Shown one piece after another: positions 1 to 64,000 of a stretch of 64,000 nucleotides of DNA. Source of the DNA: Formosa sp. Hel1_31_208. GTDB lineage: Bacteria > Bacteroidota > Bacteroidia > Flavobacteriales > Flavobacteriaceae. The number at the start of each line of letters is the position of its first letter. The stretch's first letter is position 1. Position numbers and translations under genes: made by a program. Where the stretch lies: NCBI RefSeq assembly GCF_900104785.1, contig NZ_LT629733.1:2450501-2514500 (forward strand), given 5' to 3'. Below the pieces are notes generated by a model, which made no database searches, was not told where the DNA came from, and worked only from the letters and a program-made list of their open reading frames with translations.

Positions 1-165
1 TAATTGATTTCATAATAGGTAGGTTAATGATTTGGTAATTCAAATATATAAAATAATAAATTAATCTACTGATTTCTAGTTATTCTAGGTTTCACCTTCG
101 AACTATAAAGATGCTTTCGTTTAAGTATTAACTTTCGTATTTTTACAACAACAAAAATTAAATGA

Positions 166-1794
166 ATGGATTTAAACTTCAATAAAAACGAAGATCACAA
201 TAAATTACTTCTTTCCGAATTAAAAAGACGACTGGCAAAGGTCAAATTAGGTGGCGGAGAAAAACGTATTGAAAAACATCACGCTAAAGGTAAAATGACA
301 GCAAGAGAGCGTGTTGATTACCTCTTAGACTCAAAGAAATCATCGATAGAGATTGGTGCTTTTGCTGGTGAAGACATGTATGCAGAACACGGTGGTTGTC
401 CGTCTGGTGGCGTTGTCGTGAAAATAGGTTACGTTAAAGGGAAACAGTGTATCGTTGTAGCTAATGATGCTACGGTAAAAGCTGGAGCATGGTTTCCTAT
501 TACAGGAAAAAAGAATTTAAGAGCTCAAGAAATAGCTATAGAAAACAGATTACCCATAATTTATTTAGTAGACTCTGCTGGCGTTTATCTTCCTATGCAG
601 GATGAAATTTTTCCTGACAAAGAACATTTTGGGAGAATTTTCAGAAATAATGCGGTTATGAGTAGCATGGGAATCACACAAATTGCGGCAGTAATGGGCA
701 GTTGTGTTGCTGGTGGTGCCTACCTACCAATTATGAGTGACGAAGCTTTAATTGTAGATAAAACAGGAAGTATCTTCTTAGCTGGAAGCTATTTAGTAAA
801 AGCAGCTATAGGAGAAACTATTGACAATGAAACTCTAGGTGGTGCTGCCACACATTGTGAAATTTCAGGAGTTACAGACTATAAAGCAAAAGATGATAAA
901 GATGCATTGGAAACCATTCAACGATTAATGGATAAAATTGGTGATTATGATAAAGCTGGTTTTAATCGTGCTGCTTCAAAAAAGCCAAAAGAACAACCAG
1001 ATGAAATTTTCGGAATTGTTCCACGTTCTAGAGCTGATCAATATGACATGAAAGAGGTTATCAAGCGATTGGTTGATAATAGTGAATTTGACGAATATAA
1101 AGAAGGTTATGGACAAACCATTATTACTGCTTATGCCAGAATAGACGGCTGGGCTGTCGGTATCGTAGCCAATCAACGTAAACTAGTAAAAACCAAAAAA
1201 GGTGAGATGCAGTTTGGAGGTGTGATTTATAATGATAGCGCTGATAAAGCTACGCGCTTCATCGCAAATTGTAATCAGAAGAAAATACCTTTAGTCTTTT
1301 TGCAGGATGTCACTGGTTTTATGGTAGGCAGTAAATCTGAACATGCCGGTATTATTAAAGACGGTGCCAAAATGGTGAATGCGGTTAGTAATTCGGTAGT
1401 ACCAAAATTCACTATTATTATTGGTAATAGTTATGGTGCTGGGAATTATGCCATGTGCGGAAAAGCATACGATCCAAGATTAATTGTAGCTTGGCCAAGT
1501 GCTGAATTAGCTGTGATGAGTGGAAACTCTGCCGCGAAAGTATTATTACAAATTGAAAAAGCGTCCTTAGAAAAGAAAGGTGAAAAAATCACCACAGAAA
1601 AAGAAAAAGAACTTTTCGATACTATAAAAAACAGATACGATAATCAAGTGTCCCCTTATTATGCCGCAGCGCGCATATGGACAGATGCTATTATCGATCC
1701 CTTAGACACCAGAACATGGATTAGTATGGGTATTGAAGCCGCTAACCATGCCCCTATCAAAAAAGCTTTTAATTTGGGTGTGTTGCAAGTTTAG
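166..1794 (+). CDS. Acyl-CoA carboxylase, carboxyltransferase (beta) subunit, methylcrotonoyl-CoA carboxylase-like
   Basis: This 542-aa protein is a biotin-dependent carboxyltransferase of the crotonase-fold AccD/PccB/MccB family. It moves CO2 from biotin to an acyl-CoA in the cytoplasm. The segment FPDKEHFGRIFRNNAVMSS followed by MGSCVAGGAYLPIMSDE is typical of the methylcrotonoyl-CoA carboxylase beta branch (leucine catabolism) rather than propionyl-CoA carboxylase. The second half holds the oxyanion-hole region FLQDVTGFMVG and GNSYGAGNYAMCGKAYDP. The biotin carboxylase/BCCP alpha subunit is not in the window and may lie upstream. An ATG at 162 is in another frame, so 166 is the start. Family is certain; substrate is inferred. 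Confidence 0.9.
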   Translation: MDLNFNKNEDHNKLLLSELKRRLAKVKLGGGEKRIEKHHAKGKMTARERVDYLLDSKKSSIEIGAFAGEDMYAEHGGCPSGGVVVKIGYVKGKQCIVVANDATVKAGAWFPITGKKNLRAQEIAIENRLPIIYLVDSAGVYLPMQDEIFPDKEHFGRIFRNNAVMSSMGITQIAAVMGSCVAGGAYLPIMSDEALIVDKTGSIFLAGSYLVKAAIGETIDNETLGGAATHCEISGVTDYKAKDDKDALETIQRLMDKIGDYDKAGFNRAASKKPKEQPDEIFGIVPRSRADQYDMKEVIKRLVDNSEFDEYKEGYGQTIITAYARIDGWAVGIVANQRKLVKTKKGEMQFGGVIYNDSADKATRFIANCNQKKIPLVFLQDVTGFMVGSKSEHAGIIKDGAKMVNAVSNSVVPKFTIIIGNSYGAGNYAMCGKAYDPRLIVAWPSAELAVMSGNSAAKVLLQIEKASLEKKGEKITTEKEKELFDTIKNRYDNQVSPYYAAARIWTDAIIDPLDTRTWISMGIEAANHAPIKKAFNLGVLQV

Positions 1795-1795
1795 G

Positions 1796-3064
1796 ATGCA
1801 ACAAAAATCAATAAATAAACAGCCTCCATATGTTATCATCTTATTGATTTTAGCAGCAGAGGCTGTTTTTATTTTACCCTTTGTCTTACAACGTATTTTC
1901 AGACCCACTTTTTTAGAGACATTTGCTATTAATAATGAAGAATTAGGCTATTGTTTTTCAGTATATGGTATTGTGGCTCTATTTTCTTATTTATTTGGAG
2001 GGCCTTTAGCTGATAAGTTTCATCCTAAAAATTTAATGGCATCGGCACTTTTATTGACCGCCTTAGGAGGTGTTTATCTTGCTTCCTATCCCTCTTTAGA
2101 AAACCTGAGACTCCTATACGGATATTGGGGTTTTACCACCATATTTTTGTTCTGGGCTGCGATGATTAAAGCGACCCGAATATGGGGAGGTCAAGACAAG
2201 CAAGGTGTTGCCTTTGGTTTCTTAGATGGTGGACGAGGTTTAGTTGCCGCTGCTTTCGGTTCTGTTGGTGTTTTAATATTTGCCTTATTCATTGATGTTG
2301 ATGTTTCCGATAGCTCATTATTAGACCGAAAATACGCCTTTAAACAAGTCGTATTAACGTGTTCAGCTATCGTAGCATGTATTAGTGTGTTGGTCTTCTT
2401 CTTTCTAAAACCAATTAAAGCAGATATGAGTACAGGCGCACATCTCAAATACTTCGACTTATCGGCTTTTAAGCAACTTATTAAAATGCCCTCTATACGA
2501 TTACTTATGCTCATTATTCTTTGTGCATATACTGGTTATAAAGCCACCGATCTATTCACACTTTACGCTACAGACGTCATGGGATATGATGCCATCAAAT
2601 CGGCGAGTGTAGGAACATCATTATTATATGTGCGACCGGTGATTGGAGTGGTTATTGGGTTCATGGCAGACAGAACACGTGCTTCATTATGGCTTGTGAT
2701 AGGATTTATATTAACCATGTTATCAAGTATCATCTTTACTTTGGATATCGTCAATGCTAGCACTACATTACTTTTTATCATTAATATCTTACTAATGGCT
2801 ATTGGCGTGTATTCTTGTCGTGTCTTGTATTTTGCTACTTTAGAAGAAGCTAAGATACCTGTTGCTTTAACTGGAACTGCAGTAGGTCTCGTGTCTGTTG
2901 TTGGCTATACCCCAGATATTTTCTCTGGACCAATGTTTGGCATACTTGTCGATAATCCAGATAAAGTTGCCGGATTACAAAATGCATTTTTGGTACTCAC
3001 TTTGTTTAGTATCATTGGTTTATTAGCCTCTTTTCGGTTTTATAAGCTGCACAGGAGATCTTAA
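1796..3064 (+). CDS. MFS transporter
   Basis: A 422-aa polytopic membrane protein with about 12 hydrophobic segments. The first cytoplasmic loop reads GGPLADKFHPKNLM, matching the GxLaDrfgrk-type MFS motif A, and a related loop GFMADRTRA opens the second half. I chose the ATG at 1796, one base after the preceding stop; an upstream ATG at 1733 would read through the end of the carboxylase gene. The close spacing suggests co-transcription with the carboxyltransferase. That would fit uptake of an organic acid or an amino-acid breakdown product, but the substrate cannot be read from the sequence. The gene ends 4 bp into the convergent peptidase gene. Confidence 0.85.
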   Translation: MQQKSINKQPPYVIILLILAAEAVFILPFVLQRIFRPTFLETFAINNEELGYCFSVYGIVALFSYLFGGPLADKFHPKNLMASALLLTALGGVYLASYPSLENLRLLYGYWGFTTIFLFWAAMIKATRIWGGQDKQGVAFGFLDGGRGLVAAAFGSVGVLIFALFIDVDVSDSSLLDRKYAFKQVVLTCSAIVACISVLVFFFLKPIKADMSTGAHLKYFDLSAFKQLIKMPSIRLLMLIILCAYTGYKATDLFTLYATDVMGYDAIKSASVGTSLLYVRPVIGVVIGFMADRTRASLWLVIGFILTMLSSIIFTLDIVNASTTLLFIINILLMAIGVYSCRVLYFATLEEAKIPVALTGTAVGLVSVVGYTPDIFSGPMFGILVDNPDKVAGLQNAFLVLTLFSIIGLLASFRFYKLHRRS

Positions 3065-4398
3065 TTCCCTTGATGAGTTTTTACTCTAGGAATCGTTAGA
3101 AGTTTTGTTTGTCTACCATTGACATATCGAAATCCGTCTTCTCCATAAAAACCTGCCTCTTCAAGCATTATTCTGATATCTCTTTTCCACTCAGGAATAG
3201 TGACTGTTGTATTCAATTCAATAGCATAAACGGTATTTGGATATAGAGGATAATCACCTGTTCCCGCGACACCTCCTTGAGAATCCCACATACCTATAGT
3301 AGGGCCTGAAGAATGTCCGTAGCTCCCTAAAGGATGGGTATAAATAGACGGTTTTAAACCTTCAGCTTTTGCTTCAGATAAGGATTTTAATAGAATTTCA
3401 TTACCTGTTCTACCCGTTACAAAATTCATTGTAAATATATCTTGAACGCGATTCCCCGCTTTCAATGCATTAACTAAAAACTGTGGCGCTACTGTTTCAT
3501 TGGGTTTTAGAACATAAGCCAATTCCTGACAATCAGTATTAAGACGCAAATAGGTAATTCCGAAATCACAATGCACTAAATCACCTGGCAATATAACCAA
3601 TTGTTCAGGTCGATCTGAAAAGGAATACAAATGTCCTTTTAAATCATCTTTTGTACGCTGTACATCTACTGTGGGATGAAACCATGTTTTCAATCCGAGA
3701 TCGCTTACCTTTTGTCGCATCCACCACTCTACATCGGTTGTACTCGTTATACCAGGTGTAATTACCTGCTCTGAAAAAGCTTCTGCAATAATATCATGCG
3801 TAATATCTACGAGTTGATGATATATCACCATTTCACGTTCTGTTCGAGTTTCTATCCACCCAATGGCCAACTTTTCAGCTGAAACAACTTTACTATGACG
3901 ACTTTTTGGTAAATAAGACATGAATTCTTCATAGTCGGTTTTTACTAGGCCATCGGCAATATTAAAATGCGTTGAAAAGTTAAGACCGATAGTTTTTGGG
4001 TTTCGTTCTTCAATGAGTTGCATAAGCCTTTTCCATTGATTTGGTTCTTTGTCTTTATCCCAAGCTGAAATGATATTATCTCCAAAATTGTAACGAGCTA
4101 CTGCTAATTTTTCAATGGTATTTTTGACTTGATCTCTATAAAATAAAATAATGGTACGTCGTCTAGCATTTAACCAGGTTGCTGGCAACATCGTTTTTAG
4201 CACTGGATCTTCATTGTATTCTCTAGAAATCACAATCCACATATCAATATTTGCGCGGTCCATCAATTTCGGTAAGAGATTATTAAAACGATCGGCCAAT
4301 ATCTCATCTATGATTTGAGCTTGATGTTTAACATCTAAGACCTGCTGCGCATTAATTTGAGTGATTAGAAATAAGGTAACAATCCAGAATTTTTTCAT
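3061..4398 (-). CDS. Secreted M24-family metallopeptidase (Xaa-Pro aminopeptidase-like)
   Basis: This 445-aa protein starts with a signal peptide (MKKFWIVTLFLITQINAQ), so it is probably exported. The C-terminal half is a pita-bread M24 domain. Likely metal ligands are the Asp of HCDFG, the Asp of NTDCQ, the His of YGHSSGP, the Glu of AIELN and the Glu in MLEEAG. The N-terminal creatinase-like domain carries WIVISREYNEDP. The family removes N-terminal residues before proline or cleaves related substrates; the exact specificity is not visible. It converges on the MFS transporter gene with a 4-bp overlap. Confidence 0.9.
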   Translation of the reverse strand: MKKFWIVTLFLITQINAQQVLDVKHQAQIIDEILADRFNNLLPKLMDRANIDMWIVISREYNEDPVLKTMLPATWLNARRRTIILFYRDQVKNTIEKLAVARYNFGDNIISAWDKDKEPNQWKRLMQLIEERNPKTIGLNFSTHFNIADGLVKTDYEEFMSYLPKSRHSKVVSAEKLAIGWIETRTEREMVIYHQLVDITHDIIAEAFSEQVITPGITSTTDVEWWMRQKVSDLGLKTWFHPTVDVQRTKDDLKGHLYSFSDRPEQLVILPGDLVHCDFGITYLRLNTDCQELAYVLKPNETVAPQFLVNALKAGNRVQDIFTMNFVTGRTGNEILLKSLSEAKAEGLKPSIYTHPLGSYGHSSGPTIGMWDSQGGVAGTGDYPLYPNTVYAIELNTTVTIPEWKRDIRIMLEEAGFYGEDGFRYVNGRQTKLLTIPRVKTHQGN

Positions 4399-4494
4399 GA
4401 GTAAACAATTTTCCCTAAAAATATGGATTATTCAGCTTCAAAAAAAGCACTAATGCTATAGAGACCTAAGAATTAACAACTTTAGCACCTAGGC

Positions 4495-5112
4495 TTAGTC
4501 TTTGATGACCGAAATTATTTGAGGCAACAGAGTAATTGCAGTAAGCCAAACGGCATTGCCTTTTTTAGGATTTTCTGTAGTATTTGAATTAACTATTGCC
4601 GGATTTGCTGAAGCTCTAGCGATCATTGCTTTCGGATTTCTAATCATTACAATAGTACTTTGTACATCTTCTACTTTTGTGGATTCCGCAAAAGTGTATG
4701 CGACTTCTATACCATCTTTTTGAGGTTCCTTTATACTTGATTTTAAATGTTCGAGGGTATAAGTAATCCCTTTTAGATCTTTGGCAGATACTCTATTTAG
4801 TGCAATACCATTCAACCCAGAATAAGCAATTAAAGATAAGTGATCTTCAGTACTTAACCTCTTTGATATTAATTTAAATGCCTGTTTAAGGATGACTTTG
4901 TCCTCTGCTATTAAATCCCCAACAGGTGTTTGAAGAAGAAATATATAGTGTTCTGGATTCTCCGTAGAGTCTTCCTTTTTATTTTCAATATGATCAACAA
5001 TAAAAGTAATTAGGTTGTCAATAGATACTGATTTCGTGTTGATGTTCTGGTCTTGGGTATTTCCTAAAAAAGAAACTAGGATGCATACGAGTGTTGTGAT
5101 TTTTGTTTTCAT
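4495..5112 (-). CDS. Secreted von Willebrand A-like domain protein, MIDAS not evident
   Basis: A 205-aa protein with an N-terminal signal peptide (MKTKITTLVCILVSFLGNTQ). Residues about 70-160 resemble the C-terminal half of a YfbK-type vWA domain: RLSTEDHLSLIAYSGLNGIAL, then DLKGITYTLEHLKSS, then DGIEVAYTFAES. The DxSxS metal-site motif normally found at the start of such domains is not visible. The protein ends with a hydrophobic segment (WLTAITLLPQIISVI). It may be a degenerate or ligand-independent vWA fold. The function is unknown and the assignment rests on pattern likeness only. Confidence 0.55.
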   Translation of the reverse strand: MKTKITTLVCILVSFLGNTQDQNINTKSVSIDNLITFIVDHIENKKEDSTENPEHYIFLLQTPVGDLIAEDKVILKQAFKLISKRLSTEDHLSLIAYSGLNGIALNRVSAKDLKGITYTLEHLKSSIKEPQKDGIEVAYTFAESTKVEDVQSTIVMIRNPKAMIARASANPAIVNSNTTENPKKGNAVWLTAITLLPQIISVIKD

Positions 5113-5191
5113 TCTCCTTGGTTTTTAAATTCATATTAAACTTACAACCAATAGATTACACTTAAAACCTACAATGAGGGAAAGGGTGGTT

Positions 5192-6268
5192 TCAATGAGT
5201 AACCTTACCGAGAATGACATCCAATGTTTTTTGTCTTTGGATTTTTGCATTAGGTGTTTCAAGAAATTTCGGAATGTGGTACACTGTTTTCGGAATTTCA
5301 AACTTTTCCAATCCACTATAAACCTCAGCATCTAGTTGGTTAGATTCGGCTTCTATAACCATAATCACTTTTTCCCCTAAATCTTTATCCTTTTCCGAAG
5401 TGATAAAAAATCGTTTGTCAATCTTGTCCTGAAGCTTTGCCTCTATGAGCTCTGGAAACAACTTTACGCCTCCAGAATTAATCATATTGTCATACCGACC
5501 AATAATATCAAATTCGGTATCCGAAATCATATCGACGACATCGTTGGTCAACACTACATCTTTTGAAAGTTCTTTAGCGTCAATAACTAAGCAATCCCTA
5601 TCATCTTTTGAAATGAATATGTCTCTTAAAATTTTAAAATGAGTTTGATTTTCCGACGCATGATTTAATTGGCGGACAGCAATATGGCTCACGGTTTCTG
5701 TCATGCCATAAGTTTCAAATACTGACGCTTTAACCTTCTGAAGTTTTATTCTTAAATCGTTTGATACTCTCGCGCCACCAACGATTAAAACTTTTATATG
5801 ATCTAATCGCTGTATAGAATTTTGCAACTGTAATGGAATCATAGCACAAAAGTCATAGGCTTTTTGATCATCATAAGACGGGATAGAAGAAGGAGCTACA
5901 ATATCTAACTCTAAACCCAAAATCATTGCTCTTACCAGCATCATTTTTCCAGCAATGAACTGACTTGGCAAACAGTGTAATGCCTTATTTCCGGGCTCCA
6001 ACCCAAAATAATCTCCAGTCATAACAGATGAGTTCACCATCTCCTGCTTTTTAATCTTTATAAGCTTTGGAAGCCCTGTTGAACCCGAAGTTTTTGTTAG
6101 CACATCATCTTTATCATCTAACCAATCTAACAAAAAATCTCCCACCGTTTTCTCATAAACTTCTCCTTCTTTTACCAAATTATAGGCAACTTCTTTGAGT
6201 TCATCATGATCAAAGTGAAAACCATTGAGTTTAAATCTTAGATGTATTTTATCAAATGTTGGTGTCAT
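5192..6268 (-). CDS. menE: O-succinylbenzoate--CoA ligase
   Basis: A 358-aa adenylate-forming enzyme that activates o-succinylbenzoate to its CoA thioester in menaquinone synthesis. The phosphate-binding loop is TKTSGSTGLPKLIKI, followed by A5-like FETYGMTETVSHIA and A7-like FDIIGRYDNMINSGG. It is shorter than the usual 450-500 aa because the N-terminal region is reduced, as is common for flavobacterial MenE. It is 18 bp downstream of the CPBP protease gene and in line with menC, so menC, the protease and menE probably form one operon. Linkage to menC, menA, menB and menD supports the MenE assignment over other acyl-CoA ligases. Confidence 0.88.
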   Translation of the reverse strand: MTPTFDKIHLRFKLNGFHFDHDELKEVAYNLVKEGEVYEKTVGDFLLDWLDDKDDVLTKTSGSTGLPKLIKIKKQEMVNSSVMTGDYFGLEPGNKALHCLPSQFIAGKMMLVRAMILGLELDIVAPSSIPSYDDQKAYDFCAMIPLQLQNSIQRLDHIKVLIVGGARVSNDLRIKLQKVKASVFETYGMTETVSHIAVRQLNHASENQTHFKILRDIFISKDDRDCLVIDAKELSKDVVLTNDVVDMISDTEFDIIGRYDNMINSGGVKLFPELIEAKLQDKIDKRFFITSEKDKDLGEKVIMVIEAESNQLDAEVYSGLEKFEIPKTVYHIPKFLETPNAKIQRQKTLDVILGKVTH

Positions 6269-6286
6269 ATGCGTACCATCTCAAAA

Positions 6287-7249
6287 TTAAGATTCTCCAA
6301 TAACTTTGTAATCTTCAGTAGGCGGCTCATGAATTTCACCAAATAGTTTTTCTTTCCAATTTCTCCAATGATAGACTTTTGAAAAAATAAATATGATAAT
6401 TGGAAAAATAATAAATACCGGTAATACCATATCAATAAAACTCAGTTCAGGCTCTGCAACATCCTTTAAAATAGAGTGTGTTTGAAATGCGGTCCAATCT
6501 GAAGTAACTAATAAAGCCGTAAATAAGTTATTAGCAGCATGAAACCCTAAAGCCAACTCAATTCCTTCATCCATTAATGTAATGATTCCTAAAAACAACC
6601 CTGTTCCTATGTAATACATAAGCAAGCCATATCCTAATTTTTCAATTTCAGGATTTGCAAGGTGAAGGCATCCAAATATCACTGAGGTCATTACTAAAGG
6701 AAACCATCGGTTTTTTGCTAACATCCCAAAACCTTGCATAAGATAACCTCTAAAAACGTATTCTTCTAAACTTGTTTGTATTGGTATTAAGGCGACAGCA
6801 ATAACTAATAAAATTAAGAATCGCTGTGGTTCGAAATTAAATTCATAACCTTCTGGCGATAAATAAAAGTAATCGATTAATGTCAAGCCAGACGAAATGA
6901 TTCCCCAAAAAATAAAGGCAAACCAAATCCGTTTCCAGTCTAACTTATTCCTAGACGTCGCAATTGCTCTTAAATTTTGACCATGTAATGTTTTTAATAA
7001 CAATTTAAGCGCAATAAAAGCAACGACAAACGAAATCAGAATAAGAAATAAAAACGTGTTTGGTTCTAAAATCGTAAACAGGGCGCTTTCATCCAATAAA
7101 TCAACATTCATTCCATCTTGGACAGTCTTATAAATTATGGCTACTATTAATGGAACTTGGCCAATAAATGATGCTGCGGCGATAATAACAGATCCAATAA
7201 GGTATCTCCAGAAATCGTGTTTTGCATTATATGCTTGTGCTATAAACAT
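6287..7249 (-). CDS. CPBP-family intramembrane glutamic endopeptidase
   Basis: A 320-aa polytopic membrane protein of the CPBP (CAAX protease and bacteriocin-processing, Abi) family. Motif 1 is EEYVFRGYLMQGF with the paired glutamates. Motif 2 is FGCLHLANPE, and a later HAANN carries the third conserved histidine. There are about eight hydrophobic segments. In bacteria these proteases act in membrane-protein processing, bacteriocin immunity or less defined roles. Here the gene lies between menC (10 bp upstream) and menE (18 bp downstream). This placement gives no direct link to quinone synthesis beyond sharing a transcript. Confidence 0.85.
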   Translation of the reverse strand: MFIAQAYNAKHDFWRYLIGSVIIAAASFIGQVPLIVAIIYKTVQDGMNVDLLDESALFTILEPNTFLFLILISFVVAFIALKLLLKTLHGQNLRAIATSRNKLDWKRIWFAFIFWGIISSGLTLIDYFYLSPEGYEFNFEPQRFLILLVIAVALIPIQTSLEEYVFRGYLMQGFGMLAKNRWFPLVMTSVIFGCLHLANPEIEKLGYGLLMYYIGTGLFLGIITLMDEGIELALGFHAANNLFTALLVTSDWTAFQTHSILKDVAEPELSFIDMVLPVFIIFPIIIFIFSKVYHWRNWKEKLFGEIHEPPTEDYKVIGES

Positions 7250-7259
7250 AAGTGTAAAT

Positions 7260-8312
7260 TTAAATTTTTATATCAAGTTGAGACAAATCCCAAGGGTGTT
7301 CATTTTCGTAGCGCAATGTACCATTTTTTACAACTAATGACGAATCAAAATTATTGGTATACAAACTCCCTGTGCCCAGCCCCTGTGGTAATTTGTTCTT
7401 AAGCGTGTATGTCCATTGAGCAATGGCATTTAAACCTATATTACTTTCTAATGCACTCGTTACCCACCACCCAATTTGTTGACGTGCCGCGAGGTCAATC
7501 CATTCTTTACTGCCTTTAAAGCCTCCTATTAATGTTGGTTTTAAAATAATGTATTGCGGGTTAATAATTTTTAAAAGTTCTTGTTTTTTAGATTCTGAAA
7601 ATAGGCCTATTAATTCTTCATCTAAAGCAATAGGTAAAGGCGTCTCTTTGCATAATTTTGCCATCTCTGCCCATTGTCCTTGTTTGATGGGTTGTTCAAT
7701 AGAATGTAAATCAAACTCAGATAAACGTTGTAATCGATGTAAAGCTTCCGATGGTAAAAATGCCCCATTAGCATCCACTCTGAGTTCTATATCATGAATC
7801 GTGAATTCATGTCTTATAAATTTCAACAGCTCCAATTCTGTATCGAAATCTATGGCGCCAATTTTCATCTTTATACAACGAAACCCCGTTTTAAGCTTGT
7901 CTTTGATTTGTTGCTTCATAAAGTCTTTAGTTCCCATCCATATGAGGCCATTAATGTCAATAGGAGCCTGCTTTTGTGTGAATGCTGAAGGAAATAATTC
8001 AAAACTATCTCGACTAGACAGCGACTTAAAGGCTATCTCTAACCCAAACTGAATACTAGGAAATTCGGTAAGCTCATCTCGTAATTTTTCTAAGCCTAAA
8101 TGGATATTACTACAAGTCCATTCTAGTTTTGTTTCAAAATCTGGTCTATCATCAATACTTAGACCTCTAAACATTCCACATTCGCCAATTCCAAACCTAC
8201 CATTTTCTCTAAGTATCATAAACCAAGTGTCCTTTGTTTTTAAGACACCTCGTGATGTTCCACTGGCTTGTTTAAATTGTAGCGTATAGGGTTTGTATGT
8301 TGCGTTAATCAT
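7260..8312 (-). CDS. menC: o-Succinylbenzoate synthase
   Basis: A 350-aa enolase-superfamily enzyme that dehydrates SHCHC to o-succinylbenzoate. The barrel carries the expected lysine region FRCIKMKIGAID, the Asp of LRVDANGAF, the Glu of SIEQPIKQGQ, the Asp/Glu of IALDEELIG, and the second lysine in YIILKPTLIGG. I moved the start from 8330 to the ATG at 8312. A TATTTTTG -7 box at 8318-8325 (minus strand) would lie inside the longer version, and homologues begin near this point. It is the first gene of the menC-protease-menE group. Confidence 0.9.
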   Translation of the reverse strand: MINATYKPYTLQFKQASGTSRGVLKTKDTWFMILRENGRFGIGECGMFRGLSIDDRPDFETKLEWTCSNIHLGLEKLRDELTEFPSIQFGLEIAFKSLSSRDSFELFPSAFTQKQAPIDINGLIWMGTKDFMKQQIKDKLKTGFRCIKMKIGAIDFDTELELLKFIRHEFTIHDIELRVDANGAFLPSEALHRLQRLSEFDLHSIEQPIKQGQWAEMAKLCKETPLPIALDEELIGLFSESKKQELLKIINPQYIILKPTLIGGFKGSKEWIDLAARQQIGWWVTSALESNIGLNAIAQWTYTLKNKLPQGLGTGSLYTNNFDSSLVVKNGTLRYENEHPWDLSQLDIKI

Positions 8313-8317
8313 AAGTG

Positions 8318-8325
8318 CAAAAATA
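8318..8325 (-). promoter_or_regulatory. Candidate -7 promoter box for menC
   Basis: TATTTTTG on the minus strand matches the Bacteroidota TAnnTTTG consensus. It sits 5 nt upstream of the menC ATG at 8312, so transcripts would start at or very near the start codon. No clear -33 TTG was found at ideal spacing. Confidence 0.4.
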
Positions 8326-8394
8326 AGCATAATAAAAAAGTTGTCATTTGATTAAGACACCAACTTCATGACTAAGCTTAGTTTATGAATTCAT

Positions 8395-9084
8395 TTAAAA
8401 TTTGTGGTGAAAACTAAATTGTAGTTGACCTTTCCCTGCGGTAACAGTTTTCTGATTCATCCAACCTAATTGAAACCGCATTCCTTTTTTTAAAACATAA
8501 CCAATACCTATGTAGGTTCTATTTCTATCAAAAAGCTCTACCTCTCTATCATCTCCAATATCGGTTTGACCATTAATAAATAATTCGTTATACAGTGCCG
8601 CATAGACGGCTCCTTTTTCTAAAGCACTTTTATTAAAAGGCACATTCATAAATAAGTTATAGCGATAACGCGTTCTAAAATCCTGATTTTCTACAAAACG
8701 CTGCTCATATCGAAATCTGTGAGTTAGATAAATACGTTTACCTAATGATTGTGAAAACAAGGCTTCTTGGTATATACGATGTTCTCCAGATGTGTCATTA
8801 GATTCTCCAATTTCACCTGAAGTGATATTTGCATATCCTAAGGTTAATAACACATCAGTATCTTTTGGTGTGAAAGTAATTCCTGTTCTTAGTAATAATT
8901 GTTCTAAATCTCCAATTGTGTTCCAATTCCGATATTGTATATCACCTTGTATACCAAATTGACTGTCTTCAAATTGATGGTTAAAAAAGTACATATACCA
9001 TGCTCCCGTTTGAGACTGATTTTCTTGTGCATTAGTTGTCTTAAAAAAGAAAATAACAATAATAAAAAGGCTTATATTTCTCAT
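8395..9084 (-). CDS. DUF2490 outer-membrane-like protein
   Basis: A 229-aa protein with signal peptide MRNISLFIIVIFFFKTTNAQ. The mature part has alternating amphipathic strands (GIQGDIQYRNWNTIGDLEQL, RIYLTHRFRYEQRF, YIGIGYVLKKGMRFQLGW) and ends in an aromatic residue (FSFHHKF), as in outer-membrane beta-barrels. This pattern fits DUF2490, common in Bacteroidota; its function is not known. An upstream in-frame start at 9153 exists, but the ATG at 9084 begins the signal peptide. The gene stands alone between the menC group and a divergent hydroxylase. Confidence 0.8.
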   Translation of the reverse strand: MRNISLFIIVIFFFKTTNAQENQSQTGAWYMYFFNHQFEDSQFGIQGDIQYRNWNTIGDLEQLLLRTGITFTPKDTDVLLTLGYANITSGEIGESNDTSGEHRIYQEALFSQSLGKRIYLTHRFRYEQRFVENQDFRTRYRYNLFMNVPFNKSALEKGAVYAALYNELFINGQTDIGDDREVELFDRNRTYIGIGYVLKKGMRFQLGWMNQKTVTAGKGQLQFSFHHKF

Positions 9085-9261
9085 ATTAATTATTTTAGTT
9101 GCAAATTTAATATTATTATTAACTATGCGTATTACGCTCATATTTAAAGTCATTATTAATGTATTGTTTTTTCTAATAATTTTGAAGACGAGTTCTTTAT
9201 ATGTTTCATAAAACCGCTACTAAACAAACTATTTTGTAACTTAGTTGATACTTAAATTTAA

Positions 9262-10158
9262 ATGCAAGATCCTAACTTTCCTAATATTATTCTTTATGCC
9301 ATTCCCTTTTTTGTTTTGGCTATGCTCTTAGAATTATTTGTTACAGTGAAACAAGGGGTTAAAACCTACGAAACCAGAGACGCCTTCGCATCTATCGCTA
9401 TGGGTTTAGGAAATGTGTTTTTAGGTTTTATAAGCAAAGCCATAGTATTCGTTATCTTTTTTTATATCTACGAGCATTTTAGATGGTTTACTATTCCTAT
9501 TGCGTGGTGGAGTTTTATTTTAATTTTCTTTGTTGATGATCTTGCCTATTATTGGTTTCATCGTATTTCGCATGAATGCCGCTTGTTTTGGGCATCTCAT
9601 GTGGTGCACCATTCGTCGCAACACTATAATTTAAGTACTGCCTTGCGACAAACCTGGTCAGGTGGGTTTTATTCATTTGTATTTTGGCTATGGCTGCCAT
9701 TGTTAGGGTTTCATCCTGGAATGATCATATTTCAAATGTCTGTGAGTTTATTGTATCAATTTTGGATACATACCGAAACCATCGATAAATTACCGAAGTG
9801 GTTAGAAGCCGTTTTCAATACACCATCCCATCATCGCGTACACCACGGAAGTAATCCCTTATATTTGGACAGAAATCATGCAGGTATATTGATTATTTGG
9901 GATAAGTTGTTTGGCACCTTTCAACCAGAATTAAAAGAAGAACGAGTGGTCTATGGTTTAGTGAAAAATATTGACACCTATAATCCTGTGAAGATTGCTT
10001 TTCTAGAGTGGTTCGATATGTTTAAGGATGCGTTTTCTGGTCATAAATCATTAAAAAACAGATTTTTATATTTGATCAAACCACCAGGCTGGAGACACGA
10101 TGGTAGTGGAAAAGTAAGTGAGGACTTAAGAAAAGAATGGGAAATTAACAATTCATAA
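9262..10158 (+). CDS. Sterol desaturase / fatty-acid hydroxylase superfamily membrane protein
   Basis: A 298-aa integral-membrane di-iron protein. It has the family's histidine clusters: HRISHE, HVVHHSSQH, and HRVHHGSN, with a further His in WIHTE. Four or so hydrophobic segments precede and separate them. The family uses O2 to hydroxylate or desaturate lipids. A carotenoid or fatty-acid substrate is possible but cannot be decided here. The stop is 1 bp before the following SDR start, so the two are probably co-transcribed and may act in one lipid-modifying path. Confidence 0.88.
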   Translation: MQDPNFPNIILYAIPFFVLAMLLELFVTVKQGVKTYETRDAFASIAMGLGNVFLGFISKAIVFVIFFYIYEHFRWFTIPIAWWSFILIFFVDDLAYYWFHRISHECRLFWASHVVHHSSQHYNLSTALRQTWSGGFYSFVFWLWLPLLGFHPGMIIFQMSVSLLYQFWIHTETIDKLPKWLEAVFNTPSHHRVHHGSNPLYLDRNHAGILIIWDKLFGTFQPELKEERVVYGLVKNIDTYNPVKIAFLEWFDMFKDAFSGHKSLKNRFLYLIKPPGWRHDGSGKVSEDLRKEWEINNS

Positions 10159-10159
10159 T

Positions 10160-10951
10160 ATGACATTTGATGATAAAGTTATTTGGATTACAGGTGCCTC
10201 AAGTGGTATAGGTAAAAGTCTCGCTATTGCCCTATCAGAATATAACTGTAAACTCATTTTATCTGCTCGACGTGTCATAGAATTGGAAAAGGTTAAAGTA
10301 TTGTGCAGGCGTCCTGATCAAGTCTTCGCACTTCCTTTAGACTTAGAAGACGTACATGCTATGAAAACCATTACTGCCACTGCGATTTCTACCTTCGGAA
10401 CTATTGATGTTCTCGTTAATAACGGAGGAATAAGTCAACGCTCTCCAATCATTGATACGACTATTGAAGTGGACAAAAAACTTATGGATATTGATTATCT
10501 GGGCACAGTTGCACTATCCAAAGCATTGTTGCCTCATTTTGTGGCACAGCAAAGCGGTCATTATGTTGTGGTTTCAAGTTTGATGGGAAAATTCAGTTCT
10601 CCTTTGCGCTCAGCATATTGCGGCGCCAAACATGCGCTGCATGGTTTTTTTGATGCCTTACGTATGGAGCACGATAAGGACAATATCATGGTCACTATGA
10701 TATGTCCAGGATTTGTCAATACTAATGTCGCCAGAAATGCTTTAACTGCTGATGGCAGCCAGCAAGGTTACCAAGATGAAATGACAGAAAACGGACTCGA
10801 TGTTGATTTATTTGTCAAAAAAATGATAAAAGCCATACGCAAAGGAAAGTATGAGGCTTACATTGGTAAGTTTGAAGCTTTTGGTGTCTATGTGAAACGA
10901 CTCTCGCCACGTTTACTGCATTGGCTAGTGTCGAGGAGTAAGGTTAGATGA
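10160..10951 (+). CDS. Short-chain dehydrogenase/reductase (SDR)
   Basis: A 263-aa classical SDR. The NAD(P)-binding glycine motif is TGASSGIGKSLA near residue 12. NNGG follows at about 90, the catalytic Ser is in VSSLMGKFSS, and the Tyr-Lys pair is in SAYCGAKHALHGF. A basic residue after beta-2 (SARR) suggests NADPH preference. It directly follows the sterol-desaturase-like gene. A lipid or long-chain alcohol substrate is likely by context but unproven. Confidence 0.88.
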   Translation: MTFDDKVIWITGASSGIGKSLAIALSEYNCKLILSARRVIELEKVKVLCRRPDQVFALPLDLEDVHAMKTITATAISTFGTIDVLVNNGGISQRSPIIDTTIEVDKKLMDIDYLGTVALSKALLPHFVAQQSGHYVVVSSLMGKFSSPLRSAYCGAKHALHGFFDALRMEHDKDNIMVTMICPGFVNTNVARNALTADGSQQGYQDEMTENGLDVDLFVKKMIKAIRKGKYEAYIGKFEAFGVYVKRLSPRLLHWLVSRSKVR

Positions 10952-10953
10952 TT

Positions 10954-11631
10954 TTACAACTCAATGCTTTCACCAATTTCCAATAACATCAAATCCTTAT
11001 CCTTATCAAAAAATTTACGTTTAGCAGCTTCATGATCAATTTCGATATAGCCAAAAGTATCATAGTGGTAGCCTAATACTTTATCACATTGGATAAAGTC
11101 ACTGGCATGAATGGCTTCTTCAATTCCCATGGTAAAATTGTCTCCAATTGGTAGTATGGCTAAATCAAGTGTAGTGAACAATGGAATAAGTTTCATATCC
11201 ATTGTAAGGGCAGTATCGCCCGCGATGTAAATGTTTTTATGTTCACCTTCAATCACAAACCCTCCTGGCTGACCTCCATAGCTACCATCAGGAAAAGACG
11301 ACGTATGAATGGCATTCACATATTTTACAGTACCAAATTCAAAATCCCATTGTCCTCCATGATTCATAGGGTGGTTTTCGATACCCAGTTTGTCATAATG
11401 GGTCGCTATTTCAAAATTAGATACCACGACTGCCCCTGTGCGTTTTGCAATGGCTTCTACATCAAGAATATGATCTTGATGTGCATGAGTGACCAAAATA
11501 TAATCGGCTTTTAAATTGCTAATGTCAATATGAGCAGCTTTCGGATTACCAGAAATAAAGGGATCTACAAGAATGTTAATATCTTCTATTTTAAGTCCTA
11601 AACAGGCGTGGCCGTAAAAAGTGATTTGCAT
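10954..11631 (-). CDS. Metal-dependent hydrolase, UPF0173 family (metallo-beta-lactamase fold)
   Basis: A 225-aa cytoplasmic protein with the metallo-beta-lactamase fold. The zinc motif is VTHAHQDHILD, the next histidine is in IHTSSFPDG, the bridging Asp in IAGDTALT, and the last His in GYHYDTFGY. It begins with MQITFYGHACLGLKI, typical of UPF0173/YtkL-like proteins. The physiological substrate is unknown. It is convergent with the SDR gene and separated from menA by a terminator hairpin. Confidence 0.88.
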   Translation of the reverse strand: MQITFYGHACLGLKIEDINILVDPFISGNPKAAHIDISNLKADYILVTHAHQDHILDVEAIAKRTGAVVVSNFEIATHYDKLGIENHPMNHGGQWDFEFGTVKYVNAIHTSSFPDGSYGGQPGGFVIEGEHKNIYIAGDTALTMDMKLIPLFTTLDLAILPIGDNFTMGIEEAIHASDFIQCDKVLGYHYDTFGYIEIDHEAAKRKFFDKDKDLMLLEIGESIEL

Positions 11632-11666
11632 GGTTGGTATTATTTTAGTTGAAGCTCTAAAGTACG

Positions 11667-11705
11667 AAAAAACTCAGACAGATTTGAGAAATATGTCTGA
11701 GTTTT
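11667..11705 (-). terminator. Intrinsic terminator downstream of menA
   Basis: The minus strand forms a 12-bp perfect stem (AAAACTCAGACA at 11669-11680 with TGTCTGAGTTTT at 11694-11705) followed by a U-rich run. It lies between the menA stop and the UPF0173 start, so it would end the menB-menA transcript. Confidence 0.75.
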
Positions 11706-11816
11706 AAAGCCCCAAATTTTATTGCCAACAGAATAGCAATTCGTGCCGACCTACAAAATTTCTAGCTTAAATATACGAATTAAATAATTGATTTACAAAC
11801 TTTTATGTTAAAAATA

Positions 11817-12722
11817 TTATAAAATGTAGCCGAGTCCTAAAAGGATGGATAATACAAACGTTGTCAATGCTAACACTTTTAATTGCGGATCAAATTCTTG
11901 AGGTGTGGTCGCTTTTATTATTGTATTGAGATGAATAAGCAATGGAATATATGCCACATAGAAGAGTAAGTTATAAAAACTAGAAAAATATAATATCGAA
12001 AATATAAACGAAATGAGTATCGCTAAAACGATAAGTGTGATATGATACTGCTTTGCTTTTTTCTTTCCTAGTTTAACAGCTAAAGTTTGTTTTCCAGCTA
12101 TAATATCAGAATCGATATCTCTCATGTTATTCAGATTAAGAACGCCAACGCTTAATAAACCTAAAGTGATTGCCGGAAGGATGACATGATGATCCACTTG
12201 TTTCGTATAAAGGAAGTAACTACCAATAACGCCCAACAATCCGAAAAATAAAAACACAAATACATCTCCTAAACCTTTATACCCATAAGGTGAGCTGCCT
12301 ACCGTATAATTAATTGCTGCATAAATAGATAATCCTGATAAGGCAAAAAACAATAAGGCATATAGAAAATACTTACTTCCAAAGGATACAAAAATCAAGC
12401 CTACTGTTAAAATAATCACCACAAGGATGTTTATTTTAATTCCATCAAACATTTCTTCTGGAGTAATAGCTCCACTTTGAATGGCACGCTCTGGGCCTAT
12501 TCTATCTTCATTGTCGGTTCCTCTTACGCCATCACCGTAATCATTAGCTAAATTAGAAAGCACTTGTAAACTTATAGTCAATAACATGGCAAAAGCCATA
12601 ATCATCCCATCAAATTTGCCATTAAAATGGGCGAAACAAGAGCCAATAATGATTCCCGAAATAGATAGTGGTAAGGTACGAAGCCTAAAAGCTGAAATCC
12701 AAGGCTTTATATTTTTAAGCAT
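11817..12722 (-). CDS. menA: 1,4-Dihydroxy-2-naphthoate polyprenyltransferase
   Basis: A 301-aa UbiA-family prenyltransferase with about eight to nine membrane segments. It attaches the isoprenoid tail to DHNA to make demethylmenaquinone. The first Asp-rich motif is NLANDYGDGVRGTDN; the second is NNMRDIDSDIIAGKQT. It lies 15 bp downstream of menB and is surely co-transcribed. The length is normal for the family. Confidence 0.93.
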   Translation of the reverse strand: MLKNIKPWISAFRLRTLPLSISGIIIGSCFAHFNGKFDGMIMAFAMLLTISLQVLSNLANDYGDGVRGTDNEDRIGPERAIQSGAITPEEMFDGIKINILVVIILTVGLIFVSFGSKYFLYALLFFALSGLSIYAAINYTVGSSPYGYKGLGDVFVFLFFGLLGVIGSYFLYTKQVDHHVILPAITLGLLSVGVLNLNNMRDIDSDIIAGKQTLAVKLGKKKAKQYHITLIVLAILISFIFSILYFSSFYNLLFYVAYIPLLIHLNTIIKATTPQEFDPQLKVLALTTFVLSILLGLGYIL

Positions 12723-12737
12723 AACGGTGTGTTAAGT

Positions 12738-13577
12738 TTATGGAATCCACTTTTTATCAAAGTTAGGCTTTCGTTTTTCTAAAAAAGCATCTCGCCCTTC
12801 TTTCGCTTCGTCGGTCATGTATGCGAGACGAGTTGCTTCACCAGCAAACACTTGTTGCCCAACCATCCCGTCATCGGTAAGGTTCATAGCAAATTTCAAC
12901 ATTTTAATTGAGGTGGGTGATTTCGCTAAAATCTCTTGTGCCCAATCATATGCGGTATCTTCTAACTCATTATGAGGGATTACAGCATTAACCATTCCCA
13001 TTTCAAAAGCCTCTTGAGCTGAATAGTTTCTTCCAAGGAAAAAGATTTCACGTGCGCGCTTTTGTCCAACCATCTTTGCTAAATACGCCGAACCATAACC
13101 TCCATCAAAACTTGTGACATCAGCATCGGTTTGTTTAAAAATAGCATGTTCTTGGCTGGCTAAGGTTAAATCACAAACTACATGAAGACTATGACCACCT
13201 CCTACTGCCCACCCAGGTACTACTGCTATGACGGCTTTTGGCATAAAACGAATTAATCGTTGTACTTCTAGAATATTCAAACGATGATATCCATCATCAC
13301 CTACATAACCTTGATGTCCTCGTGCTTTTTGATCTCCTCCTGAACAAAAACTCCAAATACCATCCTTAGTTGATGGTCCTTCAGCTGAAAGTAACACAAC
13401 ACCAATATTGACGTCTTCATTAGCGTTATAAAGGGCGTCGTAAAGTTCACTGGTTGTTTTTGGGCGAAATGCATTTCTAACATTTGGACGATTAAAAGCA
13501 ATTCTTGCCACGCCATTGCACTTCTTATAAGTTATGTCATCATAGGTTTTTGCAGTTACCCATTCGGCTTTTTTCAT
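12738..13577 (-). CDS. menB: 1,4-Dihydroxy-2-naphthoyl-CoA synthase
   Basis: A 279-aa crotonase-fold enzyme that cyclises o-succinylbenzoyl-CoA to DHNA-CoA. Typical MenB features are FRPKTTSELYDAL, the CSGGDQKARG loop, VVPGWAVGGGHSLHVVCDL, and TDADVTSFDGGYGS. I used the ATG at 13577 (MKKAEWV) rather than an in-frame start at 13598, because a TATTTTTG box at 13596-13603 would otherwise be inside the gene. menA follows after 15 bp. Confidence 0.95.
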   Translation of the reverse strand: MKKAEWVTAKTYDDITYKKCNGVARIAFNRPNVRNAFRPKTTSELYDALYNANEDVNIGVVLLSAEGPSTKDGIWSFCSGGDQKARGHQGYVGDDGYHRLNILEVQRLIRFMPKAVIAVVPGWAVGGGHSLHVVCDLTLASQEHAIFKQTDADVTSFDGGYGSAYLAKMVGQKRAREIFFLGRNYSAQEAFEMGMVNAVIPHNELEDTAYDWAQEILAKSPTSIKMLKFAMNLTDDGMVGQQVFAGEATRLAYMTDEAKEGRDAFLEKRKPNFDKKWIP

Positions 13578-13595
13578 AGTCAAAAATATTTTATG

Positions 13596-13603
13596 CAAAA
13601 ATA
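13596..13603 (-). promoter_or_regulatory. Candidate -7 promoter box for menB-menA
   Basis: TATTTTTG on the minus strand matches TAnnTTTG and lies 18 nt before the chosen menB ATG. A second copy of the same octamer at 13581-13588 lies even closer to the start. Confidence 0.4.
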
Positions 13604-13672
13604 CTGCTTTTATATCTAATACGTCAATCCAAAACGTTGATTAAAACCATAGTATATCTAAAGACTCGCTAA

Positions 13673-14509
13673 CTAGTTTGCCAGTCTAATACCGTCCGCC
13701 TCAATAACGATTAGACGCTGCTTATATAAGGTGCCTATAGCTTTTTTAAACGTTTTTTTACTCATCTGTAATTCGCGTTTTATAGCTTCTGGATTCGACT
13801 TGTCATTGAGTGGTAAAAATCCATCAGAACTGTCTTCCAAATACTGCATCACAATATCTGCGTTAGGCTCAATTTTACGATAGCCTATTTTACCTAAAAC
13901 AATGTCTAGTTTATTATCTGGTCTTACCTTTTTAACGAAACCTTTTAGTCGGTCACCAACACTAATGTCTTTAAAAATATCTTCAGAAAATATCAATCCT
14001 AAATGCTCATTATTCACTATTACATTCATTCCCAATTCTGAGGGATGAGACACGATTAAATCGACTTCATCAAACTGCTGTACGGTCAAGTTCGTGTTAT
14101 CTAAAAACCGATTGGTTTTACTAGACGCTACTAAACGGTCGGTTTCTTCATCCAAATAACAATAAACCAGATACCAACCACCTGCTTTCATTTTAAAAGC
14201 TTGTTCTTTAAATGGGCAGAAGAGTTCTTTTACCATTCCCCAATCTAGAAATGCACCATGAGATGTGACTTGATTACATCGTAATAATGCAAAATCGTCA
14301 CGAACAATATAAGGCTCATCAGTAACTGCAACAGGACGTTCTTCGTTATCTAAATAAACAAAAACCTCAATTTCTTCCCATACTTTAAATGATTCGGGAA
14401 CATAACGGTTAGGGAGCAAAATTTCATTACCCTCTTTATCGGCCAAATATAATCCTTGATCCGTTTCACGAATGATTTCTAATATATTGTAGTCTCCAAT
14501 TCTTATCAT
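13673..14509 (-). CDS. S1-like RNA-binding protein, CvfB family
   Basis: A 278-aa protein with tandem S1-like beta-barrels (about residues 1-60, 65-130 and 140-215) and a C-terminal winged helix (QMSKKTFKKAIGTLYKQRLI, then IRLAN). This is the layout of CvfB/YitL. In Staphylococcus the family affects virulence-gene expression and binds RNA. Its role in flavobacteria is not known. It sits between menB and the DUF2853 gene and has its own candidate promoter, so it need not belong to the men operon. Confidence 0.88.
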   Translation of the reverse strand: MIRIGDYNILEIIRETDQGLYLADKEGNEILLPNRYVPESFKVWEEIEVFVYLDNEERPVAVTDEPYIVRDDFALLRCNQVTSHGAFLDWGMVKELFCPFKEQAFKMKAGGWYLVYCYLDEETDRLVASSKTNRFLDNTNLTVQQFDEVDLIVSHPSELGMNVIVNNEHLGLIFSEDIFKDISVGDRLKGFVKKVRPDNKLDIVLGKIGYRKIEPNADIVMQYLEDSSDGFLPLNDKSNPEAIKRELQMSKKTFKKAIGTLYKQRLIVIEADGIRLAN

Positions 14510-14513
14510 GCGT

Positions 14514-14521
14514 CAAAGATA
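14514..14521 (-). promoter_or_regulatory. Candidate -7 promoter box for the cvfB-like gene
   Basis: TATCTTTG on the minus strand fits TAnnTTTG and ends 4 nt before the ATG, pointing to a leaderless or nearly leaderless transcript. Confidence 0.4.
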
Positions 14522-14612
14522 TAAAAAGACTTTAAGACCACTTCGTTTTTAGACTTTAGATATCTCATGCTTTAATAACAAATGTCATCCTGATATGATT
14601 TTTGAACTAAAA

Positions 14613-14645
14613 AAGCGTTACAATTCACAAAGAACTGTAACGCTT
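14613..14645 (-). terminator. Intrinsic terminator after the DUF2853 gene
   Basis: A 10-bp stem AAGCGTTACA / TGTAACGCTT with a 13-nt loop. On the minus strand it is followed by a T run. It is placed 23 bp past the DUF2853 stop. Confidence 0.75.
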
Positions 14646-14668
14646 AATATACTTAGCTAAGATTCAGA

Positions 14669-15007
14669 TTAATACACTGATTCTTTCTTGAAGTGTTTTG
14701 TTAATAAATAATAAACAACAGCTCTGTATTTGTTTCGGTTAGATTTTCCGTAGGTTTCAATCACTGCATTAATACCTTTGTCTAAATCCGCGCTATCTTT
14801 TAAACCAAGTTTCTTGATTAAAAAATTATTTTTTACTGTTTTCAATTCTGATTCATCCGATCCTGAAACTGTTGCTGAGTCGGCGTTGTAAATTGAAGGT
14901 CCGCAACCTATGGTTACTTTAGTCAATAAATCCATATCTGGATTTACTCCACATTTGTCTTTTAAATCTGCAGCATATTTTACTATCAAATCATCTCTTT
15001 TACTCAT
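14669..15007 (-). CDS. DUF2853 family protein
   Basis: A 112-aa soluble protein (MSKRDDLIVKYAADLKDKCG...). The pattern matches DUF2853, a small helical family of unknown function with structures from structural genomics: an N-terminal helix, then DLLTKVTIGCGPSIYNADSA, then a C-terminal NKYRAVVYYLLTKHF helix. It lies 83 bp downstream of menD and is followed by a strong terminator, so it is the last gene of a menD-side transcript. Confidence 0.8.
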   Translation of the reverse strand: MSKRDDLIVKYAADLKDKCGVNPDMDLLTKVTIGCGPSIYNADSATVSGSDESELKTVKNNFLIKKLGLKDSADLDKGINAVIETYGKSNRNKYRAVVYYLLTKHFKKESVY

Positions 15008-15090
15008 CTTAATACTATTTTACGATTAATAAATTATTGTACTATAAATATAGCTATTAATAAGACACCTAAAAATGAGATTGGTCACAT

Positions 15091-16851
15091 TTATTTGACA
15101 TAGTTAAAATAATCTAGCAGTATTGTATCATTTGCCGTTCTTGGTGTAAATATTTCAAGAAGTCGTGGGCTTTTAGACGCATTATAAAAGGTTTTTAGAC
15201 ACGTTTCTAATTCTTCCTCATTACGAGCAGTAAGATATTCAAAGTGAAACATCTCACACAATTGCTTTGCTGTTAAATGGTGTGTGGTTTCAAAAAAATA
15301 ATCAAAATTATCTGTGTTTTTATGGCCTGGTAATATTCTAAATATTCCACCTCCTTCATTATTAATTAGTATAATTCTAAAATTCTTTGGGATGTAGTTA
15401 TTCCACAAGGCATTGCTGTCATAAAAAAAACTTAAATCTCCAGAAATAAATACTGTTTGTTTATTAGTTGCTGTGGCGCAACCTATGGCTGTTGAAGTAC
15501 TGCCATCTATACCACTAGTACCGCGATTACAATAAACATCTACTAACGGATTCATATTAAACAATTGCGCATAACGCACTGTAGAACTGTTTCCTAGTTG
15601 TACGATAGATTTATTAGGAAAGGTTTTCAATACCCTACTAAATACCTTAAAGTCACTAAATGGAATTTGTTTTACATACTCCAGATGTTTCTTAGTTCGA
15701 TGCCGTTTTATAGCTGTCCAAGTTTCTAAATATTTACTCTTAGTGACATGTGTGATTTTAGGTAAAAACTCTGATAAGAAATCATTAGGTTTAGCTACAA
15801 TATGCTTGTCTAAACAGAAAAAAGTATCATTAGCTTTTTTCTCATCAATATGCCAATGGTGTTTTGGTTGATACTCCCTTAAGAAAGCTTTAATTTTTTT
15901 TGAAACCACCATACCTCCGAAAGTGATTAATATATCAGGCTGTAATACTTTAAAATCGTCTTCCTCTAAAGGTGCTATAATTTTATCAATACTAGGAAAT
16001 AAATTCGGATGATGTAAATTTGAAGTTGTCTCTGTAAAGATGATAACACTATCATCATCCACTAATTCTTCCAACCATTGTTGTTCAATCTGATTAGGCT
16101 CTAAAACTCCAATAAGAATCATTTTTTTTGTGGCGACATACCATTCATCAATACAGTCTTTTAAATCTACCTGATCAATTTTTGGGATTTTAAAATCTAA
16201 TTCAACAGACTTAGGGCTTACCGTTAATTCTTCAATACGTTCATAAAGCGGTTCGTCAAATGGCACATTGATATGTACAGGGCCTTTCTTTATACATGAT
16301 AAATTAAGAGCTTTGTTGATTTCCTCTTCATTAAACGATTGAATATCACGTTGCAGCCCCAAAAAACGCTCAAGTTTATTCTCTAAATTCTTAAATATTG
16401 GAAGTTCATCTTTTTCTGAGACCCCATTTTTATCATGAAGATCCAACTTCAAATTGGTCGCAAATAAAATGTGGTTTGCAAATACATCTTTCTGATTAAT
16501 GGTTTGACCATCACCTATTCCGATTAAATGCTTTGGCCTATCAGCAGACAATACCACCAAAGGAATATCACTAAAGAATGCTTCTGATATTGCTGGGTAA
16601 TAGTTAAGCAAAGCACTTCCCGAAGTACAGGCAATCACAACTGGTTCTTGAATTTGTTGTGCTATTCCTAAGGCAAAAAATGCCGCGCAGCGTTCATCAA
16701 CAACACTATAACATTTAAAAAAAGAGTCACTTGTAAATCCTATAGTTAGAGGTGCATTCCTACTTCCTGGAGAAATAACGATGTGTTTGATATTTTTGAG
16801 TTTACATAACTGTACGACAGTTTGTGCAAGTGGAATTTTAGAGTGTATCAT
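15091..16851 (-). CDS. menD: 2-Succinyl-5-enolpyruvyl-6-hydroxy-3-cyclohexene-1-carboxylate synthase
   Basis: A 586-aa ThDP-dependent enzyme that joins isochorismate and 2-oxoglutarate. The N-terminal PYR domain has VISPGSRNAPLTIGF and ACTSGSALLNYYPAI. The C-terminal PP domain has the ThDP/Mg site FISGDLSFFYDSNALWNN and NNEGGGIFRILPGH. The ATG at 16851 was preferred over a TTG one codon earlier. A -7 box lies 7 nt upstream of this ATG. Confidence 0.95.
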   Translation of the reverse strand: MIHSKIPLAQTVVQLCKLKNIKHIVISPGSRNAPLTIGFTSDSFFKCYSVVDERCAAFFALGIAQQIQEPVVIACTSGSALLNYYPAISEAFFSDIPLVVLSADRPKHLIGIGDGQTINQKDVFANHILFATNLKLDLHDKNGVSEKDELPIFKNLENKLERFLGLQRDIQSFNEEEINKALNLSCIKKGPVHINVPFDEPLYERIEELTVSPKSVELDFKIPKIDQVDLKDCIDEWYVATKKMILIGVLEPNQIEQQWLEELVDDDSVIIFTETTSNLHHPNLFPSIDKIIAPLEEDDFKVLQPDILITFGGMVVSKKIKAFLREYQPKHHWHIDEKKANDTFFCLDKHIVAKPNDFLSEFLPKITHVTKSKYLETWTAIKRHRTKKHLEYVKQIPFSDFKVFSRVLKTFPNKSIVQLGNSSTVRYAQLFNMNPLVDVYCNRGTSGIDGSTSTAIGCATATNKQTVFISGDLSFFYDSNALWNNYIPKNFRIILINNEGGGIFRILPGHKNTDNFDYFFETTHHLTAKQLCEMFHFEYLTARNEEELETCLKTFYNASKSPRLLEIFTPRTANDTILLDYFNYVK

Positions 16852-16858
16852 CAATTAG

Positions 16859-16866
16859 CAAAGTTA
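16859..16866 (-). promoter_or_regulatory. Candidate -7 promoter box for menD
   Basis: TAACTTTG on the minus strand matches TAnnTTTG, 7 nt upstream of the menD ATG. This suggests a very short or absent 5' leader. Confidence 0.4.
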
Positions 16867-16947
16867 TTCAAATTACCTCTCAAATAAAAACATGAATCGA
16901 TACAATTATTTTATTAACTTCACAGCTCAAAATCAATAATTTAATCC

Positions 16948-19900
16948 ATGAAGCTGATACGTATCCTCCCTCTTATTTTAGCCTTGACTATTTTACAAAT
17001 AGCCTTTGCTCAAAAAAACGCAAATTTATGGCTTCGAAATACAGCCATTTCACCAAACGGTAGCCAAATAGCATTTACTTATAATGCTGATATCTATGCC
17101 GTTTCAGTGGATGGAGGAAAGGCCACACGACTCACTACCAACAGTGCCTATGATACCAAGCCTGTTTGGTCGCATGACGGACAACAAATTGCATTTGCTT
17201 CAAATAGACATGGTAATTTTGATGTGTTTGTAATGTCAAAAACAGGAAGCAACGTCAAACGCTTAACTTTTCATTCTGCCGATGATATGCCTACCGACTT
17301 TTCACAAAACAATGATGCGGTATGGTTTAATAGCATTCGATTAGATACTAATAAATCCCTGTTATTTCATCGGTTAGGTGAATTATATAGTGCGTCTTTA
17401 AACGGCTCAACACCTGAACAGCTTACGAGTTATCCTGCATATGAGGCAAAGAACACTAGTAATGGTGGGATATTATTTGAAGAGATTAAGGGCTATGAAG
17501 ATGAATGGCGTAAACATCATACATCTTCGGTAACAAGAGATATATGGCTAAAGTCGTCTACGGGTAGCTTCCAGAAACTTTCAAACTTTAAAGGTGAAAA
17601 TCGTAATGCGGTTTTCGGTTCAGGTGATTCCTTCTATTATTTATCTGAAAAATCAGGAACGTTTAATGTTTATGTATCGAATTTTTCTAATCCGAGTCAA
17701 TCTACTCAGGTTTCAAATTTCGATATGCATCCTGTTAGGCATCTTTCGGTATCAAATACAGATCTATTATGTTATAGTTTCAACGGAAATGTTTACACGC
17801 AAAAGGTAGGTGAACGTCCGAAAAAATTAGCCATCGATGTTGGAGGTGATCAATCATTATTGGACAATGAATTATTATTTGTCAATGGAAATGTCACTGA
17901 TATGGTGCCTTCTCCAAATGGAAAAGAACTAATTTTTATTCATAGAGGCGACGTCTTTGTAACGTCGGTTGATGGCAGTTTAACACGCCGATTAACTGAA
18001 ACCCCTGAACAAGAGCGAAGTATTGATATCAGTCCAGATGGCAGGACAATTGTCTATGCAGGTGAACGCAACAACAGCTGGAATCTTTACACTCAAACTA
18101 TTGCAGAAAAGAATGAAAAATATTTTGTAAATGCGATTGAACTGAAAGAAGAGATCTTATTAGCAGACGCCAAAGAAAGTTTTCAACCTAAATTCTCACC
18201 AACAGGAGAAGATATTGCATACTTAGAAGAGCGCACCAAATTGAGAACAATCAATCTAAAAACCAAAAAAGTGACTCAAATTCACGAAGGTGAAAACCAT
18301 TTCTCTTATGCCGATGGCGATCAACAATTTGAATGGAGTCCTGACGGAAAATGGCTTGCAATTACCTTTTATCCTAATCAATATTGGTTTGGAGAAATAG
18401 GCATCTTAAAAGCCGACGGTACTGGATCGTTAGTTAATGTCTCTAAAAGTGGATTTAGTGATTATTCTCCTAAATGGTCATTAGATGGTTCTATGATATA
18501 TTGGGCATCAGACAGAAATGGGATGCACAGTGTTGCAAAAACAGGTCCGTCACAATCAGATGTGTATGCCGTATTTTTAACTCAAGAAGCTTACGATAAA
18601 TATCAATTAAATAAAGATGAATTCTCGTTTGTAGTAGACGATAAAGATGATGAAGACAAAAAAGAAGACGATAATGATTCAAAAAATGATAAGAAAAAGA
18701 AAGATGAAGATGCTGAAAAAGAGGAGAAAAAATTAAAGCCAATAACTATTGAGTTTGATAATTTACATAAACGCAAGGAAAAGCTCTCTTTATTCTCAAC
18801 AAGCCTTTCAGATGCATTAATCACTAAAGATGCTAAATCGCTCTTGTATTTAGGTCGAATTGATAATAAAGCTAATTTATGGAAGCTCGATTTACGAACT
18901 AAAGAAATTAAATCTTTAGGTACTTATGGTCGCGGTGGATCTATGAGTTTTGGAAAAGATGCCAAGGAAGTTTTTATATTAAGTGGTGGTCGAATTTCAA
19001 AAGTTGAAGTAAGTTCGGGTAAGAAAAAACCTGTGGCTATAAAAGATGAAATGTCTTTTAATTTATCTCATGAACGTTTATATCTAATGGATCATGTGTC
19101 TCGTCAAGTAAAGAAAAAATTTTTAGATCCTAATTTACATGGAGCGCCATGGGATGAGTTATCTGCCAATTATAAAAAGTTTGTTCCACATTTAAACAAC
19201 GATTATGATTTTAAAGATATTCTTGGTGAATTATTAGGCGAACTTAATGCTTCGCACACTGGCGCAAGATTTAGGCAAGCAAATGCAAAAGGGGATCAAA
19301 CGGCTGCCTTAGGAATTTTTATAGACGACAATCATAAGGGGAACGGCTTGAAAATTTTAGAAATAATGGAAGGAAGTCCGTTAATTAATGGCAGTAAGAA
19401 AGTCGTATCTGGTGTAATTATTGAAGCCATAGATGGAGAAAGTATTACACCAGATCTTAATTACTTTGCATTACTCAATCGAAAATCGGCGAAAGCAACC
19501 ATATTATCTTATTACAACCCAGCAACAAATACGAGGTGGAAAGAGCGCGTAAAACCTATTTCTATTGGAGCTGAAAACGAATTACGTTATCAGCGTTGGG
19601 TTAAGAAAAATCGTGATCTGGTGCATACGCTTTCTAACAATCAAATTGGATACATGCATATTCGTAATATGAGTGACGGAAGCTTTAGAGAATTTTTAGA
19701 TGAAGTTATGGGTGAAGAAGTTAATAAAAAAGCCTTAGTTGTTGATACACGTTTTAATGGCGGAGGTGATTTGGTTGATGATATCACGACATTTTTAAGT
19801 GGCAAAAAATACATGGAATTCTCAAACGGTGGAAAAGTAGTTGGTATAGAATCACAACGTCGTTGGACGAAGCCGAGTATTATGTTAGTTGGAGAATCTA

Positions 19901-20190
19901 ATTATTCAGATGCACACTGCACTCCTGCTGGTTATAAAGACTTAAAGATTGGAAAATTAGTTGGAATGCCGGTTCCTGGAACCTGCAGTTTTGTATGGTG
20001 GGAACGAATTCAAAATGGTATTGTTTTTGGAATTCCAAACATGCAAGTTTTAGATATTGAAGGTGATGTATTAGAAAACAAAGAATTACTTCCAGACATT
20101 GAGGTCAAAAACGGATTTGAAAAGATTACCAGTGGACAGGATGAACAAATAGAAGCTGCAGTAAAGGAGTTATTGAAATCTATGGACTAA
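16948..20190 (+). CDS. Tricorn-like S41-family protease with WD40-like propeller
   Basis: A 1080-aa exported protein (signal peptide MKLIRILPLILALTILQIAFAQ). Residues about 25-540 contain repeated beta-propeller blades of the TolB/PD40 type (SPNGSQIAF, SHDGQQIAFASNRHGNFDVF, SPDGRTIVYAGER). A very acidic and lysine-rich linker follows at about 558-595. A second propeller-like part, a C1 helical domain, a PDZ domain (about 790-860) and the S41 catalytic domain come next. The nucleophile is Ser987 in SNYSDAH. The layout is that of tricorn protease, which degrades peptides. The second tricorn-like gene of this window lies at 40155-43382. Confidence 0.9.
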   Translation: MKLIRILPLILALTILQIAFAQKNANLWLRNTAISPNGSQIAFTYNADIYAVSVDGGKATRLTTNSAYDTKPVWSHDGQQIAFASNRHGNFDVFVMSKTGSNVKRLTFHSADDMPTDFSQNNDAVWFNSIRLDTNKSLLFHRLGELYSASLNGSTPEQLTSYPAYEAKNTSNGGILFEEIKGYEDEWRKHHTSSVTRDIWLKSSTGSFQKLSNFKGENRNAVFGSGDSFYYLSEKSGTFNVYVSNFSNPSQSTQVSNFDMHPVRHLSVSNTDLLCYSFNGNVYTQKVGERPKKLAIDVGGDQSLLDNELLFVNGNVTDMVPSPNGKELIFIHRGDVFVTSVDGSLTRRLTETPEQERSIDISPDGRTIVYAGERNNSWNLYTQTIAEKNEKYFVNAIELKEEILLADAKESFQPKFSPTGEDIAYLEERTKLRTINLKTKKVTQIHEGENHFSYADGDQQFEWSPDGKWLAITFYPNQYWFGEIGILKADGTGSLVNVSKSGFSDYSPKWSLDGSMIYWASDRNGMHSVAKTGPSQSDVYAVFLTQEAYDKYQLNKDEFSFVVDDKDDEDKKEDDNDSKNDKKKKDEDAEKEEKKLKPITIEFDNLHKRKEKLSLFSTSLSDALITKDAKSLLYLGRIDNKANLWKLDLRTKEIKSLGTYGRGGSMSFGKDAKEVFILSGGRISKVEVSSGKKKPVAIKDEMSFNLSHERLYLMDHVSRQVKKKFLDPNLHGAPWDELSANYKKFVPHLNNDYDFKDILGELLGELNASHTGARFRQANAKGDQTAALGIFIDDNHKGNGLKILEIMEGSPLINGSKKVVSGVIIEAIDGESITPDLNYFALLNRKSAKATILSYYNPATNTRWKERVKPISIGAENELRYQRWVKKNRDLVHTLSNNQIGYMHIRNMSDGSFREFLDEVMGEEVNKKALVVDTRFNGGGDLVDDITTFLSGKKYMEFSNGGKVVGIESQRRWTKPSIMLVGESNYSDAHCTPAGYKDLKIGKLVGMPVPGTCSFVWWERIQNGIVFGIPNMQVLDIEGDVLENKELLPDIEVKNGFEKITSGQDEQIEAAVKELLKSMD

Positions 20191-20204
20191 AAACTTATAA
20201 GTTG

Positions 20205-20555
20205 ATGGCCAAAACTCAATATAGCATTTACGTCATAGAATTATCCAAACGGGTTTTTACCGAGAACGCCAAATTTCGTGCTGCGAATCCGCAATTCAAT
20301 GGTGTATTGCAATGTTTGTATGTTGGTATGACTAGTAAGACTCCGAAAGAGCGATTTGTTCAGCATAAAACAGGATATCGAAATAAAAAAGGCTACAAAT
20401 TGTCTTCAACTATCGTAGAGAAGTATGGCAGCTATTTACGACCTAGTTTATACAATCATATTGACCCAATGACATCAAGAGCCGATGCATTAAAAATGGA
20501 AGAAACACTGGCTTTAGAATTACGCAGACAACGCTATGCGGTTTGGTTTAATTAG
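20205..20555 (+). CDS. Small GIY-YIG-like protein
   Basis: A 116-aa protein. SIYVIEL near the N-terminus and CLYVGMTSKTPKERFVQHKTG fit the two GIY-YIG strands and the following Arg helix; a conserved-looking Glu occurs in KMEETLALELRRQ. A protein of this size would be a bare GIY-YIG fold without DNA-binding extensions. The ATG at 20205 is preferred to a TTG one codon earlier. It follows the protease gene by 14 bp. Nuclease activity is not established for such single-domain versions. Confidence 0.65.
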   Translation: MAKTQYSIYVIELSKRVFTENAKFRAANPQFNGVLQCLYVGMTSKTPKERFVQHKTGYRNKKGYKLSSTIVEKYGSYLRPSLYNHIDPMTSRADALKMEETLALELRRQRYAVWFN

Positions 20556-21670
20556 TTTTTTAAGACTGATAACATTGTTTGTGCCTTGTTAACTGTTTCC
20601 TCCCACTCTTCTATCGCATTCGAGTCTTTAGTAATTCCACCTCCTGTATAAATGAAAGCGTCTTGCTGTTTAAGTTGCATGCAACGTAAATTTACATAGA
20701 GATGAGTTGTTAACTTTACCGTTTGGTATGCACTGTTTTCAACATTGCGGCGATTAGTATTTCTTGTCTTAGCGGTTTTAAAATTTAACTCTCCTAAAAA
20801 TCCGGTATAATACTCCCTATTATAATTTTCGTGAGCTAAAATAAATGCTTGAGACGCTTTAAGAGGCATTCCACAGACGGCAGGTGTTGGATGCAAATGC
20901 GTAATAACGTCTTTTAGTGCACCAGGCTGAAACACACCAGAAATCTTCGTTTTTAAATGGAGTAATTGTCCGGCTTTTGCAGTTTGAACTTCACCGGTAT
21001 CAATACGATCAGTATACGGTTTTAGTGTTTCAGTTATATAATGAGTTACTAATCGCTGTTCTTCTATATTCTTGGCATCCCAAGATACATGCTTCGAATT
21101 CGCGTAAGGTTGAGTTCCTGCTAACGCCATGGTATTAAAACGCTGACCTTCAACTGAGAGCAATATTTCTGGCGTAGCACCTAACCATAAACCAATACCT
21201 GGGTGATACCATAGATATACAAATGCTGATGGATATGTTTGTAATAAGGATTCAAATAGCTCTATCGGACTTTTATCATCAAGTGAGATCTTTTCAACTC
21301 TAGAAAGCACTACTTTTTTAAATCGTTCAGCTTTGATGTCATTAATCCCTTTTTGAATTAATTTGAGATGGGCATCTCTAGTATTTTTATCGAGTTCAAA
21401 TTCTATCGGTTTAGCGTCAAGGTTTGAGGCCGGTTTAAATTCAGCAGATAAACATTGAGATGTTTCCAAAGGAAAAATAACTATTCTATCCTGTAAGTTA
21501 AATGGTGCAAAGACAAATCCACGTTCCTTGAAATCAGTAACCTCATAAACAGTATCATTATTTTGAAGTATCGCATTTATAATTTTCTCATTTGGCTTAC
21601 GGTAAGCCACAAAGGGCAACTGCGAAAGATACTGTGTTTCAATATGCGAAAAGAACGCTGTCTGAAGCAT
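20552..21670 (-). CDS. menF: Isochorismate synthase (chorismate-binding enzyme)
   Basis: A 372-aa chorismate-utilising enzyme that supplies isochorismate for MenD. The C-terminal fold has VVLSRVEKISL, LGATPEILLSVEG, MALAGTQPY, LHPTPAVCGMPLKASQAF, and YTGGGITKDSNAIEEWEET. A siderophore-type EntC cannot be excluded from sequence alone, but its linkage to men genes and the adjoining thioesterase favours MenF. Its start lies 3 bp downstream of the thioesterase stop. Confidence 0.88.
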   Translation of the reverse strand: MLQTAFFSHIETQYLSQLPFVAYRKPNEKIINAILQNNDTVYEVTDFKERGFVFAPFNLQDRIVIFPLETSQCLSAEFKPASNLDAKPIEFELDKNTRDAHLKLIQKGINDIKAERFKKVVLSRVEKISLDDKSPIELFESLLQTYPSAFVYLWYHPGIGLWLGATPEILLSVEGQRFNTMALAGTQPYANSKHVSWDAKNIEEQRLVTHYITETLKPYTDRIDTGEVQTAKAGQLLHLKTKISGVFQPGALKDVITHLHPTPAVCGMPLKASQAFILAHENYNREYYTGFLGELNFKTAKTRNTNRRNVENSAYQTVKLTTHLYVNLRCMQLKQQDAFIYTGGGITKDSNAIEEWEETVNKAQTMLSVLKN

Positions 21671-21673
21671 TAC

Positions 21674-22099
21674 TTATTTATGTTTTGGTAAGGAGATCGT
21701 TGAGAGTCGACAAATAGAGATTAAATTATCCTGATCATCGGTAATTCTTATATCCAATAACTGTGTCGTTCGTCCTTTGTGCAAGAAGGTCGCTTTGGCA
21801 TAGACATAACCATCAGTCACACTCTTAATGTGATTAGCCGTAATTTCTAAACCACGAACAAAATAAATTTCGGTATCGATAAAAATATGTGAGGCAAAAC
21901 TTCCCACGCTCTCAGCTAAAGCTGCTGTAGCTCCGCCATGCAATACCCCGTCTGGCTGGTGTACTTTTGGAGTCACTGGCATTCTTGCAACTAAGAAATC
22001 GTCACCATAATCGACCATCTCAATATTTAAGGTTTCCATTAAGGTATTTTTACTGATCGCATTTGCTTTGACCAGCAAGTCTTCTTTAGATAGTTGCAT
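21674..22099 (-). CDS. Hotdog-fold thioesterase, likely DHNA-CoA hydrolase
   Basis: A 141-aa PaaI/YdiI-type hotdog protein. The motif GVLHGGATAALAESVGS holds the catalytic Glu region seen in 1,4-dihydroxy-2-naphthoyl-CoA hydrolase (MenI). The C-terminal strands AKATFLHKGRTTQLLDIRI are typical. It is the first gene of a two-gene unit with isochorismate synthase. The missing step between MenB and MenA is hydrolysis of DHNA-CoA, so a MenI role is the most economical reading. Other aryl- or acyl-CoA substrates are possible. Confidence 0.8.
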   Translation of the reverse strand: MQLSKEDLLVKANAISKNTLMETLNIEMVDYGDDFLVARMPVTPKVHQPDGVLHGGATAALAESVGSFASHIFIDTEIYFVRGLEITANHIKSVTDGYVYAKATFLHKGRTTQLLDIRITDDQDNLISICRLSTISLPKHK

Positions 22100-22127
22100 A
22101 GAAAATCTGTATTTTTAAAGTCGATTA

Positions 22128-22135
22128 CAAAAATA
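22128..22135 (-). promoter_or_regulatory. Candidate -7 promoter box for thioesterase-menF
   Basis: TATTTTTG on the minus strand, 28 nt upstream of the thioesterase ATG, matches TAnnTTTG. Confidence 0.35.
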
Positions 22136-22139
22136 CGAA

Positions 22140-22775
22140 ATGAATTCAACAGAAAAGGAAATTTATTATACCATTAACAACAGTTATTCCACATTAAACG
22201 AATACAGTGAAGACACAAAAAACGTTTGGTTTGTTTGTCATGGTTTGGGGTATTTAAGTCGGTTTTTTATACGTTATTTCAAAGGTTTAAATCCAACGGA
22301 AAATTTCATTATTGCACCGCAAGCACAAAGTAAATATTACCTTACTAATGCCTACAAGCATATAGGTGCAAGTTGGCTAACACGAGAGAATACAGCAGAA
22401 GAAACGGAAAACATCATGAGGTATTTCGATTCTATTTTTGAAAAAGAGCAGTTATCAAAAGCTCAAAACCTTATTGTTTTGGGGTATTCTCAAGGCGTTA
22501 GTGTTGCAATGCGATATCTTGCAAAACGAAAAATTCAATGTTCGCAATTGATACTCCATTCTGGAGGCATTCCAAAAGAACTCACTAGAGACGATTTTAA
22601 ATTTTTTAAAGGTGAAGTTAAATTAATCTATGGCACGAAAGACGAATACCTTAATGATGCACGTATGGCTCAAGAGACGACTATGGCGAATACGTTGTTT
22701 CCAAATAATTTAACTTGTATTCCCTTTGATGGTGCGCATGTTGTCAATGTAAATTTGATTAATCAATTGGTTTGA
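22140..22775 (+). CDS. Alpha/beta-hydrolase (carboxylesterase-like)
   Basis: A 211-aa single-domain serine hydrolase. The nucleophile elbow is LGYSQGVSVAMRYL (Ser at about residue 121), the likely acid is in GTKDEYLND, and the catalytic His is in FDGAHVVN. It resembles small phospholipase/carboxylesterase proteins (PF02230). The stop is 1 bp before the next gene, so it forms a pair with the acetyltransferase. The substrate is unknown. Confidence 0.8.
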   Translation: MNSTEKEIYYTINNSYSTLNEYSEDTKNVWFVCHGLGYLSRFFIRYFKGLNPTENFIIAPQAQSKYYLTNAYKHIGASWLTRENTAEETENIMRYFDSIFEKEQLSKAQNLIVLGYSQGVSVAMRYLAKRKIQCSQLILHSGGIPKELTRDDFKFFKGEVKLIYGTKDEYLNDARMAQETTMANTLFPNNLTCIPFDGAHVVNVNLINQLV

Positions 22776-22776
22776 G

Positions 22777-23352
22777 ATGATGCAGGTTTCTACCCTAGAA
22801 AATGAGCGTGTTAAACTATCGCTACTCGATTTAAGTAATTATAAAGAACTCATATCAATAGCTCAGGAAGAAAAACTCATTAAATATTCACCAAGTAAAA
22901 TTGATACTGAAGCTGATTTGAGAGCTTATGTGCAACTGGCTTTGGACGGTTACTACCACAAGGCCATAATCCCCTATATTGTTTATGATAAAACCTATGC
23001 ATCATATGCTGGTAGTACGCGTTATGGCCTCATTAATTGGAATCATAAAACATTACATATTGGTTGGACCTGGATTGGACATAGATTTCAAGGAATCGGT
23101 CTTAACGCTCAAATAAAATTTTTGATGCTCCAGTATGCTTTTGAAACCTTACATTTTGAAAAAGTAGAATTTAGGATTGACGTTAGAAATATAAAATCTA
23201 GAAAAGCTATTGAAAAAATAGGAGCTACTCTAGAAGGTATACTTCGAAAAGACACACTGATGAAAGATGGTTATAGAAGAAATACATGTTGCTATAGTAT
23301 CTTGAAAGAAGAATGGCCTAAAATTAAACACACTTGTTTTAAAAAACCATGA
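22777..23352 (+). CDS. GNAT-family N-acetyltransferase (RimJ/RimL-like)
   Basis: A 191-aa GNAT protein. Characteristic parts are HIGWTWIGHRFQGIGLNAQI (acetyl-CoA pyrophosphate loop) and FEKVEFRIDVRNIKSRKAIE followed by KIGATLEGILRKDT, which is the RimJ/RimL subgroup signature. It may acetylate an amine on a protein or small molecule. Two ATGs are in tandem at 22777 and 22780. It is paired with the preceding hydrolase. Confidence 0.85.
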   Translation: MMQVSTLENERVKLSLLDLSNYKELISIAQEEKLIKYSPSKIDTEADLRAYVQLALDGYYHKAIIPYIVYDKTYASYAGSTRYGLINWNHKTLHIGWTWIGHRFQGIGLNAQIKFLMLQYAFETLHFEKVEFRIDVRNIKSRKAIEKIGATLEGILRKDTLMKDGYRRNTCCYSILKEEWPKIKHTCFKKP

Positions 23353-23396
23353 GATAAAGTTTGTCAAATAGTTTTAGTCATCAATTATTGAAATAT

Positions 23397-24344
23397 CTAA
23401 TTAATTAAATTTTCAACGATGCGCTTCACTGGCAGTATTTCTTTAGTATGTTCAATACTAGGTCCTGCGACCCAAACCGTTTTATAGGTTGCTTTTTTAG
23501 CCGCTTTTTCGGTAGCTTTCATACCAATTGAAAAACGAACCATTTTGACCCATTTTTTAAGTTTTCGGTTTTTATTTAGAACATTTTCTAGCCAAGTCGC
23601 TTTAGTTCCAATTTTTTGAACATAAGGCGTATTTATTACCGTACAAGGCGTTCCTGAAATACGCTCTGTCATTATGATGTCATCTGCGCCATAATCTACA
23701 CAAGCCTGTTTATACTCATCGGTAACACCTGCTTCTTCTGATGCAATAAATGGACTTCCAACACTAACGCCTTCGGCTCCATAACTTAACATATTATCAA
23801 TATCTGCCTTACACCCTACACCTCCTGCGGAAATAACAGGAATGGATAAATGATTATTTAACTGCTTAATAAGTTCCTTGGGTGATAATTTTCCTCTGTG
23901 TCCTCCAGCTTCATTATTCACTGCGATTGCAGCATCAGCTCCCAAACTCTCTACCTTTTGAGCAAATCGTAAATCGGTGACATCACAAAACACTTTTATA
24001 CCTGCTGCATGGGCTTGATTAATCGTTTCTTCGGGACTCCCTAAAGACGTTATTATAAAATCACAGCCTTCTTCACATAAGACTTCTAATTGACCCATAT
24101 ATTTTAGATTTGATTTGTTAACAATCAAATTAAATCCGAAAGAACCTCCTTCCACCTTATTGGCTTTTAAGGTTCTTATAGCCTCTCGTAACTCATCAAG
24201 TGACCTATAATTTAACGCTGGAATGCAACCAGCTATTCCAGATTTCATCGCTTCCGTTACCATTGCCACGTTGGATACCAGAAACATTGGTGCTTGAATT
24301 ATTGGGTATTTAATATTGAGTAATTGAGTGAGTTTAGTTTGCAT
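23397..24344 (-). CDS. Nitronate monooxygenase / 2-nitropropane dioxygenase-like FMN enzyme
   Basis: A 315-aa FMN-dependent TIM-barrel protein. IKYPIIQAPMFLVSN opens the barrel, VISAGGVGCKADIDNMLSYG gives the phosphate-binding Gly loop, and VNNEAGGHRGKLS holds the His typical of nitronate monooxygenases. The family oxidises nitronates such as propionate 3-nitronate. Some members act as enoyl reductases, so the substrate is inferred. It is monocistronic here. Confidence 0.85.
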   Translation of the reverse strand: MQTKLTQLLNIKYPIIQAPMFLVSNVAMVTEAMKSGIAGCIPALNYRSLDELREAIRTLKANKVEGGSFGFNLIVNKSNLKYMGQLEVLCEEGCDFIITSLGSPEETINQAHAAGIKVFCDVTDLRFAQKVESLGADAAIAVNNEAGGHRGKLSPKELIKQLNNHLSIPVISAGGVGCKADIDNMLSYGAEGVSVGSPFIASEEAGVTDEYKQACVDYGADDIIMTERISGTPCTVINTPYVQKIGTKATWLENVLNKNRKLKKWVKMVRFSIGMKATEKAAKKATYKTVWVAGPSIEHTKEILPVKRIVENLIN

Positions 24345-24529
24345 ATCGGTTGTATGGTATTAAAATCTAACATTGAAATTATGGGTTAGATCATGACAAA
24401 TATAATAAATATTATGCACGCATAGCAAATGAAGAGCGTGATGACTAAAATTGTTAGATGACTGATATATATCATTTCCGTAATCACTTACATTACATAC
24501 ATTTAACTGTTAATCTTAAAAAAATAATC

Positions 24530-25030
24530 ATGAAAAAAACAATCTTAATCTTACTTGTAGTTGCGATAAGCAATCAAGTATATTCTCAAATTATAAAACT
24601 TCCCGAAGTCGTTATTACTGCGGTTAATTATAAGTATTTAAATGCTGTTGACTCTGATAAAAATGCGCTTACTGTTCAAATGTTAGAAGAAAAAGTAGCT
24701 ATGTTTGATCTTAAGAGTTCTGAATATTACAATGATGAATACGATACACATTACGTATCATTTTATATTCCAGACGGCAAAATTCTCGCTGCTTATGATA
24801 AAAACGGAAAGCTTATAAGAACCATTGAGAAATTTAAAAATGTTAAACTACCTGAAAAAGTTCGAGAAGCCATTGCTAAACGTTTTCCGAATTGGACAAT
24901 GACTAGTGACGTTTACAAAGTAGACTTCCATAAAAACAATGTCGTCGCTAAAAAACAGTACAAGGTGCGTCTTGAAAATGGTGATAAAAGAATGAAAGTA
25001 AAGCTTGATGAGAAGGGTAATTTTGAATAA
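24530..25030 (+). CDS. Secreted hypothetical protein with tandem PepSY-like repeats
   Basis: A 166-aa protein with signal peptide MKKTILILLVVAISNQVYSQ. The ATG at 24530 was chosen because it begins that peptide; an ORF start at 24458 is upstream. The mature part contains SFYIPDGKILAAYDKNGKLI, then VREAIAKRFPNWTMTSDVYKV and KQYKVRLENGDKRMKVKLDE, which resembles the PepSY-like/DUF2874 fold of flavobacterial periplasmic proteins. No function can be named. A strong terminator follows. Confidence 0.65.
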   Translation: MKKTILILLVVAISNQVYSQIIKLPEVVITAVNYKYLNAVDSDKNALTVQMLEEKVAMFDLKSSEYYNDEYDTHYVSFYIPDGKILAAYDKNGKLIRTIEKFKNVKLPEKVREAIAKRFPNWTMTSDVYKVDFHKNNVVAKKQYKVRLENGDKRMKVKLDEKGNFE

Positions 25031-25059
25031 CTATCACTTTTCATAATTTCAAGTAGTTG

Positions 25060-25095
25060 AAAAGTCCAACAATTTAGGTTGTTGGACTTTTGTTT
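25060..25095 (+). terminator. Intrinsic terminator
   Basis: Stem AAAAGTCCAAC (25060-25070) pairs with GTTGGACTTTT (25081-25091) over a 10-nt loop and runs into TTTGTTTT. It ends the upstream secreted-protein gene and may serve the convergent methyltransferase gene too. Confidence 0.85.
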
Positions 25096-25111
25096 TATAT
25101 CGTGTAATGTG

Positions 25112-26341
25112 CTAATCTAAAAAACGGTAATACCCACATTTTAAATATGCGCCTTCTTCAAAACCGATGGGATGATCAATATCATGTTGCGTTTTTCGTT
25201 CTACTGAAAATAATCGTTGAGATCTTTTTAAGGTCTGCGTATTAATGTCATAAAATGCTGTCGCAGATACCCGAGACGAACAAGATGCCAAGACTAATAA
25301 ACCGTTTGGGGTTGTGAGCTGTTCACCTAAACTTGCTAATTGAGCATATTTCTTTTTAGCGAGTTGGGTTTCAGATTGTTGTTTTGCAAAACTTGGCGGA
25401 TCAATGACCACTACATCAAATGTCCTTTTTTCTAAAATAAGCTGTTCTAAGATTTTAAAAGCGTCACCTGCTAAAGTAAAATGCTCCCCAGAAAACATAT
25501 TTAGTTTTCCGTTTAGTTTCGCTATCTGAAGGGCTTGTTCACTAATATCTAAACTGATAACCTCTTTTGCACCATTTGCTAAGGCATGGACTGAAAATCC
25601 ACCAGCATAGGAGAATACATCTAAAACTGATTTGTCTTTACTTAATAATCCCACCAATCTCCTATTCTCTCTATGATCTAAAAAGTAGCCTGTCTTGTGA
25701 CCTTTAATCACATTGGCCGAAAAGTTAACCCCATGTTCAACAAATTGAACAACTTCATTTTCTAATGTTCCATAAACCACCTCTCCATCTTTAATTTGAT
25801 GTGTCACTGAGTTTTGCAATGAACGACTCAATCTGATAACTGCGGTCTCACAAGCTGAAACTTTAATTAAGCTTTCTAAAATAGTTTTGAGATAGGGTAA
25901 CCAGATTTCAGAATATAACTTTAGAACTAAAACCGTATTATAAATATCAACTATCAATGAAGGAAAGCCGTCATTCTCTCCAAAAAGTAATCGGTAACTA
26001 TTAGTATTTGTTTTTAATAATGGCTCTCGTTTTTGAAAAGCAGTTTTAATTTTCCGAAGAAAAAAAGAATCATCAATTTTAATAGGTGCTGAAGCATTAT
26101 AAATCATTTTAATACGAATAGGTGAATTTGGATCATAAAGACCAATACCAATCATACTGTTCTTCTTTTTTCCGAAAATGATTGCTAAGTCACCTGCTTT
26201 AGCATTATCATTAATTTTGATGATACTATCAGAAAACATCCATGGATGACCTTGTTGAACGTAGTGCTCTCCTTTTGCCGTAAGTTTTACAGCAAGACGT
26301 TTAGGTTGATATGTTGATTCTATTGTATTGGAAAATATCAT
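25112..26341 (-). CDS. Class I SAM-dependent rRNA methyltransferase, RlmI/RlmK family
   Basis: A 409-aa protein. An N-terminal PUA-like domain (KLTAKGEHYVQQGHPWMFSD) is followed by an RNA-binding middle domain and a Rossmann methyltransferase. SAM-binding features are VLDVFSYAGGFSVHALANG and VISLDISEQALQIAKLN; the catalytic motif is VVIDPPSFAK, and LVLASCSSRVSA carries the cysteine of m5C methyltransferases. Escherichia coli RlmI makes m5C1962 in 23S rRNA, and this is the likely reaction. Confidence 0.88.
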   Translation of the reverse strand: MIFSNTIESTYQPKRLAVKLTAKGEHYVQQGHPWMFSDSIIKINDNAKAGDLAIIFGKKKNSMIGIGLYDPNSPIRIKMIYNASAPIKIDDSFFLRKIKTAFQKREPLLKTNTNSYRLLFGENDGFPSLIVDIYNTVLVLKLYSEIWLPYLKTILESLIKVSACETAVIRLSRSLQNSVTHQIKDGEVVYGTLENEVVQFVEHGVNFSANVIKGHKTGYFLDHRENRRLVGLLSKDKSVLDVFSYAGGFSVHALANGAKEVISLDISEQALQIAKLNGKLNMFSGEHFTLAGDAFKILEQLILEKRTFDVVVIDPPSFAKQQSETQLAKKKYAQLASLGEQLTTPNGLLVLASCSSRVSATAFYDINTQTLKRSQRLFSVERKTQHDIDHPIGFEEGAYLKCGYYRFLD

Positions 26342-26383
26342 AAATGCAAATTAACAGGTTTTAAATAGAATTTCAGGTTAAAG

Positions 26384-26417
26384 CAAAAAAAAAGCGCAAC
26401 CCTATAAGGTTACGCTC
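26384..26417 (-). terminator. Intrinsic terminator after the proteorhodopsin gene
   Basis: On the minus strand AGCGTAACC pairs with GGTTGCGCT (one mismatch) and is followed by nine T residues. It lies 25 bp beyond the rhodopsin stop. Confidence 0.8.
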
Positions 26418-26441
26418 TTTCGTGGTAATTTATCTTTTCAA

Positions 26442-27173
26442 TTAAGCGATTGCTTCTTGCTTTTTAACAGCTAAGGCATAGATTACTAATCCAAATCCAA
26501 TTTTGTTAATGGCATCGGCAATGTTGTAAGCTACATCTACACTACCAGATCCTAATATACTAGTATACCATCCATCTGTCCCTAACATGTAACCTAATGG
26601 GTAAATAGCCCATCCTACAAGTACGAACCAACATAGTATTTTGTGAGCTTTTAAGATTTCTCCTCCAGCAGCTACTGCTAATTTCTTTGCGCTTCCTAAC
26701 CAGATTTCGTAAACAATAACAAAGTAAGCTAATCCAGAAATTCCACCCCATAAAGCGGCTTGATCTGTAAACACTGCCTCTCCAAAATAACCTGTAACAA
26801 GCATTACAACGGATAACCCGATTAATTTCCACATTAAAGAAGGTTTTGCACCTGCAACTTTAAGAATTAAATAGAATTCTACACACATTAATGGCACCGT
26901 TAAAATCCAATCCACATATCTGAAGAATGTTGGTGATTCCATGTTAACAGCCCAATAATCTCTCATGTAGAAATAATGAACCGCTGCGATAAAAGTAATT
27001 AGTCCTGAAACTAATACTGAAGTTCGCCATTTTTTATCAAATTGATTTAATGATAAAAAGAAAAATGCTGATGCAGCCATCATAGCCATGCAACCAACAA
27101 AGAACGTAAATCCAACGTAATCTGTTGGATCCATTTTAGACGTAACGTCTACTAAAAGTGAGATGGTTTTCAT
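26442..27173 (-). CDS. Proteorhodopsin, green-tuned proton pump
   Basis: A 243-aa seven-helix retinal protein. Helix C reads RYVDWILTVPLMCVEFYLI. This gives the proton acceptor Asp88, Thr92 and donor Glu99, the DTE motif of outward proton pumps. Met96 occupies the spectral-tuning site (position 105 in classic proteorhodopsin), which means green absorption in flavobacteria. His66 matches the acceptor-linked His75, and Lys224 in AINKIGFGLVIYALA is the retinal Schiff-base lysine. It pumps protons in light and supports energy supply. It is divergent from blh, which makes its chromophore. Confidence 0.96.
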   Translation of the reverse strand: MKTISLLVDVTSKMDPTDYVGFTFFVGCMAMMAASAFFFLSLNQFDKKWRTSVLVSGLITFIAAVHYFYMRDYWAVNMESPTFFRYVDWILTVPLMCVEFYLILKVAGAKPSLMWKLIGLSVVMLVTGYFGEAVFTDQAALWGGISGLAYFVIVYEIWLGSAKKLAVAAGGEILKAHKILCWFVLVGWAIYPLGYMLGTDGWYTSILGSGSVDVAYNIADAINKIGFGLVIYALAVKKQEAIA

Positions 27174-27206
27174 ATAAATTATGTTTAGTTAATTATTTTG
27201 TTAAAG

Positions 27207-27214
27207 CAAATTTA
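27207..27214 (-). promoter_or_regulatory. Candidate -7 promoter box for proteorhodopsin
   Basis: TAAATTTG on the minus strand, 33 nt before the rhodopsin ATG, matches TAnnTTTG. It lies in the 113-bp region shared with blh. No ideally spaced TTG was found upstream. Confidence 0.45.
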
Positions 27215-27286
27215 AACATTGTTAAACAAAATAATTTCTGTTTTAACAAAACTTTTAGTTATTTATTACTAATCTTACAAATTATT

Positions 27287-28189
27287 ATGCAAAATATTTA
27301 CAATATATCAATAGTTTTAAGTTTCGCAGGTTTATGGGTAACATCCATGTTCTCTGGTAATCTTGAAATTATTCTTGGGTTTATTTTTATATTTTCATTT
27401 GGAATTTTACATGGGTCTAACGATATCCTTCTTATCGACTCATTATCATCAGTGAAATTAAAACATCCATTTATAAGCGTACTTGGTATTTATGTATTGA
27501 CAGTGCTATCTGCAGTTGTGGCTTTTTATTTCATTCCAATTCTTGCTCTGAGTTTGTTTATCATCTTTAGTGCGTTTCATTTTGGTGAACAGCACTGGGA
27601 ATATAGGAAAGTGAATCCATCGAAAGGCATAACTAATGTATTCTACTTTATTTATGGTATGCTTGTATTAGAATTATTATTCTTGTTGAATCCGGCAGAA
27701 GTCATTGAGGTTGTTGAAGCGATTACTACATATCAATTAACGGAAGCAATTATCACATATAGTTTTATAATTACATTGACGCTGTTTTTGATGTCTTCGT
27801 TGTATTTATTTATGACATCTAAGGTGTTTAAAAAAATCATTTTTAAGGAATTATTTTATCTCTTGATTTTTACGATCATTTTTAAAGTATCTACCTTAAT
27901 TTGGGGATTCGCTATTTATTTTATTCTCTGGCATAGTATTCCATCGCTTTACGAACAAATCACCTTCATATATGGTGATTTTAATAAAAAGTATTTAATA
28001 AACTATTGTAAAAATGCTCTTCCATATTGGGTGATATCACTAATTGGAATATCGGTTGTGTATTTATTGTTTAAAGACAAAACTATTTTTTCTGCAGTTT
28101 TCTTTTCATTTATAGCAGCTGTAACATTTCCTCATGCTTTAATCATCAATAAAATGTTCTCCAATAAAAAAACGCAACCAAATACATGA
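27287..28189 (+). CDS. blh: Beta-carotene 15,15'-dioxygenase, Brp/Blh family
   Basis: A 300-aa polytopic membrane enzyme that cleaves beta-carotene to retinal. Conserved histidine motifs are LHGSNDILLIDSL, FHFGEQHW, ILWHSIPSLYEQ, and FPHALIINKM. The ATG at 27287 was preferred to the in-frame start at 27158, which would overlap the rhodopsin gene. The last codons form the left arm of a terminator hairpin. No carotenoid synthesis genes occur in this window. Confidence 0.93.
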   Translation: MQNIYNISIVLSFAGLWVTSMFSGNLEIILGFIFIFSFGILHGSNDILLIDSLSSVKLKHPFISVLGIYVLTVLSAVVAFYFIPILALSLFIIFSAFHFGEQHWEYRKVNPSKGITNVFYFIYGMLVLELLFLLNPAEVIEVVEAITTYQLTEAIITYSFIITLTLFLMSSLYLFMTSKVFKKIIFKELFYLLIFTIIFKVSTLIWGFAIYFILWHSIPSLYEQITFIYGDFNKKYLINYCKNALPYWVISLIGISVVYLLFKDKTIFSAVFFSFIAAVTFPHALIINKMFSNKKTQPNT

Positions 28190-28200
28190 TTGCGTTTTCA
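28170..28200 (+). terminator. Terminator hairpin overlapping the blh stop
   Basis: AAACGCAA (28170-28177) pairs with TTGCGTTT (28190-28197) and is followed by TT. It has an A run on the other side, so it could work for both strands; dnaK converges 50 bp away. Confidence 0.65.
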
Positions 28201-28247
28201 AATGTTTAAAAAATCTTAATTCAATTCTGAATAATCTTCAGATATTG

Positions 28248-30155
28248 TTATTTCACTTCTTCAAAATCTACGTCTTCAACATCGCTTCCTTCCGCTTCGC
28301 CATTTTGACTTGCATCTGGTCCTGGTGCTTCTGCTCCTCCTTGTTGAGCATCTGCTTGTGCTTTATACATTTCTTCTGAAACTACTTTCCATGCTTCATT
28401 AATTTTTTCTAAAGCCGGCTCGATAACTGCAATATCTTTAGTTTCATAAGCCTTCTTCAATTCTTCAAGCGCATCTTCGATGGGCTTTTTCTTATCATCA
28501 GATAATTTATCGCCAAATTCTTTGAGCTGACTTTCCGTTTGGAAAATCATTGCATCTGCTTGATTTAATTTATCTGCAGTTTCTTTTAATTTAGCATCTG
28601 CATCTGCATTCGCTTCAGCTTCTTGCTTCATTTTAGCAATTTCTTCTTCAGTTAAACCTGAAGATGCTTCTATACGAATATCCTGAGTTTTATTTGTAGC
28701 TTTATCTGTTGCAGATACTTTAATGATCCCATTAGCATCAATATCAAAGGTAACTTCAATTTGAGGTGTTCCTCTTTGTGCTGGTGGAATACCATCTAAG
28801 TGGAAACGACCAATCGTTTTGTTATCTACTGCCATAGGACGCTCTCCCTGTAATACATGGATTTCTACCGATGGTTGATTATCTGCTGCTGTTGAGAATA
28901 CTTGTGATTTCTTAGTTGGAATCGTCGTATTAGCCTCAATCAATTTTGTCATTACGTTACCCATAGTTTCAATACCAAGAGATAATGGTGTCACGTCTAA
29001 TAAAAGGACGTCTTTTACATCACCAGTTAATACTCCACCTTGGATACCTGCTCCTAGCGATACAACCTCATCTGGATTCACACCTTTACTTGGTGTTTTT
29101 CCAAAGAACTTCTCTACAGCTTCTTGCACTGCAGGAATACGTGTTGATCCACCTACTAAAATAACTTCGTCAATATCACTCTTAGTTAAGCCTGCTGCTT
29201 TTAAAGCCGATGCACAAGGTTCAATAGTACGCTTTACTAAATCATCAATTAACTGTTCAAATTTAGAACGAGTTAATGTACGCACTAAGTGCTTAGGTCC
29301 TGAAGCTGTAGCCGTCACATATGGTAAATTGATTTCAGTTTGTGCAGAAGATGATAATTCAATCTTCGCTTTTTCAGAAGCTTCTTTTAAACGTTGTAAC
29401 GCCATTGGGTCTTTACGTAAATCGATACCTTCTTCTGAGTTAAACTCATCGGCTAACCAATTGATGATCTTCTCATCTACGTCATCACCACCTAAATGCG
29501 TATCTCCATCTGTAGATAACACTTCAAATACGCCATCTCCTAATTCTAGTATAGATACATCATGTGTTCCTCCTCCAAAATCGAAAACAACGATTTTTTG
29601 GTCAACACCTTTTTTGTCCATACCATAAGCTAATGCTGCTGCCGTAGGTTCGTTAATAATTCTACGAACTTTTAATCCTGCAATCTCACCTGCTTCTTTA
29701 GTAGCTTGACGTTGAGAATCATTAAAGTAAGCTGGTACAGTAATTACTGCTTCAGTTACATCTTGACCTAAATAGTCTTCAGCAGTTTTCTTCATTTTCT
29801 GAAGAATCATTGCTGATAATTCTTGTGGTGTATATAAACGACCATCAATATCAACTCTAGGTGTATCGTTGTCACCTTTAACCACTTTGTATGGTACACG
29901 TTCTGCCTCTTTTTTAGATTCAGAATATTTGTTTCCCATAAAACGTTTAATTGAATAAACTGTTTTTGTTGGATTTGTTACTGCTTGTCTTTTCGCTGGG
30001 TCTCCAACTTTAATTTCACCTCCTTCTACAAAGGCAATAACTGAAGGAGTTGTTCTTTTACCTTCAGCGTTTGGGATCACAACAGGTTCGTTACCTTCCA
30101 TTACAGAGACGCAAGAGTTTGTTGTTCCTAAATCGATTCCAATAATCTTACTCAT
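28248..30155 (-). CDS. dnaK: Molecular chaperone DnaK (Hsp70)
   Basis: A 635-aa Hsp70. The ATPase domain begins [20 protein letters not shown], with [16 protein letters not shown] and [14 protein letters not shown] as phosphate and adenosine motifs. The substrate-binding domain has [13 protein letters not shown] and the flexible tail ends [13 protein letters not shown], the usual C-terminal signal. It is monocistronic: no grpE or dnaJ adjoins. Upstream lies a cluster of TGTCA-type repeats that may control it. Confidence 0.97.
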
Positions 30156-30196
30156 AATTTTATATTTAGTGTTTTCTATTTCCTTTGCTTGGGAAA

Positions 30197-30270
30197 TGTC
30201 ATATTAATTTTACTTTCGATATCTATATGTCAATGACTATGCCATGACAAAAAATATGACATGATGTCAT
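30197..30270. promoter_or_regulatory. Cluster of TGTCA/TGACA repeats upstream of dnaK
   Basis: The 190-bp gap between dnaK and the next gene holds TGTCAT at 30197, TGTCA at 30228, ATGACA at 30244, and a perfect 15-bp palindrome ATGACATGATGTCAT at 30256-30270. This spacing of one short motif in both directions looks like operator sites. The regulator is unknown. Confidence 0.4.
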
Positions 30271-30346
30271 AAAACTTTATAGACATTCTTGAATTAAATT
30301 GTAGTTTTGGTACGCGATTTGATTCTTAATAACAAATCTTAAACTT

Positions 30347-30850
30347 ATGAAACATATATCTCACTTTATTTTAGTTGTTACCGCTTTGTTTATGGTGTCT
30401 TGCGAAGGTGAACCAGGTCCTCCTGGTCCTGCAGGCCCTCCAGGCGGCTTGTTAGTGTCTTCTGCTTTTGAAATTGAAATCGATTTTAATGCGCAAAACA
30501 ATTACTCTTTCATTGAAAGTTATGGATTTACTGTGTTCCCTTCAGACGTGACTTTGGTCTATATTTTATGGGACACTTTAGATGGTCAAGACATTTGGCG
30601 TTTACTTCCTCAAAGTGTAGAGTTTGATGACGGAACACTCATCTATAATTACGATTTTACACAAATTGACGTTAGCTTCTTTCTAGATGGCACTACCAAT
30701 TTTGATGCTTTAGGTCCTGAATGGACCCAAAACCAAGTATTCAGAGTTGTTGTTATTCCTGCGGATAACGTAGACAGTATTGATGTATCAAATCTCAATA
30801 TTGTCATGCAATCTAATGGTATTGAAAACTTTAATGTAAGATCAAATTAA
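30347..30850 (+). CDS. Lipoprotein with a short collagen-like segment
   Basis: A 167-aa protein. The signal sequence ends in the lipobox VSC. It is directly followed by four Gly-X-Y triplets (GEPGPPGPAGPP) and a hydrophilic, probably beta-rich domain of about 130 aa. Such short collagen-like linkers after the lipid anchor are frequent in flavobacterial surface lipoproteins. The role is unknown. A perfect terminator palindrome starts at the stop codon. Confidence 0.7.
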   Translation: MKHISHFILVVTALFMVSCEGEPGPPGPAGPPGGLLVSSAFEIEIDFNAQNNYSFIESYGFTVFPSDVTLVYILWDTLDGQDIWRLLPQSVEFDDGTLIYNYDFTQIDVSFFLDGTTNFDALGPEWTQNQVFRVVVIPADNVDSIDVSNLNIVMQSNGIENFNVRSN

Positions 30851-30890
30851 AATAGATGTCCGAAATTAATTTCGGACATCTATTTTGAAA
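30849..30890 (+). terminator. Strong intrinsic terminator
   Basis: A perfect inverted repeat from 30849 to 30886 with 19-nt arms (AAAATAGATGTCCGAAATT and its complement) ends in a T run. It overlaps the stop codon of the collagen-like lipoprotein gene. Confidence 0.88.
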
Positions 30891-30927
30891 TCTTTCGCTC
30901 CTCGTGTCACACGTCTTTAACAAAACG

Positions 30928-30935
30928 TATATTTG
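30928..30935 (+). promoter_or_regulatory. -7 promoter box for sdaA
   Basis: TATATTTG, a full match to TAnnTTTG, lies 25 nt upstream of the serine dehydratase ATG and is followed by GCGCCGCAAC, a common context for flavobacterial start sites. Confidence 0.55.
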
Positions 30936-30960
30936 CGCCGCAACTAAAACGATTTCGTGA

Positions 30961-32385
30961 ATGGAATGTATTTCTGTCTTTGATATGCTTAAAATAGGTG
31001 TTGGGCCTTCGAGTTCTCACACGCTAGGTCCGTGGCGTGCAGCAGAGCGATGGATTCAAGAACTTAAAGCCACTAATAAGTTTGACAAGGTAGAAAAAAT
31101 AACAGTAGATCTCTATGGTTCCTTGTCTTTGACAGGAAAAGGACATGCTACTGATTATGCTCTGCTTTTAGGATTAAGTGGTGCTGATCCTGAGTATATT
31201 CCTGTAGAAAGCATCGATGTCATCATTGCCAACATTAAAAACACAAAATCAATACGCCTTAATAACGACAGAGTACTTCCATTCGAGATATCTAAAGACA
31301 TCATTTTTAATAGAAAGTTTTTACCATTTCATTCAAATGCTCTAATATTCTCCGCACAAATTAATGGCAGGCGCTATCGTTCAACATACTATTCTATTGG
31401 TGGAGGCTTTGTAGTTCAAGAAGAACGTAAAGTTTCTAAAGCCAATAAGATTATTTTTTATTGCACATTACCCTACCCAATATCTAATGGGAAAGAACTT
31501 TTAAAATATTGCCACGATTTAAAATTACCAATATCTGGTGTTGTTTTAGAAAACGAAAAATCTATTCGGTCAGAAGAAGCAATAAACACAGAAATCAAAC
31601 GCATATGGGATACCATGCTAGAATGCATGTATGTTGGCTGTCATACTGAAGGTCATTTACCTGGAGGGCTAAATGTGAGACGCCGTGCTTATGACATGCA
31701 TCAGAGTTTGAAAGGAGATATTGCTTACACAAATCCAGTGGAATGGCTATACTCCATAAGAAATACTGAAGTAAAATTTAGACAAATCCTTAAATGGGTG
31801 AGCTGTTTTGCGCTTGCTGTAAATGAAGTCAATGCTTCTTTAGGACGCGTTGTTACAGCTCCAACAAACGGAAGTGCTGGTGTCATACCAGCCGTATTAA
31901 TGTATTATCTAGTCATTGAAAATCATGATGGTGATTTTAATGATATCAAACGCTTTCTTCTTGTTGCAGGAGAATTTGGTAGTATCTTTAAGAAAGGTGC
32001 CACTATAAGCGCTGCAATGGGGGGCTGTCAGGCCGAAATTGGAGTCTCTTCTGCTATGGCTGCTGCTGCTCTTTGTGAGTTATCTGGTGGAACACCTGAA
32101 CAAGTTCAGGTTGCTGCCGAAATAGCGATGGAACATCATTTAGGGATGACATGCGATCCCATAGGTGGCTTGGTACAAATCCCATGTATTGAACGCAATG
32201 CAATGGGAGCCATCAAAGCTATTAATGCCTGTGAACTTGCGTTAGATACCGACCCTAATAACGTTAAAGTGCCTTTAGATACAGTGATTAACACGATGTG
32301 GGAAACAGCTAAAGACATGAATACGAAGTATAAAGAGACTTCTGAAGGTGGATTAGCAGTTGGTGTACACTTGAGTGATTGTTAG
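30961..32385 (+). CDS. sdaA: L-serine ammonia-lyase, iron-sulfur type, single chain
   Basis: A 474-aa enzyme that converts L-serine to pyruvate and ammonia. The N-terminal beta domain starts [20 protein letters not shown]. The alpha domain has [20 protein letters not shown]. The [4Fe-4S] cysteines are expected in [16 protein letters not shown], and [10 protein letters not shown]. Both domains are fused, as in E. coli SdaA. It is monocistronic with its own promoter. Confidence 0.95.
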
Positions 32386-32389
32386 ACTC

Positions 32390-32848
32390 CTATTCTTGCA
32401 TACAATCACGCCGACGTGTATCTATTAAATAAATAATCTTCCAGTTACCTTTCTCTTTAAAGAGCTGAAAAGAGTTTACGCCACAATGACTAAAATTATT
32501 ATCAAACCAAAAATTATATGGTGTCCAAACGTGGGCCATATCACCATCAATCTGAATCGTATAATCTAAAATCTCCTCTCTGAAGGGTTTATCTTTTGGA
32601 ATAGAAATAATAGAATTTAAAAACCCTTGAAATTCAGTAGTATTCAATTGTGTCACTCCTTCTCTGTTTTTTCCAATAGACTGCATTTTGATGTCCTTAG
32701 AAACGGCTTCTAGCATGATCAAAGTATCCTGCTTATGGAAACCCTCAAAAAATCGTTCTATAGCAGCCTTAACAGTATCCTTTTCCGAAGATTGAGAAAA
32801 AGATAGTGTTGAAACTAAAAATACGACTAGGAAGATATAGTGTTTCAT
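32390..32848 (-). CDS. Secreted SnoaL/NTF2-like (DUF4440-type) protein
   Basis: A 152-aa protein with signal peptide MKHYIFLVVFLVSTLSFSQ. The mature region follows the NTF2-like pattern: VKAAIERFFEGFHKQD with LIMLEAVSKDIKMQ, then a strand-rich end DGDMAHVWTPYNFWFDN, FQLFKEKGNWKIIYLIDTR. Flavobacteria often have such exported NTF2-like proteins; no enzymatic role is assured. It converges on sdaA with 4 bp between stops. Confidence 0.75.
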   Translation of the reverse strand: MKHYIFLVVFLVSTLSFSQSSEKDTVKAAIERFFEGFHKQDTLIMLEAVSKDIKMQSIGKNREGVTQLNTTEFQGFLNSIISIPKDKPFREEILDYTIQIDGDMAHVWTPYNFWFDNNFSHCGVNSFQLFKEKGNWKIIYLIDTRRRDCMQE

Positions 32849-32953
32849 GGAATAAAAATTTCTGTTAAATTATAAAATAAATAGTTTTTAAAGCTCAGAA
32901 TAAATAAAGTTTAACAAAACTCTGTATTTTTACCAATAACTAATTTCTATTTT

Positions 32954-33772
32954 ATGTCTGTAGCCAAAAAAGATTACAAGAGAATTACTGTAAAATCTCT
33001 TATAGAGATGAAGCAAAACGGGGAAAAAATTTCGATGCTTACAGCTTACGATTATACCATGGCAAAAATTGTTGATGAAGCTGGTGTCGATGTGATTCTG
33101 GTTGGTGATTCAGCAAGTAATGTGATGGCTGGACATGAAACTACATTGCCTATTACCTTAGACCAGATGATTTATCACGCGTCTTCTGTAGTAAGAGCTA
33201 TTGATAGAGCCTTAGTGGTGGTAGATTTACCTTTTGGAAGTTATCAGAGTGATCCCAAAGAAGCCTTGCGCTCAGCTATTAGAATCATGAAAGAATCTGG
33301 TGGACATGCCGTTAAGATGGAAGGTGGCAAAGAAGTTAAAGAATCTATCAAACGTATTCTAAATGCAGGAATTCCAGTAATGGGACATCTCGGTTTGACA
33401 CCACAATCTATTTATAAATTTGGAACATATACTGTTAGAGCGAAAGAAGATCAAGAGGCACAGCAATTAAAGGAAGATGCATTAATGCTGGAGAAAGCGG
33501 GATGCTTTGCTGTGGTACTTGAAAAAATACCAGCGAAACTAGCTCGTGAAGTAGCAGCAAGCATATCTATACCTGTCATTGGTATTGGCGCTGGAGCTGG
33601 AGTTGATGGACAAGTACTTGTACTGCACGACATGATTGGAATGACCCATGAATTTCACCCACGCTTTTTGCGTCGCTATATGAATCTCTATGACGATATG
33701 ACTAAAGCTATTGGTCAATATGTTGATGATGTAAAGGCTGTAGACTTTCCTAATGATAAAGAGCAATATTAA
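32954..33772 (+). CDS. panB: 3-Methyl-2-oxobutanoate hydroxymethyltransferase
   Basis: A 272-aa TIM-barrel enzyme, first committed step of pantothenate synthesis. It uses 5,10-methylene-THF to convert 2-oxoisovalerate to ketopantoate. Seen are [50 protein letters not shown], and [13 protein letters not shown], all diagnostic. It overlaps the pseudouridine synthase start by 20 bp, so the two are translationally linked. Confidence 0.97.
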
Positions 33773-34493
33773 TCTAGACGTTTTAAACTTGACGAAAGAC
33801 AAAATCCTATCCCATAAGAATAATCTTCAGGTACTTTATGAAGATAATCACATCATCATCGTTAATAAGCGTGCTGGTGATATTGTTCAAGGCGATAGAA
33901 CTGGTGACAAACCACTAAGTGATGTCGTTAAAGACTATATTAAAGACACATATAATAAGCCAGGTAATGTATATCTTGGTGTTGTGCATCGTTTGGATAG
34001 ACCAACGACAGGAATCGTTCTATTTGCTAAAACGAGTAAAGCCTTACCTCGACTCAATAGATTATTTGCTGAAAAGAAAGCTCAAAAAACATATTGGGCA
34101 GTTGTAAAAAATGCACCTGTAAAGACAGCGGATACACTTATCAATTGGCTGAAGAAAAACCCTAAAAATAATAAATCAACAGCCTATCCAAAAGAAATCA
34201 ATGACAGTAAAAAAGCCATCTTACATTACAAATTGATTAAGTCATTAGACAACTATTACCTGTTAGAAATTGAATTAGAAACGGGGCGCCATCATCAAAT
34301 AAGAAGTCAGTTGTCACATATAGGCTCGCCAATTAAAGGTGATTTAAAATATGGTTTTGATCGAAGCAACAAAGACGCCAGTATACATCTTCATGCCAAG
34401 CGACTGCAATTTATTCACCCTGTTTCAAAAGAAAAAATTGATATTATAGCACCTTTACCAGATGATGCCATCTGGAAGGCTTGTGAACATTAG
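33753..34493 (+). CDS. RluA-family RNA pseudouridine synthase
   Basis: A 246-aa pseudouridine synthase. The catalytic Asp is in [20 protein letters not shown], and [20 protein letters not shown] and [17 protein letters not shown] are typical of RluA-type proteins. It lacks an S4 domain, so the RluC/RluD comparison is only partial. It starts inside panB, and no other in-frame ATG precedes the core. The target RNA position is unknown. Confidence 0.9.
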
Positions 34494-34494
34494 A

Positions 34495-35310
34495 TTAAAA
34501 AGGGTAATCTATTGTTAAAATAACCCCTTCGTTCGTTTGTGATTTCAGCTCTAATGAGGCATTGATCAAATCTGCTCGGCTCTTCATATTAATCAAACCT
34601 GAGCCTTTTTCAGCGGTATCAATATCAAAACCCTTCCCATCATCTGAAGCGACTATAATGAGTCTATCAGGTCGGTAGTCTAAAATGATATTTAAACATT
34701 TGGCTTCAGAATATTTAACGCTATTGGACAAGAACTCTTGTAAAATTCTAAAAATAATAATTTCGTGTTTTTTATCAGAAAGCTCTAGTATCGTTCCTTT
34801 AACCTCTAATTCGACTGAATCAAATTTCATTCGTTTTAGTCGGTTTAACTCATTAGTTATAGAATCTTGAAATCCTATATTGAGTAAGACATCATTATTT
34901 AACGACTTTGACAATGCTCGTACTTCTTTTAGGCTTTCTTTAACGACCTCAGATGTTTCTTCTAATTTAATCTTAACATCTTCGGAGACTTTAGTCCCTA
35001 ACATATTCAGCTGCATACTAGCATAAGCGAGTAATTGACCCACATTATCATGTAGTTCCCAACCTACGTGTTTCAATGTTTGTTCTTGTATTTCGGTTTG
35101 TGTACGAGAAATTTCCTCATCGAATGCTTTTTGCTGTTCAATCTTTTCCATCAACAGCTTGTTTTTTCGTTTTTGAAACGTAACAAAAAACGTAATAACG
35201 ATTATTGAAAGTAAAAGCACAACGAATATCATATAGCCTATTAAGGCTATTTGCTCTTCATTTATAGCTTGCTCTTCTTGAGTGAGTACCAAAAGCCAAA
35301 AGCGAAACAT
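34495..35310 (-). CDS. Sensor histidine kinase (HisKA_3 / HATPase)
   Basis: A 271-aa membrane-anchored kinase. One transmembrane helix lies at about 23-45, followed by a coiled coil and the dimerisation/phosphoacceptor helix with His in VGWELHDNVGQLLAYASMQL. The ATP-binding domain has FSNSVKYSEA (N box) and DDGKGFDIDTAEKGSGLINM (G boxes). This is the NarX/DesK-like class that pairs with LuxR-type regulators, but no response regulator adjoins. It overlaps the preceding membrane-protein gene by 49 bp. Confidence 0.9.
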   Translation of the reverse strand: MFRFWLLVLTQEEQAINEEQIALIGYMIFVVLLLSIIVITFFVTFQKRKNKLLMEKIEQQKAFDEEISRTQTEIQEQTLKHVGWELHDNVGQLLAYASMQLNMLGTKVSEDVKIKLEETSEVVKESLKEVRALSKSLNNDVLLNIGFQDSITNELNRLKRMKFDSVELEVKGTILELSDKKHEIIIFRILQEFLSNSVKYSEAKCLNIILDYRPDRLIIVASDDGKGFDIDTAEKGSGLINMKSRADLINASLELKSQTNEGVILTIDYPF

Positions 35311-35972
35311 AGATAGGTGAAAATATTAATTAATAATAATAGTAATGCTCTAAATTCAATGAATTGAGTATTCACTGCATAGAAATACGCATTAAAAATA
35401 AACAAGGGTGTTACCATTAAATACCACAATAATAAAGCAACACTTATATAAAAGGAAGGCAGTTTATAATACATTAAAATAAACTCACTTCGCATTAATT
35501 CAATAAAGTAAAACACAACAAATAAGCTTACAATTGCAGATGCGAGTATATTATCGTAAGGTAATCCTTTTATAAAGAAACCATCGGTAAAAATGTAAAA
35601 AATGACTGAGAATACCGTATAGAACACAACAACTCCTCTAATGATTACTTTAAATATTTTGGTTGATAATAAATCCGAATAGAATACACCTAATAATCCA
35701 ATGGTCAATAAGGAATATATGTTGTAAAGCCATATATTCTCACAAAAGAGGCTGTTTTTTAAGTCTATATACCAACTGTAATTATAATTATTTTGCAAGA
35801 TTTGAGGATAAATACCTAACCATTCTACAATAACCGTCAACCACAAGTATTGAACAAATATTTTGAGTGTATCGTTTTTAGTTTTTATTAAATAAATAGT
35901 ACCTGACAAGGCTGCAATAAACTCAACGGTTTTAGTTATTACTCCATAATTATTTAACAAAAAATCTTTCAA
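35262..35972 (-). CDS. Seven-helix membrane protein upstream of the histidine kinase
   Basis: A 236-aa protein with about seven hydrophobic helices and short loops (MKDFLLNNYGVITKTVEFIA..., ending FAFGFWYSLKKSKL). I do not recognise a named domain. Because its 3' end overlaps the histidine kinase start by 49 bp, it may be a sensor or partner of the kinase. Confidence 0.7.
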   Translation of the reverse strand: MKDFLLNNYGVITKTVEFIAALSGTIYLIKTKNDTLKIFVQYLWLTVIVEWLGIYPQILQNNYNYSWYIDLKNSLFCENIWLYNIYSLLTIGLLGVFYSDLLSTKIFKVIIRGVVVFYTVFSVIFYIFTDGFFIKGLPYDNILASAIVSLFVVFYFIELMRSEFILMYYKLPSFYISVALLLWYLMVTPLFIFNAYFYAVNTQFIEFRALLLLLINIFTYLCFAFGFWYSLKKSKL

Positions 35973-35987
35973 ATATAGTTTACAATT

Positions 35988-36509
35988 TTATTGCGGATAA
36001 TTAGCCGAAGGAGGAATTCCATTGCTACCATGATCCAATCCATCTCCTCCTGGTATATCGGGACTTCCGACTTGATAATTCAAATATAGCATATTTCCCT
36101 CTGACATATTTTTAGTACCTGTAGGCACAAACAAAATCGTAGTGTATCCAGGAGCATTCTTAACTGCTGGATGAGCTCCTAAATATAATCGCACACCATC
36201 CATTGTATATCCAAGATCTTCTGCTTGATTTGCTGCAAGTTCAAGATAATTTTCTAAGTCGGTAAGAGAATACCAAGATGATCTGTTGTCTCCACCTTCA
36301 ACACCTCTAAAAAACACACTACTAATTGTATCATACCTAGAATTATAGGCTTGTGTCAATGATTTAATCTCATTTGGTTTCACAATTCCTTTTGGCGTCA
36401 TTGGCGCCAAAGCATCAGTAACTGCAGGTTCTCCATAATATTGAGTGTAATAATACATACCTCCTACACCAATAATAAATCCTAGAATAATTGATCCTAA
36501 TTTTTTCAT
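35988..36509 (-). CDS. Hypothetical protein with one N-terminal membrane helix
   Basis: A 173-aa protein. A Gly-rich membrane anchor (LGSIILGFIIGVGGMYYYT) is followed by a soluble domain with LTQAYNSRYDTISSVFFRGV and GYTMDGVRLYLGAHPAVKNAPGY. The repeated style of flavobacterial sequences with this order is familiar, but I cannot name a function. It lies upstream of the membrane-protein/kinase pair in the same direction with a 15-bp gap, and may be part of the same transcript. Confidence 0.6.
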   Translation of the reverse strand: MKKLGSIILGFIIGVGGMYYYTQYYGEPAVTDALAPMTPKGIVKPNEIKSLTQAYNSRYDTISSVFFRGVEGGDNRSSWYSLTDLENYLELAANQAEDLGYTMDGVRLYLGAHPAVKNAPGYTTILFVPTGTKNMSEGNMLYLNYQVGSPDIPGGDGLDHGSNGIPPSANYPQ

Positions 36510-36560
36510 AATCTCTTTATTTTGAATTAATTGCGATTGTAATGTATTGAAAATCTCAGT

Positions 36561-36596
36561 AAAAACCCATGCTTTTTGTTAAAATATGGGTTTTTT
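36561..36596 (-). terminator. Terminator after pxpC
   Basis: AAAAACCCAT (36561-36570) pairs with ATGGGTTTTT (36586-36595) across a 15-nt loop, with T runs on both strands. It begins 5 bp beyond the pxpC stop and separates the oxoprolinase group from the next minus-strand gene. Confidence 0.7.
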
Positions 36597-36600
36597 CTTA

Positions 36601-37449
36601 CTAATCTATACATTTAAACCGAATCTTCTCCCCAAAAACCTTCTGAGCGAGGATATCAATTGCAGATTCAGAACATTGTAATATTCTTGGATATCCACCT
36701 GTTGTTTGACTGTCTCTCATAAGCACAATAAGCTGTCCTGAAGGTGTAAATTGCACGCTTCCCGGCATGACTAAAGACGTAATAATGGGCGTCATCATGT
36801 TTGGAAGGCGTTCATTAAATTGGTATGCCATACGATTACTGTCTTTTGAAATACTTAAGTCTAAATGTTCGAGTTGCGCTTGCAATTCATGACCTAATAA
36901 TCCAAATTCAGGACCTTTATAGACATCTATAAACTGAGTTTCAAAATGATTTTTATTAATTTTCACTGTTGCGAAAGCAGTCGTTTTATCTGCAGCCTTT
37001 TCGGTAATTGGCACAAGATCCCCCTTTTTAAGAATATCAGATGTTGTCACCTGCTTATACCAACTGCGACTCGCCAAAACTAATTTAGTTTGGAAACCTC
37101 CAAACACTGAAAGGTAAGATCTACATCCATAAATTAACGTTCCAAAATGCAACACATCTCCAGCAGTAACAGTAATAATTGAATTCATTTTAATTGAAGA
37201 CGAATTTAGGCTAGGACTCATATCGGCTCCTGTAATACAAATAACAGTATTGCTATGAAATTTTAGTCGTGGTCCATACATGGTAATCTCTATCACCGCT
37301 GCATTTGCATCATTACCTACAATTGTATTCGCTAAACTGGCCGAATACCTATCCATCACTCCAGAATAAGGAACTCCGTATTGCTGACATTCATACCTAC
37401 CAAGATCTTGAATGGTGTCGTACAAACCAGTTTTTAACACCTCAACCAT
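36601..37449 (-). CDS. pxpC: 5-Oxoprolinase subunit C (biotin-dependent carboxyltransferase-like)
   Basis: A 282-aa protein of the KipA/AHS2 type. It carries VLKTGLYDTIQDLGRYECQQYGVPYSG at its N-terminus and VMPGSVQFTPSGQLIVLMRDSQTTGGYPRI near the C-terminus, both diagnostic. With PxpA and PxpB it forms the ATP-dependent prokaryotic 5-oxoprolinase that opens pyroglutamate to glutamate. I used the ATG at 37449 rather than a TTG at 37452. It overlaps pxpB by 8 bp. Confidence 0.92.
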   Translation of the reverse strand: MVEVLKTGLYDTIQDLGRYECQQYGVPYSGVMDRYSASLANTIVGNDANAAVIEITMYGPRLKFHSNTVICITGADMSPSLNSSSIKMNSIITVTAGDVLHFGTLIYGCRSYLSVFGGFQTKLVLASRSWYKQVTTSDILKKGDLVPITEKAADKTTAFATVKINKNHFETQFIDVYKGPEFGLLGHELQAQLEHLDLSISKDSNRMAYQFNERLPNMMTPIITSLVMPGSVQFTPSGQLIVLMRDSQTTGGYPRILQCSESAIDILAQKVFGEKIRFKCID

Positions 37450-38173
37450 CAATCACCTCACTTTCTATATGATACTGCCCGTTTTGAACTTCAAACAAAA
37501 TTTTATCATATTCAGTTTTGCTAACAGAAACAAACTGAATGGTATCTCCAGATTTTGCAAAACATGGTCTTTCTAGCTTTGGATTAAAAAATTCTAATGG
37601 TGAATTTCCAATGATGTTCCAGCCTCCAGGACTTTCATTTGGATACACCCCTGTTTGTTCTCCACCAATCGCAACAGCTCCTTTTTTGACGAATTGTCTC
37701 GGACTCATTTTTCTCGGAAAATGTAAGCGTTCATCTAAGCCACCTAAGTATAAAAAGCCAGGTAGAAATCCAATAAAAAAAACAGTATAATTAGTACCTG
37801 AATGCAACTTAATAATTTCAGGTTTTAACAGTTTATTTTCTTCAGAAATTACATCCAAATCAAGCCCAAATTCATCATCATAACACACAGGAATCTTCCA
37901 ATGCCTCAAGGCAGGTTTTATTTTGCTTTCTCTCTTAGAATACAGTGTTTTTAGTGCTATATATTCATCATAGATATTATCAATAGTATATTCATAAATA
38001 ATTAATATCGAGTTGTATGCATGATTTATTTGAACTATTAATTTAATATCTGAATGTTGAATTTTATTTTTAAAAACTAAAACATCTTCAAGGATGCTAT
38101 TGTCAATTATTGATGGCCATTCTATTAAAATTGAACGTTCTGAAAAGCGTCGATATGTGAGTTCAAAAGCCAT
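37442..38173 (-). CDS. pxpB: 5-Oxoprolinase subunit B
   Basis: A 243-aa KipI/AHS1-type protein. It has IPVCYDDEFGLDLDVISE, FFIGFLPGFLYLGGLDERLHFPRK, and VAIGGEQTGVYPNESPGGWNIIG, the conserved cyclophilin-like core. The ATG at 38173 (MAFELTYRRF) fits homologues better than a TTG at 38182, which would leave no gap to pxpA. It is part of the pxpABC operon. Confidence 0.92.
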   Translation of the reverse strand: MAFELTYRRFSERSILIEWPSIIDNSILEDVLVFKNKIQHSDIKLIVQINHAYNSILIIYEYTIDNIYDEYIALKTLYSKRESKIKPALRHWKIPVCYDDEFGLDLDVISEENKLLKPEIIKLHSGTNYTVFFIGFLPGFLYLGGLDERLHFPRKMSPRQFVKKGAVAIGGEQTGVYPNESPGGWNIIGNSPLEFFNPKLERPCFAKSGDTIQFVSVSKTEYDKILFEVQNGQYHIESEVIDG

Positions 38174-38182
38174 TATAACCAA

Positions 38183-38917
38183 CTAAGAAATTTCGATATT
38201 ATGCTGCTTCAATTTAGCAATTACATCTTTTAAATTTCGGACTACCTTTTCATGATCCCCATGCACACAAAAAGTCTCTGCTTTTAACGTCAGCTCTACC
38301 CCATTTAAAGTTCTCACTTTTCCGTTTAAAATCATTTGATACACATGTTGAAACATGGCTTCTGAATCATGAATCAATGCCCTCTCTTGATGACGAGACA
38401 CCAAGGTTAAATCTTCATTATAATTTCTATCTGCGAAAGCTTCAAACTTGACTTTCAAGCCTTTGCTGATTGCTAGTTCAGCAATAATCGATTGATAAGG
38501 TGCATACAAAACAACATCATCACCAAAACGTTTCACAACCTCAATAACAATCAACGCCATATTTTTATCTATAACAGCAAGATTATATAATGCACCATGC
38601 GGTTTTATATGATTCAGGGGTAGCTGTTTTCTATCTAGAATCAACTTCAAACTATTGATTTGCCCAAAAAGGCTTTCACTTAGTGCTTTTGACGACATTT
38701 TTACAACCTGCCTTCCAAAATGCACTCTATCCGGAAATGACGGATGAGCACCAATCTTAACCCCATAGTCCTGTGCCAATTCAACAACAGCTTTCATTGT
38801 AGAAATATCTCCCGCATGACCGCCACAAGCAATATTGCACGAAGACAATAATGGCATCAAGGCTGCCTCATTACCAATGCCTTCTCCTAAATCACAATTA
38901 ATATCTATCTTAATCAC
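38183..38917 (-). CDS. pxpA: 5-Oxoprolinase subunit A (LamB/YcsF family)
   Basis: A 244-aa protein beginning IDINCDLGEGIGNEAALMP, followed by CNIACGGHAGDISTM, GAHPSFPDRVHFGRQ, and IKPHGALYN, all hallmarks of PxpA. It catalyses part of ATP-driven 5-oxoproline hydrolysis with PxpBC. It starts with GTG. The Nramp-fold transporter gene ends only 6 bp upstream. Confidence 0.93.
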   Translation of the reverse strand: MIKIDINCDLGEGIGNEAALMPLLSSCNIACGGHAGDISTMKAVVELAQDYGVKIGAHPSFPDRVHFGRQVVKMSSKALSESLFGQINSLKLILDRKQLPLNHIKPHGALYNLAVIDKNMALIVIEVVKRFGDDVVLYAPYQSIIAELAISKGLKVKFEAFADRNYNEDLTLVSRHQERALIHDSEAMFQHVYQMILNGKVRTLNGVELTLKAETFCVHGDHEKVVRNLKDVIAKLKQHNIEIS

Positions 38918-38923
38918 TTTATA

Positions 38924-40150
38924 TTATAATAAATTGAACACTTTTAAAATACTCTTAACGCCTAAAAATATTGCAATTCCAAAGATGATAAACCCTAGGA
39001 CATTCTGAATTAAAGAGTTTTTATATTTTCCTAAAATCGCGGACTTATTCATAATCCATAATAAAAATCCGGCAATTACAGGTAAAAGCAGTCCGTTAGC
39101 AACCTGTGCGAATTTTATAATTTCAATAGATTTAAAACCAACTGATGAGAACACAACCCCTAAGCCCAAGATAAATATCCAAACCAACCTAAAACGTTTA
39201 GATCTCATATCAGAACGCCATCCCAAACACCCTGAAGCGACATAAGCTGCAGCCAAAGGCGCTGTGATTGCGCTGGTGATGCCAGCCGCAAATAACCCTA
39301 AAGACAGAAAGTAAGAGGCGTAATTTCCGAAGAGTGGTTCCAAACCTTTCGCTAAATCGGCTGCATTATTAACTTCGGTTGTCTTTATTGCTGCTGCCGA
39401 AATGATAATACACATAGAAACGACTCCTCCTAAAACCACAGCTATAATGGTGTCTTTTATTGCGAATTTTAAATCCGTTTTACTTTTCCATTTTTCTTTT
39501 ACTAGAGAGGCGTGTAAAAACAAGTTGTAAGGCACAACGGTTGTACCAACTAAAGCGATGACAGTTAATATGCTTTCATTTGAAAACTCAGGCGTAAAAA
39601 GACCTTTAAATACCTCAGACAGATCTGGTTTCGTTAAAATCGCTGTAATCAAAAACGCCAAACTCATTATAATTACTAAAGAAATCAATGCTTTTTCTAA
39701 AACTTTATAATTTCCGATAAACAGCAAAACAAATGCTATTACTCCAATGAGAATGCTTAATACATTCAATTTTAACGCCCCGAATTCTAGGGTTGAATTC
39801 CCTAAAATGGTCTCTAATCCTAATACACTACCACTAATGTTTCCAGCTTCATATGCAGCATTTCCAATAACTATGGCAGATAGAATTAATATAATTGCTA
39901 AAGTTCTAAATAACGGATTAGAAATTTCGGTTCTAATAACTTCGGACAACCCTTTTTGAGATACAATACCTAAACGCGCTGACATTTCTTGCAGGATAAC
40001 TGTCGCAACAATTGAGAGCAACATCGCCCAAAGTAGAGAAAACCCAAAATTAACACCTGCCAGAGTACAAACAGTAACTGTGCCTGGCCCTATAAATGCC
40101 GCAGCAATTAAAGGACCTGGCCCTATATTTTTAAACCAATTTTGAATCAA
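38924..40150 (-). CDS. Nramp-fold transporter without the canonical metal ligands
   Basis: A 408-aa protein with about 11 membrane helices, recognisably Nramp-like (GPGPLIAAAFIGPGTVTVCT at the N-terminus, TTVVPYNLFLHASLVKEKW in the middle). The helix-1 motif that is DPGN in metal transporters reads GPGT at residues 21-24, and the helix-6 MPH motif reads VPY. The residues that bind Mn/Fe are therefore absent. It starts with TTG, 4 bp after the tricorn gene, and lies 6 bp before pxpA. I infer a different substrate, perhaps 5-oxoproline. Confidence 0.85.
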   Translation of the reverse strand: MIQNWFKNIGPGPLIAAAFIGPGTVTVCTLAGVNFGFSLLWAMLLSIVATVILQEMSARLGIVSQKGLSEVIRTEISNPLFRTLAIILILSAIVIGNAAYEAGNISGSVLGLETILGNSTLEFGALKLNVLSILIGVIAFVLLFIGNYKVLEKALISLVIIMSLAFLITAILTKPDLSEVFKGLFTPEFSNESILTVIALVGTTVVPYNLFLHASLVKEKWKSKTDLKFAIKDTIIAVVLGGVVSMCIIISAAAIKTTEVNNAADLAKGLEPLFGNYASYFLSLGLFAAGITSAITAPLAAAYVASGCLGWRSDMRSKRFRLVWIFILGLGVVFSSVGFKSIEIIKFAQVANGLLLPVIAGFLLWIMNKSAILGKYKNSLIQNVLGFIIFGIAIFLGVKSILKVFNLL

Positions 40151-40154
40151 AAAA

Positions 40155-43100
40155 TTATAATTGTTTTAGTAATGTCTCTACTGCTTTTTTCAACTGAGTA
40201 TCTTGTCCTTTCGACTTGTCATCAGGATTGTTTTTTATCAAAATATCTGGAACAGCAGGTCCCAATTCCATATTAGCTGTTGACTCCTTGACATACCATC
40301 CTCTAAAAGGCATTCTTACTCTAGATCCATCAATAAGTCGCGCAGCTCCCGTAGAAATAACTGCACCAAATGTGGGCTCCCCAACTAATGTGCCTAATCC
40401 TAAAGCTTTATAGGCATGAGAAAATATTTCTGCATTTGAGTAACTTGTACTATTACAAAGCGCAATGGATGGTTTTGTCCAAGATGCAAGAGGTAAACGT
40501 TCGCTAAATGGATAATGATCTACAAATTTTAGCTTATCTTTTTCTAAATTTTTAGCAGCTCCCCTCGGAACAGTAAAAGCATGTTGTTTGACATTTAAAA
40601 CCGCCATCAAATAATCGGTAGTCCATCCACCTCCATTAAATCTCACATCAATAACCAAACCCTCTTTCCCTAAACCTGCTGCAGTTAATTCTCTTTCAAA
40701 ATTCTCAAAACTTTGCCAATTCATACCCTGAATATGGATATACCCTAACTTACCGTTGGAATATTTTTCTGTTAGGCGCTTGCGCTCTTTTACCCACGCC
40801 TTATAGTTTTCATAACGATTGCTTGACCCTGGCCTAATGATAACTTCAAGGTTATTATTACCTCTTTTTATTTCTAAATATATTTTTTCATTTGAAGTCC
40901 CTTCTAACAAACTGTAAAAATTAAGATTTTTCGTAAGTTTTGTTCCACTAACAGCAGTAATAACATCACCAACCATAACACTACTTGCACTTTTATCTGC
41001 TGGCATATTAGCAACGACTGCAGTAACTTCTATACTTCCATTAGCATTTGGCTTTACTTCAATACCTAATAAACCCGTTCGTTCTCGTTGCAGGTCTTCA
41101 CGGTTTTCACCGACATAAAAACCCATATGACTTGCATTGATTTGACCTAACATCCAATTGAATATATTTTGAAAATCTCTTCTCGTTGAAGCTTTCATAG
41201 CCAGTGGCTTAAAGGTGGTTTTTAAAGCTTCCCAATCTTGACCATGAAAATCAGGATCGTAAAACCCATCATTAATTGCTTTCCAGGCTTCATCAAAAAT
41301 TTGATTAGATTCTTCAAAATAATCAACATCCATTTTGGCGGTAATCGATAACGTTTCTGATTTATCTGTTACTAAATTAAGTACCGACAAGCTTCCTGAC
41401 CCTTTTGTCAATAAAAATTTTGTTCCTTTTTTATCGGCCGTAATATTAGAAGGTCTGGCATTTTTCGTTGTTATCGCCTTTTTATCTTTGCCTTCCCAAG
41501 ATATTTTATACAAATCGGAATCAACTTGGGCATCACCTCTACTGCCATTACCCGTAGTGTAATATATGGTTTCACCATCTTTTGATATAAACTCCCCAAA
41601 TTCACCCCCTACAAACGAAGTTACTTGCACTTGTCTTTCATAAATATCTTCAAAATCTATGGTAATATCTTCAACTGTATCTTTAGAATTGTCAGCTTTA
41701 TCATTTGTATCCTTGTTTTTTTCCTTCTTCTCACCTTTATTTTTTTCATCTTCCCAATCCTGAGGTGTTTTTTCCCAATCGGCTTTATTCAACCAAGTGA
41801 ACCAAACATCGTAATCCCCATTATTTCGATTGGAACTAAACACCAATTTTTTTCCATCATCACTCCAAATAGGACCGGCATCTTGCTTAGGGTGCATTGA
41901 AATATTTACAGGTTTTTGAGAGTTATCTGCTTTGTGAATATATACTTCCCTATTAAAGTCTAAATCACTTAAACTATAGGCGAGCCACTTAGAATCTGGC
42001 GACCAAGACACATCATTTGCAGTAGCCCAACCATCTAACAACAGCTTTTGACTGGATAGCTTTCCGTTGGCATCAATTTTTGCAACAATAAATTCGCCTC
42101 TACCTCTTTTATAAGCTATCGATTTACCATCAGGTGATAATATCGGGTCTTGTTCGCTTTCTTTAGTCTCTGTTAACCTAAGTACTTTATACTTTAATGT
42201 GTTTAACAAATCAGGTTCATTAGTGTCATCAGACGTTAAAAGATACAAATCGTTTTGACCATCACTATCAGAAACAAAAACTAGAGTACTATCACTTAGC
42301 CATACTGGCATTCTATCTCTATAAGCTGACTTAGAGATATTGACTGTTTTTTTATTATCCTTTTCCGTAGACCTTACAAACAATTCACCTCTAATAACTA
42401 TAGCTGTTCGCTTTCCGTTAGGTGATAATGCAATATCTTCAATTCTATTGGTGAAGGTTTTGTGCTCAATAGGATCAAATCTATAATCTGAACCAATATA
42501 TAATTTCACCTCTTTTGGTGAGTTTGATGATGTATTAGAAATAAATAATTTATCGCCTTTAACCATAGCCAAATCTTTACCATTTGCACTTAAGCTAAAC
42601 GAAAAAATACCCATGTCTTTAAATGCTGTTACAGCTTCTATCTGACCCATTTTTTGTCCTGAAGCATCAATATTCAGCTTGTGGATGTTATATTTTCCGC
42701 TTTGTGAAGACTGAAAGTAAATAACAGAATCATTACTCCATTGTGGATAAAAGTCATTACCATCGTATGTGGTTAACTGCGTATAAGTATCTTTTTCAAT
42801 ATTGTACAACCAAATATTTCTATTCGCTGGCCCTCGGTAGGACTCTCTTGCAATTCTACAATTTCCTTTTACAAAAACAATAAATTTTCCGTTTGGTGAT
42901 AGTTTAGCATCGAAGCCTACAGAAGTCATCAATCTAGTAGGCGTGCCTCCTGTATCATTTACCTTGTGTATTTCATTCTCTCGTTCAACTTGAGCAAAAT
43001 CACGTCGTGTTTCAAATAAAATTGTACCATTTTTTGTGTAATCGGATAAATAATCAGTAGCTGAATGAAATGTAATGCGCTTTGGTAGTCCTCCTTTTGA

Positions 43101-43382
43101 AGACACCACATAAATATCATTATTACCGTATCTATCACTTTCGAATGCAATTGAAGCACCATCATGACTCCACATAGGATTGGTATCGTAAGCTTCATGA
43201 ACCGTTATACGTTTCAAATTCTCACCTTCAATCGTGGAGGTCCAAATATCCCCTTGAAAATTAAAAGCAATATTTTTCCCATCTGGACTTATAGACGGTA
43301 GGTTTATTAAAGGGTTTTGTGCCATGATATTGGCTGAAAATGCTAAAACAATAATTATTGAAAATTTAAACGTTCGCTTCAT
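40155..43382 (-). CDS. Tricorn-like S41-family protease, first gene of the oxoprolinase operon
   Basis: A 1075-aa exported protein (signal peptide MKRTFKFSIIIVLAFSANIMAQ). Propeller blades occupy about residues 25-550 (SPDGKNIAF, SHDGASIAFESDRYGNNDIY, SPDGKSIAYKRG). An acidic/lysine linker lies near 560-590, a PDZ domain at about 790-860 (VMVGDVITAVSG), and the S41 domain follows with nucleophile Ser982 in TSYSNAEIF. It shares layout with the 16948 gene but differs in detail, so it is a paralogue. Its stop is 4 bp from the transporter start, suggesting that peptide breakdown feeds oxoproline use. Confidence 0.9.
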   Translation of the reverse strand: MKRTFKFSIIIVLAFSANIMAQNPLINLPSISPDGKNIAFNFQGDIWTSTIEGENLKRITVHEAYDTNPMWSHDGASIAFESDRYGNNDIYVVSSKGGLPKRITFHSATDYLSDYTKNGTILFETRRDFAQVERENEIHKVNDTGGTPTRLMTSVGFDAKLSPNGKFIVFVKGNCRIARESYRGPANRNIWLYNIEKDTYTQLTTYDGNDFYPQWSNDSVIYFQSSQSGKYNIHKLNIDASGQKMGQIEAVTAFKDMGIFSFSLSANGKDLAMVKGDKLFISNTSSNSPKEVKLYIGSDYRFDPIEHKTFTNRIEDIALSPNGKRTAIVIRGELFVRSTEKDNKKTVNISKSAYRDRMPVWLSDSTLVFVSDSDGQNDLYLLTSDDTNEPDLLNTLKYKVLRLTETKESEQDPILSPDGKSIAYKRGRGEFIVAKIDANGKLSSQKLLLDGWATANDVSWSPDSKWLAYSLSDLDFNREVYIHKADNSQKPVNISMHPKQDAGPIWSDDGKKLVFSSNRNNGDYDVWFTWLNKADWEKTPQDWEDEKNKGEKKEKNKDTNDKADNSKDTVEDITIDFEDIYERQVQVTSFVGGEFGEFISKDGETIYYTTGNGSRGDAQVDSDLYKISWEGKDKKAITTKNARPSNITADKKGTKFLLTKGSGSLSVLNLVTDKSETLSITAKMDVDYFEESNQIFDEAWKAINDGFYDPDFHGQDWEALKTTFKPLAMKASTRRDFQNIFNWMLGQINASHMGFYVGENREDLQRERTGLLGIEVKPNANGSIEVTAVVANMPADKSASSVMVGDVITAVSGTKLTKNLNFYSLLEGTSNEKIYLEIKRGNNNLEVIIRPGSSNRYENYKAWVKERKRLTEKYSNGKLGYIHIQGMNWQSFENFERELTAAGLGKEGLVIDVRFNGGGWTTDYLMAVLNVKQHAFTVPRGAAKNLEKDKLKFVDHYPFSERLPLASWTKPSIALCNSTSYSNAEIFSHAYKALGLGTLVGEPTFGAVISTGAARLIDGSRVRMPFRGWYVKESTANMELGPAVPDILIKNNPDDKSKGQDTQLKKAVETLLKQL

Positions 43383-43449
43383 AGTGATGGTTGATTTTAA
43401 AATTTTTATTTAAAGTTAAACATTTTACACATTTTAATATTAAAATCAA

Positions 43450-44562
43450 TTACTTCTCAATTGAATTTAAGGCATAAATAGCGAAGCTACCGAGCCAATG
43501 CCCACCTTCATAACTATCTCCAACGATGCTTGGTAATGAATAATTAATGTGTTGATTGGCTATGTTTTTTAGATGTGCATATTCAGGTAAATCACGAGCA
43601 ATCTCATTTAAGCTCCAAGCTCTCGAAAAATTTACACCATCAAGGTGTACTAATTTTCCATCGGTTCGATCACTCACTCTACCCGTTTCTAAGTTAAAAT
43701 TTTCGTTTTTTAATTGCGGAAGAAACTCATTAAGCCATGTTTTAAATACTTCAGCAGGTAATACGCGCTTCATTAAAGCGGCTTCTTCAAAACAAGGTGA
43801 CAAGAAATCAAATCCGCTAGGCTCCCAACTCAACGGACAACCAGCATCATTACTATAAAAATCTTTAGCGCGCTGTTCTATTAGTGCTTTTAGCGTTTCA
43901 TCTTCAACAGCTTTGGCATAATCGTAAGCAAATGATAATCCAAAAGCCGTATTAGGATGCTCACCAACACGAATAGGATAGTTCAGTTTAGGTAAGAATT
44001 CAACATACTTATTGACAATTAAATTTGTAAGTGGTTGAAGATTTGCTTCTAACTCTCGGGCTACAGGATCATCCCAAGTATGCAGTTCTTCTGCCAACTT
44101 TAACAACCAAGCCCAACCATAAGTGCGCTCATAGGTTGTATTATGTGTTCCGAAGAAATAATTGACTTCAACTTCGATATTGGCTTTAGACATATTTTGT
44201 AAAAGCATTTTTTTAGCGTCTTCGGCATATTCTAATTCAGGAAATTGCTTGAGCAAACTCACCAAACTCCAATGTCCGTGAACCGCAGAGTGCCAATCAA
44301 AGCAACCATAAAATGCCGGATGCAAAGTTTGTGGTGATTTTAAATCGGCATCGCTACCAATCGTTTGGTTGAGTTTATTAGGATATTCGGTTTGAATACA
44401 ATGAATAGGCAATTGCGCTAAGCGATTAGCTTGTACCATATCGATTGTTGGTATATCAGCCAGTTTGATTTTGGTGCTTTGCTCGGTAGTAGTCGTTTTG
44501 TTTTCAGAAGTATTGCAACTCAACACAAAAAGCGCAAAACAGAGTACGTAGTAGTTTTTCAT
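43450..44562 (-). CDS. DUF2891 lipoprotein
   Basis: A 370-aa protein with a lipobox (LFVLSCNTSE). The mature part has HPAFYGCFDWHSAVHGHWSL, YGWAWLLKLAEELHTWDDP, and LSWEPSGFDFLSPCFEEA, typical of DUF2891, whose (alpha/alpha)-barrel look suggests sugar binding or hydrolysis. Function is not established. It lies 42 bp downstream of the comM fragment and could once have been cotranscribed with intact comM. Confidence 0.85.
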   Translation of the reverse strand: MKNYYVLCFALFVLSCNTSENKTTTTEQSTKIKLADIPTIDMVQANRLAQLPIHCIQTEYPNKLNQTIGSDADLKSPQTLHPAFYGCFDWHSAVHGHWSLVSLLKQFPELEYAEDAKKMLLQNMSKANIEVEVNYFFGTHNTTYERTYGWAWLLKLAEELHTWDDPVARELEANLQPLTNLIVNKYVEFLPKLNYPIRVGEHPNTAFGLSFAYDYAKAVEDETLKALIEQRAKDFYSNDAGCPLSWEPSGFDFLSPCFEEAALMKRVLPAEVFKTWLNEFLPQLKNENFNLETGRVSDRTDGKLVHLDGVNFSRAWSLNEIARDLPEYAHLKNIANQHINYSLPSIVGDSYEGGHWLGSFAIYALNSIEK

Positions 44563-44604
44563 GTTATAAATTTAAGGTTTTAAACGATAACATTTTTATA
44601 AAAA

Positions 44605-45330
44605 TCAACCTAACCAACCGTCACGATCCATACTGCGATATTGAATGGCTTCTGAAATATGTGACCCATTAATCACTGGAGAAGCCTCTAAGTCGGCAAT
44701 TGTTCTCGATACTTTTAAAATTCGGTCATAAGCTCTTGCTGAGAGACTTAAGCGCTCCATAGCCGTTTTTAGCAATTGCATAGACCCATCATCTAATTTG
44801 CAATACTTCCGAATTTGTTTGGTATTCATTTGTGCATTGTAGTGCACACTTTTAGAATCATAAAAACGCTTTGTCTGCAATTCTCTTGCTGCTGTGACCC
44901 GTTTTCTTATCGCAACAGAGGACTCGCATTTACGTTCATCAGATAGTTTATCAAAAGGTACTGGTGTGACTTCAATATGAATATCGATACGATCTAATAA
45001 GGGACCAGAAATCTTGCTCAAATACCGTTGCATTTCCGCGGGACTAGATGTTACAGGTGCATTAGGATCATTAAAATAACCACTAGGACTCGGATTCATA
45101 CTCGCCACCAACATAAACGACGATGGATAGGTCACTGTAAATTTTGCTCTGGCAATAGTGACTTCACGATCTTCTAGAGGTTGTCGCATCACTTCTAAGA
45201 CTTCCCGTTTAAATTCTGGTAATTCATCTAAAAACAAAACACCATTGTGTGATAGCGAAATTTCGCCAGGCTGCGGGTAACTTCCGCCTCCAACTAAGGC
45301 GACATTTGTAATTGTGTAAGTTGTGTACAT
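44605..45330 (-). pseudogene. comM: comM (yifB) C-terminal part, cut off by the mobile element
   Basis: This 241-aa fragment is the AAA+ ATPase end of a ComM/YifB protein. From VALVGGGSYPQPGEISLSHN onward it carries Walker B (NGVLFLDELPEF), LVASMNPSPSGY, and the Mg-chelatase C-terminal domain ending SRTIADLEAS...AIQYRS. The Walker A half lies 11.6 kb away at 56943-57809. The first eight codons, MYTTYTIT, are supplied by the element end. ComM is a branch-migration helicase aiding natural transformation; this split should abolish it unless the element excises. Confidence 0.95.
45302..45330. other. attL (element left end)
   Basis: The core ACATT is followed by an element arm rich in GTGT (TGTAATTGTGTAAGTTGTGT). 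The right end carries the approximate inverse, ACACCCACAC before the other core, as expected for the two half-sites of a serine-integrase attP. Confidence 0.75.
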
Positions 45331-45344
45331 TTATAATAATTATA

Positions 45345-45352
45345 TATATTTG
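45345..45352 (+). promoter_or_regulatory. Promoter of the serine recombinase
   Basis: TATATTTG matches the TAnnTTTG -7 box. A TTG at 45321-45323, 21 nt upstream, could be the -33 element and lies in the attL arm. The recombinase start is 18 nt downstream. Confidence 0.5.
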
Positions 45353-45370
45353 CTTAAATATTAAAGGACT

Positions 45371-47140
45371 ATGTTAGCAATATATACGAGATTATCTAGA
45401 GAAGATGAAGATAGTAATTCTATTAAGAACCAACTTAATGAAGGTATATTATTTGCAAAGGCTAAAGGGTTTACAGAATATCAAATCTATAATGAAGGCG
45501 AAGGTGTTAGCGGTGGATTACAAATAGATGAACGACCAGAACTAAAAAAACTAATTGATGACATAGTCAGCGGTAAGATAACAGCGGTTTGGTTTAGGAA
45601 TCAAAATAGATTAGAACGCAACAGCTTTACATTTCACACTTTTGTGAAGGTTATAAAAACAGCTAAAATAGATGTGTATTTTGGTGATAAGTTGAACGAT
45701 TATAATGATGCTAACACATTTCTTCAAAGTAGCATTATAAGTGCTTTAAATCAATACAATAAGGAACTACAAGGGCAACAAACAAAGAAAGTTTTAAAGC
45801 AAAGAGCGATTGAAGGAAAAGCACATGGTATAATGGCTTATGGCTACACTAAAGACGAACATGGTTATCTAGTAATAGATGAAGAAGAAAGTAAAGTAGT
45901 AAAGCGAATCTATAAGATGTCTTTAGAAGGCATTGGCACTAACAAAATAGCCGAATTACTAAACAAAGATGATATACCAACACGATACAAGAGCAAATAC
46001 AAAGGAACGTATAAGGTCAAGCATAAATTTAACGGTACTAAAAAGGTTAAAGAGAAAAGCAATGTTACTTGGAAAGGTGGTACAATCAGAAATATTTTAC
46101 TGAATACTATCTACTACGGTAAAAGAAACTTTAGCGGCGATCTATACGATGTGCCGAATATTATTTCAGAGGCTTATTGGCAAAAAGTAAATAACAATCT
46201 TAAAAACAATAGAAACAACAGCGGACAATCCGTAAAGCACAACTATTTACTGCGAGGTAAAATAATATGCGGTAAATGTGAATCTAACTATTATGGTAGA
46301 ACTAGAGTAAACAAAAAGGATAATTATTACATGTGTTCTAGTAAACGCTACAAAGATAAAAATTGTGGTAATCGGAGTATCAATATTGATGTGATTGAAG
46401 ATTTTATATGGCAAAGGTTTTTTGCTGATGAAGTCTTAAAAGATAAAATAATTGAACACTTCTCAAATACCAATGCAGAAGAAGATATAAAAGGCATACA
46501 AGCCGATTTAAAGGCACTTGAAAAGGAATTAATAAAGAACAGCGAAAGACAACGTAAAGCTGTTAGTTTGGTCTTAGATGGTGTATTAACTAATGATGCT
46601 GTAAAGTATGAATTAGACAAATTAAAGAAGGAAGCATCAGCCATAAAGATTAATATTGAGAATAGAAAAGAACACATTTCATCTTTAGAAAATATAGAGG
46701 TTATTTCTAGCAATATGATTACAGAATTAGATGAGGTTAAAAAGAAAACATCATTTGACGAAAAGAAGATATTGATTGATAAATACATTGATAAAATTGA
46801 AATTAACACACATCGTATTGATAAGACTAAAGGCTATTTTACTTTGTTAATATATTACAAGCAAATATTAGAAGGTTGTGAAGGCTACTATTTAGACTTT
46901 CCAAGATATGATTATGCAATTGAAATGTATAATGAAATTATAGTACCACTATCTGACGAATACAAAAGCAAATCAAAAGACGAATTAGATATGATTGTGA
47001 TGCAAGTCTATTCACAAATGGGTAGAACAAAAGTAATTACAAGCTATGATGAAGAAACCGATACAGAACAATACTATTGGGAAAGTGAAGAAAAAGGCAT
47101 AACAGAATACTATCGGAAAAATGAAGATGATAAAGATTAA
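45371..47140 (+). CDS. Large serine recombinase (site-specific integrase)
   Basis: A 589-aa serine integrase. The N-terminal resolvase domain has the nucleophile Ser9 in YTRLSREDED, with WFRNQNRLERN in the active-site region. The recombinase domain (GKAHGIMAYGYTKD to LLNKDDIPTRY) is followed by a zinc ribbon (IICGKCESNYYGR ... YYMCSSKRYKDKNCGNR), and a long coiled coil lies at about 370-470. It sits 64 bp from the core at attL and would carry out integration into comM. Excision usually needs a directionality factor, which is not identified here. Confidence 0.95.
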   Translation: MLAIYTRLSREDEDSNSIKNQLNEGILFAKAKGFTEYQIYNEGEGVSGGLQIDERPELKKLIDDIVSGKITAVWFRNQNRLERNSFTFHTFVKVIKTAKIDVYFGDKLNDYNDANTFLQSSIISALNQYNKELQGQQTKKVLKQRAIEGKAHGIMAYGYTKDEHGYLVIDEEESKVVKRIYKMSLEGIGTNKIAELLNKDDIPTRYKSKYKGTYKVKHKFNGTKKVKEKSNVTWKGGTIRNILLNTIYYGKRNFSGDLYDVPNIISEAYWQKVNNNLKNNRNNSGQSVKHNYLLRGKIICGKCESNYYGRTRVNKKDNYYMCSSKRYKDKNCGNRSINIDVIEDFIWQRFFADEVLKDKIIEHFSNTNAEEDIKGIQADLKALEKELIKNSERQRKAVSLVLDGVLTNDAVKYELDKLKKEASAIKINIENRKEHISSLENIEVISSNMITELDEVKKKTSFDEKKILIDKYIDKIEINTHRIDKTKGYFTLLIYYKQILEGCEGYYLDFPRYDYAIEMYNEIIVPLSDEYKSKSKDELDMIVMQVYSQMGRTKVITSYDEETDTEQYYWESEEKGITEYYRKNEDDKD

Positions 47141-47165
47141 GAAATGTTAATGAAAGACGTTTCGT

Positions 47166-47855
47166 TTACCTCTCTCCTCTCATTAGGTCATTATCCCTCT
47201 GAGTATAATAAGCCATTAATTTAGCTTTCCCAGTTTCATTTTTATCTTCAGCAGTTTCCTTTATTGCAACAGTTAGCAATCCCTTCTTAATGTATGAATA
47301 AATACGAGGTCTAGATATAGAATGCATTTCAGCAATCTTAGATATAGATATACCCTTATCTAAATCAGATTGAACAGCAGTAATAAGCGTATAGTTCTTT
47401 TTCATTAAATCACTAGATGCACCACGTTTACGACCTTTATATACACCATTGACTTTAGCAATTTCTCTACCCTCTTGTGTACGTTCATTTATGATACTTC
47501 TTTCATGTTCAGCAATAGCACCAAACATAGATACCATTAATTGACCATAAGCACTCAGCTTACCATCTACCATCAAATTAAGACCTAAGTTCTCAATACG
47601 AATATCTATACCTTTATTAGTAAAGTATTCAATAGTATTCAAGATGTCCTTCAAATTTCTACCAAGTCTTGAAATCTCTTTAACTTCAATAGATGTTATC
47701 TTAGAGTTCTTCATCAATTTACTTGCCTCTGGTCTGTCTTTAAAAAGAACACCACCCGAACACACATCAATATATGCTTTTATGGTTTTATCCTTTTTTA
47801 ACTGTCTGTCAACTTTTTGATTAGGTGTTGAGATTCTAACGTATAAAGCCTTCAT
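47166..47855 (-). CDS. Small serine recombinase (resolvase/invertase type)
   Basis: A 229-aa protein. The catalytic domain begins MKALYVRISTPNQKVDRQL with Ser9 as nucleophile, followed by EISRLGRNLKDILNTIEYF and MFGAIAEHERSIINERTQEG. A C-terminal helix-turn-helix (ISISKIAEMHSISRPRIYSYI) should bind a res or inverted site. It converges on the large integrase gene with a 25-bp gap. It may resolve multimers of the excised element or invert a segment; no paired res sites were recognised. Confidence 0.92.
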   Translation of the reverse strand: MKALYVRISTPNQKVDRQLKKDKTIKAYIDVCSGGVLFKDRPEASKLMKNSKITSIEVKEISRLGRNLKDILNTIEYFTNKGIDIRIENLGLNLMVDGKLSAYGQLMVSMFGAIAEHERSIINERTQEGREIAKVNGVYKGRKRGASSDLMKKNYTLITAVQSDLDKGISISKIAEMHSISRPRIYSYIKKGLLTVAIKETAEDKNETGKAKLMAYYTQRDNDLMRGER

Positions 47856-48024
47856 TTAATGTAATGTTTTAAGTTATTATTCTATTTAATTACAAATATA
47901 CGTATTTAATACAATACAAACAGTCTTTATTGTAAATATTTATGTTGTAATCTATTTCTTTACAGTACAAACAATTATATAATTTTTTTGTTATGTAATC
48001 GAGAATCAAATAATAATAAATATC

Positions 48025-48156
48025 ATGGATAAAACAGAAACAACAATTGCAATTAGATTGACTAACGATGAGAAATCGCAGATACAACGCAAAGCACATG
48101 AAAACTATAAGACGCTAAGTGCCTATTTAAGAGATTTAGCCTTACAACGTGAGTAA
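48025..48156 (+). CDS. Small ribbon-helix-helix protein (MobC/CopG-like)
   Basis: A 43-aa protein: after a short start MDKTETTIAIRLTNDEKSQI it continues as a helix ending LSAYLRDLALQRE. The strand TTIAIRLT plus two helices is the ribbon-helix-helix pattern of relaxosome accessory proteins such as MobC or of CopG repressors. It lies 139 bp upstream of the HUH gene in the same direction, which supports a role in relaxation or control of replication. The size makes the call moderate. Confidence 0.55.
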   Translation: MDKTETTIAIRLTNDEKSQIQRKAHENYKTLSAYLRDLALQRE

Positions 48157-48295
48157 GAAATTAAAAGAATAATTAAAGACATAGTCAAAATAGAGACTAT
48201 AAAATACTGATTTACAATTAAATAAAGCAATTGGTTCAAAATAACCTCTATACGTTAGTTATGTCTAATCGTCAAGCAACAAAACAACTACAACA

Positions 48296-48664
48296 ATGAA
48301 TAAAATAGGATTAGAATACGGTAAATGGTTAGCACCAATGGGATGGGATTATATAGCTACTATCAGAAGGCATTATCCTCTAACAGAAACTAATGCACCA
48401 GTATTAATGCAAAGAGCAGTAAATAAAGCTAAAGTTACAAGACTATTCTATTCTATAGAGCCAGATTATAATGATAAGCATACACACGCACACTTATTGC
48501 TTTCTTGTAATTATAAATTAGATCGAGATTCTATGGCTAAGGCGATGAACATACAGCCACAATCTATAAGTTATTTTGAACCTGTAATAAATCAAGAAGC
48601 AGTTACCAACTACTGTACTAAGTATGTTGGTAGAAGTAATGTATTCTACAATTTAATTTTCTAA
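48296..48664 (+). CDS. Minimal HUH endonuclease (Rep/relaxase-like)
   Basis: A 122-aa protein with the three motifs of a single-Tyr HUH nuclease. Motif 1 is WDYIATIRRHYPL, motif 2 with the His pair is KHTHAHLLLSCNY, and motif 3 with the catalytic Tyr is VTNYCTKYVGR. Only the catalytic fold is present; no helicase or primase domain follows. It could nick the element for rolling-circle replication or mobilisation. Assignment rests on motif spacing and neighbouring genes. Confidence 0.6.
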   Translation: MNKIGLEYGKWLAPMGWDYIATIRRHYPLTETNAPVLMQRAVNKAKVTRLFYSIEPDYNDKHTHAHLLLSCNYKLDRDSMAKAMNIQPQSISYFEPVINQEAVTNYCTKYVGRSNVFYNLIF

Positions 48665-48726
48665 ATATTCGTAATCAAACTAAACCCAAGTATCAAAGTT
48701 CCCTAATAATTTAGGTTATAAATAAT

Positions 48727-49290
48727 ATGCCAAAGCCTTATACATTTCCTATCATCTACGATGAAGTATTGCAGATAAGTATTACTAAGTTAAAAGAATG
48801 GGGTTATCTAAATAGTCAACGCTTTAGATCGAATATTATTACTTGGAGTACAAACGGTGAAAAAACATCTAGTATTTTAATTAAGTTAATTACTAGAGGT
48901 GAACAATCATACATTGAATTAGATTATAAATTTGGAAATGAAGCTAGAAAGTATAAAGTTGGTTTGGTCTCTGTGCCGTCAAACTTAGGTAAGGGTGTTA
49001 TTTGGTATTTTCTATGCCCTCAAACCAATAGAAAGTGTCGTAAACTATACTCTATTAGTGGTTACTTCTTACATAGAGAAGCCTTTGGTGGTTGTATGTA
49101 TGAAAGTCAAACACAAAGTAAGCAATGGAGATACTTTAAGTCTGTTTATGGCACTTTATTTGACTTAGAAAGATGTTATGATAAACTTTATTCGAAACAC
49201 TTTAAAACGCATTACAGGGGCAAACCAACGAAGCGCTATTTAAGGTTATTGCGACAAATAAATAATTTAGAACACCAAAACATATTATAA
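48727..49290 (+). CDS. Hypothetical protein with a zinc-ribbon-like motif
   Basis: A 187-aa protein following the HUH gene by 62 bp in the same direction. The middle contains WYFLCPQTNRKCRKLYSISG and FLHREAFGGCMYESQTQSK, reminiscent of the CPxCGRRxRxLY...YESQ pattern of small proteins found near mobile elements, but here with the second zinc cysteines partly replaced. Function is unknown. A replication or mobilisation accessory role is plausible by position only. Confidence 0.6.
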   Translation: MPKPYTFPIIYDEVLQISITKLKEWGYLNSQRFRSNIITWSTNGEKTSSILIKLITRGEQSYIELDYKFGNEARKYKVGLVSVPSNLGKGVIWYFLCPQTNRKCRKLYSISGYFLHREAFGGCMYESQTQSKQWRYFKSVYGTLFDLERCYDKLYSKHFKTHYRGKPTKRYLRLLRQINNLEHQNIL

Positions 49291-49310
49291 AAAAAGAACT
49301 AAACTTTCAA

Positions 49311-49397
49311 ATGAGAGAAAATAATAAAAATAACGAAAGATTTGAACTGACTATATTGATTATATTTATAATCCTTGAGTTGCTTCAATTATTTTAA
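49311..49397 (+). CDS. Possible 28-aa membrane peptide
   Basis: A short reading frame, MRENNKNNERFE followed by a hydrophobic stretch LTILIIFIILELLQLF. It starts 20 bp after the preceding stop and ends 1 bp before the convergent gene. The charge pattern fits a single-helix membrane peptide, but a chance ORF is equally likely. Confidence 0.25.
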   Translation: MRENNKNNERFELTILIIFIILELLQLF

Positions 49398-49398
49398 T

Positions 49399-49713
49399 CT
49401 AAAGTTGCATTACAGAATATATTGCCATAATTAATCCTAGAACAAACATTATTCCAATAAAAGTAACCCAACCCTTGATTGCGTTAGTATTTTTATTTGT
49501 TAATTTAACTTCATTGATTAATTCAATTGTTAAAAAACTAATCTTGTCTTCTTTAATTAGTGTTAATTTTTTTTGAGCTGAAGCATCATATTTGTCTTTA
49601 ACATTTTGTTTAACACCTTTTGACTCATACATCTTTACTCTACTTTTATAGAGCGCGGTTGTAATTAAGCCTAATTCTTTTTTTTCTTCTAATAATTCTA
49701 AATAATTGCTCAT
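49399..49713 (-). CDS. Small tail-anchored membrane protein, unknown
   Basis: A 104-aa protein with a charged helical N-terminal region (YLELLEEKKELGLITTALYK) and one C-terminal membrane helix (GWVTFIGIMFVLGLIMAIYS). No family is recognised. It lies within the element and has the same strand as the two secreted-protein genes upstream of it. Confidence 0.5.
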   Translation of the reverse strand: MSNYLELLEEKKELGLITTALYKSRVKMYESKGVKQNVKDKYDASAQKKLTLIKEDKISFLTIELINEVKLTNKNTNAIKGWVTFIGIMFVLGLIMAIYSVMQL

Positions 49714-49779
49714 GATTTATAATTTACTATTATGTTTAATTAATCTTTATTAATAATCTTTTACGACAAACTATTATCA

Positions 49780-50136
49780 CTAGTAGCAATTACATGTGTA
49801 ATCTCTTATATATTCATGAAATGACTCACCCCATGAGCCGCCATACATACCATTTGTTTTAAAAGCGCTCCATCGCTGCTGTGATATGCCACAAAAAATA
49901 TATGGGCTACCATTAAAATCGTAAGCATTACTTTTTATATAGGCTACTACAAATCCATTTCCTTCAATTTTATAATATTCAACTTTGACTAACATTGTTG
50001 AGCCTAAGCAGGTTACACTATCATTTGAATAATACTCTGTAACAGTTTCAAAGAGTTCTTGACAACTAATAGATTGTGCTTTTACTTGAAAAGAAAAAAA
50101 AGTGCTAAATAATAACAGAAATAAGAATTTTTTCAT
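49780..50136 (-). CDS. Secreted KTSC-like domain protein
   Basis: A 118-aa protein with signal peptide MKKFLFLLLFSTFFSFQVKAQ. The mature part ends with VVAYIKSNAYDFNGSPYIFC and SAFKTNGMYGGSWGESFHEY, which resembles the KTSC domain fold. Two cysteines at the end (YTCNCY) could form disulfides. Its upstream region shares a 52-bp repeat with that of the next gene, so both may respond to one regulator. Function unknown. Confidence 0.55.
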   Translation of the reverse strand: MKKFLFLLLFSTFFSFQVKAQSISCQELFETVTEYYSNDSVTCLGSTMLVKVEYYKIEGNGFVVAYIKSNAYDFNGSPYIFCGISQQRWSAFKTNGMYGGSWGESFHEYIRDYTCNCY

Positions 50137-50155
50137 GATAAATAGGTTTTCATTA

Positions 50156-50207
50156 ATGCAACAATATTAGAAATAATTCAAAGAGAAGTGTTACGGGATT
50201 CCCTAGT
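50156..50207 (-). repeat. 52-bp upstream repeat, copy 1 (candidate operator/promoter)
   Basis: This block is 44/52 identical without gaps to 51262-51313. Both end with a dyad around GGGAT (ACGGGATTCCCT here). It begins 20 bp upstream of the KTSC-like gene start. Confidence 0.6.
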
Positions 50208-50260
50208 CAATAACAGTATTGATTATTAAAATTCTAGGAACAAGTTTCGACTTAATTTTT

Positions 50261-51193
50261 TTATTCTAAACATTTCAACTTATCTAAAAAGAACTCTTTA
50301 TATTCAATATCTTCAATATCCTTATAATAATCAGTACCTGTCAATCTTATCGATTGAATAGGTGACTTTTTTAATCTTTGAATATCTTTAGAAGTCAATC
50401 TTCCAAAAAGCGTAAAATCTGCACAGTCAACGTCACCAATATGATAAAAAGTTAGCATGTCATTATTTTCTAGATAAACTTTGACTGATGATTTACTTGA
50501 TTCATAACTACTCGCGCAACCCAAATCTTCATCAATACTAAAGTAGACATACTTTATACCTGCAAACATATATAACTGTATTGCTAAATAATAATCAGAA
50601 GCAGAATCCGATTTCAAACCATAATATTCTGTCAGAACTACTTTAACCTTTTCATATTTATCAATCTCATTACGAACATAATGGCAATTATTTCTTAATT
50701 CAAGTTTAGCAATACTGTCAAGTTCTGCTATTTTTTTTAGTGCTTTGGCTTGCCTTTCTATTTTTACTAATTTAACGCTATCGGCGATTCTTTTTTTGTT
50801 TAATTTTTTGATTCGATCTTTTTCTTCTTTTTCCTTCTCCTCAATAATTTTGAGCCTTTCTCTTTCTCTTTCTTCTTTTTCTAAAAGCAAGTTATAATTC
50901 TTAAGAGCCTCTTTCATCTCATCATTAATTTCTATTGTTAACCCAAGAATCCAACCTTCACAATTCTTTGATTTTCCATACCACCAATCACCATTACCTA
51001 CTTTAGTTATTATAATGGATTTCTTTTTTTTGTATTTACATATTGAACGTCCGTTATTTGAGGGAAGAGTTTGAAAATACCCATCTCTAATAGCCTTAGT
51101 CTCTATATTTAAATTTTGACTAAATGTCTGAAATGAAAAAAAACATAGCATAAGTAAGAGAATAGTAATTCTAGGTAAATTTGATTCAGTCAT
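50261..51193 (-). CDS. Secreted SH3-like / coiled-coil protein, unknown
   Basis: A 310-aa protein with an N-terminal signal segment (LLLMLCFFSFQTFSQ). Residues about 30-85 look like a bacterial SH3 domain (YFQTLPSNNGRSICKY ... WWYGKSKNCEGWILG). A strongly charged coiled coil follows (about 95-165), and then a C-terminal domain of about 140 aa without a recognised family. The SH3-like part suggests contact with cell wall or peptides. Upstream is copy 2 of a 52-bp repeat. Confidence 0.55.
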   Translation of the reverse strand: MTESNLPRITILLLMLCFFSFQTFSQNLNIETKAIRDGYFQTLPSNNGRSICKYKKKKSIIITKVGNGDWWYGKSKNCEGWILGLTIEINDEMKEALKNYNLLLEKEERERERLKIIEEKEKEEKDRIKKLNKKRIADSVKLVKIERQAKALKKIAELDSIAKLELRNNCHYVRNEIDKYEKVKVVLTEYYGLKSDSASDYYLAIQLYMFAGIKYVYFSIDEDLGCASSYESSKSSVKVYLENNDMLTFYHIGDVDCADFTLFGRLTSKDIQRLKKSPIQSIRLTGTDYYKDIEDIEYKEFFLDKLKCLE

Positions 51194-51261
51194 AATATGT
51201 AGTTTAATTAAGTAACAAATTTAAATCTATAAGAGTAAGTATTCTATGACAAATATCATTG

Positions 51262-51313
51262 ATGCAAGAATATTAGAAATAAATCAAAGAGAGTTGCTAT
51301 GGGATACCGTAGT
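51262..51313 (-). repeat. 52-bp upstream repeat, copy 2 (candidate operator/promoter)
   Basis: Matches copy 1 at 44 of 52 positions. It contains the near-perfect dyad CTATGGGATACCGTAG at 51297-51312 and begins 69 bp upstream of the SH3-like gene start. Confidence 0.6.
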
Positions 51314-51403
51314 TTATAATATATAACTTACGTTATTACATTTCTATTAGTATGATGTATATTGTTAATCACTTGATTTTTTATACTTTTAAACATATAA
51401 TGT

Positions 51404-51437
51404 GGATATAGTTAATACGTATATCCAATTGTTGGCA
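51404..51437 (+). repeat. Attachment-like site at the 5' end of cassette 1
   Basis: A 7-bp hairpin GGATATA / TATATCC (51404-51410 with 51420-51426) is followed after 4 nt by the core GTTGGCA at 51431-51437. It looks like the right half of an attC-like site, or an attI-like primary site, because no CCAAC partner is found upstream. Confidence 0.5.
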
Positions 51438-51462
51438 GTCATTAAAAACACAAAAATATTAA

Positions 51463-52677
51463 ATGATAATACAGGCACATTTTGAGAATATAAAACAAAT
51501 ACTTACTGAGGAAATTAACGGCTCAAGAAGCTCAATAAAAGTTGCAGTTGCTTGGTTTACGGATTTAGAGTTATTTCAAAATCTAATTGAAAAAGCGTCT
51601 CAAAATATTGAAGTTGACCTACTTATTCTAGATGATGATATAAATAATTCAAGTAATATTGATTTTGAACTGCTCAAAGAACACAATGGAAGAGTATGGA
51701 AAATATCTGAAAGAAACAGAAAATCATTAATGCATAATAAATTTTGTATAATTGACCAAAGTACTATAATTACTGGTTCGTATAACTGGAGTTATAAAGC
51801 ACGGACTAATCATGAAAATATTACTGTTGTAAAAGAAAATCATGACCTAATCAAACAATTTGATAGAGAATTTCAACGCATTGTTAAATACTACTTCCCT
51901 AATGACCAAACTAAAAGACAAAAAGATAAAACGGTAAATAGTAAAGAAGTAGTCTCACACTCAAAATTTTCCGAATCAGTTCTTATCGCAGAACTACAAC
52001 TTCTAAAAATTCAGGTTCTGGGTATTGAAAATGAACTCGCATTTGTGGAAAAATCTATAACTGATTTCACTACTTTATATGATATTAAACTAGGTCCAAT
52101 GTTAATGGAACTTCTTGAACTCAAGAAAAAGGTTATCGAAAATTTAGATGAAAATAAACAAAGTCAAAAAGATGCTGAGGAACAATTTAACAACTTTAAA
52201 GAATCTTATGAAGATTCTAAAAATAGAGGATGGAAAGATTTGACATCAGAACAATCAAAAGAACTAAAAAAGGTATTTCGTCAAGCTACAAAGTTATGTC
52301 ATCCTGATCTGGTTAATGAATCTGAAAAAAGGAATGCTGAATCAATTTTTAATGAATTAAAAAATCTAAGCGAATTAAATGATTTACAAGGTGTTAAAAA
52401 CCTATATACTCATTTAAAGAAAGGAGTTTTTACTGAAATTAATATTAACTCTGAAAATCATGAAATTCGAAAATTGAAAGCTAACATTAATCGATTAAAA
52501 ATTAAGCGTGAAACATTTGAAAAACGCATATTGCAACTAAAAAAATCAGAAACTTATATTACTGTAATTAACATTACAAGTAAAGATGAATATTTTCATT
52601 ACATGCAGCTCAAAATAAGAAATCAAATACAAGATATTAGGGAAAATTATGAAAAAAAACTTGCCACAAAAAAGTAA
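51463..52677 (+). CDS. PLD-family nuclease-like protein with coiled coil and J-domain
   Basis: A 404-aa protein. Residues 1-145 form one phospholipase-D-like unit with the HKD signature His91-Lys93-Asp98 (LMHNKFCIIDQSTIITGSYN). A coiled coil spans about 175-255. A J-domain-like helix pair follows with His280-Pro281-Asp282 in RQATKLCHPDLV, and a second coiled coil ends the protein. One HKD motif means it must dimerise to be active. The J-like part could recruit Hsp70 or serve as a binding platform. It heads a three-gene overlapping operon with two TPR proteins; a defence nuclease role is inferred. Confidence 0.8.
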   Translation: MIIQAHFENIKQILTEEINGSRSSIKVAVAWFTDLELFQNLIEKASQNIEVDLLILDDDINNSSNIDFELLKEHNGRVWKISERNRKSLMHNKFCIIDQSTIITGSYNWSYKARTNHENITVVKENHDLIKQFDREFQRIVKYYFPNDQTKRQKDKTVNSKEVVSHSKFSESVLIAELQLLKIQVLGIENELAFVEKSITDFTTLYDIKLGPMLMELLELKKKVIENLDENKQSQKDAEEQFNNFKESYEDSKNRGWKDLTSEQSKELKKVFRQATKLCHPDLVNESEKRNAESIFNELKNLSELNDLQGVKNLYTHLKKGVFTEININSENHEIRKLKANINRLKIKRETFEKRILQLKKSETYITVINITSKDEYFHYMQLKIRNQIQDIRENYEKKLATKK

Positions 52678-53251
52678 TAGAAATTTAAGTGGTTTTGAGC
52701 AACGATTGACTATTGGTTCTGAGTTGCTTAATCAAGAAGAATCAAATAATGATGAAGTATATTTTCATTTTATGTGTGGTAAAAATGCGCTATTTGAAAA
52801 TCGCGTTTATGCAGCCATAGAATACTTTAACAAAGTAATTACCTATTTTGAAAACATATCTGCTGATAAAAGGTTCATCATGAAACTTGGACGCAAGGTT
52901 CCTTATGATGAATATGTTAATTCCTTATTATTAAGGGGTAATGCAAATTATTCTCTGCAAAACGAAAATCTTGCAATAAAAGATTATTCAAAATGTATAG
53001 TCGCAGATAATTCAAATATTGGTGCTTATAGAAATCGAGCAATATGCTATATGAACACAAATTTAATCGATTACGCCATTAAAGATTTTTCTGTTATAGT
53101 AAAGTTAAAAGAATATTGTCCTGAAATTCATCGTTATTTAGGATACTGCTATGAAAAAATAAAAGATAAAAATAATTCGAAATTACATTTTTCAATAGCT
53201 GCAGATCAAGGAGATAAAGAATCAATAAAAAAATTAATAGATGATAAATAA
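52649..53251 (+). CDS. TPR-repeat protein (first)
   Basis: A 200-aa protein of tetratricopeptide-type helices: YFHFMCGKNALFENRVYAAI, SLLLRGNANYSLQNENLAIK, AYRNRAICYMNTNLIDYAIK, and HRYLGYCYEKIKDKNNSKLH. It starts 29 bp inside the PLD gene and ends 11 bp inside the next, so all three are translationally coupled. It probably acts as scaffold or sensor for the PLD/J-domain protein. Confidence 0.8.
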   Translation: MKKNLPQKSNRNLSGFEQRLTIGSELLNQEESNNDEVYFHFMCGKNALFENRVYAAIEYFNKVITYFENISADKRFIMKLGRKVPYDEYVNSLLLRGNANYSLQNENLAIKDYSKCIVADNSNIGAYRNRAICYMNTNLIDYAIKDFSVIVKLKEYCPEIHRYLGYCYEKIKDKNNSKLHFSIAADQGDKESIKKLIDDK

Positions 53252-54341
53252 AAACGCTTTAAATATTTTTGAAAGGGGATTACAAAAATCAATTCAAGGA
53301 GATTATTTTGGTGCAATAGAAGATTTTACTAATGTAATTGAAATCAACCCGAAATATACTTCTGCTTATATAAAAAGAGCACAAGCCAAAATATCTACAG
53401 AAGAGATAAGTCAAATTTTAGATGCCTACTCTGATTATGATATGGCGATTTCCTTAGATGCTAATTGCGCAGAAGCAATAGCAGGAAGAGGAACTTTAAA
53501 AATTTTATTAAATCCAGAAGATGAGGATGGATTAATTGATTTAGAAGCGGCTGCAGAAATTGATACAAATTACTCTTCTTATTTCAATATTGGTATTTCC
53601 AAATTACAATTAGAAGATTATAACGGCGTCATTGAGGCCTTTAGCAAATATATTCAGATTGAAAAACCACAAGATTTTTGGATTGGAGAAGCTCATTATT
53701 TTATTGGATTAGGATTTCACAATTTAAATGAAATGGAAGAAGCAGTAAAAAATTATTCCCTAGCGATTAAAAATAAAGCTCAAGAAAATTATCATTCGGC
53801 TTTTTTTAATCGAGCGATGTGTTTTGAACAGTTAAATCTAATTGATAAAGCTTCATCAGATTATGAAAATTTAATCGAGCTTAAACCTGACTTTATTGAC
53901 GCGTATGTTAACCTGTCAAAGATTTTAGTCTATAAAAATTTAAGAACTGAAGGAATTGTACAACTGAAAAAAGCTCTTAAATATGATGAAAACAACAGCA
54001 ATATTTTAGATGAACTTGCAAAACAATTATTATATATACACGATTTTGATTCTGCCGTAAATTATAATTCAGTTCTTATTAATCTTAATCCAAATAAGTT
54101 TCACTATTACTTGAATAGGGGCTTATGTTATCTTCAATTAAATAAATTTGAAGAAAGTATTAAAGATTACAACAAATCAATCGAGTTGAATGATAACATA
54201 TCTCATGCCTATTATTATCGAGGTTTAGCACATTTACAATTAGGAAATAACCAAGCATGTATTGATTGGAAAATAGCTCTTGAAAAAGGCTTTACTGATG
54301 CAAAACCATATCTAGATAAATACTGTAAATCCAGAGTGTAA
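53241..54341 (+). CDS. TPR-repeat protein (second)
   Basis: A 366-aa protein built of about nine TPR units across its whole length (for example GDYFGAIEDFTNVIEINPKY, EAHYFIGLGFHNLNEMEEAV, YYLNRGLCYLQLNKFEESIK, AYYYRGLAHLQLGNNQACI). No catalytic domain or signal peptide is visible. It is the last gene of cassette 1; the inverse core CCAAC of its attC-like site lies 18 bp past its stop. Confidence 0.85.
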   Translation: MINKNALNIFERGLQKSIQGDYFGAIEDFTNVIEINPKYTSAYIKRAQAKISTEEISQILDAYSDYDMAISLDANCAEAIAGRGTLKILLNPEDEDGLIDLEAAAEIDTNYSSYFNIGISKLQLEDYNGVIEAFSKYIQIEKPQDFWIGEAHYFIGLGFHNLNEMEEAVKNYSLAIKNKAQENYHSAFFNRAMCFEQLNLIDKASSDYENLIELKPDFIDAYVNLSKILVYKNLRTEGIVQLKKALKYDENNSNILDELAKQLLYIHDFDSAVNYNSVLINLNPNKFHYYLNRGLCYLQLNKFEESIKDYNKSIELNDNISHAYYYRGLAHLQLGNNQACIDWKIALEKGFTDAKPYLDKYCKSRV

Positions 54342-54357
54342 ACTCAAAAATAACGCC

Positions 54358-54488
54358 TGCCAACAACGTATATAAAAAATAGCGGTTTTAGTGCTTAATC
54401 GAAAGAAAATGAAAAAATTAAAGGTCTGTTTTAATACGAATAATTAGTGAGTGAAATCCGCTACTTTTCATATACAAGACCGTTGGGT
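54358..54488 (+). repeat. attC-like palindrome between cassettes 1 and 2
   Basis: Left arm: TGCCAAC (54358-54364), AAC, GTATAT (54368-54373), then TAGCGG (54380-54385). Right arm: CCGCTA (54458-54463), ATATAC (54470-54475), AAGACC, GTTGGGT (54482-54488). The paired boxes and unequal spacers (3 and 6 nt) copy the R''-L''...L'-R' plan of integron attC sites. It fills almost the entire intergenic gap. Confidence 0.7.
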
Positions 54489-54499
54489 GTAATTAAAAA

Positions 54500-54892
54500 A
54501 TGATTGAAGTAACAGCAGCTATAATAGAAGAAGGTGATAAGTTCTTGATTGCACGCAGAGCAAAAGGGAAACACCTAGCTGGTTATTGGGAATTTCCTGG
54601 CGGTAAGATTGAAGCGGGCGAGACAGCAGAGGCCTGTTTATCTAGAGAGCTTAATGAGGAATTTCAGATAAATGTTTCTGTTAATAATTTCGTGGGTGAA
54701 TCAGTATATGAATACCCGAATAAAAAAATAATCTTGAAGGCATTCACATGCAGAATAATCAGCGGAGAAATTCAGCTTAATGATCACGATAAAATCGAAT
54801 GGATTACAATTGATGAAATTAAGCAATATGACTTAGCTCCCGCTGACATACCATTAATCCGATTATATGATAAAGCAAGAAACAATAGATAG
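54500..54892 (+). CDS. Nudix hydrolase (MutT-like)
   Basis: A 130-aa Nudix protein. The Nudix box runs from Gly35 to Ile57: G-x5-E41-x7-R49-E50-L51-x-E53-E54, with the usual Gly near the end replaced by Gln56. WEFPGGKIEAGET is typical of 8-oxo-dGTP, CTP or modified-dNTP pyrophosphohydrolases. It overlaps the MazG-like gene by 26 bp. Pairing with MazG and a modified-DNA-type nuclease suggests that it clears altered nucleotides rather than acting as plain MutT. Confidence 0.88.
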   Translation: MIEVTAAIIEEGDKFLIARRAKGKHLAGYWEFPGGKIEAGETAEACLSRELNEEFQINVSVNNFVGESVYEYPNKKIILKAFTCRIISGEIQLNDHDKIEWITIDEIKQYDLAPADIPLIRLYDKARNNR

Positions 54893-55211
54893 GATTTTAA
54901 AATTCAGAAATGATCGTGATTGGGGTCAATTTCACACCATTAAAGATCTTTGTCTTGGTTTAAACATTGAAGTATCTGAATTACAAGAAATATTTCTTTG
55001 GAAAGATGATAAAGAGTTAAAGGAAACTATCAATAATAAGAAAGAATCAATTGGGGATGAGCTCGCTGATATCTTCATTTTTCTAGCATATTTAAGCAAT
55101 GACTTAAATATTGACTTAAATGAAGCGATTAATAGAAAAATTGATGAAAATGGAAATAAATACCCTATTACTGAATCAAGAGGCAGCAATAAAAAATACA
55201 ACGAACTATGA
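54867..55211 (+). CDS. MazG-like nucleotide pyrophosphohydrolase
   Basis: A 114-aa all-alpha NTP pyrophosphatase. Metal-binding acids are in IEVSELQEIF (Glu35, Glu38) and DELADIFIFLAYL (Glu65, Asp68). It resembles the RS21-C6/dCTPase-type short MazG proteins that hydrolyse dNTPs to dNMPs. It overlaps the Nudix gene by 26 bp and the nuclease gene by 4 bp (ATGA). Two dNTP hydrolases in one operon is unusual. Confidence 0.88.
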   Translation: MIKQETIDRILKFRNDRDWGQFHTIKDLCLGLNIEVSELQEIFLWKDDKELKETINNKKESIGDELADIFIFLAYLSNDLNIDLNEAINRKIDENGNKYPITESRGSNKKYNEL

Positions 55212-56374
55212 TTAGAGAAAACCTAGCGAGTTTTTTTAATAACTGGCAAATTGACAAAGCCAGAGCCACAGAAGTTTTAAGTGAGAATAAGAAATATAAT
55301 TCTGATCTAAAATCTGGCAAGATACCAGGCAAGACCCATCCAGCAGATAAAAAAACGTACTCTCTTTATGATCTAAATAGTGCTTTTATAATAAGCAAAG
55401 AGCTTCCTACTCTACTTCATACAAAAGGAGGTCTCCCAAAAAGCAAATACAAAATACAAGGTTCTATCGGGCAAGGGAATCCTGCTGAAATACCATGGAT
55501 ATGTGTCTTTGATATAGATATTACTAAATCTGCACAAGATGGCTTTTATATAGTTTACTTATTCGCGTCAGATATGTCAGGAGTTTACCTAAGTCTAAAT
55601 CAGGGATGGACACAATATGAAAGAGAATATGGTACAAAAGAAGGACGCATTGAGATTAAAAAGAATGCTACGGTCTCTAAAAAATTACTAAAGAGTGATC
55701 AAGGTTTTTCATATTCGCCAATTGATTTAAAAGCCACTAAATCCCTTGGTAAAGGATATGAGTTAGGTAACATTTGCAGTGTATACTATGACGCGAACGC
55801 CATTCCCTCTGAAGAAGACCTAATAAATGATCTTCGGAATCTTATTGGTGTTTATAGAGAACTTAAAGGACGTGTAGGATCTGATATCATAGACATTAAA
55901 GGTCAACTAGATGAAGATTCTTTCCAAATTGAAATTCAAAAAGGAAAAAGAAAAGAACTTCAATCTGGAGCAATTCAGAAAAAAGAAAAGAAACAAGGTT
56001 CCTCTTCTACTTCTTGGGCTAGAGATTCCAATATGGCATTTACTGCACTGGATAATGCTAATTTCCAATGTGAGAATGATCCAACTCATAAAACATTTAT
56101 ATCTGCTAGGACAGGTAAACAATTCGTTGAAGCACATCATTTAATACCAATGGAATATCAGGGGGATTTTGCTGTAAGTATTGACGTGCCTGAAAATATA
56201 ATTAGCCTGTGTCCTAATTGCCACAGAGCTTTTCATAATTCAGAACCATCAATCCAAGAAGGTTTGATAGCTAAATTCTTCTCTCTACGTTCATCCAGTT
56301 TGGAAGAAAGAGGTATTTATATCAGTTTAGATAAATTATTAGAATATTATAAAACTACACCCAACAATGTATAA
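55208..56374 (+). CDS. McrB-N (DUF3578) plus HNH endonuclease
   Basis: A 388-aa two-domain protein. Residues about 1-190 match the McrB N-terminal DNA-binding domain (IPWICVFDIDITKSAQDGFY, then YLFASDMSGVYLSLNQGW). In McrB this domain reads methylated or hydroxymethylated cytosine. Residues about 270-360 form an HNH nuclease with His310-His311 (VEAHHLIPM), zinc cysteines Cys335/Cys338 in SLCPNCHRAFHN and the active His near 343. A modified-DNA restriction enzyme is the best reading. The stop codon lies inside the left arm of the next palindrome. Confidence 0.88.
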   Translation: MIRENLASFFNNWQIDKARATEVLSENKKYNSDLKSGKIPGKTHPADKKTYSLYDLNSAFIISKELPTLLHTKGGLPKSKYKIQGSIGQGNPAEIPWICVFDIDITKSAQDGFYIVYLFASDMSGVYLSLNQGWTQYEREYGTKEGRIEIKKNATVSKKLLKSDQGFSYSPIDLKATKSLGKGYELGNICSVYYDANAIPSEEDLINDLRNLIGVYRELKGRVGSDIIDIKGQLDEDSFQIEIQKGKRKELQSGAIQKKEKKQGSSSTSWARDSNMAFTALDNANFQCENDPTHKTFISARTGKQFVEAHHLIPMEYQGDFAVSIDVPENIISLCPNCHRAFHNSEPSIQEGLIAKFFSLRSSSLEERGIYISLDKLLEYYKTTPNNV

Positions 56375-56410
56375 ATTGCATTAAAACGCATTTTATACTC
56401 ACCGTTGGCA
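56359..56410 (+). repeat. attC-like palindrome between cassettes 2 and 3
   Basis: ACCCAAC (56359-56365), AAT, GTATAAATTGC (56369-56379) pairs with GCATTTTATAC (56388-56398), TCACC, GTTGGCA (56404-56410). The inner arms agree at 10 of 11 positions. The outer cores agree only in the central CCAAC/GTTGG, because the right core belongs to the next cassette. Confidence 0.75.
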
Positions 56411-56434
56411 AACATTTAAGAAAACCGAAAACCT

Positions 56435-56872
56435 ATGGCATTAATCAATTGTAAGGAATGTAAACAAGAAATAAGCAGTAATGCGGATAAATGTCCTTAT
56501 TGCGGAAATAAAATGAAAAAGGGCGGATATGGTTGTGGAACTATGATTATTATTGGAATTGTAATTTGGATAGCGATACAAATAATCAGTGGGAATTCTG
56601 ACAGTGGAGGAATTATTACGGATGAACAGACTTACTCACAAAGTTGGAGGTCACCACAGGGAACTGAATTTACTGAAATCGGCAGAATCATAGTTACAAA
56701 CGGAATTAAGGTATGCGGAGAATATTACGTGAAAGAAATTGAATTGAACGAATACGTAATTGCGTGTAGTTCTGACGGAACAACTTGGGACTATTTTGTT
56801 GTTTATACAAGTCTGGAGAAAATTTATCGAGCGAATGACGAAATGGAATCTAAATTGAATCCGCCAAGATAG
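56435..56872 (+). CDS. Zinc-ribbon membrane protein, unknown
   Basis: A 145-aa protein. An N-terminal zinc ribbon (NCKECKQEISSNADKCPYCG, Cys-x2-Cys ... Cys-x2-Cys) is followed by a membrane helix (TMIIIGIVIWIAIQII) and a soluble C-terminal domain of about 80 aa (IIVTNGIKVCGEYYVKEIEL). It is the only gene of cassette 3. No function can be assigned. Confidence 0.65.
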   Translation: MALINCKECKQEISSNADKCPYCGNKMKKGGYGCGTMIIIGIVIWIAIQIISGNSDSGGIITDEQTYSQSWRSPQGTEFTEIGRIIVTNGIKVCGEYYVKEIELNEYVIACSSDGTTWDYFVVYTSLEKIYRANDEMESKLNPPR

Positions 56873-56893
56873 AATTGAAAATAAAACACGATT

Positions 56894-56963
56894 TGCCAAC
56901 ACCGTGTATAATTAATTGCTTGTTCTCGCCTACTTCTGAAAATTACACCCACACATTATACAC
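56894..56963 (+). repeat. Terminal attC-like site, right core missing
   Basis: TGCCAAC (56894-56900), ACC, GTGTATAAT (56904-56912) pairs with ATTATACAC (56955-56963). The expected GTTGG core after it is absent; instead, TATA leads straight into the element's ACATT core. The IME end has thus been cut into or built upon this site. Confidence 0.55.
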
Positions 56964-56972
56964 TATAACATT
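56930..56972. other. attR (element right end)
   Basis: The core ACATT at 56968-56972 is preceded by TTACACCCACAC, an approximate inverse of the GTGT-rich arm at attL, and followed on the comM side by ACTTATGGTATGGTG. The half-sites fit serine-integrase attP arms. Confidence 0.7.
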
Positions 56973-57809
56973 ACTTATGGTATGGTGCGGACTTCGAAAT
57001 GGCCGTTGTGACATCAAGCCAGAATGTGCCTTCACTCGCCCTACAACCGAATGAATTTTAGTCGTTTCTAAAGCTTCATGCAAGGTCATTGGTGGCAAAA
57101 TACTAGGCAAACGTTTTGCAAGCATTGTTTTTCCTGCACCTGGTGGACCAATTAAAATGATGTTATGACCACCTGCCGCTGCTATTTCCATGCAGCGCTT
57201 GATACTTTCCTGACCTTTAACATCACTAAAATCAAATTCAGGGAAATTGAGACTTTTATTAAACTCTTCTCGAGTATTGATAATTGTTTGCTCTAAAGGT
57301 TCGTCTTTATTAAAATAATTGATAACCTGAGTGATATTATCGACACCAAATACCTCTAAACCATCTACAATAGCCGCCTCTTTAGCGTTTGACTTCGGAA
57401 GAATAAAGCCTTTATACCCCTCTTCTTTAGCCTTGATAGCAATAGGAAGTGCGCCTTTGATAGGTTGCAAATTTCCGTCGAGTGATAATTCGCCCATAAT
57501 AAGATATTGATCGATGTCTTCAGCCTTAATCTGCTTAGAAGCCACAAGAATGCCAATAGCTAAAGTAAGATCATAAGCCGAACCCTCTTTACGTAAATCG
57601 GCAGGAGACATATTGATAATAATCTTCTTTCCTGGAATTTTATAACCATTGTTTTGAAGTGCAGCAGCAATGCGAAAATTACTTTCTTTAATTGCATTAT
57701 CTGGAAGACCAACCAAATGATACCCAATACCAGAGTCGACATTAACCTCAACGGTTATCGTTGTCGCTTCAACCCCAAAAACAGCACTTCCAAAAACTTT
57801 CTTAAGCAT
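56943..57809 (-). pseudogene. comM: comM (yifB) N-terminal part, cut off by the mobile element
   Basis: This 288-aa fragment has the ChlI-like N-terminal domain (VEVNVDSGIGYHLVGLPDNA, INMSPADLRKEGSAYDLTLA) and AAA+ Walker A (ILIGPPGAGKTMLAKRLPS). The comM frame continues to HHTISN, then the element end adds VIVYNVWV and a stop. The Walker B and C-terminal part is at 44605-45330. The junction residue order and codon phase show that this is insertion, not decay. Confidence 0.95.
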
Positions 57810-58115
57810 GCGTAGAAATATTTCTATAAATATAGAAAATAATCTACCACATAAAGATTGATACCTCGAAAATATAAACTTTTATAATCTTACAATATCA
57901 ATCACGGCTTCCCTAGAGTTCCATATGGATACTGAAGTAATCTGGCGTAATGCGAAGCAATACCATTAATAGCATTAATTGTTTTCATAAGTAATGAGTT
58001 TAAAATAAATTAAGCTATAAATCAGCATTTTAAGATAGAAGTTAAATTTACAAATACTTTTACAATCAGATCGTTTTATTAATTTCTATCTTAGAAGCGT
58101 CAACAATGTAACGCT
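57810..58115. other. 306-bp intergenic region upstream of comM
   Basis: This is the longest gene-free stretch in the window. It is AT-rich and separates the divergent comM and DASS genes. I see no convincing promoter box. A 28-codon frame on the minus strand (57902-57988, MKTINAINGIASHYARLLQ...) could be a remnant or leader peptide, but there is no support for it. Confidence 0.5.
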
Positions 58116-59588
58116 ATGAGTTTCACAAAACGTATTGGATTGGTTTTAGGGCCTCTACTTTTTGCTTTAATTCTTTTATTTTTTAGACCTGATGGTCTGT
58201 CTGCACAGGCTAATGCCATACTTGCATCAACGGTATGGATTGCGATTTGGTGGATTACAGAAGCCATTCCTATTGCAGTAACCGCTTTACTGCCTATTGT
58301 ATTATTTCCTCTGTCTGGCGGATTAGACCTCCCTACTACAACTGGTGCTTTTGGACATAAGTATGTGTTTTTATATTTGGGCGGATTTATCATTGCAATA
58401 GCCATTGAAAAATGGAATTTACACAAACGTATCGCACTTAACATCATTCATATTATTGGTACTGATGTTCGTAAAATCATCCTAGGGTTCATGGTAGCAA
58501 CGGCTTTTTTGTCCATGTGGATCTCCAATACTGCAACTTCTGTTATGATGTTACCTATTGGTATTGCCATTATTAAACAACTTAAAGACAATCCAAATAC
58601 CCTTGAAAATGAAAATCTTATCTTCGGAAAAGCGCTCATGCTCGCCATCGCTTACAGTGCATCTATTGGAGGTATAGGTACATTAATTGGCACACCCCCT
58701 AATCTTGTATTAGCAGGAGTTATCTCTGATATTTATGACTACGAAATTACCTTTTCACAATGGTTTATATTTGGATTTCCAATTTCGATTCTTTTGCTTT
58801 TTATCTGTTGGAAATATCTCACACGATTTGCATTTACCTTTAAACAAACAGAGTTTCCTGGTGGAAAACAAGAAATAAAACGGCTTTTAAAATTACTTGG
58901 AACTATTAGTTATGAAGAAAAAATTGTAGCTTTTGTTTTCGGTCTCACCGCCTTTTGCTGGATCACGCGTTCGTTTCTTTTAAAAGGTCTTCTGCCTACC
59001 GTTGACGACACCATTATTGCGGTCTTTTTTGCGATTATCTTGTTTTTAATCCCAACAAAATCTAAAACACAACAGATTATTAATTGGGAAGAAGCTGTTA
59101 AACTGCCTTGGGGAATTATATTACTTTTTGGAGGTGGTATGGCTTTAGCCAAAGGGTTTGAAACTAGCGGACTCGCGGCATGGATTGGAAGTCAAATGAC
59201 GACCCTAGCTGGCATAACTACAATTTTGTTGATTTTCTTGCTAATAGCAGCGGTCAACTTCTTAACGGAAATCACCTCTAATCTAGCTACAACAGCCATG
59301 TTATTACCTGTTCTTGCGCCAATGGCACTCATTGTAGATATTCACCCATTTGTATTAATGGTTGCAGCAGCAGTTGCTGCCTCTTGTGCTTTTATGCTGC
59401 CTGTGGCGACACCTCCAAATGCAGTGGTATTTGGGTCTGGTTATTTGCGAATACCAGATATGGTAAGCAAAGGCATCGTCATGAATATTATATCCATTAT
59501 CGTAGTGACGCTTTTTGTTTACTTTTTACTTCCTGAAGTTTGGGATATCGTAATTGAAGGATTTCCAGCCGACTTAAAAGCGCATTAA
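58116..59588 (+). CDS. DASS (SLC13) family anion/Na+ dicarboxylate symporter
   Basis: A 490-aa membrane transporter with about 12 helices. The two substrate-binding re-entrant loops are SMWISNTATSVMMLPIGIAI and TEITSNLATTAMLLPVLAPM, the SNT-type motifs of the DASS family. YSASIGGIGTLIGTPPNLVLA and LPVATPPNAVVFGSG are typical as well. It likely imports C4-dicarboxylates or similar anions with Na+. It overlaps the convergent hydrolase gene by 4 bp. Confidence 0.92.
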   Translation: MSFTKRIGLVLGPLLFALILLFFRPDGLSAQANAILASTVWIAIWWITEAIPIAVTALLPIVLFPLSGGLDLPTTTGAFGHKYVFLYLGGFIIAIAIEKWNLHKRIALNIIHIIGTDVRKIILGFMVATAFLSMWISNTATSVMMLPIGIAIIKQLKDNPNTLENENLIFGKALMLAIAYSASIGGIGTLIGTPPNLVLAGVISDIYDYEITFSQWFIFGFPISILLLFICWKYLTRFAFTFKQTEFPGGKQEIKRLLKLLGTISYEEKIVAFVFGLTAFCWITRSFLLKGLLPTVDDTIIAVFFAIILFLIPTKSKTQQIINWEEAVKLPWGIILLFGGGMALAKGFETSGLAAWIGSQMTTLAGITTILLIFLLIAAVNFLTEITSNLATTAMLLPVLAPMALIVDIHPFVLMVAAAVAASCAFMLPVATPPNAVVFGSGYLRIPDMVSKGIVMNIISIIVVTLFVYFLLPEVWDIVIEGFPADLKAH

Positions 59589-60550
59589 TCACGAAATTGT
59601 GTTGCAAATTCTAAAGCACGTTTCTCATTGTAGTAAAAACCTCCTTTTTGAATAAACCCAACATGACCTCCATATTTTGGCATTTCTAAATATACGTAGG
59701 CGTTATTTTTAGCTTCTTTTATAGGATAACATTCATGAGATAAGAATGAATCATTTAAAGCGTTTATAATCAAAGTAGGCACCTTGATATTGTGTAAGAA
59801 TTGTACGCTACTTGCCTTTTGATAATAATCTGAAGCATCAGCAAAACCATGTGCTTTAGACGTATATACCTCATCAAAATCTCTTAAAGTTTTAATTGAA
59901 TTAATTTCTGTAATACTTATATTATCAGGAAATTGCCTAATTTTAACTTTTAATTTATCCACCAAGTGTTGCTTAAACCTGATAGCGAAAGCCTTGTTCT
60001 TTGCCTTGTGCAATTCATTCGCTGAACCTGTGAGATGAACAGGTACTGATATCGAAATAGCAGACTTAATTTCCTTTGGAATTTCTCGATCTTCACCTAA
60101 ATATTTTAAGGTAATATTGCCTCCTAAACTTATGCCTTTAATATAAATTTTCGAATAGCCTTTATTGAGAATACAATGCTGGACTACATCATCGAGATCA
60201 TCAGTAGCTCCAGAGTGGTAACTATGGTAATAACGATTATCTTCTCCACTACAACCTCTGAAATTCACACATACTGCATCAATGCTATTTTGATTGAACA
60301 ATTTAGCTGCTCCTGTCACATATGGTCGTTGCGCATGACCTTCTAATCCGTGAAGTAAGATAATCACAGCATCAGACTTTCGCTCGGCATAACTCCAATC
60401 TAAGTCTAAAAAATCTTGGTCGCGGGTTTCTATGCGTTCCCGCTGTTGCTTTAATCCATTAACCTTTCTTATCAACCCAGAATACACGGTAGCTATAAAT
60501 CCGTTTTTGAACTGAAATGGTGGTTTAAAGCATGATTCTAATAGTGGCAT
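59585..60550 (-). CDS. YheT-family alpha/beta-hydrolase
   Basis: A 321-aa hydrolase. The N-terminus contains the YheT-type LLHGLEGHAQRPYVTG and VNFRGCSGEDNRYYHSYH. The nucleophile Ser is in KGISLGGNITLKYLG, the acid probably in NALNDSFL, and the His in YGGHVGFI. Family members (ABHD1/3-like) are esterases or lipases with poorly known substrates. It is 14 bp downstream of the CocE-like gene. Confidence 0.88.
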   Translation of the reverse strand: MPLLESCFKPPFQFKNGFIATVYSGLIRKVNGLKQQRERIETRDQDFLDLDWSYAERKSDAVIILLHGLEGHAQRPYVTGAAKLFNQNSIDAVCVNFRGCSGEDNRYYHSYHSGATDDLDDVVQHCILNKGYSKIYIKGISLGGNITLKYLGEDREIPKEIKSAISISVPVHLTGSANELHKAKNKAFAIRFKQHLVDKLKVKIRQFPDNISITEINSIKTLRDFDEVYTSKAHGFADASDYYQKASSVQFLHNIKVPTLIINALNDSFLSHECYPIKEAKNNAYVYLEMPKYGGHVGFIQKGGFYYNEKRALEFATQFRD

Positions 60551-60564
60551 TTAATAGTCTTGAA

Positions 60565-62448
60565 TTACTTTAAAATCGTAAACTCAATAGATGAATCGCT
60601 ATAAACCTTATGCGTTTGTGCTTTAAAATCTTCAGCCTTGGCTTCAAATATATTATCAACATAAGTTTGAGGATTTGCATCTATATAAGGAAAAAATGTG
60701 CTCTGCACTTGCACCTGAATCTTATGCCCCTTCTTAAAAGTATGAAATACATCCTGCAGCTTTATATTCACGGCCGTCTTTTGGTTTGGCACAAAAGGCT
60801 CCGGATTACTCATGCTATTTCTAAAACGTCCTCGCAACACTTCACTTCTCACCATCATATGATAGTTACTCAGCTTTAAGTGATCCTGAACATCATCGGT
60901 GTTTTCTGTATCTGCAGGAAATACATCAATCACTTTTACAATCCAATCTGCAGCATTTCCTGTGGTTGATACATTCAGTTTCGCTAATATATCACCAGAC
61001 AAGGTCATATCGTCTTCTAATAGTTCTGTTTCAAACGTGAGCACATCTGGTCGCCGAGACACAAAACGTTGATCATCAGTCATAAACTTTCTTGGTGTAA
61101 ATACAACCTTAATATCTTCGGTATATGGTACTGGTTTTTTAGGATCACTCACAAAATCTGAAGTCGCTATCATACGATTCGCCTGTTGTGTTAGCTTTTC
61201 GTAAGGCTGCATGAAGTATGTTTCTTTTGACATATTTTCTGGTGGCCAAGAATCAAAACTCACCCATTCTTTTTTACCTGTGTCGAACATTTGAGCTTCT
61301 GGCAGATTTGGTGCTCCTTGACCATCTCCTTTTAAGAAATGATTAAAGAAAGGTGTTTCAATTTCTTTCTGAAAATAATCTGAAATGTTATCTCCGAAAT
61401 GAATATTACCAACTAACTGACGTTCTCTCGTTCTTGACCAATCCCCATGACTCCATGGGCCAAATACTATGGCATTATAATTATCGCTGTTGTTTTCAAT
61501 ACTTTGATAAGTAGAAAACGGACCGTATAAATCTTCAGCATCAAACAAACCTCCCACAATCAATGTTGCTGGTTTAATATCTTTTAAATGTTGTATAATC
61601 CCTCTACTCTGCCAAAATTCATCATAATTAGGATGCGTTTTAATCTGTTGATAGAATACATTATTTTCATCATAATAGGTGTCAAGATTACTCAAAGGCC
61701 CAGCATCTAAGAAGAACTGGTATTGATCTTCAGTTCCAATATCTGGAGTTTCATACCAAGCTTCTTTAACTGGGTTGTCTTTCATATAGCCGAAAACAGC
61801 CGTTGCTCGCCAATAGCTTAGTAAGAATGCACCATTATGAATAAAATCATCAAAATAGAAATCTCCTATACAGGCTTGTGGTGACGACGCTTTTAACGCT
61901 GGATGTTCAGACAATACCGAATAGGTTGCGTAAAAACCAGGATAAGAAATTCCCCAAGTTCCAACATTCCCGTTGTTATTCTCTACATTATTGACTAGCC
62001 ATTCAATAGTATCGTAGGTATCGCTAGCTTCATCAGTTTGATCACCTGTTTTATTTGGAATGTAGGCTCTCATATTGTCATATAATCCTTCGCTGTTCCA
62101 ACGTCCACGAACATCTTGATAAACAATAATATTTCCTTCTTCCATCAAGTATTTGTTAGGACCAATTTTTTCTCTAAACTCATTTTCACCATATGGTCTA
62201 CAACTATACGGTGTTCGCATCATAATCATAGGATAGGTTATAGAGGTGTCTTTAGGCGCGTAGATTGTAGTGTGTAATTTGATACCATCGCGCATCTCAA
62301 TCATTACTTCTTGTTTGTTGTAGTTATCTTTAACGTAAGTGCTTTTAACATTTTCAGAAGCTACTGTTTCTGTTAAAGGTGTCTCAGTTCGCTTGCAGCT
62401 CGTCAATGTAAATGCTATTAAAGCGAGGATATAAATCTTTTTAATCAT
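60565..62448 (-). CDS. CocE/NonD-family hydrolase, lipoprotein
   Basis: A 627-aa protein with lipoprotein signal (MIKKIYILALIAFTLTSCKR). The catalytic alpha/beta domain has the nucleophile in TWGISYPGFYATY, with FDAEDLYG and FGPWSHGDW holding the acid and His. A C-terminal jelly-roll domain follows (FETELLEDDMTLSGDILAKL). It belongs to the X-Pro dipeptidyl-peptidase/cocaine-esterase class (S15), so it acts on acyl esters, amides or peptides outside the cytoplasm. The ATG at 62448 is chosen over 62484 because it opens the signal peptide. Confidence 0.9.
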   Translation of the reverse strand: MIKKIYILALIAFTLTSCKRTETPLTETVASENVKSTYVKDNYNKQEVMIEMRDGIKLHTTIYAPKDTSITYPMIMMRTPYSCRPYGENEFREKIGPNKYLMEEGNIIVYQDVRGRWNSEGLYDNMRAYIPNKTGDQTDEASDTYDTIEWLVNNVENNNGNVGTWGISYPGFYATYSVLSEHPALKASSPQACIGDFYFDDFIHNGAFLLSYWRATAVFGYMKDNPVKEAWYETPDIGTEDQYQFFLDAGPLSNLDTYYDENNVFYQQIKTHPNYDEFWQSRGIIQHLKDIKPATLIVGGLFDAEDLYGPFSTYQSIENNSDNYNAIVFGPWSHGDWSRTRERQLVGNIHFGDNISDYFQKEIETPFFNHFLKGDGQGAPNLPEAQMFDTGKKEWVSFDSWPPENMSKETYFMQPYEKLTQQANRMIATSDFVSDPKKPVPYTEDIKVVFTPRKFMTDDQRFVSRRPDVLTFETELLEDDMTLSGDILAKLNVSTTGNAADWIVKVIDVFPADTENTDDVQDHLKLSNYHMMVRSEVLRGRFRNSMSNPEPFVPNQKTAVNIKLQDVFHTFKKGHKIQVQVQSTFFPYIDANPQTYVDNIFEAKAEDFKAQTHKVYSDSSIEFTILK

Positions 62449-62513
62449 GGTTGGTGAATTTTTAGAAAGGCTAAAGATAACCATTCTTTAACTTTCAAAA
62501 TCGAAATGAAATG

Positions 62514-64000
62514 TTAAGACACTCCCAAAGAGGTGAACTTAAAAGTTTTACCATTAAATAAACCTTTATCACTTAATTTAAGGGAAGGAATCACCAATAA
62601 AGCCATAAACGATAAGGTCATATATGGCGCATGTAACTTACTGCCAAGTCTTTTTGCCATCATATTTAATTCGGCATAATCTCTTGCAATTGTTCTTCCA
62701 TCTTGATCACTCATGATTCCTGCAACAGGCAATGGAACAATCTTTTCTTCGGAATTAGAGACCGCACAAATACCTCCTTTATTCTCAATAATAAGATTCA
62801 CTGCTTTACAAATCATCTCATCAGACACCCCAACGGCAATAATATTGTGTGAATCATGTCCTACAGACGATGCAATTGCTCCAACTTTTATTCCGAAGTT
62901 CTTAATAAATGCCATTGCTGGTGCAGCATCTTTATATCTATTAACAACGGTCATCTTTAAGATATCTTTATGGGAATTAGAAATCAAATTACCGCCTTCA
63001 ACAGTCACATCAGCTATGAGTTCATTAGTCACCAATTGCCCTTCTAGAGCTTCAATCACTCTTATTTTTTGACTTTCAGAAGCAACTCTAAAATCTAACG
63101 GTTCCTTAATACGGGTATTAAAGTTATTATGATTGTCAAATGGAATAGACACCAATTTAGAGTGTCCATTATCACTAACCAACTCCCCATTAATATAAGT
63201 TTGCATCACTCTGAAGCTTATTAAATCTTCAACAACGATACAATCTGCCGGCTGACCAACCTGTAACAATCCCACATCGAGATTATAATGCTCGACAGGA
63301 TTAACACATGCCGCTTGTAATACTTTAAACACGTCTATCTCTTTAGCTACAGCTCTTGCACAAAGTTTATTGATATGGTCAATGATAAGATCATCAGGAT
63401 GTTTATCATCGCTACAAAACATCATATGCTCGTAATGTTCTGGCAGCAAATCAATTAATGCTTCAAAATTTTTGGCCGCACTCCCCTCTCTAATAAGGAT
63501 TTTCATTCCTTTTTGGAGTTTTTCTAAGCCTTCTTCATAAGTAAAGCATTCATGATCAGTTGTAATACCTGCACTTATGTATTTACTTATATCATCTCCA
63601 ATAACACCTGGTGCATGTCCGTCGATTGGTTTATTATAATACTTAGCCCATTCTATTTTTTTTAAAACCTCATCATCATCAAATAGCACACCTGGATAAT
63701 TCATCATTTCGGCTAGAAATTTAATATCAGGGTTGACCAATAGTGATTTAACCCCTTCTGAATCAATAATAGCACCAGCAGATTCAAAAGATGTGGCTGG
63801 CACACAAGATGGTGCTCCGAAGTTAAATTTAAAAGGCGTTTGCTTCCCGTTATTAATCATAAAGTTCACGCCATCAATTCCAAGTACATTAGCAATTTCA
63901 TGCGGATCAGATACTGTTGCCACCGTACCGTGATTGACGGCAATTCTAGCAAATTCACTAGGCACCAACATAGAGCTTTCGATATGAATATGTGCATCTA
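62514..64000 (-). CDS. ade: Adenine deaminase (partial, runs past window end)
   Basis: An amidohydrolase whose 5' end lies outside the window. At the edge the frame reads [18 protein letters not shown], then [20 protein letters not shown], the diagnostic adenine deaminase start. Later come [31 protein letters not shown], and the C-terminal [13 protein letters not shown]. It converts adenine to hypoxanthine and ammonia. About 110 aa or fewer of the N-terminus are missing here; the gene itself appears intact. Confidence 0.93.

Follow-up and report, generated by a model that had tools for sequence, protein, structure and literature searches.

Cassette-like modules at the end of an IME in comM

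In the 64,000-nucleotide stretch of the Formosa sp. Hel1_31_208 genome analyzed here (the window), comM is split by an IME encoding a large serine recombinase and a small serine resolvase. Three gene modules in one orientation occupy the right end of this element (Table 1). The three ORFs of cassette 1 overlap, with no attC-like site between them, and those of cassette 2 overlap as well.

Table 1. Features of the IME and its cassette-like modules, by position in the window
Feature	Position	Strand	Details
comM piece (ORF)	44605..45330	-	flanks the IME
IME large serine recombinase	45371..47140	+	
Small serine resolvase	47166..47855	-	
J0, left flank of cassette 1	51397..51430	+	GTATATCCAATT, followed by GTT
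Cassette 1	51431..54364	+	2,934 bp, GTT to own inverse core; begins GTTGGCAG, ends CTGCCAAC
PLD-like nuclease	51463..52677	+	cassette 1
TPR protein	52649..53251	+	cassette 1
TPR protein	53241..54341	+	cassette 1
J1, attC-like site	54361..54485	+	125 nt, R''-L''...L'-R', full palindrome; 104.5 bits, E 4e-23
Cassette 2	54482..56365	+	1,884 bp; begins GTTGGGTGTA, ends TACACCCAAC
NUDIX	54500..54892	+	cassette 2
MazG-like	54867..55211	+	cassette 2
MrcB_N-HNH	55208..56374	+	cassette 2
J2, attC-like site	56362..56407	+	46 nt, full palindrome; 51 bits, E 5e-10
Cassette 3	56404..56900	+	497 bp; begins GTTGGCAAA, ends TTTGCCAAC
Zinc-ribbon protein	56435..56872	+	cassette 3
J3, attC left half (R''-L'' arm)	56897..56943	+	27 bits; alignment to homologue
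Probable right IME end next to comM	56944..56972	+	
comM piece	about 56968..57809	-	flanks the IME

The first-pass annotation described these modules as cassettes divided by integron attC-like palindromes, the 5' end of each being complementary to the inverse core at its own 3' end. This complementarity is present at 12/16, 13/16 and 10/16 of the first 16 positions in cassettes 1, 2 and 3, respectively. The division by palindromes holds for J1 and J2, which are complete, and the modules do run one way, but J3 is not intact. Scores for J1, J2 and J3 were obtained by running on the window a covariance model, R1, trained on other genomes only. The R' box of J1 is already part of cassette 2. J3 is without a GTT box and reaches E 3e-4 in the window and 0.016 for the genome (model R1). 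Aligned to a homologue in another genome, it is a real attC left arm up to 56943, where the similarity ends. As aligned, J3 is most simply explained as the left half of an attC whose right half would have been lost by truncation. The DNA after this half-site is probably the end of the IME; by visual inspection, 9 bp of it are complementary to the left arm of J3, probably by chance. On the other side of the set, J0 is without the attI-like TATAAC consensus described below and is therefore perhaps a secondary insertion site.

As the annotation had stated, no IntI-type integrase is encoded in the window, where no match to Phage_integrase (PF00589) was found. Model R1 recognizes both J1 and J2 as complete, and no integrase adjoins them. 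Within the serine-recombinase IME in comM, the window set thus stands as a CALIN-like outlier, the threshold for a CALIN being at least two attC sites (partial text of PMC9024848). Relatives of the IME recombinase occur in 5 of 299 genomes, its own included. No empty IME was found, and six loci around the other four contain no R1 site. Rfam at gathering score gave no match within the window, and the plain pattern CCAAC-N0-8-TATA was uninformative genome-wide (281 matches versus 316 for the reversed control).

The annotation proposed a search for the same modules with other neighbors and the same palindromes. In another genus, an array of four sites holds a homologue of the cassette 3 protein, with 86% identity and among other neighbors. 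Its 5' boundary differs: the homology begins 17 bp inside the cassette, downstream of a further gene from which no site separates it. This is the only near homologue, and it is in an array. Remote homologues free of the palindromes do exist: no site is nearby in 6 of the 10 PLD places or at either remote cassette 3 match (loci of about 3.4 kb). A search of 395 class genomes for the cassette 2 HNH protein returned, besides its own, one remote match, with no site in its 3.4 kb locus. Near-identical cassettes shared between different genera were also seen, and in these the homology begins at GTT while the upstream flanks are unrelated.

A site family downstream of HARP-type recombinases

Model R1, which was not trained on this genome, recognized at least 50 sites in Formosa sp. 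Hel1_31_208 at E<=0.1; all such per-genome counts are lower bounds. The sites form array A (+ strand), array B (- strand), two clusters without a recombinase and the window set. Arrays A and B each begin just downstream of their own tyrosine recombinase of a type with a HARP-like domain. Relatives of this recombinase numbered 547, of which the best 80 were kept. Their 80 loci contain 269 sites at E<=0.01, and all but 4 of these (265 of 269) follow the recombinase gene on its own strand. Each of the 47 loci with more than 1,340 bp downstream of the gene contains at least one site. Across genomes, the recombinase and two or more sites co-occur with an odds ratio of 8.2. One plasmid carries the recombinase together with four sites, and Polaribacter phage P12002L contains 11 R1 sites at E<1e-3.

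Of the 265 downstream sites, 259 entered a comparison of cassette ends, the other 6 being cut by contig ends; 39 sites of the Formosa genome were compared as well. A perfect five-base match between a unit's own ends was found in 183 of the 243 intervals other than those of the window, versus 1.2% for ends that do not belong together, and the own-end complementarity of the window cassettes is thus far beyond chance. The complementarity starts exactly at GTT. At positions +3 to +8 it amounts to 91–97%, as compared to 29–58% between cassettes, and no own-specific signal was found at -8 to -1 (224 of the 243 intervals, those with exact GTT and AAC). The palindromes are therefore not randomly dispersed, and, as first proposed, a unit's 5' end is linked to the core at its own 3' end. 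The proposed boxes CCAAC and GTTGG proved too narrow, since family-wide only AAC and GTT are general.

These results bear on the view that the palindromes are dispersed repeats, REP-like or transcription terminators, lying between genes of a variable region without any site-specific recombination. The sites are indeed intergenic, AT-rich hairpins that are often alike. However, they have a single orientation tied to the recombinase, own-end complementarity sets in sharply at GTT, a junction's two sides match no better than background, and shared cassettes are homologous from GTT onward. The dispersed-repeat explanation was rejected on the one-way link to the recombinase and the own-end complementarity, and is hardly credible.

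The sites are imperfect palindromes of the order R''-L''-L'-R' with an unpaired central spacer. In an alignment of 40 of the 41 sites kept, all 40 among the 269 matches, 95.5% of 706 cells in the stem are paired, versus 25–39% in slid controls, a figure to be read with a choice of sites that favored paired L boxes. Changes are two-sided in 110 of the 706 cells and one-sided in 1. Folding favors the bottom strand, whose hairpin has the greater stability in 180 of 198 sites (the usable ones of a random 200). An RNA element was also considered and was rejected on the single wobble cell in 706.

IntI-type R boxes have the consensus RYYYAAC / GTTRRRY, from which the present boxes depart (e.g. GTTGGCA in the window). 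The GTTRRRY box is given in partial text of PMC9892861. The Bacteroidota R boxes are cut to GTT/AAC, and the spacers are mostly 3 and 5–6 nt. In IntI attC sites, extra-helical bases on one arm pick the bottom strand (partial text of PMC2727003), whereas the Bacteroidota sites have conserved A.C mismatches at those places (two columns, 39/39 and 31/39 rows with letters on both sides).

The recombinase and its attI-like site

The tyrosine recombinase adjoining the arrays is 380–395 aa long. In it, a HARP/XPB-like N-terminal domain is joined by a SAM-like domain and by a catalytic domain of the Xer/IntI type that lacks the IntI insert. Its presumed catalytic residues are invariant in the 28 rows of the alignment, which leaves out locus L097 (in-frame stop) and locus L119. 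IntI4 (2a3v) aligns to it in two pieces, with 66 aa of IntI4 facing 23 aa of the query. The match to TIGR02249 likewise falls in two stretches (216.7 and 216.3 bits for the proteins of locus L045 and of the Winogradskyella marincola locus L065; cut-off 265). The IntI-specific additional domain, which defines an integron integrase (partial text of PMC9668308), is absent from the HARP-type recombinase.

The best PDB sequence match is archaeal XerA (5hxy, E 2e-41), to which the enzyme is similar over residues 100–361 only, leaving the N-domain outside. NF040815 is matched at 222 bits (cut-off 220). XerA is not known to have an array function. Going by Pfam and NCBIfam names alone, the protein is a XerA or an integron integrase, and the N-domain stays hidden.

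The predicted fold of the N-domain resembles the XPB N-terminal domain and the HARP domain of SMARCAL1. These domains are fused to helicases. Of the 80 loci, 41 and 36 entered the structure runs. In sequence, unlike in predicted fold, the HARP match is below the Pfam cut-off. A PDB sequence search with the N-domain gave two chance-like matches only (E 0.5–0.9), and a word-based protein search gave the self-match only. A fold search with the whole enzyme returned recombinases, integrases and phage regulators of the same fold, with no HARP domain among the 50 matches listed. Sampling of genomes showed the N-domain in 78 of 158 from the class and, at a stricter cut-off, in 54 of 296 from the phylum.

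An attI-like site, TATAAC-N-A/C followed directly by GTT, is found just 3' of the recombinase gene in 41 of 54 loci, as compared to 148 of 2,862 control pairs (5.2%). The 54 loci are those with the first site within 4.5 kb; 13 are unmatched, array B among them.

Host Xer systems can be hijacked, and the catalytic domain here is of the Xer/IntI type. The cassettes might accordingly be moved by host XerC/XerD, as are Xer-dependent mobile elements, with the HARP-type protein as an accessory factor. Against this, the HARP-type proteins retain the presumed catalytic residues and are the ones beside the attI and the array, whereas 20 kb and 17 kb around the XerD-like and XerC-like genes yielded one chance-like match with a rough site finder. 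Movement by host Xer is thus very unlikely.

Somewhat less remote, though still improbable, is that a standard IntI, encoded elsewhere or by other hosts, acts on these sites as on any ordinary attC, the HARP-type recombinase being a bystander. One attC of phage P12002L, the phage with the 11 R1 sites, recombined with attI1 under IntI1, by the bottom strand only (partial text of PMC9892861), and Salinibacter ruber M1 is reported to carry a complete integron (partial text of PMC9024848). However, a search of the rest of the Formosa genome for an integrase, as the annotation had proposed, found no IntI above the cut-off; the proteins that matched TIGR02249 best are the two HARP-type recombinases. 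The placement of nearly all sites behind this enzyme and the conserved attI-like site beside it also speak against a bystander.

Interpretation as a probable integron-like system

The whole is very probably best explained, on sequence evidence, by the modules being cassettes of a Bacteroidota integron-like system in which the HARP-type recombinase would act, with the window set lacking an integrase. Of the annotation's two alternatives, one was a CALIN-like array and the other that such sites serve some other recombinase. Both hold at once: the window set is CALIN-like, and the arrays in the same genome begin at a non-IntI recombinase.

The HARP-type recombinase presumably recombines the cassettes. 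It would capture and excise them at GTT, its substrate being attC folded from the bottom strand, and its HARP-like domain may aid the reading of folded or branched DNA, a job that in IntI belongs to the inserted domain. The three-cassette cluster, without an integrase, would have reached the right end of the comM-borne IME, perhaps when an integrase encoded elsewhere inserted it at a secondary GTT site, and its last attC would have been truncated later.

The resemblance to IntI integrons (class 1, Vibrio superintegrons) extends to the one-way array, the GTT junction, own-end complementarity, an attI beside the enzyme, attC sites with R''-L''-L'-R' boxes and an unpaired central spacer (IntI features in partial text of PMC2727003), and a bottom strand favored in folding. 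In contrast to IntI, the integrase has a HARP/XPB-like N-domain, has no IntI-specific insert and is transcribed towards attI. Treponema chromosomal integrons share the latter trait, their enzyme being transcribed towards attI in the same direction as the cassettes, and their enzymes are described as IntI (partial text of PMC3607928). The window set and the two other recombinase-less clusters are like CALIN; unlike CALIN, their sites belong to the Bacteroidota family recognized by model R1. Judged by these features, the system would work like an integron, yet its enzyme is without the IntI-defining insert.

In the open literature searched, no account of a HARP-type integrase with a cassette array was found, and partial text of PMC8352920 makes no mention of Bacteroid- or Flavobacteri-. 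It is likely that Bacteroidota have a parallel, second kind of integron, one that escapes standard detection. It would be built on a HARP-domain tyrosine recombinase, a sister of IntI (in a tree with 3 of 120 listed IntI proteins and IntI4), that reads the folded attC bottom strand via a forked-DNA domain of repair-helicase type. Integrons are the textbook natural platform of gene capture, and the IntI-specific domain has been linked to the recognition of folded attC. If the present reading is true, that domain would not be the sole way to read folded attC DNA. The system could also account for the near-absence of complete integrons from what IntegronFinder reports in Bacteroidetes, and it would open large unread pools of cassettes with defence-like genes like those of the window. 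With a copy on a plasmid and sites in a phage, it may be the chief means of cassette capture in marine flavobacteria.

Window cassettes and the element that carries them

The three modules in one orientation proposed in the first-pass annotation were borne out between window positions 51431 and 56900, as was the tie between the two ends of each module, every one of which opens with GTT followed by bases that can pair with that module's 3' end. The claim that palindromes separate them held in part: the attC-like sites J1 and J2 are full hairpins, but the third, J3, is not. Genes overlap within the modules, and multi-gene modules therefore leave no space for a hidden site. Alignment to G799, a genome of another genus, showed that J3 keeps the left attC arm up to 56943; the right arm is present in the G799 site and absent from the window. 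G799 (locus L153) carries a homologue of the cassette 3 gene with 84% nucleotide identity over 523 bp, but the 5' boundary is not shared because homology begins 17 bp inside cassette 3, after another gene and with no intervening site. comM (yifB) is interrupted by an IME that encodes both a large serine recombinase and a small resolvase, and the cassettes occupy the right end of this element. Among 298 other genomes of the family, 4 have a relative of its large serine recombinase (43-56% identity, E<=1e-100).

Cassettes, sites and arrays (window positions, or NZ_LT629733.1 positions for arrays and clusters)
Feature	Position	Strand	Length	Content
IME	about 45331-56968			
J0, left flank of cassette 1	51397-51430			
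Cassette 1			2,934 bp	PLD-like nuclease gene, two TPR genes
J1	54361-54485			
Cassette 2	54482-56365		1,884 bp	NUDIX, MazG-like and MrcB_N-HNH genes
J2	56362-56407			
Cassette 3			497 bp	single zinc-ribbon gene
J3	from 56897			
Array A	2,247,430-2,294,952	+		R1 sites after recombinase starting 2,245,384 (+)
Array B	1,828,750-1,843,969	-		R1 sites after recombinase 1,844,926-1,846,068 (-)
Cluster	1.348-1.356 Mb			no nearby tyrosine recombinase; similar cargo
Cluster	1.088-1.094 Mb			no nearby tyrosine recombinase; similar cargo

The PLD protein weakly matched DISARM DrmC models (2e-8). For the NUDIX protein the match was to PDC-S07, a candidate defence family (1e-50), and for the MrcB_N-HNH protein to a model of type IV restriction (5e-8). 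From these matches the window cassettes look defence-like, by annotation rather than by function, and the three genes of cassette 2 are possibly an anti-phage module. The cassette 2 HNH protein has one remote relative among 394 other class genomes.

A family of sites downstream of a recombinase

An array of similar palindromes lies near the genome's best IntI-like match. With the array recombinase as query, the best 80 of 547 relatives gave 80 related loci, all Bacteroidota by record titles, most of them Flavobacteriaceae. Forty of their sites, with zero from this genome, were used to build an alignment and the covariance model R1. The sites share the consensus AAAAAC-N6-CAAC-N3-GTNTATA..., then a stretch that varies, and ...CATANAC-N6-GTTG. 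Standard pairs fill 95.5% of 706 pair cells, a value that leans high because paired L boxes were required in site choice; relative to the commonest pair, 110 cells are changed on both sides and 1 on one side. Sliding the structure by 1-3 columns left 25-39% paired. Two columns are conserved A.C mismatches (39/39 and 31/39 rows with letters on both sides), which are T.G on the bottom strand, and the predicted DNA hairpin is more stable for the bottom strand in 180 of 198 sites and less stable in 17.

R1 detected at least 50 sites in this genome (E<=0.1), three of them in the window. Many cassettes of this genome (L045, L048, L133, L135) encode proteins whose start resembles MIKFFRKIRxxLxxENKTGKYxKYAIGEIILVVIGILxALQxNNWNE, a cassette-borne family present in arrays A and B and both other clusters. 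The 80 loci contain 269 sites at E<=0.01 (40 being training rows). Of these, 265 share the strand of the recombinase and lie downstream of it, and the other 4 are upstream (3 on +, 1 on -); the sequence covered was 347 kb downstream versus 724 kb upstream. A site was present in 47/47 loci whose downstream sequence exceeds 1,340 bp and in 9/33 shorter ones. Contigs end less than 700 nt downstream of the recombinase in 25/80 loci (L053-L132) and that close upstream in 0/80, as repeat-rich arrays predict, so that arrays are often missing from draft genomes.

Among 54 loci with a first site within 4.5 kb, 41 have an attI-like site: the unit adjoining the recombinase begins within 300 nt of the end of that gene, at a GTT after a conserved block ending TATAAC-N-(A/C). 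With ends from other loci the rate was 148/2,862. Array A matched, array B did not match in this 54-locus test, and the block is absent from J0.

Successive sites delimit 243 intervals (median 702 bp). In 183/243 of them the five bases following GTTN are perfectly complementary to the 3' end of the same unit, versus 1.2% for other units' ends, and a perfect five-base match across the junction occurs in 7/298. The own-end match sum was 1,086, and none of 5,000 permutations gave more than 450. Across 224 units, own and non-own matching are similar at positions -8 to -1, GTT is fixed, and own matches reach 91-97% at +3 to +8 versus 29-58% for non-own. The mobile unit thus begins at GTT, like an integron cassette. 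Another conserved mismatch lies at +10, with A at the 5' end in 222/224 and C at the 3' end in 182/224. An 885-bp cassette with 99.3% identity is shared by an uncultured Lutibacter and Formosa sp. L2A11, with homology from GTT onward and unrelated upstream flanks; the L2A11 copy is broken within the inverse core and lacks attC. Other shared cassettes link Winogradskyella marincola with a UBA6772 genome (89%) and Subsaximicrobium with Tenacibaculum (81%).

The recombinase

The genome's best IntI-like (TIGR02249) match, an array recombinase, reached 216.7 bits, under the cut-off of 265, in two stretches that leave model positions 179-240 unmatched. When the HARP-type recombinase, a tyrosine recombinase with a HARP/XPB-like N-terminal domain (N-domain), is aligned with IntI4 (2a3v), 66 residues of IntI4 lie opposite 23 of its own. 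NCBIfam NF040815 (site-specific tyrosine recombinase/integron integrase) was matched at 222 bits (cut-off 220). The array A recombinase has 395 aa and that of array B, which uses a TTG start, 380 aa. The residues that we take to be catalytic (R, K, H, R, H, Y) do not vary among 28 aligned HARP-type members. In a midpoint-rooted tree of 28 rows, 4 of them IntI, with thin sampling and bootstrap not settled, HARP-type enzymes form one group (90/77) next to IntI (100/100), and the two are jointly split from Xer (96/89).

The N-domain has a mean column identity of 34-37% and a predicted fold with pLDDT 86.6. The top PDB matches of this fold were XPB and SMARCAL1 HARP, with modest E-values and Z, and the HARP/XPB-like assignment is therefore supported, not proven. 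One matched XPB entry is, by title, a complex with forked DNA; HARP acts on branched DNA.

Distribution and relation to integrons

At least 101 of 158 class genomes have a site and at least 78 the N-domain (E<=0.001). With two or more sites required, and both counts being lower bounds, 51 have both, 15 sites only, 27 the N-domain only and 65 neither. Across the phylum the N-domain occurs in at least 54/296 genomes (E<=1e-4), including 22 that do not belong to the class. On a Chryseobacterium plasmid (NZ_CP041688.1; L139:8980-18966) four sites follow a HARP-type recombinase in the same orientation, and this region is a plasmid-borne version of the platform. RidA, metallophosphoesterase and GLPGLI genes lie downstream of the integrase there.

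The lytic Polaribacter phage P12002L (L156, NC_028924) has 11 R1 sites at E<1e-3, 10 on + (29.9-40.9 kb) and 1 on - (14.5 kb). Several adjoin DNA methyltransferase genes and are antisense to genes there. PMC9892861 reports that the P12002L_attC2 bottom strand gave recombinants with attI1 by IntI1 at the expected G|TT junction, with none from the top strand, and that P12002L_attC1 gave no recombination with attI1; these two sites may be among the 11.

Integrons are recorded for Bacteroidota (PMC8618304), and Treponema integrons have the same enzyme orientation as the HARP-type system (PMC3607928). Judged by sequence, the HARP-type system works like an integron and, by the defining feature tested, is not an IntI integron. 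No account of a HARP-type recombinase with a cassette array was found in the open literature and, together with the known likenesses to integrons, this leads us to regard it as a new form of integron-like system.
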